In this document: piece after piece, positions 1 to 64,000 of the stretch
How positions within the stretch are numbered: position 1 is the first letter of the stretch
Layout of the letters: the number at the start of each line of letters is the position of its first letter
Assembly (NCBI GenBank): GCA_006503475.1
Contig: RSEH01000147.1
Coordinates: 56,667-120,666, forward strand
DNA: 64,000 nucleotides
Direction: 5' to 3'
Source: Stentor roeselii
Taxonomy: Eukaryota; Ciliophora; Heterotrichea; Heterotrichida; Stentoridae
The notes under the pieces: generated by a model
What the model was told of the DNA's origin: nothing
Databases searched by the model: none
The model's input: the letters and a program-made list of their open reading frames with translations, nothing else
Made by a program: the position numbers and the translations under genes

Positions 1-372
1 AAAGCAGGCCAAGACTACATCCCAGTCCATATCAAATGTTCCAGAGAAATCACTAATTTAAAGAAAACTTTGAAAAGAGAGCAAAACATGAAACTCAACG
101 CTTTTGATGAACTCAACCGCTTTAGAAATGAAGTAAAAAATATCAATAAAGAACCTGAATCACGTGTGAAAGAAATGCGTGCTGAATACCAGAAACTCAC
201 AGGAGAACTTAAACTGATAAGAGACCAAAACGCCTTGTTTAAAAAAAGAATAATCGACATGGGTGATCATGAGTTTCTCTCCGCTTATCAAGGCAGACCT
301 GACCCAAGAGAACTTCTCAAAAGTGTCTCTTCAAGAGGGACTTCAAATAAAAGCTTTGATTTAAATAACTAA
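1..372 (+). CDS. C-terminal part of a coiled-coil protein (5' end outside window)
   Basis: The frame is open from base 1 to the TAA at 370-372, so this is the tail of a gene that starts upstream. The visible ~123 residues are charged and heptad-like (KKTLKREQN, FRNEVKNINKE, EMRAEYQKLTGELK), which indicates a coiled coil. It ends with a short polar tail. No catalytic motif is visible and the family is not recognised. Its stop codon overlaps the stop of the convergent gene at 369-683. An 81-codon frame on the opposite strand is a shadow. Confidence 0.75.
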   Translation, partial: KAGQDYIPVHIKCSREITNLKKTLKREQNMKLNAFDELNRFRNEVKNINKEPESRVKEMRAEYQKLTGELKLIRDQNALFKKRIIDMGDHEFLSAYQGRPDPRELLKSVSSRGTSNKSFDLNN

Positions 373-683
373 AAATTTCGTATCAATCTTATTATTTCCA
401 CCCAGCCTTCACTCGCTGAAGAGCGCAAGTCGAACTCAGTTTCACTCATGGTCAGATTTGGAGGAGAGAAGAAAGACGTCGTTAGTTGATGTAAGTCTTT
501 GTGAAGGGTGTAAAGGTCAAGAGTGGAATCACGGATTTTCAGGTATTCTGAGGAAATGTCCGTGTATCTCGCGTTGTCGAAGTAGTCTTTGTCTAGTGTC
601 TGGTAACGAAGGATTAACAGCAGAAGGAAAAAGAATAAAAAAGCTGACCAGAGGCCGAGGGACTTTCGTGTTACTGAATCCAT
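369..683 (-). CDS. small single-pass membrane protein, unknown function
   Basis: A 104-residue protein. Residues ~11-27 form one strongly hydrophobic helix (AFLFFFLLLLILR) near the N-terminus, preceded by a short basic stretch, which suggests a signal anchor. A soluble tail with Tyr, Asp and Leu follows. No family is recognised. The stop (TAG at 369-371) overlaps the stop of the plus-strand gene at 370-372. The start at 683 is preceded by A/T-only sequence, as for most genes here. It could be a small ER or mitochondrial membrane protein; that is a guess. Confidence 0.6.
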   Translation of the reverse strand: MDSVTRKSLGLWSAFLFFFLLLLILRYQTLDKDYFDNARYTDISSEYLKIRDSTLDLYTLHKDLHQLTTSFFSPPNLTMSETEFDLRSSASEGWVEIIRLIRNF

Positions 684-686
684 TTT

Positions 687-891
687 AATTATAGGATTTT
701 TTGGATTATGTTTTTAATGAGGTTTAGTTGTTTGAATATTGACTTGGTGAGTAGTAATTATAAGATTTTTGGATTATGTTTTTAAAGAGGTTTAGTTTTT
801 TGAATATTGACTTGGTGAGTAGTAATTATAGGATTTTTGGATTATGTTTTTAAAGAGGTTTAGTTGTTTAGAAATTGACTTGGTGAGTAGT
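687..891. repeat. three tandem ~68-bp repeats at the 3' end of the kinase gene
   Basis: Three head-to-tail units start near 687, 756 and 824 (periods 69 and 68). Each contains the plus-strand words GGATTATGTTTTTAA, GAGGTTTAGTT and GACTTGGTGAGTAGTA. Read on the minus strand, each unit encodes a version of the kinase C-terminus (YYSPSQ...) followed by a stop. The 3' end of the kinase gene has therefore been tandemly duplicated. Units differ by a few substitutions and one indel. Confidence 0.9.
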
Positions 892-1879
892 AATAACCGA
901 AATAGTCTAAGTTCAGTGGGGAAAAATTTGATGGATTCACTTTTCGAGGGGAATTTATGTAGTCTTCGTCGAAGTTGTTGAGACCGTTTGGAATGAATGG
1001 AGGTTTTAGCTTGAAGTCTTTTAATTGATGGAAATTGATGTCTCTTAACCATTCGTGGCTTTTTATTTCTTGTATTCCTGATTTGCCGATTCGGTTTGTG
1101 GGCTTTCTCTTTAGAAGATTATTTATAAAATCAATACATTCGTGGGACCAGTTCTCGGGAAGGGAGTTTAGGTTGATTTTCACTTGTTTTTCGAGAATGG
1201 CTTCTCTAACTTCTCTCCTATTTTTTCCTGAATAAGGCCGAAAATTAAAAATAATCTCGAACATTATCACTCCCAATGCGAAAAAGTCAGACACAAACGA
1301 GTGGTTTTGTCTACAAATTACTTCAGGAGCCATATAGCCTGGAGTACCTGAAGTTTCATGCGAGTTCACTTCTTTCATTTTCTCCGCTGATCCAAAATCA
1401 GTAAGAAAAGCATACCCGTTGCTATCGAAAATGATGTTTTCAGGCTTAATATCTTTATGGATATAGTTTCTGCTGTGGATGTATTCTAAGGAGGTCAAAG
1501 TACAGCTTATTAAAAATTTTAATTCAGTCTCAGTAAACCTGCGTTGCAACATATGATATCGAAGATCACCTCCAAGTTTTAAATCCAGCCCCAAGTACAA
1601 CTTTTTCTTATCTTGAAAAGCGAAATTGATGTTAACTAAAAAGGGATGATTCAGTGCTGATAAAATCATTCTTTCTTTTAAAATAGAGTGCAAAACTTCT
1701 TTCGAAGGAATGTCACATTTGTTGTATTCCTTAATAGCGACGTTGAGTCCTGTATTTTTATAAGCTGCTATCCAGACTTTGCCCAGCGCGCCTCTTCCAA
1801 TAACTTTAACAAACTCAAAATCTTGAGACTTGATGGTTAAGCTTGTGTCAGCCTCATTCTTCAGATGGCAATTTCCCAT
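860..1879 (-). CDS. STK32/YANK-like Ser/Thr protein kinase (AGC group), probably N-myristoylated
   Basis: A kinase domain spans ~residues 20-285. It has the glycine loop GRGALGKV, VAIK lysine, catalytic HKDIKPEN (Lys replaces the Arg of HRD), DFG and an APE motif in GYMAPE. HPFLVN followed by FAFQD and GGDLRYHM is the arrangement of the STK32/YANK family. I prefer the ATG at 1877-1879 (MGNC) over the one four codons upstream (1891). It is preceded by TATAAA and gives the myristoylation/palmitoylation-type N-terminus expected of YANK kinases. The TAA lies inside the third unit of a tandem repeat, so the C-terminal tail is repeat-encoded. Confidence 0.88.
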   Translation of the reverse strand: MGNCHLKNEADTSLTIKSQDFEFVKVIGRGALGKVWIAAYKNTGLNVAIKEYNKCDIPSKEVLHSILKERMILSALNHPFLVNINFAFQDKKKLYLGLDLKLGGDLRYHMLQRRFTETELKFLISCTLTSLEYIHSRNYIHKDIKPENIIFDSNGYAFLTDFGSAEKMKEVNSHETSGTPGYMAPEVICRQNHSFVSDFFALGVIMFEIIFNFRPYSGKNRREVREAILEKQVKINLNSLPENWSHECIDFINNLLKRKPTNRIGKSGIQEIKSHEWLRDINFHQLKDFKLKPPFIPNGLNNFDEDYINSPRKVNPSNFSPLNLDYFGYYYSPSQFLNN

Positions 1880-2099
1880 TTTATAATCCATTGATTTTAA
1901 GGCTCAATTTTAAAGTTTTAGCCTGAATACTTATTTTTAAATGAATTAACTAAAAAATAGCGAAAACCTGAAGAATTTTGGAAAAAACTTCAGAAAATTT
2001 TATATTTTTTGAAGTTTTTCTGGATTTCTGTTAATATTAAACCTTTCATTTTTAATACAAGAACTTTTGAGTTTAGATTAAAGAAATTTTTTTACAAAT

Positions 2100-2519
2100 C
2101 TAATTATGTGTCGAGTCTAAAGTCAACCCACATACTGAAGTGCATAAAGCTTTGTAATTATCCCAGACGTCTTCTTCTGAATTCAGGCGAATCGTCTCTT
2201 GGGCATTTTCTCGGATTGGCCGTAGTCTTGACCCTGGTTGGGAAGAGACTCTGATATTTTTAGTGATCGCTGTAGTCCCAACTCTTTCAACAGTCAAAGG
2301 TCTTGACCTGAACCTGAATTCAGGTAGTTTAGTTTCCTGAGTTCTCTGAGAATAGACAGAAATGAAAATCGAGTTCCTGATAAAGTTGATGTCTTCTTCA
2401 CAGTTGTTAAAGCGGATAGCTTTAGGTGGTTCTTTGACGACGCATCTTCTTTTGAGGTAAGTCAAGTGCAAATGATGTTTAGGAACCCTGTATTTGATAT
2501 TATTTCCAGTGACAATCAT
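2100..2519 (-). CDS. hypothetical basic protein, 139 aa
   Basis: A single intact frame of 139 codons ending in TAG. The product is basic and rich in Arg, with no membrane segment or clear domain. The opening stretch (GNNIKYRVPKHHLHL) is reminiscent of a short peptide-binding or cilia-associated protein, but I recognise no family. GC content is higher than in the flanks and it fills the gap between two longer minus-strand genes, which supports real coding. Confidence 0.6.
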   Translation of the reverse strand: MIVTGNNIKYRVPKHHLHLTYLKRRCVVKEPPKAIRFNNCEEDINFIRNSIFISVYSQRTQETKLPEFRFRSRPLTVERVGTTAITKNIRVSSQPGSRLRPIRENAQETIRLNSEEDVWDNYKALCTSVCGLTLDSTHN

Positions 2520-2625
2520 TATATTAACTGTTACTAACTAATCCCTTCCTTCCCCAAACCTTTTCTCCATTATTTTCTCGAAAACCCCGCAAATCCTTTA
2601 AATTTTCAATAAATTCTACTTACAA

Positions 2626-3966
2626 CTAAGAAGTTTCAATTCTTCCATTGCAATTCTTTTCACTTTCCTCATTCATTTCTGTGTATTTTTCTAAATTTCC
2701 TTCAACTTTCACTACTTTTTTCAAGATAATCATTAAGAACATCAGAAAAAAACTGATGAAAAAAGAAGATATCCAAATATTTCTGCAACTTTTTTCATTT
2801 CCAGTGATGCAGTAATTTTCCATCATGAATCCCGAGAAGGTGCCAGTGAGGATCATTGAAAAGTAATAAGGAAGACTAGCAACAGCGAGATAAACTCCTT
2901 CCTGCTGTTTTTCAGCGATTTTAAAAGTATAGTCAAGTAACCTCGGCGTTAAAATCGATTCTCCGATAGAAGTGGCAGCCACATAAATACAAAAAGCAAA
3001 ATATTCAGAGGACAACATCAAAGGAAAAAGCGCGAAAAGTCCGAAACCCGCTCCAAAAAAAATCAAAGAAAAATCTTCGAAAAACCTGGAAAAAAAAGTA
3101 CAAAAAAAAGTAAAAAAAATCATCAAAACTGAGTAAAAACTGATCAAACTTCCAAATTTCGAACTTTTTCCATGAACCCTCTGGATGAACATAGGAAGAG
3201 TGCAATCCATATGTCCAAAAGTCACACTTCTTAAAGTAACAAGTAAAGTAATCAGAATACAAAACCTGTAAAATTTCTTATCTTTTAAAATCTCAAGAAA
3301 CCTGAGATGATTATCCTGACTAATAAAGCAGTTTTCACACATGAGTACCAAAAGAGAAGCAATCAACAAAGAAAAAATCGAAATTGAATAGATAATGATG
3401 AAGATTTCTTTATAATCCGATGTAAAAACCTTGAGCAAGTCAATAAGAGTGCCAGTCAAGATGCCAGCAGAATAGCTGCTGATATAATAAAAAGACGTGC
3501 AGATATTTCTATGAATTTCTTTCGAATGCTCTTTAATCCCAAATTCAATATAAGGCCAAGTCAAAGAGCAACTCACTGATTGAATAAAAATCCCTGCCAA
3601 GCTAGTCACTCTCAATCCCGGCATGAGTAGCAAGAATCCTAAAATTCCTGAAAAAAATGAAAACATCAGTCCAGTTTTCATACTCACCCGAAAAGTGACG
3701 GAGCTGAAAACTATAGAAAAAAAACCTACTGATGCCCCGAAGAGTCCGAAAATCACTCCTGACTGTAAGTCTGAGAATCCGAATTCGACTGAGAAGTAAA
3801 TAGGAATGAAGAATATTAAGGAATAGTACTGGACATTTACACAGCTGCTTATTAGAATTAGTAGATGGTAAGTTTTTTTTTCGTAGTTCCAGACTTCTTT
3901 GAAGCCTTGAAGAAGGTTTGGAGTGATTTGGCAAGTTTCGAGTTTTTCTGGTTGTTTTGATTCCAT
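2626..3966 (-). CDS. major facilitator superfamily transporter, 12 TM
   Basis: A 446-residue protein made almost wholly of hydrophobic helices in two halves of about six, separated by a polar loop near residues 215-225. The first half has MFS features: a helix 2-3 turn with GLFGASVGFF and a basic RVSMKTGL loop. The long fragments around SCSLTWPYIEFG and AATSIGESILTPRLLDY suggest an UNC93- or sugar/peptide-transporter-like branch, but the substrate cannot be told. The C-terminus is cytosolic and acidic. The stop is TAG. It lies 18 bp from the stop of the upstream same-strand LRR gene. Confidence 0.8.
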   Translation of the reverse strand: MESKQPEKLETCQITPNLLQGFKEVWNYEKKTYHLLILISSCVNVQYYSLIFFIPIYFSVEFGFSDLQSGVIFGLFGASVGFFSIVFSSVTFRVSMKTGLMFSFFSGILGFLLLMPGLRVTSLAGIFIQSVSCSLTWPYIEFGIKEHSKEIHRNICTSFYYISSYSAGILTGTLIDLLKVFTSDYKEIFIIIYSISIFSLLIASLLVLMCENCFISQDNHLRFLEILKDKKFYRFCILITLLVTLRSVTFGHMDCTLPMFIQRVHGKSSKFGSLISFYSVLMIFFTFFCTFFSRFFEDFSLIFFGAGFGLFALFPLMLSSEYFAFCIYVAATSIGESILTPRLLDYTFKIAEKQQEGVYLAVASLPYYFSMILTGTFSGFMMENYCITGNEKSCRNIWISSFFISFFLMFLMIILKKVVKVEGNLEKYTEMNEESEKNCNGRIETS

Positions 3967-3984
3967 TTTAATCTTAAGAAAATC

Positions 3985-6666
3985 TTAATAGCTGACGTCT
4001 AATAAATTCAAAGTTGTTGATCTGTATATTAGTCCTTTTGTACGGTACATTAGCTTTTCGTATGTTTTTTCTGTGGGAAAAACAAAAGATTCTTTTAGGC
4101 TCTCGCTGCAGATTTTTATTACACGTTGGAAAGCGATTTCGAGCTTTTCGTTTAATTGTAGATTTTTTTCAAGGAATTCTATTTCTTCAGAGGGTTTTTT
4201 TAGTGAAGCCATGTCTGCTACTCTTGTGAATGCCTCTAGGAACTCACAAAATCTCATCTCTACATGTTTCTTTTGAAACAACTCATCCTCTTGCGTCATC
4301 ATGGCCAAATAAAAACACGAGTCAACATCCCTCTCCGTACTTCTACAATCAACAATTCCTCCCTCCCAACAAACCATCCTAAATTCCTCCAAACTCATAA
4401 AACCCTTCTGCCCAGGAAGACATTTCCTTCCAGAGTACTTTTTAAACAAGTCCTGCAAGATACCCTTATGAGCCTTTAAAGTGACATCAATGATTTCACA
4501 GTGATATCTTTGTCTCCAAGGTTCTAAAGCTTGATTCAAAACTTCAAACCTCGGCAAAAGACATTCTTTCAAAAGTCTTTCAACCGCTTCTGCAAGACTA
4601 AGACAAACCTTTTTCCTTACAAACTTGTCCTTCGCGATTCTTGTCAAAATCTCCAAAAATTCGTATCGAACAAGGGCGTTGCCTGGGTTGAACTCCTGTC
4701 CTTTGACAGTAGGGACCAAGGCGGCATTCCAGTTAACACCCAGATCTGAAACGCTGTAGTTTTCGTCGAAAACGTGGCAGGTGCTTAAAAGGTCTGATAT
4801 TTGATTGGCGCTTATTGAAGGCATCTCATTTGTGGAAAGACTTGAAAGGACTTTGAAGGCGTCTTTTATTGGCTTGTAAAAGGATTTTAAGATATCTCGC
4901 ACGTTGTTCAAGTCGATTGACTCGCTTGTTAGACTCGCGATACGACTGTGGCGGTAGTCGAAGGAGAAACAGTTTGAAAGAAGATCTTCGTCGTCGATTC
5001 GGTAGGTTTTGAAGAGGGAGGAAGAGTAGGTCCAGATTATTTTTTCTAATTGGTTTTCTTGCGGATTGAATTCGAGCTTTGGGGTCCTTGGAAGCATGGA
5101 AAAGGTGTCTTTGGAGTTGTAAGTGGGTCCTTTCACATCTAGCTGGTTAAGATTATTGATAAAAATAGTAACTTTTGACGAGTTCCAAAACTTGATTTCT
5201 TTTTCAATTGGATTGGAAAGTTTTACAACTTGAATATCTTTCGCCTTGACAATAACAAGATTAATCGAGTAAAAAAACCTGATTTTTCCAGGTGGAACAA
5301 CCCGAGTAATACCAAATCCCTCCCCTTCCCTCTGCATGAGATCCGGTTGAAAATCATCACATTCAAGATGAATACAAACCGGTTCACTAACTTCTCCACT
5401 CCAATAAAACTTCATTTCAACCCACTGTTCACAAAGCCAACAATTATTAACTCCAGCATTTTTCGATTTTTTCTCAGAAAAAATGCGATTTCTGACATGG
5501 CCCTGTTCTACTTTACTGACATAATCATCACTAACAATAAACCCGCGACTATCCACATGACAATCATTGCCAAGCATATGAATTCCAATAATCGATTGAT
5601 TAAATTTCAGTCCTTTTGCTATTTTTTCACATTGTTCCGAAGTCAGATAATTAGAACTAAAGTCAACATGTTTAATTTTTTTTTGTTTTTTTAAAACTTC
5701 TGCGATTTTCACGATTCCTGAAGTTTCAATGTCCCTGGACATAAGGTTCCAGCTTAAGTCAAGTTCTTTCAATCGTTTATTTTTAGAAAGTCCTTCGAAG
5801 ATAAGAGAAGATCCAGTAGCAGTGAGTTGATTCCAATGCAAATCGAGTTTTTTCAAAGAGTTGTTTAAAGCGAGCATGGAAGATAAGGTCTTGCAGCAGC
5901 TGTCAGTCAAGGAGTTCCTGGCAAGGTTAACATGAGAAACAGACGAGTTAAGTGCAAGAGACTCAAAAATGATCAAAACTGAAGAATCTGTTAATTTCGT
6001 ACTTTCTAAATTCAGATGTTTTAAAATACATTTCGAGTCTATAAGAATTTCTGAGATTTGCTTCACTACCTTGATACTTATCAAGTTATCTGAAAGACAT
6101 AAGTGCTTTATTGTCTCGATTTCAATCTTACCGATTATCGACATTAGACCTTTTTCTGATAAACGATTCGCTTTCAGGTTAATTTTTTCTAAAGACTTGC
6201 ATCTTTTTATTCCTTCTGAAAAGGCCTGGGCGTAGTTGTCACCCATACTAAAGCCTGGAATGTTCAAATCACTTTCTTTACCACTTTGTCTCACTATTCC
6301 AAAAGACATCGGCTTTAACCTCACTTTATCAATCATCTCTAAATAAGCCATTGAAGGAGAAGTTTCTTTTCCTTCAAAACTCGTTTTTTCAGTAAGTTTT
6401 AAACGATTTCGGTATGTGTGTAAAAAATCAAGCTTCGCTGGAAGACCTACAAGACTTGGACTGTTGATTAAAGAGGATCTTTTTGAAATTTCTCGAGAAC
6501 TGCGAAGGTCAAAACTGAACTTTTCTTTGGAATTTTTTGATGATTTGATTTTTGGAGAGTTTTCTGATGGCTTGATTGATTCAAGTGAAGATAGAGAGGT
6601 CCTTGGGATTAGGATTTTTATTGGAGCTGGACTTTGAAGATGGGGAAGACTTATGCTTTTTGACAT
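3985..6666 (-). CDS. large leucine-rich-repeat protein (RI/NLRC-type LRRs) with a long C-terminal region
   Basis: 893 residues. The first ~110 are Ser/Lys-rich and probably disordered. Residues ~150-370 hold ribonuclease-inhibitor-type LRRs of ~28 residues (LKKLDLHWNQLTATG, LKELDLSWNLMS, IKHVDFSSNYLTSEQ). A Cys/His/Trp patch (NNCWLCEQWVEMKFYW) follows near residue 405. The C-terminal third is helical and ends with an EF-hand-like stretch (GFMSLEEFRMVCWEG, ...RFCEFLEAFTRVAD). This LRR-plus-helical layout is common in ciliate axonemal and cytoskeletal proteins. It is probably a scaffold; no enzyme signature is seen. The frame is intact, with stop TAA. Confidence 0.8.
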   Translation of the reverse strand: MSKSISLPHLQSPAPIKILIPRTSLSSLESIKPSENSPKIKSSKNSKEKFSFDLRSSREISKRSSLINSPSLVGLPAKLDFLHTYRNRLKLTEKTSFEGKETSPSMAYLEMIDKVRLKPMSFGIVRQSGKESDLNIPGFSMGDNYAQAFSEGIKRCKSLEKINLKANRLSEKGLMSIIGKIEIETIKHLCLSDNLISIKVVKQISEILIDSKCILKHLNLESTKLTDSSVLIIFESLALNSSVSHVNLARNSLTDSCCKTLSSMLALNNSLKKLDLHWNQLTATGSSLIFEGLSKNKRLKELDLSWNLMSRDIETSGIVKIAEVLKKQKKIKHVDFSSNYLTSEQCEKIAKGLKFNQSIIGIHMLGNDCHVDSRGFIVSDDYVSKVEQGHVRNRIFSEKKSKNAGVNNCWLCEQWVEMKFYWSGEVSEPVCIHLECDDFQPDLMQREGEGFGITRVVPPGKIRFFYSINLVIVKAKDIQVVKLSNPIEKEIKFWNSSKVTIFINNLNQLDVKGPTYNSKDTFSMLPRTPKLEFNPQENQLEKIIWTYSSSLFKTYRIDDEDLLSNCFSFDYRHSRIASLTSESIDLNNVRDILKSFYKPIKDAFKVLSSLSTNEMPSISANQISDLLSTCHVFDENYSVSDLGVNWNAALVPTVKGQEFNPGNALVRYEFLEILTRIAKDKFVRKKVCLSLAEAVERLLKECLLPRFEVLNQALEPWRQRYHCEIIDVTLKAHKGILQDLFKKYSGRKCLPGQKGFMSLEEFRMVCWEGGIVDCRSTERDVDSCFYLAMMTQEDELFQKKHVEMRFCEFLEAFTRVADMASLKKPSEEIEFLEKNLQLNEKLEIAFQRVIKICSESLKESFVFPTEKTYEKLMYRTKGLIYRSTTLNLLDVSY

Positions 6667-8058
6667 TATTTAGGAGGAATGGATGGAAAGGTGATGAGAA
6701 TGGTTTTAAAGGTTTTAGAACTTTTTAGGATTTTTTGTATTGTGAAAGAAGTGGAGTTTGAGGTCCAGGTTTTATTAATTTAGAAGTTGTTGGTTTTTAA
6801 ATTGAACTGATTTTCTTGTTTTCGTTTAATGTTTATGATTTATTTGGATTTATAAGACTATATGTAAGAAGGGTGTTAATATTTTTATCTTTGTCGGCCC
6901 TTTGATTTTAGTATGAAAGAGAAAACAGCAGATTTGCAAAAATTGATTTTCTATGATGCTTTCTAGTATCATTTGAAAAAATATTAATAGTAATTAATTA
7001 TGTTCTATTCGCACTAAAAGTGGAATGATTAAACTTGAAATGTTTTACAAGACGGTTTTAGAAGCAGCTTTGAAACATCAGAATGAATCTTGCTTGAATT
7101 ATCAGCACAAGAGTGAGAAAAATGAAAAAAAGTATCTGATTTCACACACTTGCAAATTTGACTGCTAAAACTTTTAAACCTAGAGATGAAAAATTATAAT
7201 AAGCCAAAACTAAGAGAAAAACACATTTCCTTAAATTTTATCTTGATAATCCTCATGAATCCCTTCTAAATCACTTTTAGGATTCCGGCTCTACTAGGAG
7301 ATACTAATAAACACCTAATAAAATTGAAAATTGACCAATTAATTTTAAAACTCATCCTTAAACACAAATAATCTCCGTTTTTGTCAATAATCCTTTTTCA
7401 CAATTATAAAAGAGAAATTCTTTATTGGAATAATGAGTAATTCCTCATTTATTATCTCATCATTTATTATAGGTGAATTTTTTTTTCCCTTATGAAAGGT
7501 AATACTTACTGAAAATTATTAAATTTCTCAAATCCAGAACAAGGCCCAAACAAGCGAAATTGAGTTTAAATATAGTTCGAAAATCTATAAATATTATATC
7601 AATGAAGTTTTAATCTTCCATATTTATTTTAAATTTAAAGGTTCAGTAAACCAGAAAAGCAAAATAAGCCATTCTCCAGAAATTCACCCTAAATGCTAAC
7701 TTGATAACAAAACTTACCTTAAAGTTTAATCGAGACCTTGCAAGATTTTGACCAAAAGATATGATTTCCAAATTTTATTTTCCTTTTTGCACTGAGGTTG
7801 GCATATCTTTTTTGGTATACTTGGCTAAAAAACTCAGAAGGTGAAGGATATGCAAAGTTAGTCAACAAATTCCAACTAAAGATTGAGAATTTTTGGTAAA
7901 AATATCTTTTAGCTAATTGACCTGTAATGCCATTTAATGAAAAATCCATTATAGAGCAAATTTTTCACTAAAAGAAAATCCTCGAAAATCTTTAATTATT
8001 ATAATTATAGGTTTAGTACTGTTCAACTGCAAGGTTATCACTATTCTAAATTAAAATA
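6667..8058. other. 1.4-kb AT-rich intergenic stretch
   Basis: No convincing gene. A 76-codon frame at 7719-7949 (minus) and a 47-codon frame at 7025-7168 (plus) are the only candidates. The second has plausible amino-acid content, but neither has a recognisable domain. The first ~150 bp are T/G-rich on the plus strand, next to the start of the LRR gene. I see no tRNA, repeat array or intron-joined exons. Confidence 0.5.
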
Positions 8059-9105
8059 CTAAGCCTTACTTGAAGATTTTTTCAAATTATTGCAAAATTT
8101 ACTTCTGATGATACGGTTAGTCGAAAAGCCAGGAAAAACTTTCAGAATTTTTATTTTTCTGTTTTTTCGGAACCATCTCTGGATTTTTCGAATTTTGTCA
8201 ATATTTTTCAGGTACTTTTCTTGGGAATCTTGGAAAATTTCTCTTAAACATTCTTTTTCTTTTTCACAAAAATCGTCGACCACTTTAAAACATTTAGAAA
8301 TTTCACTTCTGATTCTTTTGATCTTTTGATTTAGACAAGGCTCGTCGATTGTTTTGCTTGAATCTAGGAAACAACTAGATTCATTACCAGTGAGTGCTAA
8401 AATATTATTGAATGAGGAGCCCTTGACCCCTTCCTGAAAAGATCTTCCAGAAGCCGAGTTCAAAGAGCTAAAAGACCCGAAAGAATCTTGAACATTTTTC
8501 TTCCAGCCCTGATGAACTCCAATTAAATTCTGAGAACTTGTTCGATTATGTTTCGGCCTGGCAGGTACCTGCGGCAAGCATTTCAAGCAAGCCTGATGAA
8601 AAAGTTGTGTTAAAATAAGACTATCAGGAATTTTTCGTGATAAATTCAGTCCAAGTCGAAAAAACTGTAAACTTTTTGAGAGATTTTTCATTGAAAAGTA
8701 AGAAATCGCGATGTTGTAAAGGATTAAAGCACGAATTTCAGGATTTTGAAGGTTTTCAGTGATATGAAGGGCTTTTAGAGAGTATTTTAAAGACGTTGAA
8801 TGGTTGTTTGTAAGTGAAAAACCTACTGAAAGGTTTAAAAGAAGCCCGAGTTTGAAACAGGCAGGGACTGAACTTTCTGAAAGGGTCTTGGAAAGTAAAG
8901 TTAGGGATTTTTTAAATTTTCTTTGGTAAATCAAGCAAAAGGAGAGATTTCCTATTGCTAAAAGTTGGAGATTGCTTGAAGGTTCGGTGAAAATTAGGAG
9001 TTTTTCAAGTTTTTCTATTGCCTCTTGGTAGTAGCCTTTCTGAATCTTTGATATTGCTGATTTGAGAAGTCGGTTTTGTTCGGAATGAGAGATTTTGCAG
9101 GACAT
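8059..9105 (-). CDS. TPR-repeat protein with a C-terminal basic IQ-like segment
   Basis: 348 residues. Residues ~5-165 form helix pairs of TPR type (YYQEAIEKLEKLL, KSLTLLSKTL, SLKYSLKALHITENL, ILYNIAISYFSMKNLSKSLQFFRLGL). A Ser-rich linker follows. Near residue 310 there is a basic amphipathic segment (IRKIQRWFRKNRKIK) that resembles an IQ/calmodulin- or centrin-binding helix. Probably an adaptor protein. The stop is TAG. It is divergent from the plus-strand gene at 9262. Confidence 0.75.
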   Translation of the reverse strand: MSCKISHSEQNRLLKSAISKIQKGYYQEAIEKLEKLLIFTEPSSNLQLLAIGNLSFCLIYQRKFKKSLTLLSKTLSESSVPACFKLGLLLNLSVGFSLTNNHSTSLKYSLKALHITENLQNPEIRALILYNIAISYFSMKNLSKSLQFFRLGLNLSRKIPDSLILTQLFHQACLKCLPQVPARPKHNRTSSQNLIGVHQGWKKNVQDSFGSFSSLNSASGRSFQEGVKGSSFNNILALTGNESSCFLDSSKTIDEPCLNQKIKRIRSEISKCFKVVDDFCEKEKECLREIFQDSQEKYLKNIDKIRKIQRWFRKNRKIKILKVFPGFSTNRIIRSKFCNNLKKSSSKA

Positions 9106-9261
9106 TATTTCTTTAGATTTTGAATTAATTAACTTCTAGCTGTCAAAATATGAACTTGGATCAGTTGAAGACTCTGTACCTGGATCTTCTTAAACTTCCA
9201 ATCCAAATTTCTCATAATCCTCGCAACTCTCAATATCCCTCCAACAAAGGGGGCTATAAAA

Positions 9262-9690
9262 ATGAGTCAAGTCGATTCTCCAAAATCAATCTCAAAGCGT
9301 CTTCTCGATCTAGAACTGCAAGTTTCCTCAATGATGAAAATAATCACATCTCTCCAAAGTGAAAACCAAGAACTTCGAAAACTAATTTTTACCGAAAGCT
9401 CATCTCCACATCCAAAACGCCCGGCAAAGCGTTTAAGCAGTTCAAGCAATTCATTTAAAAAGTTAAAAAACGAGTTAATAACTCCAAGAAGCCTTCCATC
9501 AAACCCCTGCAGCGAAAACGATCTTCACGACTCAAGCCGAAGAAAAATAATGAAAGACATCGTCCGTCATTTTCACAGCGCAGTTCTTCCGAACTACCAG
9601 GAACACATCGAGAAAGAAAGAAACCAAATCCCTAAACTTCGAGGAAACGACGGAAGGATAATATTAAAGAACATTCGGTACATCAGATAA
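9262..9690 (+). CDS. small coiled-coil protein, 142 aa
   Basis: Starts MSQVDSPK. Residues ~12-40 are a heptad helix (LLDLELQVSSMMKIITSLQ), followed by a Ser/Lys-rich linker and a helical basic C-terminus. The family is not recognised. The stop is TAA. A second frame opens at the ATG at 9150 and overlaps it. If one G of the five-G run at about 9248-9252 were absent, that frame would run straight into this one, so the true N-terminus could be ~37 residues longer. The next gene starts 22 bp downstream on the same strand. Confidence 0.6.
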   Translation: MSQVDSPKSISKRLLDLELQVSSMMKIITSLQSENQELRKLIFTESSSPHPKRPAKRLSSSSNSFKKLKNELITPRSLPSNPCSENDLHDSSRRKIMKDIVRHFHSAVLPNYQEHIEKERNQIPKLRGNDGRIILKNIRYIR

Positions 9691-9711
9691 TTGTAAATTA
9701 ATAGCTTATAA

Positions 9712-11385
9712 ATGAACTCAAAACTCAAAAAAGTCAAAAAGAGAAAAATTCAGAAGATTTTTAGAACTTGGATTAAATTTTGTAGTGATTTGTAAGAAAA
9801 ATTCAGAAAAAAACTTAGAAAAGATATTGTTAAGGCTTATTTGTTCAGGTTTAGAAAACTTTTAAATAAATCTCTTCGAGGCTTTCAAATGGCCGGGATT
9901 TTTTATAGAAGAATAATTGTGTTTAAGATGTTTAAGAAAAATATTCAGGAAATAGTGGAAAAAAGAGAGGGGAAGATTGAAAATGCGAAAAAAAAAATCA
10001 TGAAAAAAAGAACTTTTCTTAGGTTTAAGAAAATAATGGTTCTAAGATTTAAAAGAAGAGAAAAAGAGATTAAGGCTCAAAGGTTTAAAATTATGAAAAG
10101 TTTACAAAAGGTTTGGAAGGGATGGAAAAAGTGGAAAGAGTTTAAGAAAAGGTTTGATTTGTTTGTGGTTCGAAGGGTTAAACTTGATATTAAAAGGTTG
10201 ATCAATATTTGGAATCGGAAAAGACTCAGAAATAGTAAAATCGAATATTTTCAATATAAAAGTTTGAATTTCAGAAATAATTTACTCACCCGAAAAGCTT
10301 TGAAAGCGTTTCACATGAATTTAATTCAACTTAAAAGTCAGAAAAAACTCGCTTTTTTCTTTAAATTGTGGAAAAAAGTTCATGAAAAGTCGATGAAACA
10401 TCTGAAAGATTTCACTGAAACTTGCCGCACTAGACATCTGATGAATTTTTACTTTAAAATGTTGAAAAAATCTGCAGATTTTAGCAAACTTGAAAGAAAA
10501 GCTGACAATTTTTTCCTGAAACTAAATTTTTTAAGAATAAAAAAAGGAATTTCAGGAGTTATCCGAAAGAAAGCAGCTCTGGGGAATAAAAATCTGGAAA
10601 TCTGCAAAAAATCATTGAAAAAAATAGTATTTTTTATTCAGGCTTTGAAATATTTTCTTATTTTGAAACGATTTTCAGCCTCCCAGAAACAAAAGAGAAA
10701 TAATTTAACACAAGCGAAAAACTTTTATAATAAAAAAGTCCTTCAAAGATTAAAAAAAAACTCTTTTGATGGCTGGAAAACTCTTCCTATCGTAATTTTT
10801 TCTTAGATAACCCTCGTTGAAAAACACCGAAACTTAAAAATCACTGAAAAAATCTTCGAATTCTTTAAAAAAAACCTGCAAAAAACTAAAGAAAACCTAA
10901 AAAAAGCTGAAAATTTCTGGATTTTTTCAACTTCCAGAAGATTTTTCCACACTTTTCAATTAAAAATAATTCCAAGGATTCTAAACAAGTCAAAAATCCT
11001 AAAATTTTTAAAACATCAGCGGAAAAAAAAGCTTTTTTCTGTATTAAAAAGGTATATTCACCAAAAATCCGAAAAAAGAAGTCAAAACAAATTCCATCAT
11101 TTCGAGAAAAATCTAAAAATCAAGGTTTTAGTCTCCTTAAAGTTAAGAGCTCTGAAGAAACAAGAGTCAAGAACTCTCCAATCCAGGTAAAAAACACTCA
11201 GGATAAAATGGATGTTATTTGACAGAAAATGCAAAATCTTAACCAAATCTTTCACTTACTGGAAGTTTCTTCACAGAACACGTCTGATTTTAATATCTCA
11301 GATATACGAAAAATACTCATCATCCTTAAACCTCTGGAAAAATCTTCTTTGCCATACTTCATCTAATCTAATAAACATCTACTAG
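9712..11385 (+). CDS. SFI1-like centrin-binding repeat protein, spliced across three 15-nt introns
   Basis: The frame starts at ATG 9712 and continues to the TAG at 11383-11385 only if three 15-nt introns are removed: 9792-9806, 10792-10806 and 11187-11201. Each is GTAA...AG and each contains the stop that otherwise ends the frame. The predicted protein is 542 aa and very basic. It has repeated aromatic/hydrophobic helices (LQKVWKGWKKWKEFKKR, LAFFFKLWKKVHEKSM, MNFYFKMLKKS, FLRIKKGISG) spaced ~25-40 residues apart. This resembles SFI1 centrin-binding repeats, which bind centrin filaments in basal bodies and contractile fibres. The family call is inferred from the repeat pattern; the splicing is directly supported by frame continuity. 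Confidence 0.82.
9792..9806 (+). other. 15-nt intron 1 of SFI1-like gene
   Basis: GTAAGAAAAATTCAG. Removing it excises the in-frame TAA at 9793-9795 and keeps frame. Confidence 0.8.
10792..10806 (+). other. 15-nt intron 2 of SFI1-like gene
   Basis: GTAATTTTTTCTTAG, phase 0. Excision removes the in-frame TAG, and ~127 further open codons follow with the same composition. Confidence 0.85.
11187..11201 (+). other. 15-nt intron 3 of SFI1-like gene
   Basis: GTAAAAAACACTCAG. Removes the in-frame TAA and leads to another 60 open codons. Confidence 0.82.
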
Positions 11386-11502
11386 CCCACCATTTTCTCT
11401 ATAAATCCTTTATTTTCCATACCACCCCAAAGAACCTTTCATAATTCCAAAAATCAATCCTTTCCAATTTCCAATATTCTCATAAACATTCCAGTATAAA
11501 TA

Positions 11503-12606
11503 ATGGGCAGCTGCAACAAAATACCCAGAACCGACTCAAATGAAGAAATAAAAAACAACTCAGTAAACCGAGGACAACACCCAGGACCTCGTCAATCAGG
11601 ACCTTCAGGAAATCCAGTTTCTCATTCAAACCAGGCGAACATAAACAACCGAATGCCTCCGATCCCAAGTGGGTCTCCACATCCTGCACATCCTTCTTAC
11701 CCTCCTCAGCCTCCTCAACCTCCTCAGCCTCCTCAACCTCCTCAGGCCCGACAGTCCTTCGTTCCTATCAACCAATACAACAGTTACCAGCAGAACAACC
11801 CGAATTACAATGGTCAAAATCGGTACCCTCCTCAGCAAAATTATAATCCTCAGAACAACTACCCGATTCAAAACCCTTACTTTCAATCTATCCCTATCTC
11901 TTCAAATCGAAATGATTTTGGACCTGTTGTGGCTGAAACTAAATCAGTTCAAAGATTTTCCAGAATTTTAGAGGATAAGATTTTTATTGTTGATGCTGGC
12001 GATAACTCGCATTGGATTAATTTTAAATATAAGTCGATTTATCCTGCGAAGGCTTTGATTCATTATTTTGTGAGGGAAGGGTTTGATAAGCCGACTGGAA
12101 AGCACTACTTTTATACTAATCCGCAGACCATGCCGAAAACTTGTGAATATAACCTTGATGCTGGAAATGAAGTTAAGTTTGAAAGGATTTATAAGACTTT
12201 TTTTTCTAATATCAGTCAGGGGTTGCTTGAGGTTCAGGATAAGTTGACCTTTCCTTTGGTTATTGAAATTGAATGTCGAAATCCTAATAATGTAAAAGAA
12301 GAACAAAATTTGACTAATTGCTATAAGATAATAAAAGAAGGTAACAATTTTACCGGAGTTTTGATTAAGCAAACGATTAGAGTTGATGGAAGTTACAAGA
12401 ATATCACAAACTTTTTTGGAACTTCAGCAAATGGAGATGAATCTGAGTGCTTGATTTGTTTAACTGAAACAAAGACAGTGGCTGTTTTACCTTGTAGACA
12501 TGTGTGCTACTGTGAAGACTGCATGAAAGAAATAGCCAAGCAGACTAAAAAAGAATGTCCTATCTGCCGACAAGCGATCTCTTCATTTTTAAAGGTTAAT
12601 CACTAG
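11503..12606 (+). CDS. RING-finger E3 ubiquitin ligase, MGRN1/RNF157/LOG2-like, N-myristoylated type
   Basis: 367 residues. The MGSC N-terminus fits myristoylation plus palmitoylation. Residues ~25-130 are Pro/Gln/Asn-rich with a PPQ repeat encoded by a CCTCAG repeat. Residues ~150-300 match the domain that precedes the RING in MGRN1-type ligases (HWINFKYKSIYPAKALIHYF, ...LVIEIECRN). The C-terminal C3HC4 RING is complete: CLIC, CRH, CEDC, CPIC. It should recruit E2~ubiquitin at membranes. The frame has no intron and stops at TAG. TATAAATA lies directly before the ATG. Confidence 0.88.
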   Translation: MGSCNKIPRTDSNEEIKNNSVNRGQHPGPRQSGPSGNPVSHSNQANINNRMPPIPSGSPHPAHPSYPPQPPQPPQPPQPPQARQSFVPINQYNSYQQNNPNYNGQNRYPPQQNYNPQNNYPIQNPYFQSIPISSNRNDFGPVVAETKSVQRFSRILEDKIFIVDAGDNSHWINFKYKSIYPAKALIHYFVREGFDKPTGKHYFYTNPQTMPKTCEYNLDAGNEVKFERIYKTFFSNISQGLLEVQDKLTFPLVIEIECRNPNNVKEEQNLTNCYKIIKEGNNFTGVLIKQTIRVDGSYKNITNFFGTSANGDESECLICLTETKTVAVLPCRHVCYCEDCMKEIAKQTKKECPICRQAISSFLKVNH

Positions 12607-12682
12607 GTAGAAGAAAGAATAAATAATCTAGACATAGAGAATAATGACAAAATAATTATTAATTATTTGTTTTTTCCTGTTT

Positions 12683-12780
12683 ATTCAAGGTATATTAATA
12701 TATTTTATTATTCATGAGAAAATCCAACTATTCAAGGTATAGTCATAATATATTTTTATTATTCCCGAAAAAATCCAACT
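12683..12780. repeat. imperfect two-copy tandem repeat (~47 and ~51 bp)
   Basis: Two adjacent copies start ATTCAAGGTAT at 12683 and 12730, and both end near AAAATCCAACT. They lie between the convergent RING-ligase and anoctamin genes. The rest of 12607-12900 is AT-rich and shows nothing else. Confidence 0.7.
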
Positions 12781-12900
12781 TTTCTCCACATTTCAAATAA
12801 TTTACCTAAAAATCAAGAAAATTCTGAAAATTTTAAAAATAATTAATCTCTCAAAATCACTACTCTTTCAATTGACAAATCATTAAACTTCCTACTTAAT

Positions 12901-15306
12901 CTAGTCCATATCAACCAGAGGCTGACACTTAGAAATATACTCCGGGTCAAGTACAACTTCCCTTGCCTCCTGCTTAACAAAAAACAATCCATATCGATGT
13001 CTTTGTTCATCAACATCCGAGACCTTATTAAAAATCCTTTCCCTAGAAATCCTATTCTGCCAACAAAGTCCATCCCTGACCTTGCTAGGGACATCAGGAA
13101 TGATCCTAGCGAGAATAATCTTAAAAAAGATAAGAATATGTTCAATAACCAAGAAATAAAGAATTTTCTCTTTATAAGTATTCAATCGAAAGATATCACT
13201 AGTAAAAACAATGATTCCTGTATTAGTAAGTGTTCCTAATATCGACACAATTCCAATAACTCTTTCCCATTCCCCAATTGAATTCGCAGGTGCTGGATAA
13301 GGCCTTCTTGTCAAATAACACAATTTAAAAGCATCTACCCTTACTTCAAAGATATTCACCAACAATGCAAGAATGGCAACAGGAGGAAAAGCTGTTGAAA
13401 ACATAGTGACATATCCATAGTCAATGATAATTTCCATGTAATCATCAAGAGGAGTTTCATATTCTTCTAGTTTGCTTTGTTTTTCATATTCACTTGCTTT
13501 TTTATGCTGACTTCCAAGTCTTTGCTCGATTTCTTTTTGAGCCTTTTTTTCAGAGTACTTGCGGTACTTTGACTTCATGTAAGGAAGGCCGAGTTCCATG
13601 ACGTTCATGCACATGTTGATTAAAAAAATAGTACCTAGTTGGATTTTTAACTCATCCATGCAACTTAAACGACAGTCAAATGCGGAACCTGTGCAACTTG
13701 ATTGACATTTTCCTTCTGCCCAGGCTTTTATGAAGGCGATGTAGAATAAGGAGGAGTAACTGTTTATGAATTGGAAAAGGTAAAGTTTTATGGCCAGGTT
13801 GTCGTTGCTTTCACTGTCGTATTCGTAGTTTTCCCAGTCGTTTAGTCTTCTGGCTATTCTTCGATATACTTGGTTCATGAATTTGATTTGGAAGGCGTTT
13901 ACGATTGCACATAGTTTTATTCCATAGTCCTCAGCCAATCTATCAATCGTGGCCTTATAAATCATCAAAGTAGAAATAATCGCAACAGTCAAAAACACAA
14001 AATTCAAAGAAACAGTAAACCCAACAGCTCTTTTAATCAAAGTCCTAACTTTTTCATTGGGTAATTTTTTTTTCTGCCCAGAGATGGGGTCTTTTCCATA
14101 AACTCCTTTAAACCTAGGTCTCTGCATTTCAACCTCATGAATAGAAGTCGTTCCCCACATCCAGCTGAGTTCACTTTGCCTTCGAATCCAAACCTGATGC
14201 AAAACAGTCGACCCCATAGCCAAAATGCAAGAAAACATCAACAAGAGCATATCAGAAACACTCATTTTTCCACTTTTCATCATCAAATCTCCATATAAAT
14301 GCTGAAAAACAAAAACAATTAACCCAAGAATCCCAGGAAAAACCAACCAAATCACGTAATACTCAAGCCAAGCGAAGTACATCGCGATTTTCTCTCCGAA
14401 GTAGTCTCGAACTCTTTTTAAGTTCTGTGGTTTCCAGAATTTCGCGAAATTTCCCCAGTTTTCTCGAAGTTCTTCAAGGTTAGAGTTGTGAAGAGGGAAC
14501 TGGGAAAGAATGATATTGTTTTCAATTAGAACTCCTAAGTCGACTTCAGAGTTGATCATAGCAAGTAAGATTTGGACTTTATCAGTATAAGTGAAATAAG
14601 AGTAGCCTTCTTTGTCGCAAGTATCTCTATCTTTGATCCATTTGCCTTCAGAATTATATCTTTTGTAAACATTGGTCTTTCCTTTCTGTATGATCTTTGG
14701 ATCGAATTCTCCATAAGGTGGTACTTGCATGTAGTCCTTTAACATCGGGTCGAATTCATCGTTAAGCCCATCTTTCTTCATATTTTCATTTAACTGAACA
14801 CGATACTCCATAAGTGAAGCTTGAACCTGCAAGTTGTTTTCAGAGCATTTGATAGTCATGAAAATCTCGTCATTATCAACTGAAAAAAATAAGTCTAAGT
14901 CAAGTCCAAGTTCTTTTTCCATCACTTTGATGACCATCGTTGTGATCATCTTTAAAAATTTACCAAGTTCGATTTTATCTCTTCTTTCGTATTCAGATTC
15001 AAAAGAATCCCAATAACTTTTTACCATTTCAGCCATGCCGATATTTTTTCCCTTTGCTGGAGAAGAGAAACTATTTTGAACAGCCTGAAGTTCCACATCT
15101 TTCGCTTCTTCTTCTATTGTTTTGAAGGTATCGAAGTAGACCTGATGACACCAATCTTTAAGAACTAGTTTTTCAAGTTCTTTCATCATTTTAACGTCAT
15201 CAGAAAAGAAGTTGGGAAAGACAAAAACATGTAGAATGTCTTTGTGTATACTTCTTCGAGCTCTTGATGACTCTTGAAAGTCGAGTAAAGGGTGGAGAAT
15301 CGACAT
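12901..15306 (-). CDS. anoctamin / TMEM16 family membrane protein (Ca2+-activated channel or lipid scramblase)
   Basis: 801 residues. A ~270-residue cytosolic N-terminus precedes about ten membrane helices. The signature is in the C-terminal half: a Cys-rich loop (CQSSCTGSAFDCRLSC) after a conserved NSY..LFYIAF helix, then MELGLPY. Next comes EIIIDYGYVTMFSTAFP with IFEVRVDAFKL, where the Glu and Asp side chains match the calcium site of TMEM16 helices 7-8. The length matches the family. Whether it is a channel or a scramblase cannot be told. Stop TAG. Its start codon lies only 6 bp from the start of the divergent LRR gene. Confidence 0.92.
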   Translation of the reverse strand: MSILHPLLDFQESSRARRSIHKDILHVFVFPNFFSDDVKMMKELEKLVLKDWCHQVYFDTFKTIEEEAKDVELQAVQNSFSSPAKGKNIGMAEMVKSYWDSFESEYERRDKIELGKFLKMITTMVIKVMEKELGLDLDLFFSVDNDEIFMTIKCSENNLQVQASLMEYRVQLNENMKKDGLNDEFDPMLKDYMQVPPYGEFDPKIIQKGKTNVYKRYNSEGKWIKDRDTCDKEGYSYFTYTDKVQILLAMINSEVDLGVLIENNIILSQFPLHNSNLEELRENWGNFAKFWKPQNLKRVRDYFGEKIAMYFAWLEYYVIWLVFPGILGLIVFVFQHLYGDLMMKSGKMSVSDMLLLMFSCILAMGSTVLHQVWIRRQSELSWMWGTTSIHEVEMQRPRFKGVYGKDPISGQKKKLPNEKVRTLIKRAVGFTVSLNFVFLTVAIISTLMIYKATIDRLAEDYGIKLCAIVNAFQIKFMNQVYRRIARRLNDWENYEYDSESNDNLAIKLYLFQFINSYSSLFYIAFIKAWAEGKCQSSCTGSAFDCRLSCMDELKIQLGTIFLINMCMNVMELGLPYMKSKYRKYSEKKAQKEIEQRLGSQHKKASEYEKQSKLEEYETPLDDYMEIIIDYGYVTMFSTAFPPVAILALLVNIFEVRVDAFKLCYLTRRPYPAPANSIGEWERVIGIVSILGTLTNTGIIVFTSDIFRLNTYKEKILYFLVIEHILIFFKIILARIIPDVPSKVRDGLCWQNRISRERIFNKVSDVDEQRHRYGLFFVKQEAREVVLDPEYISKCQPLVDMD

Positions 15307-15312
15307 TTATTA

Positions 15313-16880
15313 ATGGGAGTAATTACTAGTGTACCTCAACCAATCAAGCTACAGATTCAAGATCTGGGAAATAGTCAGTCTGATACTTTAGTAATTGATT
15401 CAGAGCATTTCGAGAATAAATATGAGTGGACGTCTAAAGCATGTCTTGCGATAATCAGCAATAAAAGATGTAAAAAAGTAGTATTCAAGCTAAACTCAAT
15501 GACAGGCAAACCAAGCAGTTTATCCAAATCTCTAACAAAAGTCCTTCAAATAACAGAAAGTCTATATTTCTACGGAAATTCTTTAAAATGTTTCGAAGAC
15601 ACCTGCTGGGAGACAAGCTGGAAAACCTGCAAAATCGAGGTAAAAATATTTAGTCCCTTGCAATAAAAGACAAGTTAACAGGTCCAGCTTTCTTAAACCT
15701 CTGCATCGGTTTAAGCGAAAACACAAAATTAAAAGAACTGACCCTCGGATCTCTGACCCTTTCTGACATATCAGAACTGAACAAGTCCTTAAAAAAAAAC
15801 ACTTCTTTAAAATCTCTCAACATTCTTTGCGACATTCGAATAGTAAGCGATTCAAGTTCTAACGAGTCCCTCGAGTCCTCAGCCCCTTCAACAACTCATT
15901 CAATTCAAGGTTCTTCTCATTTATTAAGCGACAATTCAGGAGTTTCAAGCTATTCTCTGACAAACTACATCGAGAACTGCCCTTATCTGGTCTTGGGTCT
16001 TATTCGAAACCGTTCAGTTAAACGACTGGTTTTAGAAAATCTTGACATTGACAGAGAAACTTTAAACATCTGGTCTGAAATGTTTAGATTGAATCAGAAT
16101 ATCAAAGAAATTGATATTCGAAGAGGATTTAACACCTCAGCAGCGATGACGATTTTTGCAAGTTTGAAGAGAAATCGAAAGATTAACTTGCTTAAGTTGC
16201 AAGAATGTACTTTTGGAGAAGCGGGCTTTATGTTGCTTCAAGATCTTCTTAGGGAAAATCAAGGGTTGAAGAAATTAGAAGTGAAGGACTTGATGAGGCT
16301 TAGGTATAACTCGGAGACTTCAAATGATATGAAAAATTTCTTGCTGATTATTTCAGGACTCACTGATAATCAAAGTATTTTAGAAGCGAGTGTCTCGATT
16401 CACTCAAATCATTCTTGTGTTCCTCAGTCTTTCACTCCACAGGTGTCAAAAGCTTTACAGGACTTGGGAAAGTTAAACAGGTGGCTGGTTTCTTTGAAAA
16501 TCGAAGGGTTTAAACTATCAGGAAATGATATTTGTGGACTTTTAATCGGGTTGAAGGAAAATTCAGTTATGAAGACCTGTGTGTTGACGAGTAACTTAGT
16601 TGAATGGAAAGACTTGAGTTATATTTTAACTCTTGTTGAAGAACTTGAGGTTTTAATGGTACTTGACTTGCAAGACAACAAGATTTTGACTTACACTGAC
16701 CTGGAGAACTTAAAAGGAAAGTTCGTAGCTTCTCAAAGTCTCGCTTTTATGAAAGAAAGTCTTCTTTTGCTGCTTAAAGGGTTGAAATGTGAAGTCCGCA
16801 TCAGTTCCTGGCTGTTCGACCCGATGTGCTACCCGGCAGAGATTCAACCTATTGTAAAAAAGTCAAAAAATGTACATTAG
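15313..16880 (+). CDS. LRR protein with a 14-nt intron
   Basis: The frame opens at ATG 15313 (MGVITSVPQ). An in-frame TAA within the GTAA at 15640 would end it, and reading resumes in another frame from 15654. Removing the 14 bases 15640-15653 (GT...AG) joins the frames at phase 0 and gives a 517-aa protein ending in TAG. Sequence on both sides is LRR-like (KKVVFKLNSMTG, LKELTLGSLTLSDI, VKRLVLENLDIDRET, INLLKLQECTFGEAG). It is probably a protein-binding scaffold. There is no recognisable catalytic domain. The stop overlaps that of the convergent gene at 16877. Confidence 0.78.
15640..15653 (+). other. putative 14-nt intron
   Basis: GTAAAAATATTTAG. A length of 14 (2 mod 3) is exactly what the frame change requires; no other GT...AG option of near size fits. 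A lost A in the A5 run of a 15-nt intron is the main alternative. Confidence 0.65.
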
Positions 16881-17632
16881 TTAAAATATGACTTTATTCT
16901 TGCTATCGGCCTTGATGGGCTCTTGTCTGACAATCCAAGTTTCTTCATTTTTACTTTATTACTCTCTTCTTTTGAATGAGGAGGAAGGAATTTGTTTAGC
17001 TTTTTCTTGGATAAAGACTCGATTCCGTAGTATTGAACACAAAACTCGTTTATTATTCCCCGTTCTTTAAATGATATAAAGGCTTTCAGGGTGTTAAGTT
17101 TTTTTATCTTTTCGAGAAGAAGGAGAAGTGAACGAAGTTTGAATTTTTGGAAGACTTCGAATTTTTTACGGTTTTCGAATGAAAAAAGAGATTTTGATAA
17201 GTCTTTGTGTTTTGAACGCCATTTGTAGAGATATATTTTTAAGAGCATTTTTTGCATGTTTTGGATGCCTGGATATACTCGTTTTAGGTAGTTTATTAGA
17301 CGGAGGTGGTAAAGGGTCTTTGAGTTTAGGATTGCTGATTGGAGCTTTGTTGCGTTTTCGAGGTACCGGATTTCTGCGAGTGCTAGCAGGTGTTTTAGCT
17401 CTTCTAGGTAACCTGATTTTTTTGGAGGGTTTTTTTTGCGGGATTGGTATTGAGAGGAGACTATGTATGGCTTTGAGATTTGTCCCTGGGCGTAGATTGG
17501 GTTCACATAATAGCTAATTCGAGAAATATCCAAAGTCTTATCCTGAAATTTCTCTTCATTCTGTTCATAAACTTCTTGAGAAAGTCTCCTATCAGAAGCC
17601 AAGACCTCATTAAACATATCCATCAAGTCCAT
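16877..17632 (-). CDS. basic helical protein, possibly SFI1-like
   Basis: 251 residues, strongly basic from residue ~75 on. It has aromatic-rich helices (LLKIYLYKWRSKHKDLSKS, FEVFQKFKLRSLLLLLEK, LNTLKAFISFKERG) similar in style to the centrin-binding helices of the gene at 9712. The N-terminus (MDLMDMFNEVLASDRRLS) is acidic. I do not recognise a precise family. The stop TAA overlaps the stop of the convergent LRR gene. Confidence 0.65.
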   Translation of the reverse strand: MDLMDMFNEVLASDRRLSQEVYEQNEEKFQDKTLDISRISYYVNPIYAQGQISKPYIVSSQYQSRKKNPPKKSGYLEELKHLLALAEIRYLENATKLQSAILNSKTLYHLRLINYLKRVYPGIQNMQKMLLKIYLYKWRSKHKDLSKSLFSFENRKKFEVFQKFKLRSLLLLLEKIKKLNTLKAFISFKERGIINEFCVQYYGIESLSKKKLNKFLPPHSKEESNKVKMKKLGLSDKSPSRPIARIKSYFN

Positions 17633-17682
17633 TCTTTATAATTAGTTATACTAGTGTTGTTATTTGAAATTACGACTTATAA

Positions 17683-19608
17683 ATGAGAGATAGTCTACAA
17701 ATACCCGACTCAGATGATCACTTGAAGTCAGTTCTAAAGATCTTGAAGACTCTTGGATTTTTAGAAAGCGTCACTCATCATTGTCTGAACCTCTCATCAT
17801 GCAATTCAGTGGAAAATACTTGCATTGTTAGACTGATTCACGACATTGTTTCTCAAGAAATCTTCGACGAATCTAAAATTTTTAAAGTAAGTCAGGCGAT
17901 TCAAATCTTTGTATCAAGAATAATTAACAATAAAAGTGTTCAGAAAAGAATAGATCACGTTTTTTTAGTCATCTTGATTCATTTCCACTGCCATTCTGTA
18001 TCTAAAAATTGTAGTCATGCTATTGAAGCTTTAAATATTCAGTGCACAAGATTCTGCTTGATGCATAAGCACTTTTATTTGGAGATTGAGAGACCTGTTT
18101 ATTGTTCTTGCAATAAAATACTAGAAAATTACTCAAATTCACCCTTTTTCTGCGAAACTCTAAAAAAATCGAAAATAGTGAATCTTGAAGATATTTCACA
18201 GTGCCAGAAATTTGCTTCTTTTCCTTTATTAGAGTATTCAAAGCCTTTCCTCTATAATATAATCGAAAATGTAACAAAAAGGTTAAATTTTTGTTTACTT
18301 GATAATAATTCTTCATCTGTTTCAATTTGTGGCGATGAAAACTGTAAAAAAATTGAAAATAAATCTTTTGGATCAATAAAAGTTCTCAATGATATTTACT
18401 TTATTGAACTATTAAATGAAAACTTTGGCTGTAGTATTATTGAAAATTTTCTGCTACTCTTTTCGATCCCATTTTCTATAAAGTTGAATAAAATTTACTT
18501 CCCTGAAAATGCTCCTCAAGTCTATTTGCAAGGAATTGTGTTTACTAAAGGAACTACTTGCAAATTTATTCAATCAGAGGTAGTTGCAAATAATATAATT
18601 TCATTGATAAAAAAAATGATTTTTAATGGCTTTTCGGTTGAAAGTCTTGTTTACATTAAAAAAGAAACAGTTTTAAACTATAATGAAGAAGACTTGCCTG
18701 ATATTTATAAACTTTTAAGACTTGCTTGCCAGATAGACTGGTTTAACTCTAATAAAAATTCAAATTTCACTTCTGTAGTTAAATGCGATTGGAAAGTACT
18801 TAAAGATATAGAGATAAATGAAAAGAAACAATGGATCTGCAATTGTAACTTTTATCATGATTATGAGGAGAATTTTTGTACGACTTGCTATCAAGTAAGA
18901 GAAGGACTTCAAGGATATTTCTGTAAAAGGTGTATTGAATTCACTTTTGATCAGAAATATTGCAAGAAATGCAGTTCATCATTTTTTTTCAATCCAAGTC
19001 CTCAGTCTAGTAAAAGTTTAGGTGAAATAAAAGAATATAAAGTTAATTGTATGAACTGCAATGAAAATTATAATAAAAGTTCAGAACACAAATGCAAAAT
19101 GACTTTGAGGAAAACTTGTCAAACATGTCAGAAAAAAATAAATGATACTGAAACATTTTGTATTGGATGCAGAGAAAAAAATAGTGAATCAGAAAATAAA
19201 ATGATAAATGAATCAACCCAAAAGAATACTTATGTAAATTGTGGTTATTGTAAAGATTACATGAGCATAGATCATAAATGCTTAGCTCACAAAAATGAAT
19301 TAGTAAAGGAACTTGATTGCCCAGATTGCAAATCTTATAGAGGGAAAAGTGAGTCTTGCTTAATATGCAAGAAATCTTTTGCGAATGAAGTAGAACAAGG
19401 GCCAAAACCTCAAACTAGACATGAGACAACTCATGTTATATCAAAAAATGCATGCGTTGTATGTAAAACATCTGTTGGGGACTTCTTTTGCCAAATATGC
19501 AAGTCAAAACTAAATTCTTTAACTCAAACATGTTGCTTTAGTACTAATTGCAAAGTTGTATTTAAAGAGAATATAATTTGCCTAGGTTGTAAAATTAACG
19601 GCAAGTAA
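17683..19608 (+). CDS. large Cys-rich zinc-binding protein, possibly with a degenerate ubiquitin-hydrolase-like core
   Basis: 641 residues. The N-terminal ~330 residues (HCLNLSSCNSVENTC, ...VFLVILIHFHCHSVSKNC, FSIPFSIKLNKIYFP, YLQGIVFTKGTTCKF) resemble in layout the ubiquitin-peptidase-like fold of USP-related proteins. I see no Cys/His catalytic pair, so this is tentative. From ~residue 385 the protein is a long series of CxxC knuckles (CTTC, CKRC, CKKC, CMNC, CQTC, CIGC, CGYC, CPDC, CLIC, CVVC, CQIC), i.e. multiple zinc ribbons. TATAAATG lies at the start. Stop TAA. Confidence 0.7.
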   Translation: MRDSLQIPDSDDHLKSVLKILKTLGFLESVTHHCLNLSSCNSVENTCIVRLIHDIVSQEIFDESKIFKVSQAIQIFVSRIINNKSVQKRIDHVFLVILIHFHCHSVSKNCSHAIEALNIQCTRFCLMHKHFYLEIERPVYCSCNKILENYSNSPFFCETLKKSKIVNLEDISQCQKFASFPLLEYSKPFLYNIIENVTKRLNFCLLDNNSSSVSICGDENCKKIENKSFGSIKVLNDIYFIELLNENFGCSIIENFLLLFSIPFSIKLNKIYFPENAPQVYLQGIVFTKGTTCKFIQSEVVANNIISLIKKMIFNGFSVESLVYIKKETVLNYNEEDLPDIYKLLRLACQIDWFNSNKNSNFTSVVKCDWKVLKDIEINEKKQWICNCNFYHDYEENFCTTCYQVREGLQGYFCKRCIEFTFDQKYCKKCSSSFFFNPSPQSSKSLGEIKEYKVNCMNCNENYNKSSEHKCKMTLRKTCQTCQKKINDTETFCIGCREKNSESENKMINESTQKNTYVNCGYCKDYMSIDHKCLAHKNELVKELDCPDCKSYRGKSESCLICKKSFANEVEQGPKPQTRHETTHVISKNACVVCKTSVGDFFCQICKSKLNSLTQTCCFSTNCKVVFKENIICLGCKINGK

Positions 19609-21093
19609 GAGTTTTAAAGGATTAATTATTATAGATAGTTATTGAATTCTTCATATGGGGTTAAAATAATATTTCAATGAAAGAAGGTGAATGATTGATT
19701 TAATTATTTTATCGATAATAGATTGTGTTTAAATTAATCACTTATAATTATATTTCATGGGTTTTTTGTTTTTAATGGATTTTATGTCTTTCATGGGTTA
19801 TATAATTAATTTATTGCATTAAAAAATTAATGTGTTGTCTTCTTTTACTATAACTGGTTAATATATTTTTCTTTATTTGTGACTAATATAAGAAATTAAA
19901 GAAAACCAGAAAATCTTGATCCAGTATTTTTAATTTTTCTTTATTATTAGCTATTCTGCTATCAGATTATCAAAATTTTAATTCTAGATTATCGCTTATT
20001 TAAATAAGAGAATCTTCATTAATATTAGTGCTAAAAGTGCCGATGAAAGAGACTATCGTTTTAAATTTAGACATTTAATTTCATTAATTTGAAGTAATAA
20101 GCTCAAATATTAATGATATTAACAGAAACATTAATGAAGAAAAAAAAGCCTAAAAAAGAAAAAACAGATATCTAAAATTCATACATAGAAATAAGGATTA
20201 TATCAAGATATTTAAAGAAAGCATTTAGGTGTTAGAAGACAGAAAACTAATTAATATTAAAATCTACAACTAAGACTTAAATAAAAAATAATTAAGTAAA
20301 TTCGATTTCTATCCATATCCCACCTTTCCAATTTTTATCTGTTTTGTTCGACTTTACATCTTAATAATAAAATAATTCTCACTTCCATTTATTCTAGTTG
20401 GCTATTTTTAAATATCCCTGCTTTTCTAATGATTATATCTTACCAATATATGATATCATTTTTATTCTAATCTGATATATCTCAAATAAGCTTCTTATCC
20501 CTACGTTGATATAGTCGTTTTTGTTGCTGCTATTTTCATCTGTAATATGTGGAGTGCTACTTCTTTTTGATGAAATATATCGATAATCACTGCTTTACTA
20601 TGGAAATCTCTGTATCGCTGCTTTTTCTCAATAAAACTAGGAGTGTCGATTCCGCTAGTGTTTAGTTGAGTTTGGAATTTACATTCAAATCTTAAATATA
20701 TCACTGATATTAAATACAAAGTCTTGATTCATTGTATAGATAATATGATTACTTACTATGATTATTGATAAAGTGATTCGAATTAAAAATTGAAATCTTG
20801 CACATCATTTTTATGATATTTCCTTATCTTATAGCCAATCCAATAAAAATATATATTTAAAAGTTTAAATGATTCAATATTACTAATCTTTAAATATTTT
20901 AAATATTAAGCTCTTAGTGTTAAAGAATTAGGCCAAATTAGTTCCAATAAAACTTGAAATCAGTAATACCTGCTGTATTATAATAAATAATTAAACGATT
21001 ATTATTTTATCACAATAAGTATCATTCTTTTAGTTATTCGATTGATTGCTTCGTATAAATTTCATATTTTTGAAAATATAGATAATATAATAT
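19609..21093. other. 1.5-kb AT-rich intergenic region
   Basis: No credible gene; the 72-codon minus frame at 20501-20719 has no support. The last ~155 bp (from ~20937) recur upstream of the third B-box gene (from ~24187), including a TATTATTTTATCACAATAAG block, and so belong to the duplicated gene unit. Confidence 0.6.
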
Positions 21094-22467
21094 ATGCTCT
21101 GTGAATACCGAAAGTGCAAGAAAGAAGCTGATTTTGTTTGCAAGACTTGCAATAAATCAACACTATACTGCAATTCTCATAGAAAAACCCATTTGAATTC
21201 TAATCAAGCTCACTCTCTAGAATTGATTAAGCCATCAGAAATTCATACTATGGTACAAACCTGGAAAAAATCAGAGATTAATAAGAATAAACATCTAATA
21301 ATCGATGAAGCACAAAGAATTATCTCTCAAGTACTTGATACTATAAGACTAAAGATCATCCAGTTAAAAAAAAGTAATATCAACATTCAAAAAATAATTG
21401 ATTTCAAACCTATTCACTTTGATGCCCAAATAGTTTCAGAAATAATACACATGATAACTTTATTATCAGAAGATGAAAATTATTTATCCGAAGAGAAAAG
21501 ACTATTGAAAGAAGTTGAAAACAAAAATATCGAAATCAATAAACTTTATGAGATTATCAAAGACTTAGAAAATAATCTGAATCAAAAAAACAAAATAATT
21601 TCTCAAAATCAATCAGAAATAAATCGTCTTACAATTTATTCAGAAAAAAGAAATAAACTATTAGTAAACACCGAGTCTCAGCTTCAAAAGGCAGAGAAAG
21701 ACTTAAAAGAACTCAATTTAGTAAAATCGAAGGAAATTGAATCACTAATACAAGAAAAAGAAAACTTAAAAGTAATGTTGAATGAAACGAAAGCGAAGCA
21801 GATAAAAGTAATTGAAGAAAATAACATAAAAAGTCAAGGTAATACTGTGAAGAATCTTCAAGAGACGGATTATAAGAATCCCATAAACTCTTTAATTATA
21901 AAAAAGAATCAAGAAATAGATACTCAAGAAAAAAACCCAAATATTAAAGACTTACCAAAAAATTTAAACAATAATGAAGAGTTTATATATAATAAACAAA
22001 AACAGGAAATATTATTAAAAAAGGATTTAAGCCTAGAAGACGATAAGAACAATAAAATGAAAGAAATCATAACAGATTCAAAACAGAATAGAAAGGATTT
22101 AAATGATAGACCTATAAATTATGAAGAAGAAAAAAAGACAAAGGTTTTACCTCAAAAGATGAATATCAAAATTGAAGATGGAACAATAGATACTCCACCA
22201 AAAAAAATAGCTAATAGTAAAGAAAATGTCATGAATGAATCTATAAAACAGTCTCAGAAACTTCCAGAATCTACCAAATCTAGGCCAGTTATAAGTGATA
22301 AAACATTTGAAAGTGACAATCTTTTGATAAGTGACAATCTTTTGATAAAGACCGAACAATCTAGTTTTAATTGCAAAAATTATCGAGAAATGAGCAAAAC
22401 ACCTATTCCTCAAGCCAAGCATGAAAATGGATTTTATTATAATCTACCAGATAAAAGATATTTCTAA
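21094..22467 (+). CDS. B-box zinc-finger coiled-coil protein, copy 1 of tandem family
   Basis: 457 residues. Residues 3-40 form a B-box-like zinc site: C3, C8, C16, C19, C26, H29, H33, H40. A long coiled coil (~60-250) follows, with YLSEEKRLLKEVENK and QLQKAEKDLKELN. A Lys/Asn/Asp-rich linker and a C-terminal motif (SYREMSKTPI-like, ending in a Tyr/Phe box) are shared with copy 3. There is no RING before the B-box, so it is not a classical TRIM ligase; a scaffold or cytoskeletal role is more likely. It contains a perfect 18-nt duplication (22312-22347). Copy 3 shares coding and both flanks. Confidence 0.8.
   Translation: MLCEYRKCKKEADFVCKTCNKSTLYCNSHRKTHLNSNQAHSLELIKPSEIHTMVQTWKKSEINKNKHLIIDEAQRIISQVLDTIRLKIIQLKKSNINIQKIIDFKPIHFDAQIVSEIIHMITLLSEDENYLSEEKRLLKEVENKNIEINKLYEIIKDLENNLNQKNKIISQNQSEINRLTIYSEKRNKLLVNTESQLQKAEKDLKELNLVKSKEIESLIQEKENLKVMLNETKAKQIKVIEENNIKSQGNTVKNLQETDYKNPINSLIIKKNQEIDTQEKNPNIKDLPKNLNNNEEFIYNKQKQEILLKKDLSLEDDKNNKMKEIITDSKQNRKDLNDRPINYEEEKKTKVLPQKMNIKIEDGTIDTPPKKIANSKENVMNESIKQSQKLPESTKSRPVISDKTFESDNLLISDNLLIKTEQSSFNCKNYREMSKTPIPQAKHENGFYYNLPDKRYF
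22312..22347 (+). repeat. perfect 18-nt in-frame duplication within B-box gene 1
   Basis: AGTGACAATCTTTTGATA occurs twice back-to-back and encodes SDNLLI twice. It is absent from copy 3. Confidence 0.95.
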
Positions 22468-23055
22468 TATTTAGGTTTAATAGTTTATAAAACACTAAAT
22501 TGATTACTTAAATTGTAGTGATTTTGGTATCATTTTGTTATGGCATTAAAACATCTGAATTTTTTAGAACAAAAGATCTTAACACGAAATTATTCTTTCT
22601 CACATCATAAAATTCATTTATCTCGCACTTCCATAATTTAATATTTTTACTTATGAATCAAGATTTAACTTTTCTCATTCAGCTCAGTAATGATGAAAGA
22701 CTCTCAAACTGTAATGATCCTCAAAGAAGTTTTTTCTAAATGAGCATCCTTATTGCTTTTACTCATCTAACTCTGGCTCACGAACATCTTATACCTTAAG
22801 TAATATTAATAATATTCAAGATTTTCTATCCTAAAAGCCTGAGATCACTTCAGAAATGATATTAAAAAATAATTTTTTGTTCTTTTTCTAGTAATGATAG
22901 CAATAAGAACATATTAATTAATGATTACTATAAATATTCTTCTTAATTATTCTAAACCTTAAAACAAAATCAAAATACTATAGTTCAAATAGGAACTAAA
23001 CAATTGAAATATGTGCAACTAATTACAAGTATCTTAAATATAGATATAATATAAA
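22468..23055. other. intergenic region with a 3' element shared with copy 3
   Basis: The 3' flank (22468-22560) and a block at ~22677-22770 beginning ATTCAGCTCAGTAA closely match sequence after copy 3 (25864-25950 and 26080-26172). They are duplicated with the gene. No ORF of note. Confidence 0.75.
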
Positions 23056-24147
23056 ATGCTCTGTGAACATCAAGGGTGTATCAGAATGGAAGCAGTGGTA
23101 AAATGCAAGTCTTGCAAATCAAATAATCTTCTGTGCCAGGATCATTTTAAAACCCATTTAAAGACCGATCATCAGGACTCATTAGTAGCTCTTAGTCTAT
23201 TAGAAATTGAACATTTAGTAAAGAAATGGACTAAGCTAGAGCTAATCAAGTTAAGATCACAAATGATCGAAGAAACTGAATCTATTATCTCTCTGATCGT
23301 AAAAATTACAGATATCAAAATAAAAAAGTTAAATGAATCCAATGTCGGCATAAAAAAAATTTTTAGATTCAAAACGATTCAATTTGATAGTCAAAAAATC
23401 AAAGAAATTAAGGTAATGATAGAGTCTTTGTTACATACTGACTTGAATAATACTAATGAAAAAACTATACTTCTAAATCAAGTTCAAATTCAAAAAAAAG
23501 AAATCCTATCCCTTTACAAAAGAATCGATGATCTGATAAAAGAATTTAAAGACCTTGAAATTGATAGTGCTAGAATCATAGAAAATAAAAACAGAGAAAT
23601 TCAACAATATTTAAAAGAATTAGAAGGGAATAAAGAATCTTTGAAAAAAAAAAAATTAAAACTTCGAAGACGTGAAAATGATTTAAATAAATTGAAGATA
23701 GAAAATGATAAACTTAAACAAACTGCTGAACAAAATGAAAAAGCTTATATCAATTTGTTAGAGAAAAATAAAGCAATGGATAAATTGGTTCAAGAGTTAA
23801 GTAAGGAGAGAGAGGAATTTAAACACTTAATAAAATCTGATGCATTAACGCAAATACCCAGAAATGAAATTGAATATTTTGACAATAAGTCTAAATTCTT
23901 ACAAGATGAAAAAAATAAGAAAAGATCGAATAGTTTTGTAGGTGGGGATAGTTAAAAAAAAATTATCATTAAAAATGAGAAAAAAAGTAGTGTGGATTGG
24001 ACCAATCTCAACCCTATAATACTAACCGATCTATCTTATCAAACTAATAAATCTTCTCGGACTCCAACAAACTATAATACAGTAATGAAAACTAAAATAA
24101 ATGAGCAGAACTATCAATCATCAAGAAATTTGTTTAAACCTAAATAA
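23056..24147 (+). CDS. B-box coiled-coil protein, copy 2 (divergent), with an in-frame TAA
   Basis: The standard frame runs 23056-23955 (299 aa). It has the same B-box spacing at the N-terminus (MLCEHQGC, CKSCKS, CQDHFKTHL) and a coiled coil to ~residue 265. The TAA at 23953-23955 is followed in the same frame by 63 more open codons to a TAA at 24145-24147. These have coding-like composition (SSVDWTNLNPI, SSRTPTNYNTVMK, SSRNLFKPK). No 14-16-nt GT...AG segment removes the stop. It may be a truncated gene, a recent nonsense mutation or a readthrough stop. The main frame is secure; the extension is inference. Confidence 0.7.
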
Positions 24148-24342
24148 CCTTAAGTAGATAATTAATAAGAAAAAGGTAAGGTCTTAAATTAATTCAATAA
24201 GACTTGAAATCAGTAGTACTTGCTAAAGTATAATTAATAGTAAATGACTATTATTTTATCACAATAAGAATCTTTCTTATAATTATTCAAATTTTTGACA
24301 CCTTTTATAATTTCATATTTTTAAATATAGACAATATAATAT

Positions 24343-25863
24343 ATGCTCTGTGAATATCAAAAATGCAAAAGAGACGCTCGCCTTGTTTGCAAGAATTGCA
24401 ATAAATCCACACTTTACTGCAATTCTCATAGTAAAATCCATTTGAATTCCAATCAAACTCACTCTCTAGAGTTGATTAAGCCATCAGAAATTCCGAGGAT
24501 GATACAAGCATGGAAAAAATCAGAGATTAATAAGAATAAACTTCAAATAATCGATGAAGCACAAAGGATTATCAATCAAGTACTTGATATTACAAGATTT
24601 ATGATCATTGAATTAGAAAATCTTAATATCAGCATTCAAAAAATTACTGATTTCAAATATATTCACATTGATCACAGAAAAGTTTCAGAAATAATACATA
24701 TGGTGACTTTATTATCGGAAGATGAAAATTATTTATCCGAAGAGAAAAGAGAATTGAAAGAAGTTGAAATAAAAAATATCGAAATCAATAAACTTACTCA
24801 GACTATCATAGACTTAGAAAATAATTTGAAGACTTTAAACGATGAAAAAACCAGAATAGTTACTCAAAATGAAGCAGAAATAAACCGTCTTACAATTTAT
24901 TCAGAAAAAAGAAATAAACTATTAGTAAACACCGAGTCTCAGCTTCAAAAGGCTGAGAAAGACTTAAAAGAATTAAATTTAGTCCATTCGAAGAAAATGG
25001 AATTCCTTATACAAGAAAATGAAAACTTTAAAGCAATGTTGAATAAAAATGAAGCAAGCCGGATAAAATTTAGTGAAGAAAATAACCTAAAAAATCAAGA
25101 TAATATTGTGAAAATTCTTCAAGAAACTGATAACAATCTCTCAAAATCTTTAATTATGAAAAAGAATCTAAAAATAGATAGTCAAGAAGAAAATCCAAAT
25201 ATAAAAGATTTACCAAAAAATTTAATAAAAAGTGAAGTTTTTAATGATAGTAAAGAAAAGAGAATATTACCGGCAAGGAAATCAAGCTTGCAAGACAATA
25301 AAATAATAGAGAAAATAACAGATTCACAGCAGGATAGGAATGATTTACATGATAGACCTTTAAAATATGAAGAAGTTAAAATTACCAAACTTTTACCTGA
25401 GGAGATGAATATTAAAATTGAAGATGGAACAAATGATACTCCACCCAAAAAAATAGCTTATAGTAAAGAAAGTGTTAAAAGGGAATCTGTAATAAGAACT
25501 CAGAAACTTCCAGAAACAACCAAAGCTAGGCCAGTAAAAAGTAATAAAATATTTGATAGTGGCAATCCTTTGAGTATGACCAGCACATTAACTAAAGTAC
25601 CATTTTCATCAGGCTCACTAAACAAAAAAGGATTTAAAACAAATTTTAATACACTCTCTAAAGCCACTAGCGCAAATCAAGTTATTAGAACACCTTCAGG
25701 TTGCCTAACAAGTAAAACATTGAAAAACGATTTAAATAAAAATAAAAACAAAGTATCTACTTTTAATTGCAAAAGTTACCGAGAAATGAGCAAAACACCT
25801 ATTTCTCAAGCCAAGGATCATGATGACGCTTATTATTATCTATCAGATAAGAAATACTTTTAA
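24343..25863 (+). CDS. B-box zinc-finger coiled-coil protein, copy 3 of tandem family
   Basis: 506 residues, closely related to copy 1. The B-box cysteines and histidines match (MLCEYQKC, CKNCNKS, CNSHSKIHL). The coiled coil includes a nearly identical block (INRLTIYSEKRNKLLVN), and the TPPKKIA linker and SYREMSKTPI tail are shared. It has ~50 extra residues before the tail, rich in Ser/Thr/Asn. Flanks on both sides match copy 1, which shows tandem duplication of a ~1.9-2 kb unit. The function is unknown; a coiled-coil adaptor is likely. Stop TAA. Confidence 0.8.
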   Translation: MLCEYQKCKRDARLVCKNCNKSTLYCNSHSKIHLNSNQTHSLELIKPSEIPRMIQAWKKSEINKNKLQIIDEAQRIINQVLDITRFMIIELENLNISIQKITDFKYIHIDHRKVSEIIHMVTLLSEDENYLSEEKRELKEVEIKNIEINKLTQTIIDLENNLKTLNDEKTRIVTQNEAEINRLTIYSEKRNKLLVNTESQLQKAEKDLKELNLVHSKKMEFLIQENENFKAMLNKNEASRIKFSEENNLKNQDNIVKILQETDNNLSKSLIMKKNLKIDSQEENPNIKDLPKNLIKSEVFNDSKEKRILPARKSSLQDNKIIEKITDSQQDRNDLHDRPLKYEEVKITKLLPEEMNIKIEDGTNDTPPKKIAYSKESVKRESVIRTQKLPETTKARPVKSNKIFDSGNPLSMTSTLTKVPFSSGSLNKKGFKTNFNTLSKATSANQVIRTPSGCLTSKTLKNDLNKNKNKVSTFNCKSYREMSKTPISQAKDHDDAYYYLSDKKYF

Positions 25864-27009
25864 AATTTAGGTTTAATAGTTATAAAAAGTAAATTGATAC
25901 TTAAATTGTATTGATTTAGATATCATTTTGCTAAGGTATTAAAATTTTTGAATATTTGAGAACATAAGCAAGTATTATATTATTCTTGATAGGGATTGGA
26001 TGTGGGAGGAGGGTACATTATCTTACTCTTTCATAAATTCATATTCTTTACTTAAGAATTAAGACTTAACTCTTCTCATTCAGCTCAGTAATTATGAAAG
26101 ACTCCCAAACTGTAATGATCTTTGAAATAGTTCTTTTCTTGATGAGCTCTTGATCCTTACTTGGTTTTACTCTATACTTCTTGAAACTAGGTGTATTTAC
26201 AATTTTAAATTAGAAAATATAAATTAAATAAAGAACAAGAAATTGGCAAAATTGAAGAATGAATAAAGGACAACTATCAGTGATAAACGAATAGTCTACC
26301 TTAGTTCAGATTTTTCAGTATTTATAAAGGAATTTAAAATTCTCGAAACCATAAATTCATGGAAATCAAAAAATGTTATTTTAAAAAAACTCAGTTGAAA
26401 AACCAGCTCATAAACTAACCTAAAATATTAATTTTGTGCCAAAGTTTAAATGATTTTTGTAATAGGGCTAATAGCATAACATAAAATTACAAAAAACTAT
26501 TTCAGATGATTGAAATGTCGAAATAGTAAATTAGCTTTTTCCCGCAGTAAGATAACCAAAGCATAAGGTAATAATTTAAAAATTATGATTATAATAAGAT
26601 TGTCATCAAGTAAGAAGAATATACAAATGACTCAAAGACTGAAACATAAAAAATAGTATAAAATTCAAAGAAGTTTGATCGATTCTTTATAAGACAAATG
26701 ATACATTTAAATATACTTTAAAATCCAAAAAAGCTCATCGATTCCTTTTAAGACAAATGATATTAAATACAATTTAAAATCCAAAGAAGCTTATAAGGCG
26801 AATGATATTTAAATATACTTAAAAATTAAAAGAAGCTTATAAGGTAAATAATATTTAAATATACTTAAAAATTCAAAGAAGCTTCATCAATTCCTTATAA
26901 AACAAATGATAAATTTAAATATACTTTAAAATCCAAACAAGCTTCATCAATTCCTTATAAAACAAATCCCACACTATCTAAAATGACAGACAATAAATCC
27001 CATAAATAA
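25864..27009. other. intergenic region, duplicated 3' flank then AT-rich repeats
   Basis: The first ~310 bp are homologous to the 3' flank of B-box gene 1. The middle is AT-rich without ORFs. The last 350 bp carry tandem repeats described separately. Confidence 0.7.
26660..26969. repeat. about six imperfect tandem repeats (46-60 bp) just upstream of the WD40 gene
   Basis: Units begin near 26660, 26720, 26776, 26822, 26868 and 26928. Each has AAAATYCAAA(G/A)AAGCTT followed by a variable ATCAATTCCTTATAA piece, then ACAAATGATA and TTTAAATATACTT. Short units (~46 bp) lack the ATCAATTCC piece. The array ends ~40 bp before the ATG at 27010. Confidence 0.85.
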
Positions 27010-29079
27010 ATGAATTGCCTAAAATGTGACCAACAAGCCTGGTACTACTGCAGCTGCTCAGATGTCTTCATCTGCAAATACCATATGGGAGACCATCTTC
27101 TTTCAACAGGAATCCATAACTACGAGTGCCTGCCATCTCTAAAATACTCTAAAGAAAAGCTGAAATTTCAACAAAAGCTAAAATCACAGATATCCTCATT
27201 GAAAACCTTAAAAACCCTGATCCTATCTCAGTCACTTCTCTTTCAATCCTCAATAAACTCTTTAATCTCATCACTTTCAACCCAAATCAAGTCCTTCTCC
27301 GACCTTCTAATTCTCGAGCGGTCCTTTTTACCTGAAAGTGAAGAAAAAAATGTTCTTTTCGAAAGTGTTTTCGAGTCCAAGCTAGAAATAAACACAAAGC
27401 ACTTCGAAAGCATCATGAAAAACTTAGAAAACCTTTTTAAAATCGAGTTATTTCACATAAAAATGAGAGTTATCGATTCACAGAAAGGACTTTTTTCAAA
27501 TAAATTCCTTGAAACTCATAATTCAGGCTTTTTATGTCTCGCGGTTTCTCCTGATGAAAAGATTTTATTGACTGGGTCTCAGGATACTTCTTTGAGGATT
27601 TGGGACTTGGGACTCAAAAAACAAGTGGCTTGCCTTTTAAGGCATAAAGGACAGGTCAAATGTTTGGCAATCTCAAATGACTCTGCTTTGGCAGCTACTG
27701 GGTCTTTTGATAGAAGTGTCATTTTGTGGGATGTTAGGAAAAAGGACTTTAAATTTTGCTTTGATGGACATAGTAAAGCTGTTTTTAGTGTTGCATTTTC
27801 TTTTGATTGTCAATATGTTGTTTCAGGAAGCTTGGCTTTTGAGATTATTATATGGAATACTAGGAGTTTTAATTCAGTTGGAAAAATTGCTACGAAGGAA
27901 AGTGTTAGATGTGGACTTACTACTTATAATAATTTTTATGTTGCGGGGATTGGAAGGTATTTGGAAATCTGGGATTTAAGCAGCTTTACCAACTTAATTT
28001 CAATCCAAGCTCATGAGAAAGAAATCTTGTGTATGACTTCCACTGTGGATGGATTTTATGCAATAACAGGGTCGTCTGACTGCAAAATAAGAATTTGGAA
28101 TATGCAATATCAGTCTAATCATTCCACGTTAGTTGGACATAGAGATGAAGTGCTAAGTTTAGCAATGAATTCAGATAATAATATGCTAGTATCAGGCTCT
28201 AATGACCAGGTTATCATCATTTGGAGCATTGAATCAAAATCAATAATATCAAGCATAAATATACACAATGATCATATAAATGGCTTGGCAATTTCATCAG
28301 ATATATTAATTTCAGTTTCTCGTGATTCAAAAATCGGTTTTTACCAACTTTCATCTGGAAAACTTGAACTTTTTCTAACAACTAAGCCTTTTTACCTGCA
28401 ATCCTACTTTATGAGAAATAATGTTGTTTCATTTGGAAGTTCAAAAGATGTCATAGTCTGGAACTTAACCCAAAACCAAGAAATAGTTTTAAAAGGCCAT
28501 GTAGATGAAGTCCAGGCGACCTGCATATCATTTAAACATAAATACCTGTTAAGTACTTCCAGAGGTACAGAAAAAAATGTAATTTTTTGGAATTTAGAGC
28601 AATTTTCAATGATTTCAGTATTTACCGGACATCAAGGGTCCGTGTTTTGTGTTGATATTTCAGATGACGAGCTTCATGCAATTTCAGGAGATTATAAAAA
28701 TTCAATAAGGCTATGGTTTTTAAGGACAAATCAGCAGGTTTTCGAGTTTAAAGGACACTCAGGGCCAGTTTATTCAGTTAAATTCACCTCGAATAAGAAA
28801 CTTGCAGCTTCTGCTGGACTTGACAAAAAAGTTATTGTTTGGGATGTTTTGAATAAAGTTATGCATGCATGCTTTGATAGAGGAATTAGTACGATTTGGA
28901 AAGTTTTTATTACGAATGATGATAGGTTTGTTGTTAGTGCTGATAGGTTTAATGGAATCTCGGTGTTTAGCTTGGAAAAGAAAAGACTGGAATCGATTTA
29001 TGATAATAAAATACAGGCGAAGGATTGGCTTGAGAGGTATCCTGAGTTGATGGGGGAGTTGAGTTTTTATTTATTTTAG
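27010..29079 (+). CDS. B-box plus WD40-repeat protein
   Basis: 689 residues. The N-terminus has a B-box-like zinc site (MNCLKCDQ, YYCSCSD, CKYHMGDHLL), related in style to the three neighbouring B-box genes. A helical/coiled segment (~50-150) is followed by about twelve WD40 blades (LLTGSQDTSLRIWDL, AATGSFDRSVILWDV, AITGSSDCKIRIWNM, LVSGSNDQVIIIWSI, AASAGLDKKVIVWDV), enough for two propellers. It is probably a scaffold. No intron. Stop TAG. Its immediate upstream region is a tandem repeat array. Confidence 0.88.
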   Translation: MNCLKCDQQAWYYCSCSDVFICKYHMGDHLLSTGIHNYECLPSLKYSKEKLKFQQKLKSQISSLKTLKTLILSQSLLFQSSINSLISSLSTQIKSFSDLLILERSFLPESEEKNVLFESVFESKLEINTKHFESIMKNLENLFKIELFHIKMRVIDSQKGLFSNKFLETHNSGFLCLAVSPDEKILLTGSQDTSLRIWDLGLKKQVACLLRHKGQVKCLAISNDSALAATGSFDRSVILWDVRKKDFKFCFDGHSKAVFSVAFSFDCQYVVSGSLAFEIIIWNTRSFNSVGKIATKESVRCGLTTYNNFYVAGIGRYLEIWDLSSFTNLISIQAHEKEILCMTSTVDGFYAITGSSDCKIRIWNMQYQSNHSTLVGHRDEVLSLAMNSDNNMLVSGSNDQVIIIWSIESKSIISSINIHNDHINGLAISSDILISVSRDSKIGFYQLSSGKLELFLTTKPFYLQSYFMRNNVVSFGSSKDVIVWNLTQNQEIVLKGHVDEVQATCISFKHKYLLSTSRGTEKNVIFWNLEQFSMISVFTGHQGSVFCVDISDDELHAISGDYKNSIRLWFLRTNQQVFEFKGHSGPVYSVKFTSNKKLAASAGLDKKVIVWDVLNKVMHACFDRGISTIWKVFITNDDRFVVSADRFNGISVFSLEKKRLESIYDNKIQAKDWLERYPELMGELSFYLF

Positions 29080-29465
29080 CTGTCGATTTATTTTTTTTAG
29101 ATTAATCAAGATTAGGGTTTTGAGTTAGTTATTATTAATAGTAATACTTAATAAATTTGAAGAAAAATAATTAAATTGAAGCTCTAGTTATTTAAACAAC
29201 AGAAAGGCATCACTATTTTAACAAAACCTATAAATTAAACACCTTAAAGATTCAACTTTGTAAGAAAATCTAAATTTTAAAAAGCTTTCCAATACTAATT
29301 AATTATCCCATAATCAAAAGAAATTCTAGAATTTGATCTAAACAAACCCTAACTAATCATGAAAACCTCTACCAATAATAAATTTTCTTCCAAATCTTTA
29401 CTATCATGATTAACCTAATCCATTCCTGCAAATCCAAATAAACTAAAAAAAAAACCTTAACTAGC
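29080..29465. other. 386-bp AT-rich gap
   Basis: Between the convergent WD40 and FAM32A-like genes. I see nothing in it. Confidence 0.5.
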
Positions 29466-29723
29466 CTATCCAGGTCCTATCTTCGGAATATCATACTGCT
29501 CAGGCAAATCAGTAAGTGCCTTGTTGAACTTTTCAACTTTATCTCGATGAGTTTCTTGAACTTTTTGGTTAATTCTTTTTTCGAAGTTTTTATCCCATCG
29601 TTCTTTGAATTCTTTTTCAGCTTTAGTCATTTCAAGATTCACAACAATTTTTTTTTCAGGTAACTTGGCAGTGTCGACTTCTCTTTTCCGCTTGAATTGA
29701 AGTTTAGTTTTTCTGACTTCCAT
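29466..29723 (-). CDS. FAM32A-like protein
   Basis: 85 residues. The C-terminal half matches the conserved FAM32A pattern: ...KNFEKRINQK.QETHRDKVEKFN followed by ALTDLPEQYDIPKIGPG (family: HK.RVE.FN..L..L.EHYDIPKV). The N-terminal KLQFKRKRE matches the basic start (LKLKG...KRKKK). It is shorter than the ~112-aa metazoan protein because the middle Lys/Glu-rich linker is reduced. FAM32A is a nuclear factor that enters the spliceosome and aids 3' splice-site handling, which is notable in an organism with 15-nt introns. Stop TAG. Confidence 0.85.
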   Translation of the reverse strand: MEVRKTKLQFKRKREVDTAKLPEKKIVVNLEMTKAEKEFKERWDKNFEKRINQKVQETHRDKVEKFNKALTDLPEQYDIPKIGPG

Positions 29724-30140
29724 AAAATCTAATAAGAATTTTTTTTTTTCAATAGAGAAAATGTTGTGAATATGAAGAAGAAGAATTTTCTGTGAAAAAA
29801 TTGATTTTTATTGATCTGTAAGAGTGGATTATCAGGTTTTATGATTAGAATTGATGTAAGTGAAAGTAGCAGAAATATTTTATATTGAAATTTTTAAGGA
29901 ATTTAAAGTGATCTAAAGTAATTACTTGAGAAGGTTTAACTAATTATTAAAATATAAAAATTTTATATAATACTGAACACCTTCAAAGATCTACTGATTA
30001 TTTCAAACTGAATCTAATAACGTTAAAACCTTCGAAAACTCATTAATTACTCAATTTTACCTCACTTAAATACCTTCATCTCCAATTCCAAAAAAATCCA
30101 AAACCTCCAAATCCCAAGAAAATCCAAATCCTTCTAAAGT
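29724..30140. other. 417-bp AT-rich gap
   Basis: Between two minus-strand genes. No ORF or RNA gene seen. Confidence 0.5.
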
Positions 30141-30488
30141 TTAAATAAAAAACAATCTATTTCTTTTGTTACCAACTAACCAAAGTTGAGTACCTAAAAA
30201 ATCAACATGTTCACTTGTCGGTCTTTTGCTTCGATTCGGTGTTTTTCTAGTCGGGAACTTAGGAAAGAGTTCGACTTCTCTACTCGAGTAATCATTTGTA
30301 AAAGTTTTATCGAAACTGCTGGCTTTTTGTCTTCTTGTCTTCCTAAAGTCCAGATGTCTAAGTCTTGGCTGAAACGAATAAATCGCTCGAGTGGCTGAAG
30401 GCGAGTTTTCCTGAGATACACTCGAATTGTGTCCAACAAGAATCCAGTCTTTTTTGGCTTGAATTGTTCTTAAAGGCGAGTGGTACAT
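30141..30488 (-). CDS. hypothetical basic protein, 115 aa
   Basis: A single frame starting MYHSPLRTIQ and ending TAA. It is rich in Arg, Lys and Ser, with no hydrophobic helix and several SxxR/RKxxR sites (DFRKTRRQKASSFDK). No family is recognised. It sits 20 bp downstream of the SCOC-like gene on the same strand. Base composition is more GC-rich than the flanks, which favours coding. Confidence 0.55.
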   Translation of the reverse strand: MYHSPLRTIQAKKDWILVGHNSSVSQENSPSATRAIYSFQPRLRHLDFRKTRRQKASSFDKTFTNDYSSREVELFPKFPTRKTPNRSKRPTSEHVDFLGTQLWLVGNKRNRLFFI

Positions 30489-30508
30489 AAATTATTATGC
30501 CTTAACTA

Positions 30509-30712
30509 TTATGATAACGAGTCTGAACTTAGACTTCCTGCTTTTTTCATTAAGTTGTTGATGTACTCTTTTAAGACTATGTTCTCGTCACGAAGGTCTT
30601 GGTTCTCGTTACGGACGTTGTCGATTTTCTGGGTTAACTCTTGAAGGGTTGTTTGAAGTTGAAGGATTCGCTCGATTAGCTCTTCTTTTTCTTTGTCTTC
30701 TTGTTTATTCAT
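30509..30712 (-). CDS. SCOC-like short coiled-coil protein
   Basis: 67 residues from the ATG at 30710-30712 (MNKQEDKEKEEL). An upstream ATG at 30787 would add 25 residues unlike the family, so I chose the internal start. The core ELIERILQLQTTLQELTQK, then NENQDLRDENIVLKEYI and NLM, matches the SCOC domain (short coiled-coil protein that binds ARL1 at the Golgi and affects autophagy). The C-terminus is Ser-rich. Stop TAA. It lies 46 bp from the stop of the upstream phosphodiesterase gene on the same strand. Confidence 0.85.
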   Translation of the reverse strand: MNKQEDKEKEELIERILQLQTTLQELTQKIDNVRNENQDLRDENIVLKEYINNLMKKAGSLSSDSLS

Positions 30713-30758
30713 TTTTATTCTGAGTTTAAAAGGGAATTTTAAGAAGGTAGGGTTTTGG

Positions 30759-32987
30759 TTAGAGTGAATGTTTTTTATTGAGTACAACCCTTATCATAAA
30801 CTCATCTCTATCATCTTTAGTCTTAGCAGAAATATTCGATTCTTTCGACTTTTCTTCCCAAATCGTTAAATTCCTAAGTATCTGTTCATAGCAAACCCTT
30901 TCAATATACTCCGATTTACAATAGTTCGAAAAAACTTCCAATAAAGGAACACAAACATTTCTCAAAAATCCAGCCTGACTTTTATTCAAATCCGTAGTTT
31001 CGCGGTCACAATACATCGAAACCGGTAATCCATTTTCCTTCTCCAAATCTCCCTGTTTAAAAAACTCTTCGCTAACAAGAGCAGTCCACTTTTGATGAAT
31101 ATCAAAACACTTCGCACTATGTCCAATATCAGCGCACTTCAAAGCAATGCACAAAATAAAAATCCTATCTTCAGGTATTTCTTCATTAAGATCCTGTAAA
31201 GAAGAGGCCCTCATTCTAAACCGACTGAGTAATTCAAAGTGTTTTGACATATCAGTGAACATCACAAGTTCAATCATCATTTTTCTGGCATAAGTCCATT
31301 CACTTGCCTTGAGTTTCTGAAAAATTTCATATTTGGGGTTGTTAAGTAGTTCATAAATAAGAGAACAGTGCATGTTTTCAAGTACACTGATGTCATTATA
31401 ACGTAATGCCAACTCGTTTCGACTTGCCACAAGGTAACGGTTAGTGACCCCCGGGTGACCAATGTCGTGAGCCATTGTCGCTATCATGCAAACAATGCTT
31501 TCTAAGGGTGTTAAAATTGATTCTAGCTTTGAGTTTATTATGAAGCACATTAGACTGTTGAATACGCAGCAGGCATGCTTTGAGTTGTGATAAGGGTTCT
31601 CCATGTGGTAGTTCTAAGTAAGTCTTACTATCTCGATTGTCTCGCAAAGACCGAAAAAAATCTGACGGTCTACGTTTAGAACCTCGCCGATGTCCCAACG
31701 GTAGAAGAAATGCTTCCCGATTAGACTTAAAGGGTCTTTTAACTCGGATGATAGTTTGAATATGTCGAGATTCCAGTCAAAACCTATTGATTGTAATACT
31801 TCTGCTCCTGTTTCTAATGCACTCATGCTTAAACTTATTCGCTGCTTTTGGGATATTAGGTCTTTTAGGGTTAGGTGACGACTCATGTGCTTCTCGGGTA
31901 CGTAGCGGGTTATTGAGAGGAAGTTTTGGGCTAGGAATTGCTTATCCTGATCATCAATATTAGCCGTATCACTAATACTTATAACCTCATCATTCACCCC
32001 TAAATGTCCCAAGTACTTCTTGATCGAGACAATAGCCTTAATCGCAGATCTAAGCCTTTCACGAATATCATTAAAAAAAATAATCCTTTTAGCATTCTTA
32101 ATTTCAAGAATTACTTTATCGCATTTTTCAATAACCAATTCAGACCCACTAATCAATTCAGCATTACTAGTTCGATTCACATCATCTTTGACCTTATTTT
32201 TCAATTCTTCTTTATACATCCTGTAAAAGAGACTCATAGACCTGAGACTAATTTTATAACTTTCTACCGAATTCAAAGCCAAAACAAGAGTAATGCTAAA
32301 GTAATCCGAAAACTTCTGACCTGTATTTTGAGTCGAAGTCGTAAACTGAAATATCAAAAAGAATAGAGAACAGTACCCTGATAAAAAAAGAACAAATTTG
32401 TGACTGTCAAAAGTAACTTGACGGAAAAAAAATACAAAAGTGCAGAGATAAAGAGAAGTATTCATTGAAAAAGAGGACTTTTCGATGTTCAGTACTGAGT
32501 GCAATGCCCCTTCATGAGATATCATCAAGTAGGTAGTAAATAAAATACCGATTGACAGAAATAAGGACTTGTTTTGATAGAGCCCGAAACTTGTTTTATG
32601 GATTAACCAAAGAACTGTAAAAGCGATTGTTAGTATTAGGAATATACTCAAAATATGAAACCTCAGTTCTTTCGTTGTAATTAAATCCGTTGAATGAAAT
32701 GAGATTACTGAAGAAGTAATGATTAGAGAGGTCATCGAGTAAAACACGTAAAAATAAAGCAGGTTTTGACGAAACTCTCCTGATAGTTTACGCTTGTTTT
32801 CATGAAGGTATAGAGAATCAAAATAGTTGTTTTGTAGTTCTTTGTCGTGGAATGTTAAAGAATTTGAGTTTATCGGAAGTGAAAGGTGGTCTTGAGTGTC
32901 GTTTTGAAGGATTGTGTAAATCACTGGGTTCCTGGCCTGTGTGTGAATTTCATGATTTTTGAAGTTTCTTGTTGGAAAGATTTTCAT
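30759..32987 (-). CDS. membrane-anchored 3',5'-cyclic nucleotide phosphodiesterase, one 15-nt intron
   Basis: Two frames (31614-32987 and the catalytic part below 31614) join when the 15-nt minus-strand intron 31614-31628 is removed; the junction gives ...ETIEI-NYHMENPYHNSKHA. The protein is 737 aa. The N-terminal half has about six TM helices (~65-240), followed by a helical linker. The catalytic HD domain has NPYHNS.HA, the metal-binding AHDIGHPGVTN, KCADIGHSAK and the invariant Gln region SQAGFLRNVCVPLL. It hydrolyses cAMP and/or cGMP; specificity cannot be told. Six-TM PDEs are typical of ciliates and apicomplexans. Confidence 0.92.
31614..31628 (-). other. 15-nt intron in the phosphodiesterase gene
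   Basis: On the minus strand GTAAGACTTACTTAG, phase 0. Excision removes an in-frame TAG and restores the conserved NPYHN region of the catalytic domain. Confidence 0.92.
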
Positions 32988-34758
32988 TTTATTAAGATTT
33001 AGAGCTTGTAATAATGTGCTGTTTAATGTTTATTTAAAATTTTATTCAAAAACCTGACTTATCTAGCCTTATCATTAAGATTTTCAATCCCAAGCCCAAA
33101 TTACCCTTCTAAAGTTAATAAGAAAAAAAAATTAATATCTATTTTGAATAAGATGGTAAAGAAGCGGCAAGTAAAACCTATAATAAACGCAACCTTCCTA
33201 TAAATGCAAATATAAGCCAACATAATTTCAGTTTATAAATCTGAAAAATTCACAAGATTTCCTAATTCATTAATATTTTTTCCACTCATTAAAAATCATC
33301 AAATTTTAACTTTAAACCCATCGTTCAAATCCTTATTTTCTAATCATTTCAAATTATTAATGAAATTTTTCTCTATCTTAACATCTGAGCACAACCTTTC
33401 CAACCTATTCTTGCCATAAGGGAGGTTTCGACATATCTCCACTAATCAATGTGACTGCTGAAACAACATCGAACTTCAAGTAGTGACACTTAAAATTTTC
33501 CATTCTTCAAAGTGCAAGGATCAATAGCAAAATTTAAAAATACATCTTATTACCTTGAAGGATACCCAGGTGAGATTTTCAATTAAAGACTGACTATTTA
33601 ACAACTGTTGCACTGAAATTATGCGGATTAATATTTAGGTGGTTTCTGAACAGGAAATTAGGACTACGATGCTGGATTATTTGCCTTGCTCAGTAAACTT
33701 GGGATACATGGTTCAAATTAATAAGTAAATTATTTATTGCCTTGAAATTACACTTTTTTAAGAAGAATCTTTGAATAATTGTTTAGAATACCTGATGGAC
33801 TACTTGGCAGCTTTTGTGCTGGTTTTTTGATTGAAGGGCTTCTGATCTTTGTGCTTCTGAATGTTGCAGGATTTTAAGTTTTGTTGAATCATTTGGGTTG
33901 CTCTGGAATGTTATGCATTTAGTTCAGCTTATCACAGGATTTGATGATGATGGTATATTTATGGAAGGGTACTTCTTGCCCAGAAAATCATCGTATTTGT
34001 TCTGCGGAATATACCAACACTATTTAACCAATTATGATTGCTTTAGTGTAGACCTTCCTTTCCAAACTTTCCTCTATCTTCATAATAACAGCCCTTAATA
34101 GATATTTATCCTCAGGCCCTCGAAGTGTTTACACTTCTTACTTCACTTTAGCCTACAGTCAATCAACAACACGTTCAAATGACCCTTCTCTGTTCAACAG
34201 AAACTTGCTACAGTACAGGTTTCTTAAAAATTGCCCTTTGACTTTGGAATAACCCTTCCATTAAGAATTCCATGCAACTTCCACAGTCAATTATTCTATT
34301 TTAATAATCAAAGACAAACATATACATAGACCAGCTCTTGCAGATTTAATTCGCAAGGCATCAGTCTGCAGTTCTTTCTGGGAGATACTTCAGGAGTGGC
34401 TTTTTATAATAATAAATACTTAAAGAATAAAAAATCAATTTCAAAACTCAAATCTTTTCTGCTGTTTATTTCAATACTTTAACTGAAACATTTAAAGTAA
34501 TTCCCTGAAATTTCCCAAAAGTCACTATTTCTTAAAAGATTTAATTTTAAAAACTCTTAAGATTTCTTATTTATGAGATTAACTCAACCAAGTCCTGAGT
34601 CTTTAGAGTCTCTTATTCTTCTTATGAGGAGCCGAAGGTTAACAGATGCTTGACTCATTGTTGATGTTGTTTTAATTTATCTTGATAGTCTAGGGTTTAA
34701 AGAAATCTACCCTTCCGTTATTAAATGACTGTTATTCTAAGAAAAGATTATAAATTTC
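32988..34758. other. 1.8-kb region without ordinary ORFs; 33.36-34.4 kb has gene-like composition
   Basis: Flanks are AT-rich, but 33360-34400 is visibly richer in G/C and contains short coding-like stretches in different frames, for example GFDISPLINVTAETT (33426-33480) and FMEGYFLPRKSSYLF within a 66-codon frame at 33898-34098. I could not join them with 15-nt introns. A long non-coding RNA or a decayed gene fits better than an intact gene. A small TGA-containing frame at 34573-34740 is listed as a finding. Confidence 0.4.
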
Positions 34759-35613
34759 ATGACCTCGATGAATACCAAGGAAATGTTTCATCTATCCACT
34801 CGAGCCCCTGATTACGGGATCCAAGGATACTATGTTGCCAAGACCACTAACTATTCAACTAGAGAGTCTAAGTTCACTAAAGACACTCGAAAAGACCTGG
34901 CCTATGAAAATCGAGTCCATTCCAAGGAACCTGATCCCACTAAGTATAATGAAACTCTTGAAAAAAGTGCCTTGAGGTATTGGAACTCACCCAACGGCAA
35001 GTTTTTAAAGTCGAAAAAACAGTCTATTATGGATGATGCTGCTAGTAAAGCTAAAGATACTCCGGGACCTGGAGCGTATAAAGAACAAACTAGACCTAAG
35101 TCCTGCTCAGGGGCTTTCGGGTAAGTTCTACATAGAAAAGGTGAGCGAACAAGTTACCTAGACAGTGTCGAATGGTACGCAAATGAAACTCCTTGTTCCT
35201 GGAAATATTCCCCATCTCCAGTTAAAGGACAGAACAAAAAAGGATGGTCAAAGCCAACAACAGCAAAACAAGCATCAAAAGACGCGGTGGGTCCAGGAAA
35301 ATACGCTGATGGTTTAGACAAGGCCTATAAAAAAACTCACAGCTCTTCAGTTTCCCATTCTTTCACTCGATGCAGAGACAATAACAACTCAATCTACGCG
35401 AAAGTTAATCAAACTAAGTTCGTTCCAGGAGTAGGTGCATATAAAGATGCTGAAAAAGCTTTCAGTGAGTACCATGTGGTTAAAAGACCCAGAGCGGCAG
35501 TCATTATGCCTTATAAAGCGAAAGGTTTCACTGATGACCTGGTTAAGAGAAGTAAAGAGACGCCTGGGCCTGGAGCTTATTATATTGGCCCGCCAATTAA
35601 GTCGAAGAAGTAA
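34759..35613 (+). CDS. PG-rich repeat (SHIPPO/ODF3-like) axonemal protein, one 15-nt intron
   Basis: Frame 34759-35124 is joined to the frame ending at 35613 by removing the 15-nt intron 35121-35135. The spliced protein is 279 aa and the codons across the junction remain open. It carries sperm-tail PG-rich repeats: DTPGPGAYKEQ, VGPGKYAD, VPGVGAYKD, ETPGPGAYYI. Such repeats occur in ODF3/SHIPPO proteins, which line microtubules, including in ciliary doublets. The N-terminal part (STRAPDYGIQGYYV, DPTKYNET) has degenerate PxxY repeats. It is probably a ciliary or cortical microtubule protein. TATAAATTTC lies before the ATG. Stop TAA. Confidence 0.87.
35121..35135 (+). other. 15-nt intron in PG-rich gene
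   Basis: GTAAGTTCTACATAG. Removes the in-frame TAA at 35122-35124; the downstream frame is identical. Confidence 0.92.
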
Positions 35614-35691
35614 TGTTTTAATTCAATTAGTGCTCGATCTTCATTTGAGTCGACGTCTCATGTATGTTAGGTTAAATACGTCAATAAATTA

Positions 35692-36720
35692 ATGGTCAGG
35701 AAAGAAACTCATGCCTCTAGCACGATTCCTAAAAAGTTTCCCATGACTGAGACGTTATGGGTATCTTTAGGACAGAACAAGATGCAGATGCTTTTTTTCA
35801 TCATTTTTTTGTTGCTGTGTCCTTTTCTTGCGATGTTTCTTCGAGAATTTAATAAGATCTACCAGATGAGAATTGTACAACGGCCTGATTATGTGAACTG
35901 GCCCCAGTACTCAGACCTGCTGATTGCATTATCATTCTCAATGTTTCTAACCCTATCACTGTACCTAATCCAGCATTTCTTCACCAATTCCGCAATGCGT
36001 CTGGTATCCGACCGGTACACAGGTGCAGAGCGAACAGAGCGTGCAGAGCGAATGATAAAAAGTCTATTCAAAGGAGTTTTCTTCACATTCGTGGTAGGTT
36101 TCGCTTACTACATCGCAAAAGACTCTTACTTTTTCCCCCCAAGTCTTGGAGGTAGCGGAAACGTAGACGAATCATTCAGAGACACTCCGTACTTTGACCA
36201 TTCAGGGATTCCTTATATCAAAGAGTACTTCATGCTTCAGTTGGGGTATCACTTTCATTCGTTGTTAATACATGTGACCGGACCGATACGAAACGACTTC
36301 ATGGAAATGCTTTTACATCATTCAATCACTGTGCTTCTGGTTTCGCTCGCTTACTTGATGAACTATCTGCCCATGTCACTTTTGATTCTTTTCAGTCATG
36401 ATATTTCTGACGCTTTTGTGTCGTATACTCGATTTCTTGTAGACACTAACTTCAAGTATCTCACCTTTTTTGTCTACCTCTTCCTGATGGTATCTTGGTT
36501 TTACACTCGTCTTGTTATTTTCCCGTTTGACTTAATACGAGTCAGTTGCTACACCAACCCAATGATGCACGAAATGTACGGAATTGGAATCTTAGGCGCT
36601 ATGGTCCACGTTTTAGTCATTCTTCATCTTTACTGGTTCGTCTTGCTCTTCAAAATGGGACTAAAGTTCGTCAAGACTTCAACTCCTGAAGACACCCAAC
36701 AGAAGTTATCTAATAACTAA
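35692..36720 (+). CDS. TLC-domain membrane protein, ceramide-synthase (Lag1) like
   Basis: 342 residues with ~6 TM helices. The TLC/Lag1 signature lies at ~205-260: FMEMLLHHSITVLLVSLAYL with the paired histidines, then LILFSHDISDAFVSYTRF. These contain the His and Asp residues conserved in ceramide synthases (acyl-CoA + sphingoid base to ceramide, at the ER). The N-terminal part before the TLC domain (residues 1-75) carries the first TM helix. The stop TAA is only 11 nt before the start of the PIP-kinase gene, on the same strand. Confidence 0.88.
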   Translation: MVRKETHASSTIPKKFPMTETLWVSLGQNKMQMLFFIIFLLLCPFLAMFLREFNKIYQMRIVQRPDYVNWPQYSDLLIALSFSMFLTLSLYLIQHFFTNSAMRLVSDRYTGAERTERAERMIKSLFKGVFFTFVVGFAYYIAKDSYFFPPSLGGSGNVDESFRDTPYFDHSGIPYIKEYFMLQLGYHFHSLLIHVTGPIRNDFMEMLLHHSITVLLVSLAYLMNYLPMSLLILFSHDISDAFVSYTRFLVDTNFKYLTFFVYLFLMVSWFYTRLVIFPFDLIRVSCYTNPMMHEMYGIGILGAMVHVLVILHLYWFVLLFKMGLKFVKTSTPEDTQQKLSNN

Positions 36721-36731
36721 GACTAATTAAT

Positions 36732-38726
36732 ATGCTTTGTTGCTCTAACAAGTCAAGTAAAAAACTCAATAACACCTTCGACCCTTACTTCTTATCTCAA
36801 AAGTACAGATTTTCGCCTAAAGAACTCTTCGAATATCAGAACCGGTACAATAGAATCTCAAAGGGAAAGGAAATGACTTTGAAAAAATTTAGAAAAAGTT
36901 TAGGAATACTTGGATTAGAAGAGACTAGTATTTTAGCTGATAGGATCTTTAAGTTAATGGATCGAAGAGGGAAAAATTCTGTTAATTTCGAGGAGTATCT
37001 GGGGTATATGGACGTTGTTATTCATGGAACGAAAGATGAAAAATTGCTTCAGTCGTTTAACTTGATTTCTTCTGGACAACCTTTGATTTCGTTTAAGGAT
37101 TTCACATCGTGGATCAAGAGTGTCAAGAAAATGTCGGAAAGACTTACTGGGTCTTTTGTTGCTTGTGAAGAGGAAAATGTTCAACATCTTTTTGTTGCTG
37201 TTGATTTCAAGAAGGATGGAGCTATTGACTTTGAAGAGTTTAGGAATAGTGCTTATACACAGCCGAAGACCTTTGCAAGGCTTACTCTTTATAAGTTTGA
37301 TTGTGGGGAAAAGGATCCGAGGGTTGAAGAAATTGAAACTTATAGGCAGAGACTTGAAAGTATTGAGAATAATTTACAATTTTGTATTGAAGCTTTAAAA
37401 GAAAGTGAAGAGAAATCAGCGCCAATAATCGAAATATCCTACGCAAGTGACCAATTCATCCCAGAGCGAGGGCCAATCTGCATGAACCAACTCGACTTCG
37501 AACCCGCTGGAGACCTTGACTCACCAACCAACGCAGACGTGGAAATCCCTTCAAAATCACTGAAGTCATCAGTAGTTCTCGACAAGTTGCAAGAACTATC
37601 AGCAAAGCTCGAACAACTAAAATATTCCGAGTCTCGAAGTCGAAGAACCACAGTTTTCAACGTCCCTAAAAAAAATGATGTAAAAAAAAAAAATAAAATT
37701 TCTTGGGGCGATGAAGATTGGAGCTTGATTCTTTATATGATGCTTGGCATTCAGAAGTCAGTTAAAGCGAATCTTGTTGATGGGTTTAATGTGATTTCTG
37801 AAGAAGACTTTATGAAAATCGATAAATATGACTTGAAACAAAGTGAAAAAACTACAAAATCTCATGAAAAAACTTCAAAGTTTAGAGATTTTGCACCGTT
37901 GGTATTTGCGAATATTAGGAAAATGTGTGATGTTACTGAACTTTCTTATTTGGAGTCACTTGGAGTGGAGAATATTATGGAAAGTATGATGAAGTGCGAA
38001 TTTTCTTCTTTGATTGGACTTATTAGTAGTGGGAAAAGTGGAAGTTTTTTTTATTTCAGTGATAATGGAAAATATGTTTTGAAAACTTTATCTAGTGATG
38101 AGTACAAGTTTTTTAAAAAGATTTTACCGGATTATTATAATTATTTGAATGAAAATCCGTTTTCGTTGATTCCTAGGATATTTGGGTTTCATAATATCAA
38201 TTATGCATCGAAAAGAAAGAATTTGAAGAAAAGTTTTATTGTTATGGAAAATTTATTTAGTAGTGGCTTGGAAGTTCATTTAAGGTTTGATTTGAAAGGG
38301 TCTACTGTTGGAAGGACTACTGATCCTAATGAGGATTTTAGTGTTGCGAGAAAAGATCTGGATTTTAATAGAGGTGGGCTTAAAATTAAACTTAGTAAAG
38401 CTACAAGAGAAAAACTCTTAACACAAATCTCAAAAGACTCATCATTTTTCGAGCGGTTAGGAATAATCGATTACAGCCTGCTCCTTGGTGTGCATAACTT
38501 AAAAGGTTCTAAAATAGACATGACAGATATAGACCACGCCTACTTAAGTTCAGACGGCCAATGCATCTACTTTATCGGAATAATAGACGTGTTAACTCAA
38601 TACAACATAAAGAAAAAGTTAGAAAACGTATTCAAACTTCCAATCTACGGCAACGACATCTCATGCATCCCTCCAAAGCCATACTCAGAAAGATTCCTAA
38701 ATTACATGGAATCAATCTTCGAATAA
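36732..38726 (+). CDS. EF-hand / phosphatidylinositol-phosphate kinase fusion
   Basis: 664 residues. The N-terminal ~165 residues form a neuronal-calcium-sensor-like EF-hand region (FKLMDRRGKNSVNFEEYLG, VDFKKDGAIDFEEF). Only the second loop keeps most calcium ligands. After a charged linker, residues ~330-660 form a PIPK domain: KTLSSDEYKFFKKILPDYY, FIVMENLF, the DLKGSTVGR catalytic motif, IIDYSLLLGVH and FIGIIDVLTQYN. It should phosphorylate PtdIns phosphates (type I/II unresolved). EF-hand-PIPK fusions are known in apicomplexans. The first codons (MLCCSN) have paired Cys that could be palmitoylated. Confidence 0.9.
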   Translation: MLCCSNKSSKKLNNTFDPYFLSQKYRFSPKELFEYQNRYNRISKGKEMTLKKFRKSLGILGLEETSILADRIFKLMDRRGKNSVNFEEYLGYMDVVIHGTKDEKLLQSFNLISSGQPLISFKDFTSWIKSVKKMSERLTGSFVACEEENVQHLFVAVDFKKDGAIDFEEFRNSAYTQPKTFARLTLYKFDCGEKDPRVEEIETYRQRLESIENNLQFCIEALKESEEKSAPIIEISYASDQFIPERGPICMNQLDFEPAGDLDSPTNADVEIPSKSLKSSVVLDKLQELSAKLEQLKYSESRSRRTTVFNVPKKNDVKKKNKISWGDEDWSLILYMMLGIQKSVKANLVDGFNVISEEDFMKIDKYDLKQSEKTTKSHEKTSKFRDFAPLVFANIRKMCDVTELSYLESLGVENIMESMMKCEFSSLIGLISSGKSGSFFYFSDNGKYVLKTLSSDEYKFFKKILPDYYNYLNENPFSLIPRIFGFHNINYASKRKNLKKSFIVMENLFSSGLEVHLRFDLKGSTVGRTTDPNEDFSVARKDLDFNRGGLKIKLSKATREKLLTQISKDSSFFERLGIIDYSLLLGVHNLKGSKIDMTDIDHAYLSSDGQCIYFIGIIDVLTQYNIKKKLENVFKLPIYGNDISCIPPKPYSERFLNYMESIFE

Positions 38727-38746
38727 CCTTAACCTAATAAATAACT

Positions 38747-40582
38747 TTAAACCTTTCCTTTCCCTTTCTTACCCTTGAATTTTTTTTCATATTCCTGAAG
38801 CCAGACATACTTGATTTCCTTTGTGTCATATCCGTAATCAAAGAAAAGTTCCTGCCCAACCCCGAGCTTTTCTGCGGCAAACAACAGGATCTTCACCTGC
38901 CCCTTGACAAGCCAGACCTGAGTGAAGGTGTTGTGCTCGTCGTGGCTTTTGTGGTTCACGTATCTCATCTTACTGCCGAAGTAAGTCGAGTCTATCGCCC
39001 AACGCGTGTCAGGACTTAAACTAAATATGAAGGAATGATGACGGTAGTCGTATACTGCAGCTCTTCTTTCGCTTTCGGCTTCGCCGATTATCTCACCTGT
39101 GTACTCCGTTATGTACTCGCCTTCGACACAGTTTTCTAGAACGAATAAACCCATACCTGCACCTGAGATTAATGACTGGCCTGTCGCTGTTCTTTTAATA
39201 ACCCTAAGCTGATTTTTCAAATTAAGACACAAAAAACGATTTTTTTTTCTCGGGTAAAAATTTTCCTTAGTACAAAGAATACTACTGCAAAAAATACACA
39301 ACTCAGGGTCACATTCTCGTTGATTAATAAGACAAACACAAGTCTTCGAATCACATTTTCCATACTGGCAGTTGCATCCTAAAAAGCGTTGTTTGCAGTT
39401 CAAAGAACAGAGACAATATTTTTCGCAGCATCGACGGGCGATGACTGTGCTGCCACTGACGTCGCCTGTGAGACAAGGACATTTATTTCTGATGGAGCAT
39501 TCGTATTTGCATTTGCAGTGAGTTTCTATTACGTTTGTTAGAAGTAATTTACTTTCGTAGACTGAAGATGTGTAAAAAATCTTTCGTGGAAGTTTTGCGA
39601 TTGGAAGTGGTTTCGTGTACTTTGATTCGAATGTTGTTAGGTAAGTTGCTGTTACTTTACATTGGGTTTGGGTTATTAAGGATATTGCGCAAGGGTTTGA
39701 GAGACCTTTTTTTAAGAATACTTTTATTAGTTGCTCTTGGTAGGGCAGGATACTTTTCTTGAAATTAATAGTAGTCCTACTGCAGTTTAAATGATCTTTA
39801 CACCTGTATCCCTGAAACCATTTTCCCGTCTTATCCACATTTTTCAAATTACTCCACCAGCTAACCTTCCAATACTCAGGATCAATAATCGAAATAACAT
39901 CTTCTTTATACTGTTCCCTAATCTTCGAATCAACCAAAGTAGCAGTTTCAGTTTCAACATCACAAGAATCTTCAAAAAAATGAGTAGCACAGGCATATCT
40001 CAAGCAAATTTGGCAAAAATTATTCTTAAAGTCCTGTTTTTTCACAATTTCCTTTTCATTAAACACATATTTTTCAATAGCCTCATTAAAAACCTGCATC
40101 ATAAGTCTTTTCGACTTATTCAACTTATCAGCCAAAAGCGCAGAAGCTTTCATCCAATCTTCTCGAATAGGACAAATCTTCAAAAGACTGATGACAAGAA
40201 ATTCATTGAACTGTTTATTGAAAGTAAATTCATCAGCATGAAGACTTTGATTAAAAGGATTCGTTTTATATATTTCCAAGTCACTTGAATAATAAACCTT
40301 GTTCTGAGACTCATCAAAAGGCACGAAATCAAGATGATCCTTTTCCTTAGCTGCAATATTAACAGAAGTCCTGACATAAGTAGTAGAAAAAGCTCTGGCA
40401 GGTCCAGGAATGACTTCAATTTCTGAAGTGACGACTGGAACCGGGTTTAATCTGTAGTCGATTTCCATGCAAGGCCAGTCATACAAGTTAGAAGCAATTA
40501 AATAAAAGCTTTCCTGTAGTTTAAACTCTTTGAAACTTTGAAGTACTGACAAGAAAATGGGCTGTAGTTGGTCTTCATCCAT
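38747..40582 (-). CDS. Enhancer-of-zeste-type histone H3K27 methyltransferase
   Basis: 611 residues. The C-terminal third has the CXC (pre-SET) domain with its two cysteine clusters (CKCKYECSIRNKCPC, CCEKYCLCSLNCKQRFLGCNC, CVCLINQRECDPELC). A full SET domain follows: GMGLFVLENCVEGEYI, EYTGEIIGEAE, MRYVNHKS (usual NH/NHS signature) and ELFFDYGYD. The N-terminal half is divergent and has a Cys pair region near 200. In ciliates E(z) homologues lay down H3K27me3 and can guide small-RNA-linked DNA elimination and silencing. The gene lies in a tight same-strand run, 14 nt from the stop of the RING-Tudor gene. Stop TAA. Confidence 0.93.
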   Translation of the reverse strand: MDEDQLQPIFLSVLQSFKEFKLQESFYLIASNLYDWPCMEIDYRLNPVPVVTSEIEVIPGPARAFSTTYVRTSVNIAAKEKDHLDFVPFDESQNKVYYSSDLEIYKTNPFNQSLHADEFTFNKQFNEFLVISLLKICPIREDWMKASALLADKLNKSKRLMMQVFNEAIEKYVFNEKEIVKKQDFKNNFCQICLRYACATHFFEDSCDVETETATLVDSKIREQYKEDVISIIDPEYWKVSWWSNLKNVDKTGKWFQGYRCKDHLNCSRTTINFKKSILPYQEQLIKVFLKKGLSNPCAISLITQTQCKVTATYLTTFESKYTKPLPIAKLPRKIFYTSSVYESKLLLTNVIETHCKCKYECSIRNKCPCLTGDVSGSTVIARRCCEKYCLCSLNCKQRFLGCNCQYGKCDSKTCVCLINQRECDPELCIFCSSILCTKENFYPRKKNRFLCLNLKNQLRVIKRTATGQSLISGAGMGLFVLENCVEGEYITEYTGEIIGEAESERRAAVYDYRHHSFIFSLSPDTRWAIDSTYFGSKMRYVNHKSHDEHNTFTQVWLVKGQVKILLFAAEKLGVGQELFFDYGYDTKEIKYVWLQEYEKKFKGKKGKGKV

Positions 40583-40596
40583 TATTACCCCCCATA

Positions 40597-41169
40597 TTAA
40601 TTATTATTCACATGCCGATACCTGGGAATGTTCTTCGACGTGTAAAAACCCAACGGCGCGAGTCGATTCGAACTTTCAGCAATCACCTCATCATAACTCT
40701 TATCCCAGCCCAAATAATGAATGTAAAGATAAGGAAACTTGTCACCATTGTCTATCTTCAACCGGACTAAAGCCACACACCAAACTCCAGCAGTGTCCAA
40801 AGCATCGATTTTTTGCCCGACTTTTGAATTTTTCAGTTTTTTCTCTTCTTTCCACTTTTCAAACTTCGCTCTTCGTTTCAGGTAATTTTTTCTTTGAGGT
40901 CCTTCCATTGAGGACTCGACCAGCTGGTCAATAGACCTGCAAGGAATGCAAGAGTTTATTGTTAGAGGCTTTCGGCATATTGGGCAGAACTTTGAGTAGA
41001 TTAAGGACTGGCTTATGCAGTATTCGCAGAATGAATGACCGCAACTTGTCAGTGAACAGCTGATGATGGAGTCTGAACAAACTGGACATTCGAAGGGACT
41101 TTGGCTTTCTGAGGAAATTTCTTGTCTTGGACGCTTCAGGCCGAGGTAGGATAGGAGTTTATTGAACAT
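40597..41169 (-). CDS. RING-finger protein with a Tudor-knot/chromo-barrel-like domain
   Basis: 190 residues. A C3HC4 RING at ~25-70 is complete (CPVC, CGHSFCEYC, CPIC). A basic linker follows, then ~residues 115-175 match the Tudor-knot fold of MRG15/MSL-type proteins: WCVALVRLKIDNGDKF followed by YIHYLGWDKSYDEVI, with the HYLGW...DE signature. Such barrels bind methylated histones or other partners. It is adjacent to the E(z) methyltransferase on the same strand, which suggests a chromatin link (inference). Stop TAA. Confidence 0.85.
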   Translation of the reverse strand: MFNKLLSYLGLKRPRQEISSESQSPFECPVCSDSIISCSLTSCGHSFCEYCISQSLIYSKFCPICRKPLTINSCIPCRSIDQLVESSMEGPQRKNYLKRRAKFEKWKEEKKLKNSKVGQKIDALDTAGVWCVALVRLKIDNGDKFPYLYIHYLGWDKSYDEVIAESSNRLAPLGFYTSKNIPRYRHVNNN

Positions 41170-41182
41170 TTTATTAGACTAG

Positions 41183-41686
41183 TTAAATTGTTTGAGTTAG
41201 AGAGTTGTCGGATAAAGATGATATCACGAATTTGGTTTCTTGATGTTTTTGTTTTAGGTGGTCTTTTGTTACACCTTCCATTAGTTCTAAGGAAGATTCT
41301 TGGAGGTTTAGACCGATTGAACGGATCACTTTTATTCCTTGGGCGTGGAGGGTTATCCAGGAGTACTTTTTGTCGCTGATGTTGAATTTGAAGGGGGACT
41401 CGATGGGCTGGTTAATGAAATACGAAAATATTTCGAAAATTGACTCGGAAATTTCCTGGAACAGTAAAGGGTCATTCACTTCAAAAGAAAGAAGACGCAA
41501 TCGATTTTTTAGTACATAAAAAGGAACTGTTCCCCAAAAATCTGACTCAGTTTCAACAAACCCAGAGATTTTTCTTATAGATTTTCGCTTTTTAGCTAGT
41601 TTATTTAATTGAGTAATAGATCTTGGAGGTAATGATTCAGCTTTTTGAGAGTTTTTGATCTTTTTCTTGAATGCTGTGCATCCCAT
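41183..41686 (-). CDS. small MGC-type acylated protein, possibly PUB-like fold
   Basis: 167 residues. MGCTAFKKKIK fits N-myristoylation plus palmitoylation with a basic patch, so it is probably membrane-attached. Residues ~55-130 (RLLSFEVNDPLLFQEISES, FNISDKKYSWITLHAQGIK, VIRSIGLN) have the layout of PUB domains (helical, binds p97/VCP tails), but this is weak. The stop is TAA, 13 nt before the RING-Tudor gene. The neighbours are chromatin factors, but nothing here says it is one. Confidence 0.6.
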   Translation of the reverse strand: MGCTAFKKKIKNSQKAESLPPRSITQLNKLAKKRKSIRKISGFVETESDFWGTVPFYVLKNRLRLLSFEVNDPLLFQEISESIFEIFSYFINQPIESPFKFNISDKKYSWITLHAQGIKVIRSIGLNLQESSLELMEGVTKDHLKQKHQETKFVISSLSDNSLTQTI

Positions 41687-41737
41687 ATTTATTTAATTAA
41701 AAACTCCCAATGGCGAAACATCATAATAATATAATCC

Positions 41738-42436
41738 ATGCCAAAAAAATTCGGAACCAACAGCAAAAGCGAAGAAGCCCGAGAGCGTAAAAACGATCTA
41801 AAAAAGCAAAAGCAAGACCTGGATCGTAAACAAAAAGAAGACAAACTCTGGGAAGACAACGACAAGCAATTAAAAGCCAAAGAAGACCGTAAACGCGAAC
41901 TAGAAGAAAAAAAACAGAAAGAAAAAGACCGAAAAGACGAAAACAAGCGTCTCGCAGAAGAAGAATCATCTTTATACAGCAAAAAAACCAAGTCAGAGGC
42001 CCCAACAAAGAAAACCCGAGCCCAAATCGAGTCAGCCCGATTGGCAGCGATCTCCTCGATGCAGGCCCAGGTAAAAAAAGAAGCTGAAGACAAAGAAGCC
42101 GAACTTTTGGCGAACATCGACAAAGACATCAACCCGAATCACGCCTTGAGAGATGAAGAAGCTCGACTTGCTCAGACAGGAGCTGAACTTCTTGTCGCCT
42201 CTGGAATCGACCAGGTTGTTGACTTGGCTGAAGAAGAAAAAAGTTTTAAACACCCGGAAAAAAAAGTTAAACAAGCATGGAATTTGTTTGTTGAAGAAAA
42301 TTTACCGAAAGCGAGAAAAGATTATCCTAGTTTGAAAAGAAGTCAGTTGTTGCAGATACTTCATAAGGAATTTGAGAAAGCTGCTGAAAATCCGTTTAAT
42401 CAGAATTTCTTGAGTTTTAATAGTAAAGTTGAGTAG
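41738..42436 (+). CDS. CCDC124 (Lso2-type) ribosome-associated coiled-coil protein
   Basis: 232 residues. MPKKFGTNSKSEEARERK with a long charged helix (DKLWEDNDKQLKAKEDRKR) matches the CCDC124 N-terminus (MPKKF...KS..AR). TRAQIES (residue ~90) and the C-terminal block FKHPEKKVKQAWNLFVEE, LKRSQLLQILHKEFEK and NPFNQNFLSFNSK match CCDC124 throughout. The family binds translating or idle ribosomes (yeast Lso2) and helps ribosome recovery. The length is close to the human protein. Stop TAG. A second, degenerate copy lies 267 bp downstream. Confidence 0.92.
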   Translation: MPKKFGTNSKSEEARERKNDLKKQKQDLDRKQKEDKLWEDNDKQLKAKEDRKRELEEKKQKEKDRKDENKRLAEEESSLYSKKTKSEAPTKKTRAQIESARLAAISSMQAQVKKEAEDKEAELLANIDKDINPNHALRDEEARLAQTGAELLVASGIDQVVDLAEEEKSFKHPEKKVKQAWNLFVEENLPKARKDYPSLKRSQLLQILHKEFEKAAENPFNQNFLSFNSKVE

Positions 42437-42703
42437 TTTTTAGAGTTAATGGATGGATTTTGGAAATTGGTTTTGTTTTGAGGTTATTTTTGAAATTAAT
42501 ATGGGTGATTTTGGATTTTTATGTTATTTTTCAAAGAAATTTTTATATAACTTGTTAGTTTGGAAAGGAAAGTCTTCAAATTTATCGAATTTTTAATCAA
42601 ATTTTTAAATTATTTTTTTTAGTAAGATTGAAGTCTTCAAATTTATCTACTTTTCAGTGAAAATTTCAAAATCGACTTATTGGAAATTTAATTCACAATA
42701 AAT

Positions 42704-43380
42704 ATGCCTAAAAAATTCGGAATAAACATAAAAAGTCAGGAAGCTAGAGAACACAAAGCCGAACTTAAAAGGCAAAAACAAGAGCTTGAAGCAAAACTGA
42801 AAGAAGACAAGCTCTGGATAGACGACGACAAACAAAAAAAGCCAAAGAAAATCGAAAAAACGAGGAAGAATCAAAAAAACAAAAACAAAAGCTCCGAAAA
42901 CAAAAAAACAAACAAATCTCCGAAAAAGAAACAAAACTTTTCCTAAAAGATTCAAATCAAGAACTCCCATCAAAAAACTTAAAATCTTCTCAAATCTCAG
43001 AAAAGTCCCCAAATCATCTATCATCTAAAAAATCTTCTAAAATGCCAGAAAAAGATCTTCAAAAAACCCTCGACAAAGACATCAACCCAAACCACATTTT
43101 TCGCGAAGAAAAAAAACATTTCTCAAATTCAAATACTTTAATTTCAAGTTTTCCCCAAGAACTTTTACAGACAACAGATCAAAAGCCTTTCAAGCACCCA
43201 GAAAAAAAGATGAAACAAGCCTTCAAGCATTATTTATCAAAGCACATGAAAGCCTCGCATGAAGAGAATCCCTTTCTAACCGGAAGACAAATCCTTGAAC
43301 AACTTCAGAAGGCTTTCAAGAAATCTTCAGATAATCCTTACAACCAGAACCACGTGGCTTACAACACAAAACTGAAATAA
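42704..43380 (+). CDS. CCDC124 paralogue with a -1 frame break at A_AAA_AAG
   Basis: It starts MPKKFGINIKSQEAREHK, clearly CCDC124-like. The 0 frame ends at 42946. The homologous sequence (KKAKENRKNEEESKKQK, then DKDINPNHIFREE, FKHPEKKMKQAFK, NPYNQNHVAYNTKLK) continues in the -1 frame to the TAA at 43378-43380. The switch falls on the A7 run at 42834-42840 followed by G, read as A AAA AAG in the 0 frame. That is a canonical -1 slippery heptamer. A missing A by mutation or sequencing error is the alternative. If joined, the protein is ~225 aa. I make no restored sequence; only positions are given. Confidence 0.72.
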
Positions 43381-43399
43381 TGTCTTAAACATTAAACCT

Positions 43400-45874
43400 T
43401 TAATATAACTTCTTAGCAAGTTTTTCTTTTCCGATACTTCGAAGTAAATTTGCGAAGTTTTTCCGAGTTTCAGTCATTTTCATGTCCTGTCCTTTTTTGC
43501 AGGACTTTTGAAGAATTTTAAAGATTTCTTCGAAGATTTCTTTTGGTTTTGATTTTAGAGATTCGAAGTCTGGCTTGAATGACTGGAATAAAAAGCTTCG
43601 GAGTTTTACTTCGATTTCCCAGCCTATTCCGTTTATTGTTATGTGAATTTTTATCTCGCGACTCACTTCCACGTCGATTAAATGACTGGAAAGAAGCCCA
43701 TTGTAAGTGAAAAAGGCTTGTTGTGTCTTTAATAGTCCTAAACCGATTGTGTCATATGAACCTACACGTGGAGCCTGAAAAGCTAGATTTCCACCGACTT
43801 CGATTCTTCCGTTTTTGCAATGATAAACTATATCTGCTCCTAAAAACCCAAGTGAAATATCTTCCTGATTACCAGCTTTATTAACCTTAACCTCATAATA
43901 ACCAATAATCCCAGGAGAACTTGAATTCCAATCCTTAACAATAGGTTCACAAGTAGTAATAACCATCTGAGTCTTTCCCGAGAATCGATTAAAATGAGCT
44001 TCAGGTTCAATAGTTCCAGGAGTAGGTAAAAACGAGAACCTCGGAGGAAGTTTAGAAAAAGTCAAATCAGGCAGAGTTGAGTTAGGAAAAGTATGGTTTT
44101 CAGTGCAATTACATCGAAAATGAGGAGTGATATAAAGAAGACTGAAGTACCTGTGCCCTTTGTGGAAGCTGTACTTTAGACATGCAGAACATAACGGCTC
44201 TGAACAGTCCTCGCAATAGTAAAGAAAAGGATTTTTTGTTAAGTAGAATAAGTCGTTGTTTAAGTGAGACGAGCAACTGCACTTCAGGTGGTTCGATTGC
44301 ACCATGTAAGGTAGGGTCAAGAGTTCTGTTACTAGTTGAACTGTGTATTTTATCATATCTGCGAACTCGTCTTTAGGACATTTTTTACGCTTTAGGATCT
44401 GCACTAAAAGGGTTAACAGTTGCTCCATTTTGTCGATTTTGAAGTAGTAAGGCACGTCGATCAATGACTGGATTATGTGAGTCGGCTGGAATAGCTCTAG
44501 GCTGTAAATCTCTTCAATTAACTTTAAAGAGTTTGTACCGTAGTTTGACATGGTATCCTTAATAAACCCTTTCAAATAAGGACTTTTTCTGCAGCATTCT
44601 AAAGTCTTAGCTAAAACATCCGTATCATACAAAATCTGCATGACAGTTAAAGTATTCTCACACATAAAATCTAAAATAAAATCCAAAAAAGATTCATTAT
44701 GTGGGTCAATAAGAGTAGTCGTATAAACCAATCCAAGAATTCCAAGTTCTCCTAACTTTTCCTTAAAAATATGATCCTTCGGTTTCTGCTTCAAAATCTT
44801 AAAAAACGCTTCTAACAATCCTTTCTGATTTTCCCAGCTAATCTGCAGACATTCCTCAATAAAAAGCCAAAACAAGTTGTTATCATTCAAATAAAGATAA
44901 ACCTCATGCTCAGTCTTACTCAAAATAAGCAGCTGTTGAAGAACCATGCTTTTCATTCTATAATCAGTGAAAAGAAGTACAGAATGAAGCACTTGCAAGT
45001 CCTGCACAGTAGACTTTTCAATAATTTCATATTGTCCTTTGAAGCACCCTTTCCAAAGCATTAAAGTCCTGTCCTTGAACACGGAAGGGTCTTCAGAAAA
45101 CAAAAGAAAAACCACTTTTTCCAACGCAGGGTCCGGGTAGACCAATTCAGGCATTTTCAAAGTCAAGCCATTAGAAACCCTTTCTTCTGACTTCTCTGCA
45201 ATACTCTTAAAAGTCAAAAAAACCGCCCACAAGTCACTTTTCTTAAAATTCAATTTTTTTTCTTTCTTTAAAAGCACTGCCTGGCTCACTGGCGATACTT
45301 TCAAACTATAAGCCGTGCCTTTCACATCAAATAAATGAGGACCTACTTTCTGCCGACAGACAAGAACCGTATTCGGAAAAATACAGCCGATTTGGGTACT
45401 TCTCGCATGAACATCTTCAATGATTTCAATCATCGCAAGAAGAATGCTAATAAAATGATGCCTTGGCATCACTTCCTTAATTTTTTCAGAAGCTTTTCTC
45501 AATTGTTTCAGACTGACACAAACAAGTGAAGGAGTCACTACAACTAAAAACCACCTTCCTCGATCAAGTACTTCAAACGAGTCAAAAGTTTCTAAAAGGG
45601 CATTTGACTGGCATTTTCCTTGAATCTGGAGCAAAGACCTGGAACCTTGCTGAACTTTTGAGAAACTTCCACAAGGGAGAACTTTTAAATGATGCTCGTT
45701 TTTTGACTGGTCTATGCAGAGGAAGGTGTTTAATGAAAAAGAGTACCTGTGGGTTAAATGGTACTCTTGCTGTGAATAAGGGTTGATTAGGACTTTTTTT
45801 TCTGATAGTTCTAACAACTCAGAGTGTTTTTTGTTCAAGGCTTCGTCGAAAATATGAGAAAAAATCTCTTCCAT
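43400..45874 (-). CDS. kinase-like / UBR-type zinc finger / SPRY multidomain protein
   Basis: 824 residues. The first ~270 resemble a protein-kinase fold (LLETFDSFEVLDRGRWFLVVV, a helix HHFISILLAMIEIIEDVHAR like the kinase E-helix, KKSDLWAVFLTF like the F-helix) but lack HRD and DFG, so it is probably a pseudokinase. A helical armadillo-like stretch follows (300-520). A Cys/His cluster at ~530-600 (CSCSSH, YYCEDCSEPLCSACLKYSFHKGHRY, CNC) is UBR-box/B-box-like. The C-terminus is a SPRY domain (GIIGYYEVKVNKAG, DISLGFLGADI, DTIGLGLLKTQQAFFTYNG). It could be a ubiquitin-pathway substrate receptor (inference). Stop TAA. Start is 9 nt from the stop of the upstream kinase. Confidence 0.72.
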   Translation of the reverse strand: MEEIFSHIFDEALNKKHSELLELSEKKVLINPYSQQEYHLTHRYSFSLNTFLCIDQSKNEHHLKVLPCGSFSKVQQGSRSLLQIQGKCQSNALLETFDSFEVLDRGRWFLVVVTPSLVCVSLKQLRKASEKIKEVMPRHHFISILLAMIEIIEDVHARSTQIGCIFPNTVLVCRQKVGPHLFDVKGTAYSLKVSPVSQAVLLKKEKKLNFKKSDLWAVFLTFKSIAEKSEERVSNGLTLKMPELVYPDPALEKVVFLLFSEDPSVFKDRTLMLWKGCFKGQYEIIEKSTVQDLQVLHSVLLFTDYRMKSMVLQQLLILSKTEHEVYLYLNDNNLFWLFIEECLQISWENQKGLLEAFFKILKQKPKDHIFKEKLGELGILGLVYTTTLIDPHNESFLDFILDFMCENTLTVMQILYDTDVLAKTLECCRKSPYLKGFIKDTMSNYGTNSLKLIEEIYSLELFQPTHIIQSLIDVPYYFKIDKMEQLLTLLVQILKRKKCPKDEFADMIKYTVQLVTELLTLPYMVQSNHLKCSCSSHLNNDLFYLTKNPFLYYCEDCSEPLCSACLKYSFHKGHRYFSLLYITPHFRCNCTENHTFPNSTLPDLTFSKLPPRFSFLPTPGTIEPEAHFNRFSGKTQMVITTCEPIVKDWNSSSPGIIGYYEVKVNKAGNQEDISLGFLGADIVYHCKNGRIEVGGNLAFQAPRVGSYDTIGLGLLKTQQAFFTYNGLLSSHLIDVEVSREIKIHITINGIGWEIEVKLRSFLFQSFKPDFESLKSKPKEIFEEIFKILQKSCKKGQDMKMTETRKNFANLLRSIGKEKLAKKLY

Positions 45875-45883
45875 GGATTATTA

Positions 45884-47293
45884 TTAAGACCAGGCGGAAT
45901 AGTAACACCCTGTTATCAAGTCGTCCGAAGGGTACAGCACGTGACCTGCTAAAGATAAAAACTTGGAATAGTCAATCTTTGAGTCTTCTTTTAATATCAT
46001 GATCTTGTTTATTAAAGCTTCCTTGGTATCTTGCTCTTCTATTGGAAACTCTTTAAGGAGAAGTGAAATCTGAATTTCTAATTCAGATAAAGACTTCTGG
46101 AAAAATGATTTTTCAGATTTGAACCTTTCAGGTTCCTTTAAAAACTTTTCTTCAAAAATCTCAATTGCATAGAGCATGCTTTTGTAACTAGTCTCCAGAT
46201 ATTTATGGATAATGTAACAGGAATGAACATCATCCTGAACATATTCCATGATTTCTTGAAAAAAGTTCAGTTTTTCTGCACGGACATCAAGAATTATTTT
46301 AACCTTTTTGTATTCATTTTCAATATCATTTAAAACTTGATAATTCTCAGGGTGTTGAAAAATGATTTTTTCATTAGTCTCTACAAATTTAAAGTCTTCC
46401 AATTGAATCAATTTTTTTTCAGATTCAATTTTTTCAAGATTTTCCGAAACAGATCCAATGACTTCAAATTCTTCAGAGTCGATCGAATTATCAAGAATCT
46501 CAAACTCCTCAGCAAGAAACTCATGACAAATAAGTTCTTCATAGTCCGCCCGGTCCTCTTCTTTAAAAACAATCATTCGTCCTAAAAACGACTTCGCCTC
46601 TTCTGAAAGTTTATCATTATCCAAAAACTGTGAATTTTTCTGAAGAGTTTTCAAATCCTCCAAATTATAACAACTAAAAAGTGGGACTCCCAAAAGAATC
46701 TCATAGCAAAGTATCCCCAAACTCCAAACATCTGCTTTAAAGCTGTAGTTTTGGCCTTCGAGTATCTCTGGAGCCATGTTGATTGGAGTTCCGACTCTTG
46801 ACTGTGCGACTGACCCTGGGTTAAGTTCTTTGGAAAGGCCGAAATCGCAGAGTTTTATTTCAGCTGTGTCGGGATCGGAGTCTGTAAGAAGAATGTTTGC
46901 TTTTTTTAAGTCGCGGTGAAGGATGTTCTTGTTTTTTAGTTGGATTAAGGTGGAAATTATTGTTTTTATCCAGTGTTTTTTGCGGTCTTCTGAGATTGTT
47001 TTTCGTTTTAGCATAAATGACTCGAGATCTCCTCCTTTGCAGTAATCGGTTACTAGGTATAAGGCTTCTTCTGTCGTTATTATGTCGTATAGGCGGATCA
47101 CTGAGGAAATTTTTAAAGATTGTAGAACTTTTGTTTCTGTTTCTATGAGTTTTTTTTGGGATTTACTTATTGATGTGGTTTTTATCTTTTTTATCGCAAA
47201 TTCGAAGTTGTTCTCGTCTTTTGCGTAGTGGACGACTCCGAAAGATCCATTTCCAATGACTCTATATAAGGTATAATTTTGTATTGTTTCCAT
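45884..47293 (-). CDS. Ser/Thr protein kinase, ULK/ATG1-like
   Basis: 469 residues. The kinase domain (~1-265) is complete: GNGSFGVVHYA loop, FAIKKI lysine, YCKGGDLESFML, HRDLKKANILL, CDFGLSKEL, GTPINMAPEIL and SLGILCYEILLGVPLF. The pattern (DYCKGGDL, HRDLK.ANILL, GTP..MAPEIL) is that of the ULK/ATG1 group, often expanded in ciliates. The C-terminal ~200 residues are helical and acidic and may form a regulatory/EAT-like module. No intron seen. Stop TAA. ATATAAATG is at the start. Confidence 0.88.
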   Translation of the reverse strand: METIQNYTLYRVIGNGSFGVVHYAKDENNFEFAIKKIKTTSISKSQKKLIETETKVLQSLKISSVIRLYDIITTEEALYLVTDYCKGGDLESFMLKRKTISEDRKKHWIKTIISTLIQLKNKNILHRDLKKANILLTDSDPDTAEIKLCDFGLSKELNPGSVAQSRVGTPINMAPEILEGQNYSFKADVWSLGILCYEILLGVPLFSCYNLEDLKTLQKNSQFLDNDKLSEEAKSFLGRMIVFKEEDRADYEELICHEFLAEEFEILDNSIDSEEFEVIGSVSENLEKIESEKKLIQLEDFKFVETNEKIIFQHPENYQVLNDIENEYKKVKIILDVRAEKLNFFQEIMEYVQDDVHSCYIIHKYLETSYKSMLYAIEIFEEKFLKEPERFKSEKSFFQKSLSELEIQISLLLKEFPIEEQDTKEALINKIMILKEDSKIDYSKFLSLAGHVLYPSDDLITGCYYSAWS

Positions 47294-47426
47294 TTATATT
47301 TTAATGAATATATAGTATAAAAACTTATATTTTTCTTTTTGGGCCACAAATCAACCTCTAGTACCCACACCAAATCACCCTCTTAAACTCGACCAAACCA
47401 TATCCGAATAACATCCGTAACTTTCA

Positions 47427-47807
<381 letters not shown>

Positions 47808-47827
47808 TCAAGTTTAGCTATGGACAA

Positions 47828-48883
47828 TTAAAGACGCAACCCACAACATCTCTTTTTCGCAGATTTTTTCGGCTTTTTATAGTCAGTTGAATCTGTGATT
47901 GAGTTTTCGAAGGTGTTGCCCTTTTGAGTAGGAAGTTCTATGAATGAATCTTCACAATATTCTTTATATTCTAAGATCTTCGGGTCTGGGGAGTAGCAGT
48001 GACTTGCTAAGAAACTATCACCTAAAGTACCAGAAAAAGTCTCTTTTTTCTGTTTTTTTTCCTTGTTTTTCAAGTTTTTCAACATCGTGTCGCAGATACT
48101 TAGCTCAGAAGCTACAACTTCTTCTTTTTTTAACTGTTTTTTTAAGAGTTTTTTTTTAATTACCTGGCATTTTTCCTGGATTTCACTGCATTGTTCAAGT
48201 TCTTCTGTGATTTTCAAGATGTTTTTTTGAAGGTCTTGATGTTGGAGGTAAATTGAGTTGAATTTAGAGTTTAAGGTTTTTAGCTCTTCAAGGCTAGAGT
48301 CAAGAGTTTTTTGAAGTTCCAAAATGAAAAAAGCTGTGAAAAACCAAGATGAAAGTGAAGAAAAGTCTTCAGGGACTTTTGAGTCTTTTAGTCTATAAGC
48401 AAGTCCGTGTTTTTTCATGATCATTGAAACGAATTCAAAAGTTTCTTGGTCCACCTGACTCGGTTCAAAGGACTTTAAATATTCTTTCAGCCGAAGAGAG
48501 TTCTTGCCGATGGTCTACTTGTCTCTTACAACAAAACTTTCCCAGGACGTGTCGTTTATTCCGATGAGTTTGCATATTCCTGAGCAGATGTCTAAAACGA
48601 TTTTCCATGGTTTCAAGTCTGTCATTATCGTCATATTCGGCGCGATTGCTATTGTTTCTGTCAGATATTCCAACTCGTATTCATATTCGAGAAGCTTGTC
48701 ATCCACCGCCTTGCATCTCGCTTCGATGTCTTGAATCTTTTCAGATATTTTCAGTTTTTGTTGGGACATGTGAAGGAGGTCGGCTTTAAAGCTCCAAAGT
48801 TTCAGTTTACCGGATTCGTGGAATTTTAGACAGTCTTTTAAGATTTTTTCTTGTGTTTTAAGGGATTCTTTGGATTCTGTCAT
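47828..48883 (-). CDS. coiled-coil protein, one 15-nt intron
   Basis: Two frames are joined by removing the 15-nt minus-strand intron 48515-48529, giving ...WESFV-TIGKNSLRLKEY and a 346-aa protein. The N-terminal part has helical heptads (LKISEKIQDIEARCKAVD, LEYEYELEYLTET). The second half has ETFEFVSMIMKKHGLAYRL, then a coiled coil (ILKITEELEQCSEIQEKCQ). The C-terminus is basic and ends in CCGLRL. No enzyme motif. The family is not recognised; cytoskeletal or basal-body association is possible. Stop TAA. Confidence 0.78.
48515..48529 (-). other. 15-nt intron in coiled-coil gene
   Basis: On the minus strand GTAAGAGACAAGTAG, phase 0. Removes an in-frame TAG. Confidence 0.9.
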
Positions 48884-48994
48884 TCAGATGATTATTAGCA
48901 GGATGATGGGGAGAAACGGTTCAAGGGATTGTTGGGTGAATGGAGGATTGAACTACTGTTTTAGTTTTGGACTGGAATATGGATCATATAAATC

Positions 48995-49285
48995 ATGGGA
49001 TTATTAGATCATCGAGAATCACCTGGCTACTCTCCGAAGATGGATAAGTTTATGCCGATTTATAACTTTGCCTCCAAGTTCATGTCGATCAGAAAGTCGA
49101 AAGTCGTGTCAAGTTCTCCAATCATGACTACCCGTCTTTATGCGTATCACTTACTCGTTCAGCAAGGGCTACCTGGGAACGTTAAAGTCGTTGTTGTTCT
49201 CTTGAGTTTGGCCACTCCTATCATTACTCTTCAGCTCTTATCAAGCAAATACCATCCTCATTGGAAAGATCCATTAAGGGTTTAA
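48995..49285 (+). CDS. small membrane protein, 96 aa
   Basis: MGLLDHRESPGYSPK start; residues ~64-84 are one TM helix (KVVVVLLSLATPIITLQLL). The N-terminal half is Ser/Lys/Met-rich, and a short hydrophilic tail with His/Trp (YHPHWKDPLRV) follows. No family recognised. It could be mitochondrial or ER. Stop TAA. Confidence 0.5.
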   Translation: MGLLDHRESPGYSPKMDKFMPIYNFASKFMSIRKSKVVSSSPIMTTRLYAYHLLVQQGLPGNVKVVVVLLSLATPIITLQLLSSKYHPHWKDPLRV

Positions 49286-49553
49286 ATTAGTTTACTTAGC
49301 TTAGTTATGATATCATAGAATTAATGTAAATTTTTATTGTTTTCTATTCAATAATGAAGCCAATGATATGATTTAAATAATTTCCTTTTGGTAAAACACA
49401 AAGTTTTTTATATTTTTTATCAAATCAAGATAAAATACAATAGTAATGATGATAATATTGATGTTGAAGTTTTTAGAGTCATATTTGAACTGCAGCCAAA
49501 GTGTAACCTATTTTACTTCGGCCTTACCAGATTATCCATAATGGTTACAATAA

Positions 49554-50348
49554 ATGTGTGATAAGACTCCTTGGACACAATTCGTAAGAATTATCTAGGA
49601 AGATGAAGCTATTGAAAATATTATCAATGAATTTCCTGAAGATATCGATTGGAAGTATGTAGAAAGTACTTTAATCCTCAATTATGGGATTAAAAACAGG
49701 ACAGCTGAGCAATGCAAAGAAAGATGGATTAACAACCTAGACCCTAGCTGCAAAAAAAAGGGTTGGAGTGCAGAAGAAGATAATATAATCTTTAACTTTC
49801 AAAAGAAAATCGGAAATAACTGGTCACAGATCACGAAATTTTTAGTTGGTAGATCAGAAAATACTATAAAAAATCATTTTTACGCAACTATTAGAAGAAA
49901 AGTTAGAATTTTCAACAAGTTCCATGATGAAAAAATCACAGCTCCTTTAAAGGATATTTTAAAAAATCAGGAACTTATGGATGTTTTAATTAACCAGCCT
50001 GAAAAAAATACTAAACCATCGAATTTTCAAATGTAAATCAAACTTAGAAGAAAATCATTAAGGATTGAAAAGATGCAAAAGGATATAACCAAAAGCGATG
50101 TGGATATAAATGATTATGATAAGTTTGATCTGAAATGTTCTGGTGAGACTTGTCCTACTTTAGATGAATCTCCATCCAAACTATTGCAAACAAGCAGTTT
50201 AACTTCTTTTTCAGTTCCAGATCACTTTCCAAACCCTTTAAAAACCCATGCAACTCCTCAACAAAAAACCTATTTCCCAAGTTTCACTCTAATGACAAGT
50301 TTCGAATTCCACCATTCAGAACCCATAACTAACCCTAATATTTTTTAG
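49554..50348 (+). CDS. R2R3-Myb DNA-binding protein, two 15-nt introns
   Basis: The frame opens at ATG 49554 (MCDKTPWTQF) and is complete only when the 15-nt introns 49584-49598 and 50033-50047 are removed. It gives a 254-aa protein ending TAG. The first Myb repeat has PWTQFEDEAIENIINEF, DIDWKYVES and AEQCKERWINNL. The second has GWSAEEDNIIFNFQKK, NNWSQITKFL and ENTIKNHFYATIRRK. These carry the tryptophan and helix-3 residues of R2R3-Myb domains, so it is a probable nuclear transcription regulator. The C-terminal Ser/Pro-rich tail runs 14 bp past the stop of the convergent lipase gene. Confidence 0.9.
49584..49598 (+). other. 15-nt intron 1 of Myb gene
   Basis: GTAAGAATTATCTAG, phase 0. Removes an in-frame TAG and joins PWTQF to EDEAI within the Myb repeat. 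Confidence 0.93.
50033..50047 (+). other. 15-nt intron 2 of Myb gene
   Basis: GTAAATCAAACTTAG. Removes an in-frame TAA. The downstream frame continues to 50348. Confidence 0.85.
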
Positions 50349-51483
50349 CTAAAACAATAACATCCTTCAAATAACTCAAGTCCCTTCCCCACATGAAAGT
50401 GGCATGTCCAAACCTAAGTTCTTTATCAAAAACAACAGTCTTCTTATCTAAATTCTCCCTAAGCCACTGCACATCTTTACCATCAGCAAGTCGATCTAAA
50501 CTTCCTGAAAACAAAGCAACAGGTCCTTGAATTTTAGTAAAATTATAAACAGGAGGTTCAAAGCTTCCATATTTTTTCTTATTCTCCAAACTTCCATAAT
50601 CAAATTTCTTAACCTGGTAATTTTCATAGTTTACCATCTGTTGAAAGTGCTTCATGTTCATCACACTCGTGCCTCCTGTCTCATGAGCAAGGATCACAGG
50701 GAACCTTTCAACGTTATCGACTTCATCGACTTGCATATCAGCGTAAAATCCAATTACTTTATCACAAAATTCTCCAAATTTCTGACAGACTATGTAAAAT
50801 AACAGGTTTGTTTGCATGTTTGGAAGAAATTCATAAACGTTGTTCATTTCGAGGATGTCAAAAATTGGGAATTCTTTCATTTTTTTTAAAAAGTCGACTT
50901 CGATGTTTTTTACTGATGCCACTGGCCCGAGTGCTATGAAAATGTTGATTTTTTGAATAAATGACGGGTTTTCGGAGAGATGTGCGAACATTTGAAGTGA
51001 TCCTTGGGAATGTCCCACGTAGGTCAAACGGGATTGACTTGTCTTTGATAATACGAAGTTTATCATGGATGGAAGGTCGTAGTCTGCCATGTGCATCCAG
51101 GAGAATTCCCAGTATTCTTTGTCTTTTTGTGAATCTAACCATTTGTGACCTAGGCTGTGGAAACTGCCACGAGAGTTGCCTAACCAGATATCGAAACCTG
51201 CATCGCTTAAGATAAAGGCTGGCGCTGGTTCATTCATAATCCAAGTATCAGCCAAGTCAATCAGCCCATGCTGCAAGAAAACAACCGGTTTCTTTCCAAT
51301 TTTTTCCTTAACCCTTCCGGGAATTCTAAACAATGTCAGAATATACCCATCTTCAGTAGTGACTTCATAAGATTCAACAAGAAATCCCTTCGATTTGCAG
51401 ACTTCCTGAAAAGTTCTAAGGGCATCAAGATAGTCCTGAGCCAAACTAAGAGTAAGAAAAAAACTCACCATAATCCAAATCAT
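50335..51483 (-). CDS. secreted/lysosomal acid (gastric-type) lipase
   Basis: 382 residues. It starts with a hydrophobic signal peptide (MIWIMVSFFLTLSLA). Residues ~60-110 match the acid-lipase opening (PVVFLQHGLIDLADTW, FDIWLGNSRGS). The nucleophile elbow GHSQGS at ~155-160 is complete. The catalytic Asp is probably in SGSLDRLADGKDVQW and the His in RFGHATFMWG. The family hydrolyses triacylglycerols or cholesteryl esters in phagosomes or lysosomes. The length is normal. Stop TAG overlaps the last bases of the Myb gene. Confidence 0.92.
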   Translation of the reverse strand: MIWIMVSFFLTLSLAQDYLDALRTFQEVCKSKGFLVESYEVTTEDGYILTLFRIPGRVKEKIGKKPVVFLQHGLIDLADTWIMNEPAPAFILSDAGFDIWLGNSRGSFHSLGHKWLDSQKDKEYWEFSWMHMADYDLPSMINFVLSKTSQSRLTYVGHSQGSLQMFAHLSENPSFIQKINIFIALGPVASVKNIEVDFLKKMKEFPIFDILEMNNVYEFLPNMQTNLLFYIVCQKFGEFCDKVIGFYADMQVDEVDNVERFPVILAHETGGTSVMNMKHFQQMVNYENYQVKKFDYGSLENKKKYGSFEPPVYNFTKIQGPVALFSGSLDRLADGKDVQWLRENLDKKTVVFDKELRFGHATFMWGRDLSYLKDVIVLAKKY

Positions 51484-51502
51484 ATTTATTAGTCAATAAT
51501 AA

Positions 51503-52783
51503 ATGGAACAAAATAAAAACTCTTCCTTTATAAAAAGTTTGAGAAGCAACGTATTTGAAACTCTTATGAAAATCCAGAATGACAACCTTCAAGACCTAAA
51601 CTCGCCTAAAGCACTAGATTTGGCTTCTTTAATCAATCAGAAAAGTTCCCCATTGCCAGTTTCTCCCAGAAATCCTAAAAACCTTGAAAGAACTTTCGGA
51701 ATGAGTGATGTTCAACAGAATGCAAAAAGAAAAAATGAACAAAAAGTAGAGGAAAAGGACTTGAAGAATGCTAGACTTAAACACTTTCAGACTTCTGTTA
51801 ATGATGGAAGAATTTCACCAATGCAGAAATTTCCACAGGTGTTAAGTCCTGCATCTGAAATGGATTTAGAGGAAAGTGAACAAAGTTCTGGACATTGGAC
51901 TAGAGAAGATGTGTATATGCAAGGAATGCGAAAATCACCATCAGGGAACTATTTAAACACAAGTCGTGACTTATTAGATTACAAGAACCTATACGAAACC
52001 GAACTAAAAAACAAGCAATTCTTCCAAGAAAAGTACAAAACCGCCACAAAAGAAAACGAATCACTTAAAAGTGTCAATAATAGTCTCAAGGCCGAACTAG
52101 AACTCGAAAATTCCGCAAACGAGCAAAAAACTCTTCGTCTTTTAAACGAAATAAAACTCTTAAAATCCAAAACTCTTGAACTCGAGGCAAAACTTCGAAA
52201 AGCATCGAAACCGAAAGATCCAGTTCCTGAGATAAAAAAGTGGGGCGCTGAAGTGAACGAGAAAGAAATAGAAATAATGACCAAACAAGAGATTTACGAT
52301 CAACTTTTATTAATGAAGCAAAATAACGAAAAATTATCACAAAAAATACTGGACCAAGCCGATGAGTTATTCGAAAAAAACAACGAGTAATCCTCAATCA
52401 GAATAAAACAACTTTTAGCCCAAAAGTCAAGTCTTTTCAAAGAACTTAACAATTTACATGAGCAGAACTCAGAGTTAACAGGGACTCGTGAACATGTTTC
52501 TACTTTGATAAACATTATCAGGAAACTAAAAGGTAAAATTCACAACATCGCTGATATCTATAAAAAATTCAAAGGACATGAAGAAGAAAGTGTTGAAGAG
52601 AAAAATACTGATGAGGTCCTCGATTCAATCACTAGACTTTCAAACATCGTTGATAAAAAACTTCAGAATATTTCTCAGAAAAAGAGAAAAAATCAACTCG
52701 AACTTGTAAGATCTTTCGGCGGAAGCCAGTTGGTTTATCACTTGAAAGGCAAGATTGATAGTTTAATATCTAATAACACTTAA
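51503..52783 (+). CDS. coiled-coil protein, one 15-nt intron
   Basis: The frame from ATG 51503 joins the frame ending at 52783 by removing the 15-nt intron 52387-52401, giving 421 aa. An N-terminal disordered Ser/Pro region (~1-150) is followed by long coiled coils (KNKQFFQEKYKTATKENES, LLNEIKLLKSKTLELEAKL, IYDQLLLMKQNNEKLSQK). The C-terminal part has a helical segment ISQKKRKNQLELVRSFGG. No enzyme motif; probably cytoskeletal or centrosomal. Stop TAA. The last 14 bp overlap the convergent gene. Confidence 0.82.
52387..52401 (+). other. 15-nt intron in coiled-coil gene
   Basis: GTAATCCTCAATCAG. Removes an in-frame TAA and joins KNNE to IKQLLAQK. Confidence 0.88.
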
Positions 52784-53378
52784 AAAGACTGCTCAAATCT
52801 TCCTTTTCTCTTAAAAATTTCAGTTGTTCTGAAGTTTCTCGACTTTGTTGACTCATACGTCGAATCATCAAAGACTTCTCCTGGTTTGACTGTTTTTTCA
52901 AAGAAATCTCGGCAAGGATCTCTCGCTGAAGGCTTTGTAAAGAATCGATTCGATTTTCAATGTTTTTTAATGAAGACTTCTCACATTCGAATTCTTCTGT
53001 CATTTTCAAGTAGTTTCCCTTTAAAGACTCGTATTTTGTGGAAAGTTTTTCTTTTAAGGATGACTTGAAGTTGTCTTGTTCTGTTGTTGAGGAGGAAGAC
53101 AGAGATTTTTGGGATTCTAAAATTTTTTGAAGGGACTGTACGGATGATGTGTTTTGGAGAAGGGTCGATATTGAAGAGGATATTTTTTCTGAGTTTTCTT
53201 TTAGAAGAGATGGAACTGGATTGTTCTCTTTGGAGGATGTACTGACTCGCATTTTGGAATTTGAATGGACTTTTGAACCGGCTAGATTCGAGGCTTTGAA
53301 TCTGAAGGACTTTGGGATATGGTCTATGCAACGGGCTGGAGCTCTTGGGAAGATTGGAAGTGAACTTTTTCGAGACAT
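52770..53378 (-). CDS. coiled-coil protein, 202 aa
   Basis: An N-terminal basic/Ser-rich region (MSRKSSLPIFPRAPAR, KMRVSTSSKENNPVPSLL) is followed by a coiled coil from ~95 on (FKSSLKEKLSTKYESLKG, NIENRIDSLQSLQREIL). Domain family not recognised. The stop (TAG) overlaps the convergent gene's 3' end by 14 bp. Confidence 0.65.
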   Translation of the reverse strand: MSRKSSLPIFPRAPARCIDHIPKSFRFKASNLAGSKVHSNSKMRVSTSSKENNPVPSLLKENSEKISSSISTLLQNTSSVQSLQKILESQKSLSSSSTTEQDNFKSSLKEKLSTKYESLKGNYLKMTEEFECEKSSLKNIENRIDSLQSLQREILAEISLKKQSNQEKSLMIRRMSQQSRETSEQLKFLREKEDLSSLFKCY

Positions 53379-53524
53379 TTATCATTTTGAATAAATTTCA
53401 CTAGGATTTTAAAAAAGTTTAGCGGAATCGAAATGCAATCATTAATAAATTATTTGAATTTACATATTTCAACACTTATAATCCAAACATTCAACAAGTG
53501 ATATCTCTAATTATTATTTATAAA

Positions 53525-54799
53525 TTAAACAGGTTCCAGCGCCGTACCAGCCCTGATTTTCGCAACATAATTCCTATCAATCCCATTCGGCACTCGATTC
53601 CTGAAGTTAATACTAGTATCCCTAAAATTCCTAGTAGTAATCTGAGCCTTCGGCGAGTTACTCTGGGCATAAATTCTAATTCTCTGAGTATTTTGACTGA
53701 AATTATTATTTCTCGACTCTTCTTCATGATTGTAAAGTTTTTTAATACGTGCATTGACCGAGTTCCTTTGTGCGATTTTCGCAATTGTTTTAACAGGCTT
53801 TGATTCTTTCTGGGCTCTCATCAAGAGAATGAAATAAGTGGCAGTGTGGTTGTTGAACTTGTTGCCTGCCAGACATTCTCGAGTGTATTCTGTGTCAAGG
53901 CCTAACTTTTGCATGCTTTTAAGGACTTCTTCGTCGGATTTGTTTAAGTAGCTGATGCTTTTTTGCATCGTTGGATTACTGAACTTGTTGAACCAGGAGT
54001 GTGACCTGATCTTGTCTAGGGTTAGACGGTTTTCAGGAGAGATGTTTAGGATTTTTTTCATTAGGTCTTGTGCTTCGATACTCACCCATTTTGCGCATTT
54101 GTAGTGACCTGACATTATTTTTTTGTAGAGGACTGATGTGTTTGGGTCTTCGAAGGGTAGGTACCCACAAATCATAGCAAACAAAATAATTCCACAACTC
54201 CAAACATCCACACTTTTCCCCTTATACTTTTTTCCAGCAATCATTTCAGGAGCAGCATAGCAAGGTGATCCACAGGCCGTTTTCAGTAAATCATTTCCAT
54301 TATCCAAGAAGCTAAGTCCAAAATCGACGATCTTAATATTGTTATTTTCATCCAGTAGTAAGTTTTCCGGTTTCAAGTCTCTATGAATGACGTTAATTTT
54401 ATGCAAATATTCAAGTCCAGCCAATATCTGCGAGTAAAAATGCCCAGCTTGTTCTTCAGTGAGTCTCGACCTGGCAACAATATAATCAAACAGTTCTCCG
54501 CAAGGTACAAATTCCATGATCAAGAAGATAGTCTTCGAAGTTTCAATGATTTCATAAAGTTTCACAATGTTTGGATGGTTCACCAACTTCAAAATTCGAA
54601 TTTCACGTGAGACTCTTTCAACATCTGAAGAGTCTTTTATACGACTTTTTTCTAATACTTTTATTGCAACCTTTTCACCTGTCGGCCCGTGAATACCTAG
54701 CTTCACCTTTCCGAAGGTGCCTTTGCCGATTGTCTTTCCTAGAAGGTACTGACCGACTTTCACTGAGTTTTGGATTTTCGACCTCTCTGCGTCGAGCAT
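53525..54799 (-). CDS. SNF1/AMPK-type Ser/Thr kinase
   Basis: 424 residues. The kinase domain (~15-270) has GKGTFGKVKLGIHGPTGE, VAIKVLEKS, HRDLKPENLLLDE, DFGLSFL, an activation loop with LKTACGSPCYAAPEM and GKSVDVWSCGIILF. LKTACGSP.YAAPE is the SNF1/AMPK-alpha signature with the Thr target of LKB1-type kinases. Residues ~290-335 (NKSDEEVLKSMQKLGLD, TATYFILLM) form a UBA-like region as in AMPK. The C-terminus is Arg/Asn-rich. It is an energy-sensing or polarity-type kinase by family. Stop TAA. Confidence 0.93.
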   Translation of the reverse strand: MLDAERSKIQNSVKVGQYLLGKTIGKGTFGKVKLGIHGPTGEKVAIKVLEKSRIKDSSDVERVSREIRILKLVNHPNIVKLYEIIETSKTIFLIMEFVPCGELFDYIVARSRLTEEQAGHFYSQILAGLEYLHKINVIHRDLKPENLLLDENNNIKIVDFGLSFLDNGNDLLKTACGSPCYAAPEMIAGKKYKGKSVDVWSCGIILFAMICGYLPFEDPNTSVLYKKIMSGHYKCAKWVSIEAQDLMKKILNISPENRLTLDKIRSHSWFNKFSNPTMQKSISYLNKSDEEVLKSMQKLGLDTEYTRECLAGNKFNNHTATYFILLMRAQKESKPVKTIAKIAQRNSVNARIKKLYNHEEESRNNNFSQNTQRIRIYAQSNSPKAQITTRNFRDTSINFRNRVPNGIDRNYVAKIRAGTALEPV

Positions 54800-55576
54800 T
54801 TTGAAATTAGAATAAGGGTTGATAATTAAGGAATTGGATTTTAGAGATGGAGGATGTTTGGAGTTGCTCGGATTTTGGTTTATTGGGTGGTGAGGTTTTT
54901 TTTGGATTTTTGGGGAATTTTTAGGTGATTTTGGGTTTAGGGATTTTTGGGTTTTTTATAGGGAGCGAAGGGTTTATAGTTGGATTAAGTTTTTAGTGGG
55001 TTTTATAGGGAATTTTAGGGTAAGGAATAGGGTTGGTTTAAGGATTTATTTAGATATTTATTTAGATTGGAAAGGTTTTGATGATTATATTTGTTTTTTC
55101 TTTTTAGTATTTTGATTTTGGGATAGTTTGAATCTAGAAAAGTTGGATTTGGTTTTTTTAATATTAATTTTGATAGAGTAAAAATAATATATTTGTATTG
55201 ATTAATTAAAAATTTATAACCTTGTACCTAATATTTTAGTTAATAACTATATACTTGCTTGCATTAATGATTGAATTTTCAAATAAATAAAAAAAATCTT
55301 CTGCTAATAAACATCAAATCATCAGTAAATTGCTAAATATTTTTAAATTAAATCAAACTATATAGTTTTTCAATATAAGCCATACTTATGATTAATGAAT
55401 TTTATATTATAAATTATTTCTCCTCTTTCTTGAAGCTGCTTAAATTATTAAATAAATTATTTTTTAACATTAGTATACAAATGAAAAAGTTTATAGTTTA
55501 ACGCCAGTTGTTTACAGATCATGAATATCTCTTAAACTTTAAATAAAAACTCTAATGTCATAATTTTAATCTAATC
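54800..55576. other. 777-bp intergenic region; first 300 bp strongly G/T-rich on plus strand
   Basis: 54840-55100 is unusually G+T-rich on the plus strand (C+A-rich as the promoter side of the kinase gene), with runs such as TTTTTTGGATTTTTGGGGAA. The remainder is AT-rich. No ORF, tRNA or tandem array is clear. Confidence 0.5.
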
Positions 55577-58500
55577 TTATAATTGAGCTGATTGTGGAAT
55601 CGTTTCTGGAAAGGCTTTTGTGTTAAATCTTAAAATTTTTCTCCTGTTATTAAACAGAGTATCAATAATCTCCCGTGTCCTAAAAACCTTTTCAGAAAAA
55701 ATTTTTTTTTGATGTTTTGCTTTAAATTTCTCAAAATATCCTTCAAACACGCCCATTAACAAGGCAAACATCTCCATAATTCCAAAAGTCGACCCAATAA
55801 GTGCTCCAAGATAAAGAAAAAGTGACGAAGTAATGTTCCTAGCAGTGACAAGAGCAGTGTTGCTTTTTATCATTTGAATATGAATGTTCACAGTAGAGTC
55901 AGTATACATTCTAATTAAGTTTACCCTTGACTATCGATTGTAGATCCGATTGTGTGACTATTTGTATCGAATAGATGATATCCAGTTGATTTACTTGGCC
56001 ATTCTGAAGAATCTGAAGAAAATATCTGAGTAATTATTACTGAAGGAATCAGCTCAAACTTAAAAATGGAAGGACTCCCTCCTTTAAAGATCAAAGTTTC
56101 ATTTTCCGGAGATATGTTAATAAAAACTTTGCTCTCTGCTTCTGGAATAGAAGACGAAATCGAGACATTTAATGAAATCGAGCTCGAATAAGCCAGAATA
56201 TCATTGAAGATCATAATGATAGTTCCATCAGAAACAAGGTCAAAATTGCTAAATTTTCTAATAATCAAGCAATCATCTCCTATCTGTTCACATTTAGTTG
56301 AAGAGTCCTTATATTTTACCCCACTTTCATTAAAGTACTTTTCATTCATGCATTCATTGTTGCCTGTTGTGCAAGTAGTTGAAAAACTGTTGAGTCTCAA
56401 GTGAATCGTTAAAATCTCTGAAATTATTTTTTCTTGTCTAATAATACTAGGGACCAAGGTTTTAGTTTCCGTGATATTCCCAGTAAAATACAGGTAAAGG
56501 CCGAAGAACACTGATATAAAAGCAAATAAAATAAAAACAGATGAAAAAATTCCTCCAATAATAGTTTTTCTGAAAACAACTGGGTGATTTAAAGGATTTT
56601 CATGTTTATCAGTGAAAATATCAAAAAATTTGATAATTTTTCTGAACCTTTCCGATGATATTAGTAGAAAAATTATAAACAAGTAAAAAATAATGCAAAC
56701 TCCGAGTACTTGGTACATAAAATTCTCGTATTTTTCGTTATCGCTTGACCAAGACTCGGGCTGTAGACTTTGGTTCTCATGACTTATAGGCTTTGACTTT
56801 GGCATCTTTGACCCAATTGGACAAAATGTGTTAACTGGGCAGATTTTACAGTAAGTTGCTCCTAAATGATCGTTGAAAGTTCCGTAATCGCAAAACCAGC
56901 ATTTGACTACACTTGAAGCTCCATAAATATTTGAAAAAGTACCTGCTGGGCAAGGTATACAAGTTTCATTCATGAAATATGTTCCAGGTTGGCATAGTTT
57001 GCAGGTTTTTTCGAAAATACCGTTTAAACAAGACATTTTTACCTCTCCGGTGTTGAAGGAAAACTTGTACAGGGAGTTGGTTCCGTCATTTTTTAGTCTT
57101 GAATTGAAAAAACTTTTGACTCCTCCGAAGATGTACAGGGAATCTAGAACTTGAACTGATGAGTGGGAAAAGAGTCCAAAAGAATCTGAAAATGAATAGT
57201 GTTTTGAATGATTAGTTTTTATGTTGAATGAATAGATTGAGTTGGACACTCTTTTAGCATCAGTTAATCCTCCAATTATATGAAACCAGTCATTATCAAC
57301 AACCAGATCAAAAAACGAAGGAAAAAGAATTCCAGAACAATTTAAAACCTTTGCATTCACCTTCAATTCTTCAGTAAACAATTGAGAAAATTCAATTTTT
57401 ATGATAGAATTAATAGGATTATGCTGTTTTGTACTTCCACCCACCAGGAAAACTTCAAAATTTTTTCCAACTTCTCTAGAAAAGCACTTAAACCCAATCA
57501 TTTCTTGTGGAAGTTTATAGTTTACTACATATTCCTTATAATTCGAATAGTCAAAAACCACAATATCCCTAAAGACCTGAAAATCATTTTCTCCTCCAAT
57601 AATGAACAACTTACTCTCATAGGTAACAAAACAGCTTCCAAATCTGGGGAATTTTTCGAAAAAAGGAACAGGAAACTCAACCCACAAGTTTCTGCTGATA
57701 TCATATAAATACTGGTCTGAAAAAATCGAGCTTCCGTCTCGGCCTCCATAGAAAAGAAAGCCTAGATGTCTTAAATTAAGTGAAGCCATTAGTTCTCTTC
57801 CTTTAGGGGCTACCCCATCTGGATTCATCTCTGTCCATTCAAAAATATTAAAATTGAACTTTCAGACATCATTTAAGTACTTTTTTTCATTTGTAACTCC
57901 TCCAAATATGTATATTTCGTTGTCGAGGGCGTAGCTTAAGTGGTTTTTACGTGGTTCAGGAGCCTTTGTTGGCGGTAACACTTGAGTTCTGGAAAGGACA
58001 TCAGAGTTTAGGTTGTATTTTTGAATTGAATTTTCTAGACTAGTCGAAGTGCTGCCTGATATGAAGTAAAAGTAAGGACTTATCAGCATTGTACTTGAAC
58101 CTTGACGAAAGTCTTCAAGACTCATTTCTTGAATGTTCCAGATGTTCTTTTGGAATGAATACGTTAGAATACTTGCGAGTCTTTCAAGTCCTGCGCTAAT
58201 CCCAAAGAAAATAAAGAGATTATCTTTGAAGACTGTTGATTTATGGTCTCGTCTGCCGTCTGGCTTGTATCCCGCTGTTTCTATCTCGAACCACCTCAAA
58301 AGCTTCAAATCGAAACGAAAGAAGTACTTCCCTGTGTCCATCTTAGGAATCCCGAAAACAAAAAGACTCTCATTAAAATAGTCAATCGAATGACCAGTTA
58401 TTTCTCCAGGTCCTTCTCCATCGTATTCAACTTCTTCCACATTCATACTTTCAACATCAAGCCTAAATTTAACTTACAAGTAAAGTCTCTTTGAATCTCC

Positions 58501-58992
58501 TTCATTCCCTATTCCACCATGAATCCCTAGAATACTTTTTCCATTGTAAGAAAAAAAGGTTGAAGCTGAATCAACAAAAGCATCAATTTTTTTTCCTGTG
58601 AGAGTTTCCAGTTGCCACTCTTGAGATTGTAAGTCAAAACTGTAACAATCAGAAAATAGTTGGCTTTGGGTCGACCCGAAGAACAGAAAAAATTTCTGGT
58701 TGAAGATGAAAGATGTTGAAGAATGAAGACCAGGTGGAGAAAGTGATGACTTTGATTTGAACTCACCCCACTTTGAGGAATTGAAGTCGAAGTAGTGAAG
58801 AGTAGAAAAAATCGATGAAAAATCGGTATTTGTCCCTCCGAAGACTATGGCTTGGGATTTATCTTGGTAGTATGATGCTGTGCTGAAGATTGAACTTGAG
58901 GGAGTAGAGATTGATGATAGAATTTCATGGAACTCGAAACTCTTTACAGTATTGAAAAAAAAAATATACGTAACTAGTTGAGTTACTGACAT
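55577..58992 (-). CDS. kelch-repeat / Cys-rich / multi-TM receptor-like protein, copy A, with an in-frame TGA
   Basis: The coding path uses a 15-nt intron at 58463-58477 and a 14-nt intron at 55911-55924, and crosses one in-frame TGA at 57862-57864. The TGA aligns with a Trp codon (NDLWKFN) in copy B. The path is ~1128 codons. Domains in order: signal peptide (MSVTQLVTYIFFF), ~eight kelch-like blades (~25-395: AIVFGGTNTDF, NEIYIFGGVTNE, SKLFIIGGEND, DSLYIFGGVKS), Cys-rich repeats of GCC2/GCC3 type (CKLCQPGTYF, CIPCPAGTFS, CWFCDYGTF, CPVNTFCPIGS), TM1, TM2, an extracellular loop domain, and TM3 with a helical tail. Probably a cell-surface protein. It is the tandem copy of the gene at 59664. 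Confidence 0.8.
55911..55924 (-). other. 14-nt intron, kelch copy A
   Basis: On the minus strand GTAAACTTAATTAG. The 14-nt length is required by the frame change; the peptide across the junction (..YTDSTV..) matches copy B. Confidence 0.82.
57862..57864 (-). other. in-frame TGA at a Trp position, kelch copy A
   Basis: Reading continues in the same frame for 635 more codons. Copy B has TGG here (NDLWKFN versus NDV-stop-KFN). No other lesion is seen. Confidence 0.85.
58057..58917 (-). repeat. near-identical tract shared with kelch copy B (62144-63004)
   Basis: About 860 bp differ at only a handful of positions from 62144-63004, while coding sequence on both sides is clearly diverged. It includes the conserved 15-nt intron. 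Confidence 0.9.
58463..58477 (-). other. 15-nt intron, kelch copy A
   Basis: On the minus strand GTAAGTTAAATTTAG; identical in copy B (62550-62564). Removes an in-frame TAA. Confidence 0.92.
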
Positions 58993-59663
58993 TTTTATAT
59001 TACTTTGTTACAGATTTGCAAAGTTTAAAATTATTTTATCAAATAAGTTTCAATAGCTCAATCATATTTGCGCTCGAATTTTCTTTCAAATCTTTCATAA
59101 ATTGGAAAAGCTTGTATATTTTTAGTATTTTCTGATATTTCTTAATACTCAGTTAAATTATGAACATAAAGTTTAAGGGAGTGTTTTTAAATATCATACC
59201 AATTTTAATAAGAAAAAAATCCTAGCTTTAACATTTATGCTTATATTTTCCTTTTTATTGTTTAAATTTGTTATATGTACTAAATTAACTGCAGATTTGT
59301 TTAAGGTTATAATTGTAATTTCTGAAGCCATTCTATATCTTCATTTTTCCAAATTAGGAGTAAAATTCCTTAATTTTCATTATTGGGCTTCTAATTTATA
59401 AAGTGAAATATATACTCTTAATAGGCCTTTTTTATAATGTTCTAGTGATAGTGAACAAAGATTTAATTAGAAGTAAGAATTTATATTTGTTATCACAATT
59501 AAAGCATATCTTTTTTGGCTTTCAGTAATTTAGATGGAAAGATAATTATAAGATACTGAATAACTTTTAATTCAAGCAATTTAATCAACTATTATTCTTG
59601 AAATCTTGATGATTATTCTTCATATTTTCAAAATTTTATACTAATCCATATTATCTTCTAATT
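58993..59663. other. 671-bp AT-rich gap between kelch copies
   Basis: No ORF, repeat or RNA gene seen. Confidence 0.5.
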
Positions 59664-62600
59664 CTAAATGCGAACAGACTGTGCAGTTGATTCTGAGCAG
59701 GCCTTTCGAATAAAGCTTATACTTTTGTTATGATAGAAAAGAATATCTGTAATATTTCGTCGTGATTTTAAAATTTGTTCGGAATAAACCTTTTTATTAT
59801 GCTTGTGCACAAATTTATCAAAGTATCCCTCAAAAAATCCCATCAACAAGGAAAAAACTTCAAGCATTCCAAAGGTTGATCCAAGTAGAGCTCCAAGGTA
59901 AATGAAAAAAGATGAAGTGATGTTTCTGATAGTTACCAGAGTAGTACTGCTCTTTTTGATCTGAATATCAATTTTCACTGTAGAATCGGTGTATATTCTA
60001 ATTAACTATACCCTTCACTATTTGTCGTAGAGCCTAAAGTGTGAATATTTGTATCCAGTAAATGATATCCTGTTTGTTTACTTGGCCAGTCAGGAGAATC
60101 TGAAGTAAATATCTGAATAATAATTACAGAAGGAATCATCTCAATTCTATATATCGAAGGACTTCCTCCTTTAAAAATCAAAGTTTCATTTGGAGGATTC
60201 TGGTAAAAAAAGACTCTACTAGGTCCTTCCGGAATAGAAGACGATATCGAAAGATTCAAATTTATCGAGCTTGCAAAAGCCATAATATAATTAAAATTGA
60301 AAAATATGCTCCCATCAGACACAACATGAAAATTTCTAAACTCTTTAAAAACCAAGCAATCATCACCAATTTTTTCACATTCAGTAAAAGACTGATCATA
60401 CTTGACCCCTTTATCATTAAATATCCTTTCATTCATGCAGGTCTTATTTTCAAAAGCACAAATCGATCTAAAAGTATTAAGTCTAATCTCAATTCTTAAA
60501 CTTTTCGCAATAATTTCTTCATCAAGGGTAATACCTGGAACAAGAGTTTTATTTTCAGTGATATTTCCCACAAAATAAAGATAAATTCCAAAAAACAAGG
60601 TAATACCAGCGAATAACATAAAAACAGATGAAAAAATTCCACCAATTAAAGTCTTCTTTAAAATAACAGGTTTATCAAGAGGTTTTTCATGCCCATCAGT
60701 AAAAATATCAAGTTTAACCAAGAATTTTCTAAATTTATTGGTTGATAAAAGTATCATCATAATCAAGAGGTAAAAAATAATACTTGCCAGAAGTACTCGA
60801 TACATGAAACTTTCATAAACCTTTGTTTTGCTAGTCCAAGCTTCAGGCTGCAAGTCTTGATTTTCCATTTTCTGAGTTCTCGGCCTTGGGTTACTTGATC
60901 CAATAGGGCAAAAGGTATCAGCTGGGCAGACCTTGCAATGAGTTGATCCTTTTTTATCAGAAAAAAATCCAAAGTTGCAAAATCGACATTTTGTTACTCT
61001 TGAAGCTCCAACAAGTTCAGAGTAACTACCTTCCATGCAAGGTGAGCAGATACTATTATTGAAAAAAGTACCTGGAGGACAGAGTTTGCAGACTTTTTCT
61101 TTCACACCGTTTAAACATGACATGTTTTGTACTTTTTGGTCGAAATGAAACTTGTAAAGGGAGTTTGTTCCTTTGTTGTTGAGCCGGGTGTTAAAAAAAC
61201 TTTTCACTCCTCCGAAGATGTAGATTGAATCGAGCACTTGAACTGCTGAATGAGAAAAAAAACCGAATTCATTTGAAAATGATTGGGTTTTTAAATCGTA
61301 TGTGTTTAGGTTCAAGGATATGATTGAGTTTGAAACTCTTTTAGCATCGGTCAGACCACCGATTAGATGGGCCCAGTCATTGTCAACCACCAGGGCGAAT
61401 GAAGATGGAAGAAAAATTCCGGATTTGCTTAAGATTTCTGTTTTAAACACTAAATCGTCAGATGATAGCTGAGAGACTTCTATTTTTATCATGTAGTTTA
61501 TCAAGTGGTTTTCTGGTGTGCTTCCTCCGATTAGAAAAATCTCGAAAGTTTCGCCTATGTTTCGAGAAAAACAATTAAAATTTACTATATCGAGAGGAAG
61601 TTGGTATTTGATGTTGTATTCTTTGAAATTGGAAAAGTCATAAACAACTACATCTCTGAAAACCTCATAATTATTTTGTCCTCCAATAATAAATAGCAAG
61701 TTCCCAGTAAAAGTTAAACAATTTCCGAATCTCGGATACTTATAAAAATGAGGAGGAGTATAGTCAATCCATAAGTTCCTTAAAACATCATAATATCTCA
61801 TATCAGAATATATTGTGTCCCCATCACGACCGCCGAAGAATACAAAGCCCATCCCGAGAAAATCAGAAGAAGCCATCAATTCTCTTCTTTCAGGAGTGAC
61901 TCCCTTTGGATGTAACTCTGTCCATTCTAATCTCTCTATATTGAACTTCCAAAGATCATTCAAACACTCATTTTCATTCGTCACGCCTCCGAATATAAAG
62001 ATCTCATTGTCAAGATTATAACTCAAATGGTTTTTACGTGGTTGAGGAGCCTTGTTTGGGGGTTTTACCTGAGTTCTTCTTAAAATGTCAGAACTAAGGT
62101 CGTATCTTTGAATTGAATTTTCAAGGGATATTAAAGTACTGCCTGATATGAAGTAAAAGTAAGGACTTATCAGCATTGTACTTGAACCTTGATGAAAGTC
62201 TTCAAAACTCATTTCTTGAATGTTCCAGATGTTCTTTTGGAATGAATATGTTAGAATACTTGCGAGTCTTTCAAGTCCTGCGCTAATCCCAAAGAAAATA
62301 AAGAGATTATCTTTGAAGACTGTTGATTTATGGTCTCGTCTGCCGTCTGGCTTGTATCCCGCTGTTTCTATCTCGAACCACCTCAAAAGCTTCAAATCGA
62401 AACGGAAGAAATACTTCCCTGTGTCCATCTTAGGAATCCCGAAAACAAAAAGACTCTCATTAAAATAGTCAATCGAATGACCAGTTATTTCTCCAGGTCC
62501 TTCTCCATCGTATTCAACTTCTTCCACATTCATACTTTCAACATCAAGCCTAAATTTAACTTACAAGTAAAGTCTCTTTGAATCTCCTTCATTCCCTATT

Positions 62601-63082
62601 CCACCATGAATCCCTAGAATACTTTTTCCATTGTAAGAAAAAAAGGTTGAAGCTGAATCAACAAAAGCATCAATTTTTTTCCCTGTAAGAGTTTCCAGCT
62701 GCCACTCTTGAGATTGTAAGTCAAAACTGTAACAATCAGAAAATAGTTGGCTTTGGGTCGACCCGAAGAACAGAAAAAATTTCTGGTTGAAGATGAAAGA
62801 TGTTGAGGAATGGAGACTAGGAGGAGAAAGTGATGACTTTGATTTGAACTCACCCCAAGTAGAGGAATTGAAGTCGAAGTAGTGAAGGGTAGAAAAAATC
62901 GATGAAAAATCGGTATTTGTCCCTCCGAAGACTATGGCTTGGGATTTATCTTGGTAGTATGATGCTGTGCTGAAGATTGAACTTGAGGGAGTAGAGATTG
63001 ATGATTGTATTTCATGGAATTCAAAGCTTTTTACAACTGTACCAAGGAAGATGCCAAGGGTTATCAGGTTTTCTAATGACAT
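59664..63082 (-). CDS. kelch-repeat / Cys-rich / multi-TM receptor-like protein, copy B
   Basis: The coding path uses the 15-nt intron 62550-62564 and the 14-nt intron 59998-60011; it gives ~1129 codons with no in-frame stop. I chose the ATG at 63080-63082 (MSLENLITLGIFLG, a signal peptide) rather than 17 codons upstream. Domains match copy A: kelch blades, Cys-rich repeats (CKLCPPGTFF, CSPCMEGSYS, CRFCNFGFFS, CPADTFCPIGS), two TM helices (FMYRVLLASIIFYLLIMM; GGIFSSVFMLFAGITLFFG), a loop domain, and a third TM region. Stop TAG. The tandem copy with A suggests a small surface-protein family. Confidence 0.85.
59998..60011 (-). other. 14-nt intron, kelch copy B
   Basis: On the minus strand GTATAGTTAATTAG. 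Same position, phase and length as in copy A although the sequence differs. Confidence 0.82.
62550..62564 (-). other. 15-nt intron, kelch copy B
   Basis: On the minus strand GTAAGTTAAATTTAG. Removes an in-frame TAA. Confidence 0.92.
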
Positions 63083-64000
63083 TTTGATTATATATGATTC
63101 TGGGTTATTAGGAATAAGTCTGATTTGGGTCATTAAAAAAATTCGGGTTTAGTCCCTTGGTTGATATAGTTTGATAAGGATTTATAGTCATTTTGTTGAG
63201 ATCTTTAAATATTTATTATATAGGATAATTTAGATAATATTTATGAATTATAATCAAAGTAAATTTATTTAAGCGCAGTGCGATCACAATCAAGCTGATG
63301 CGAATAAGACTTTAGGAATTGAAACTTTTTCTCAATAACAATTATTGAACTCCAGATAAGTAAATTATCTTATCAAAATTAAAAAACACTTGCAGTCAAT
63401 ATTTACTAAATACATGATTTACATTCTGTAAAATTATAAGAATTAGTAGATTATTTTAAGATCTTAAGATAAGAGATTATTTTTTAACATTAAATACTTG
63501 TAAATTAATTATTTAGAAGTTTGTTCTTAATTATCTTATCAATTTCTCAACCAAATGCAATATTTCCCTCTATATCTAAACATATTATTATTATAATCTT
63601 TAAATAATTTCTGCATTAGGCTTAACAAAAAGTGCTATCTAGTAGATTTAACTTTTTGTTCAATCTGTGAAGAAAATCAATCTGATATTAAATTTTCTTT
63701 ATGTTTTCATCTATTTTTCAAATCATGCACAACTATTTATATTTCAATAAAAATCACAAAGGGGTAAAGTTATAATCTAAAATGTTTACACTATACTTTA
63801 TAGAGGTGTGTAATGATATCCCATTAGCCAATCATCCAAAATAATACATAAACGAAATCTAAACTTTTAATAGTGTTTGTCTATTGATATTATTCAAAAA
63901 ACTTCCATCCAGGTGCTAAATCCAAAAATACCCATCATCAAAATATTCACTCGAACTAGACTAGACCAAATCTCTCTACTTTAACGAAAGCTGGTTCCAA
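63083..64000. other. AT-rich end of window, upstream of kelch copy B
   Basis: No ORF of interest. The extra 17-codon extension above 63082 lies here but looks like leader. The rest is AT-rich with no recognisable gene, tRNA or telomere-like repeat. Confidence 0.5.

Follow-up and report, generated by a model that had tools for sequence, protein, structure and literature searches.

Candidate 14-nucleotide spliceosomal introns in kelch-family genes and an unrelated LRR-like gene

Introduction

Two kelch genes on the minus strand of a 64,000-nt stretch of DNA (the window) raise the question of how short a spliceosomal intron can be, as each appears to reach its last exon by the removal of exactly 14 nt. 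An earlier note on this DNA gave the known heterotrich introns as 15-16 nt, in agreement with the annotation of Stentor coeruleus, which consists exclusively of 15-nt (8173) and 16-nt (633) introns, the putative branch A lying for the most part at position 10 in the former and 11 in the latter (PMC9505925). The available text of a further source gives approximately 95% of heterotrich introns as 15 bp and the remainder as 16 bp, with negligible intron numbers under 16 in Loxodes (PMC11441545), and the shortest comparable case named in the accessible part of another is 15 nt in Stentor (PMC12316389). Very short annotated introns of Arabidopsis without experimental support, described in the excerpt available from PMC6161759, call for caution in this size range.

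Results

Kelch genes A and B share the same arrangement of four exons and three short introns, with coordinates given in the window.

55577..58992, minus strand, kelch gene A, four exons from the chosen ATG to the stop
58463..58477, minus strand, first intron of kelch A, 15 nt, GTAAGTTAAATTTAG
56026..56040, minus strand, middle intron of kelch A, 15 nt, GTAATAATTACTCAG, no in-frame stop
55911..55924, minus strand, putative 14-nt intron of kelch A, phase 2, GTAAACTTAATTAG, A at -6, the sole frame-restoring GT..AG removal found
55577..55910, minus strand, last exon of kelch A, dN/dS 0.20 against B, hydrophobic stretch seen by eye
59664..63133, minus strand, kelch gene B, four exons, 1141 aa
62550..62564, minus strand, first intron of kelch B, 15 nt, GTAAGTTAAATTTAG
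60113..60127, minus strand, middle intron of kelch B, 15 nt, GTAATTATTATTCAG, no in-frame stop
59998..60011, minus strand, putative 14-nt intron of kelch B, phase 2, GTATAGTTAATTAG, A at -6, the sole frame-restoring GT..AG removal found
59664..59997, minus strand, last exon of kelch B, from the frame reading and dN/dS against A

The kelch B product has kelch repeats scoring above the Pfam cut-offs, a cysteine-rich stretch resembling ephrin-receptor-like repeats that falls under the Pfam cut-off, and hydrophobic segments recognised by eye. The unspliced upstream frames end immediately after the third exon (IDSQG-TAA in kelch A and NSEGYS-TAA in kelch B), and the last exon resumes one frame off with the peptide YTDSTV and approximately 111 open codons. 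Removals of 10-24 nt with GT..AG ends were scanned with the donor placed from 15 nt before the aligned exon end onward and with the frame required to be restored free of stops, and 14 nt is the unique length that passes in both genes, bringing the last exon into frame with the preceding one as SQG-MYTDSTV in A and SEG-IYTDSTV in B. Random places offering 30 starts each contain a GT..AG 14-mer with A at -6 in 2.0% of cases. The scan thus bears out the claim that both genes need exactly 14 nt removed at the same position and phase (phase 2), and the joined frames likewise uphold the reported conservation of the YTDSTV peptide past the junction.

For A against B, dN/dS comes to 0.25 over the 1011 upstream codons and to 0.20 over the 111 codons of the last exon, indicating that the frame reached only by splicing is under selection in this pair. 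Against the paralogue C190 the last-exon values are 0.29 (B) and 0.49 (A), a weaker signal than that of A and B and possibly a consequence of synonymous sites near saturation. Selection keeps the shifted frame of the last exon, most clearly in A and B. These ratios also bear on a reading in which the 14-nt genes are decaying, splicing having failed and the last exon being no longer made, for which the in-frame TGA at 57862-57864 of kelch A could be cited; kelch B has TGG there and is open over its full length, and with selection acting on both parts of the pair decay is highly improbable. A code in which UGA is read as tryptophan was considered and rejected, as 20 of the 23 window frames of at least 300 aa are without TGA and TGA closes 18 of 103 long frames, from which the code looks standard.

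Genome-wide, the exact 14-mer GTAAACTTAATTAG shows no enrichment (four matches compared with six in the reversed control), showing that the 14-nt class is defined by its context and not by that word. Matches to it on C503 and C517 show no convincing intron by eye. A match in C221 provides an extra 14-nt candidate, a weaker one as it was retrieved by that very word.

The genome containing the window comprises 44.39 Mb in 522 contigs, and querying it with the C-terminal region of B returned 106 rows, in which some genes appear as two pieces. The 81 last-exon matches were reduced to 77 distinct members after one without an upstream partner and three repeats from overlapping loci were dropped. Among these, 38 carry an intron of 15 nt at the corresponding position, likewise in phase 2 (one assigned by homology, being open without removal, and one by eye), five carry 14 nt and 34 are intronless. 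Five further short reads of the site (15 nt in C303 and no intron in four) bring the total to 82 paralogues, 39 with 15 nt, five with 14 nt and 38 without an intron. The five 14-nt carriers are A, B, C190 (GTAAAGTTAAGTAG), C88 (GTAAATTTATTTAG) and C102 (GTAAAATTATTTAG). In C102, too, the scan found no GT..AG removal other than 14 nt that restores the frame; in C190 and C88 other lengths also restore the frame, and 14 nt was picked by position and motif. The last exon is open across the 99 codons checked in all five genes, a further observation at odds with decay.

The comparison at this site also addresses a -1 ribosomal frameshift at the junction with no splicing. Such a shift would reach the downstream frame, and a GGG spans the exon end in both A and B. 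Against this, paralogues contain in-frame stops that disappear with a 15-nt intron in the same place, inspection by eye shows no slippery heptamer shared among the sites, the 14-mer of B contains a TAG in the -1 frame, and the GT..AG ends and the A at -6 are retained, all of which make frameshifting hard to credit.

Introns of 14 nt extend to other positions in the kelch family and to a gene unrelated to it. At the first intron site 29 introns were called, 14 nt long in C499 and C460 and 15 nt in the other 27. At the middle site the 64 rows placed by script, which cover part of the family, comprise 37 with a 15-nt intron and 27 with none; C303, among those the script missed and read separately by eye, has a middle intron of 14 nt (GTAAAAATAAGCAG). 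Many of the middle introns contain no in-frame stop and are recognised since the intronless genes lack those five codons, which at the A and B site are absent from 27 paralogues by the pattern used. The unrelated gene lies on the opposite strand of the window.

15313..16880, plus strand, LRR-like gene, LRR-like by eye with no Pfam match
15640..15653, plus strand, putative 14-nt intron of the LRR-like gene, phase 0, GTAAAAATATTTAG, A at -6

The LRR-like protein aligns across the join with that of an intronless paralogue on C7, without a gap. Such a gapless alignment requires the mRNA to lack all 14 nt, which counts against frameshifting, and a 14-nt intron in an unrelated gene counts against decay. 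The window as a whole holds three 14-nt and eight 15-nt introns, or one and four when both kelch genes are excluded.

A maximum-likelihood tree of 57 kelch-family members places A, B and C190 in one clade (100/99), with C190 41% identical to B. The 14-nt state is shared by descent in this clade, so that A and B represent one event and not two, and the contraction has outlasted a divergence to 41% identity. C88 has a 15-nt neighbour as its sister (100/100), and C102 groups with a 15-nt member (84/83) within a 15-nt group. The 14-nt label requires three changes on the tree, three being forced by well-supported branches, and none of 200 bootstrap trees (0%) has a single change. Three contractions are the natural reading of the tree; one gain of the 14-nt state and two losses, with the bases regained, may fit the count as well.

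A census made without regard to length was taken over 326,632 merged bases of the same genome, using a gene model that gives every intron length from 11 to 25 nt the same prior, scores codons and dicodons, and takes its end motifs from 15-nt introns. At the main setting 75 introns are called (69 of 15 nt, five of 14 nt, one of 18 nt and none of 16 nt), at a looser setting 81 (72 of 15 nt, eight of 14 nt and one of 18 nt) and at a stricter setting 62 (56 of 15 nt, five of 14 nt and one of 18 nt). The reversed control gives two, two and one introns at the main, looser and stricter settings, with zero at 14 or 15 nt. The one intron called at 18 nt, in C460, is possibly of 15 nt and wrongly placed. 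The motif model leaves the kelch B intron uncalled at every setting and calls that of kelch A at the loosest only, meaning that both introns rest on homology, and B was entered by hand into the comparison of 82 introns. Of these 82, 73 fall into five clusters of homologous sites, which by eye all lie in kelch genes; the sample is therefore non-random and drawn towards one family. A model free of motifs calls mainly 15-nt introns, and its 14-nt calls (three, eight and nine at three settings) are not clearly over those of eight decoy end pairs (0-2, 0-8 and 5-16). Its 12-nt calls, inspected by eye, are probably 15-nt introns truncated at an internal AG. With the paralogues and the LRR-like gene, the census points to a 14-nt class beyond A and B.

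The preponderance of 15-nt introns at homologous positions would also be seen if a base were missing from the assembly and the true introns were 15 nt, as the loss of one base would look identical. The gene model was accordingly run with a frameshift costing as much as an intron; across 248 kb of coding span it calls a single frameshift, located in a weak gene, and none when the cost is raised. At this rate approximately 0.005 indels are expected in 82 introns compared with the five to eight seen. When the model is restricted to 15-nt introns, frameshifts number five at the cost of an intron, and four and two at greater costs, all of them minus one; of the five, three lie at or at most 2 nt from 14-nt sites (LRR-like gene, C190 and C88), one is approximately 35 nt from the C460 site and one is the frameshift called before. 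This restricted model calls no frameshift at C102, A or B. The 14-nt introns have no 16-nt counterpart in the census, with 16 nt seen in 0 of the 82 introns compared, and the 14-nt state is common to three diverged paralogues. A missing base is very unlikely as the source of the 14-nt introns, given how rare frameshift calls are in coding DNA (one in 248 kb). The same verdict had been drawn in the earlier note from the differing intron sequences of two paralogues; the verdict stands, and the argument on its own is weak, A and B having inherited one contraction. Stronger evidence comes from the third clade member C190, the other 14-nt introns and the near-absence of coding indels.

The listed 14-nt introns have GT..AG ends, and at the last site A is found at -6 in five of five 14-nt and 37 of 38 15-nt introns. 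At the middle setting of the motif-free model all eight 14-nt calls have this A, compared with eight of 23 over the eight decoys, and A is at position 10 in 68 of 68 motif-free 15-nt introns. The case for A at -6 in the 14-nt class is drawn from the homology-derived set and the motif-free model, as the motif model favours that A by construction. The U2 snRNA is found with the branch-binding GUAGUA (142.6 bits) and U6 with ACAGAGA (97.1 bits), and the best U12 match has 36.4 bits, under the cut-off of 53. Judged by U2 and U6, the major spliceosome is probably present, and the ends, the position of the A and the homologous site with continuous protein are those expected of U2-type introns. The 14-mers could instead be internal eliminated sequences (IESs), DNA removed in macronuclear development and retained in the assembly; Blepharisma excises IESs precisely from inside genes, as described in the available part of PMC9942856. 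The coincidence of the sites with 15-nt GT..AG introns bearing a branch-like A renders this extremely unlikely.

Discussion

The analysis supports, with a probability of roughly 0.93, the reading of the 14-nt stretches as U2-type GT..AG spliceosomal introns derived more than once from 15-nt introns by the loss of one base. The proposal of a 14-nt spliceosomal intron made in the earlier note thus gains support from 15-nt introns at the same position and phase and from recurrence in the genomic sequence. This reading would entail excision from RNA by the major spliceosome, with branching at the A at -6. In the proposed path, 15-nt introns, the standard of the genome, would be the ancestral state, and one base would be lost from the segment linking the 5' splice site to the branch-like A, a placement that follows from the retention of A at -6 in the 14-nt introns. 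The A and the five bases after it are kept, which would reduce the lariat loop from 10 to 9 nt with the 3' tail fixed at 5 nt. The exon frame would be unaffected after excision and the contraction silent while splicing works, which may explain its recurrence. Repeated contraction would then produce a minor 14-nt class alongside the major 15-nt class. The broader proposal, that the set of intron lengths has shifted wholesale from 15/16 to 14/15 nt, with 14-nt introns arising recurrently from 15-nt ones, making up approximately 5-10% of introns and forming the shortest class known, is probable.

Like the introns of Stentor coeruleus, those described here are GT..AG and AT-rich with a 5-nt tail after the putative branch A, and the U2 and U6 cores are kept (PMC9505925). 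Unlike in that species, the minor class is 14 nt instead of 16 nt. The 14-nt introns fall outside the heterotrich 15/16-nt class in length and agree with it in the 5-nt tail, and may be regarded as a variant of it; on intron anatomy and a standard code the organism is taken to be a heterotrich. Blepharisma stoltei has similarly tiny introns, predominantly 15 and 16 bp, and the available text of PMC9942806 mentions no 14-nt class; the same text describes UGA as read as tryptophan in that species, whereas TGA terminates long frames here. Mikrocytid introns of 16/17 nt and chlorarachniophyte nucleomorph introns of 18-21 nt likewise occupy a narrow range at the lower limit, in other lineages and at lengths at least 2 nt greater than 14, according to the part of PMC10245619 available. 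The open-access literature, as far as its texts were available, yielded no report of a 14-nt spliceosomal intron and no confirmed class under 15 nt. Among 5.39 million open papers, mention of an intron of 14 nt was matched in two, both on different subjects to judge by title and abstract. Within that literature 14 nt is one nucleotide under the shortest class found for such organisms, in keeping with its earlier description as among the shortest.

The lower limit of intron size bears on how the branch helix and the 5' and 3' splice sites fit into one active site. Paralogous introns of 14 and 15 nt at the same site and in the same genome provide natural length variants differing by a single base, and suggest a rule in which the distance from the branch to the 3' splice site is fixed and that from the 5' splice site to the branch may vary (9 and 10 here, 10 and 11 in Stentor). 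Gene callers restricted to 15-16 nt would break genes with 14-nt introns. If the reading is true, the 14-nt class with its 9-nt loop and fixed 5-nt tail would be the shortest known class of spliceosomal introns.

Additional short introns

An intron of 14 nt also lies in an LRR-like gene of the same window that is unrelated to the kelch family, and two introns of 15 nt that contain no in-frame stop, one in each kelch paralogue, were missed by the frame-based gene model.

15640-15653 (+), 14-nt intron, LRR-like gene
56026-56040 (-), 15-nt stop-free intron, kelch A
60113-60127 (-), 15-nt stop-free intron, kelch B

Elsewhere in the genome, an 18-nt intron, GTATAAAAAGGCAAACAG, is possible at offset 4498 of locus L051 (contig C460), where a 15-nt reading may also apply. 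The U12-like match at C513:33061-33189 scored 36.4 bits, under the cut-off of 53.

The kelch family

Searching with the C-terminal part of kelch B returned 106 match rows, some representing two pieces of one gene, and family members form tandem clusters on contigs C410, C62, C297, C262, C514 and C276. Kelch A is 95-100% identical to B across 58108-58857 compared with 60-80% over the remainder, a pattern resembling the outcome of recent gene conversion. Kelch A carries an in-frame TGA at 57862-57864 (minus strand) where B has TGG; because dN/dS between the two remains low across the gene, this codon could have arisen recently, could be translated by readthrough or could reflect a base error.

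Intron census

The frame-based model overlooks both stop-free kelch introns, and the true number of introns is probably higher than a census of this kind shows.
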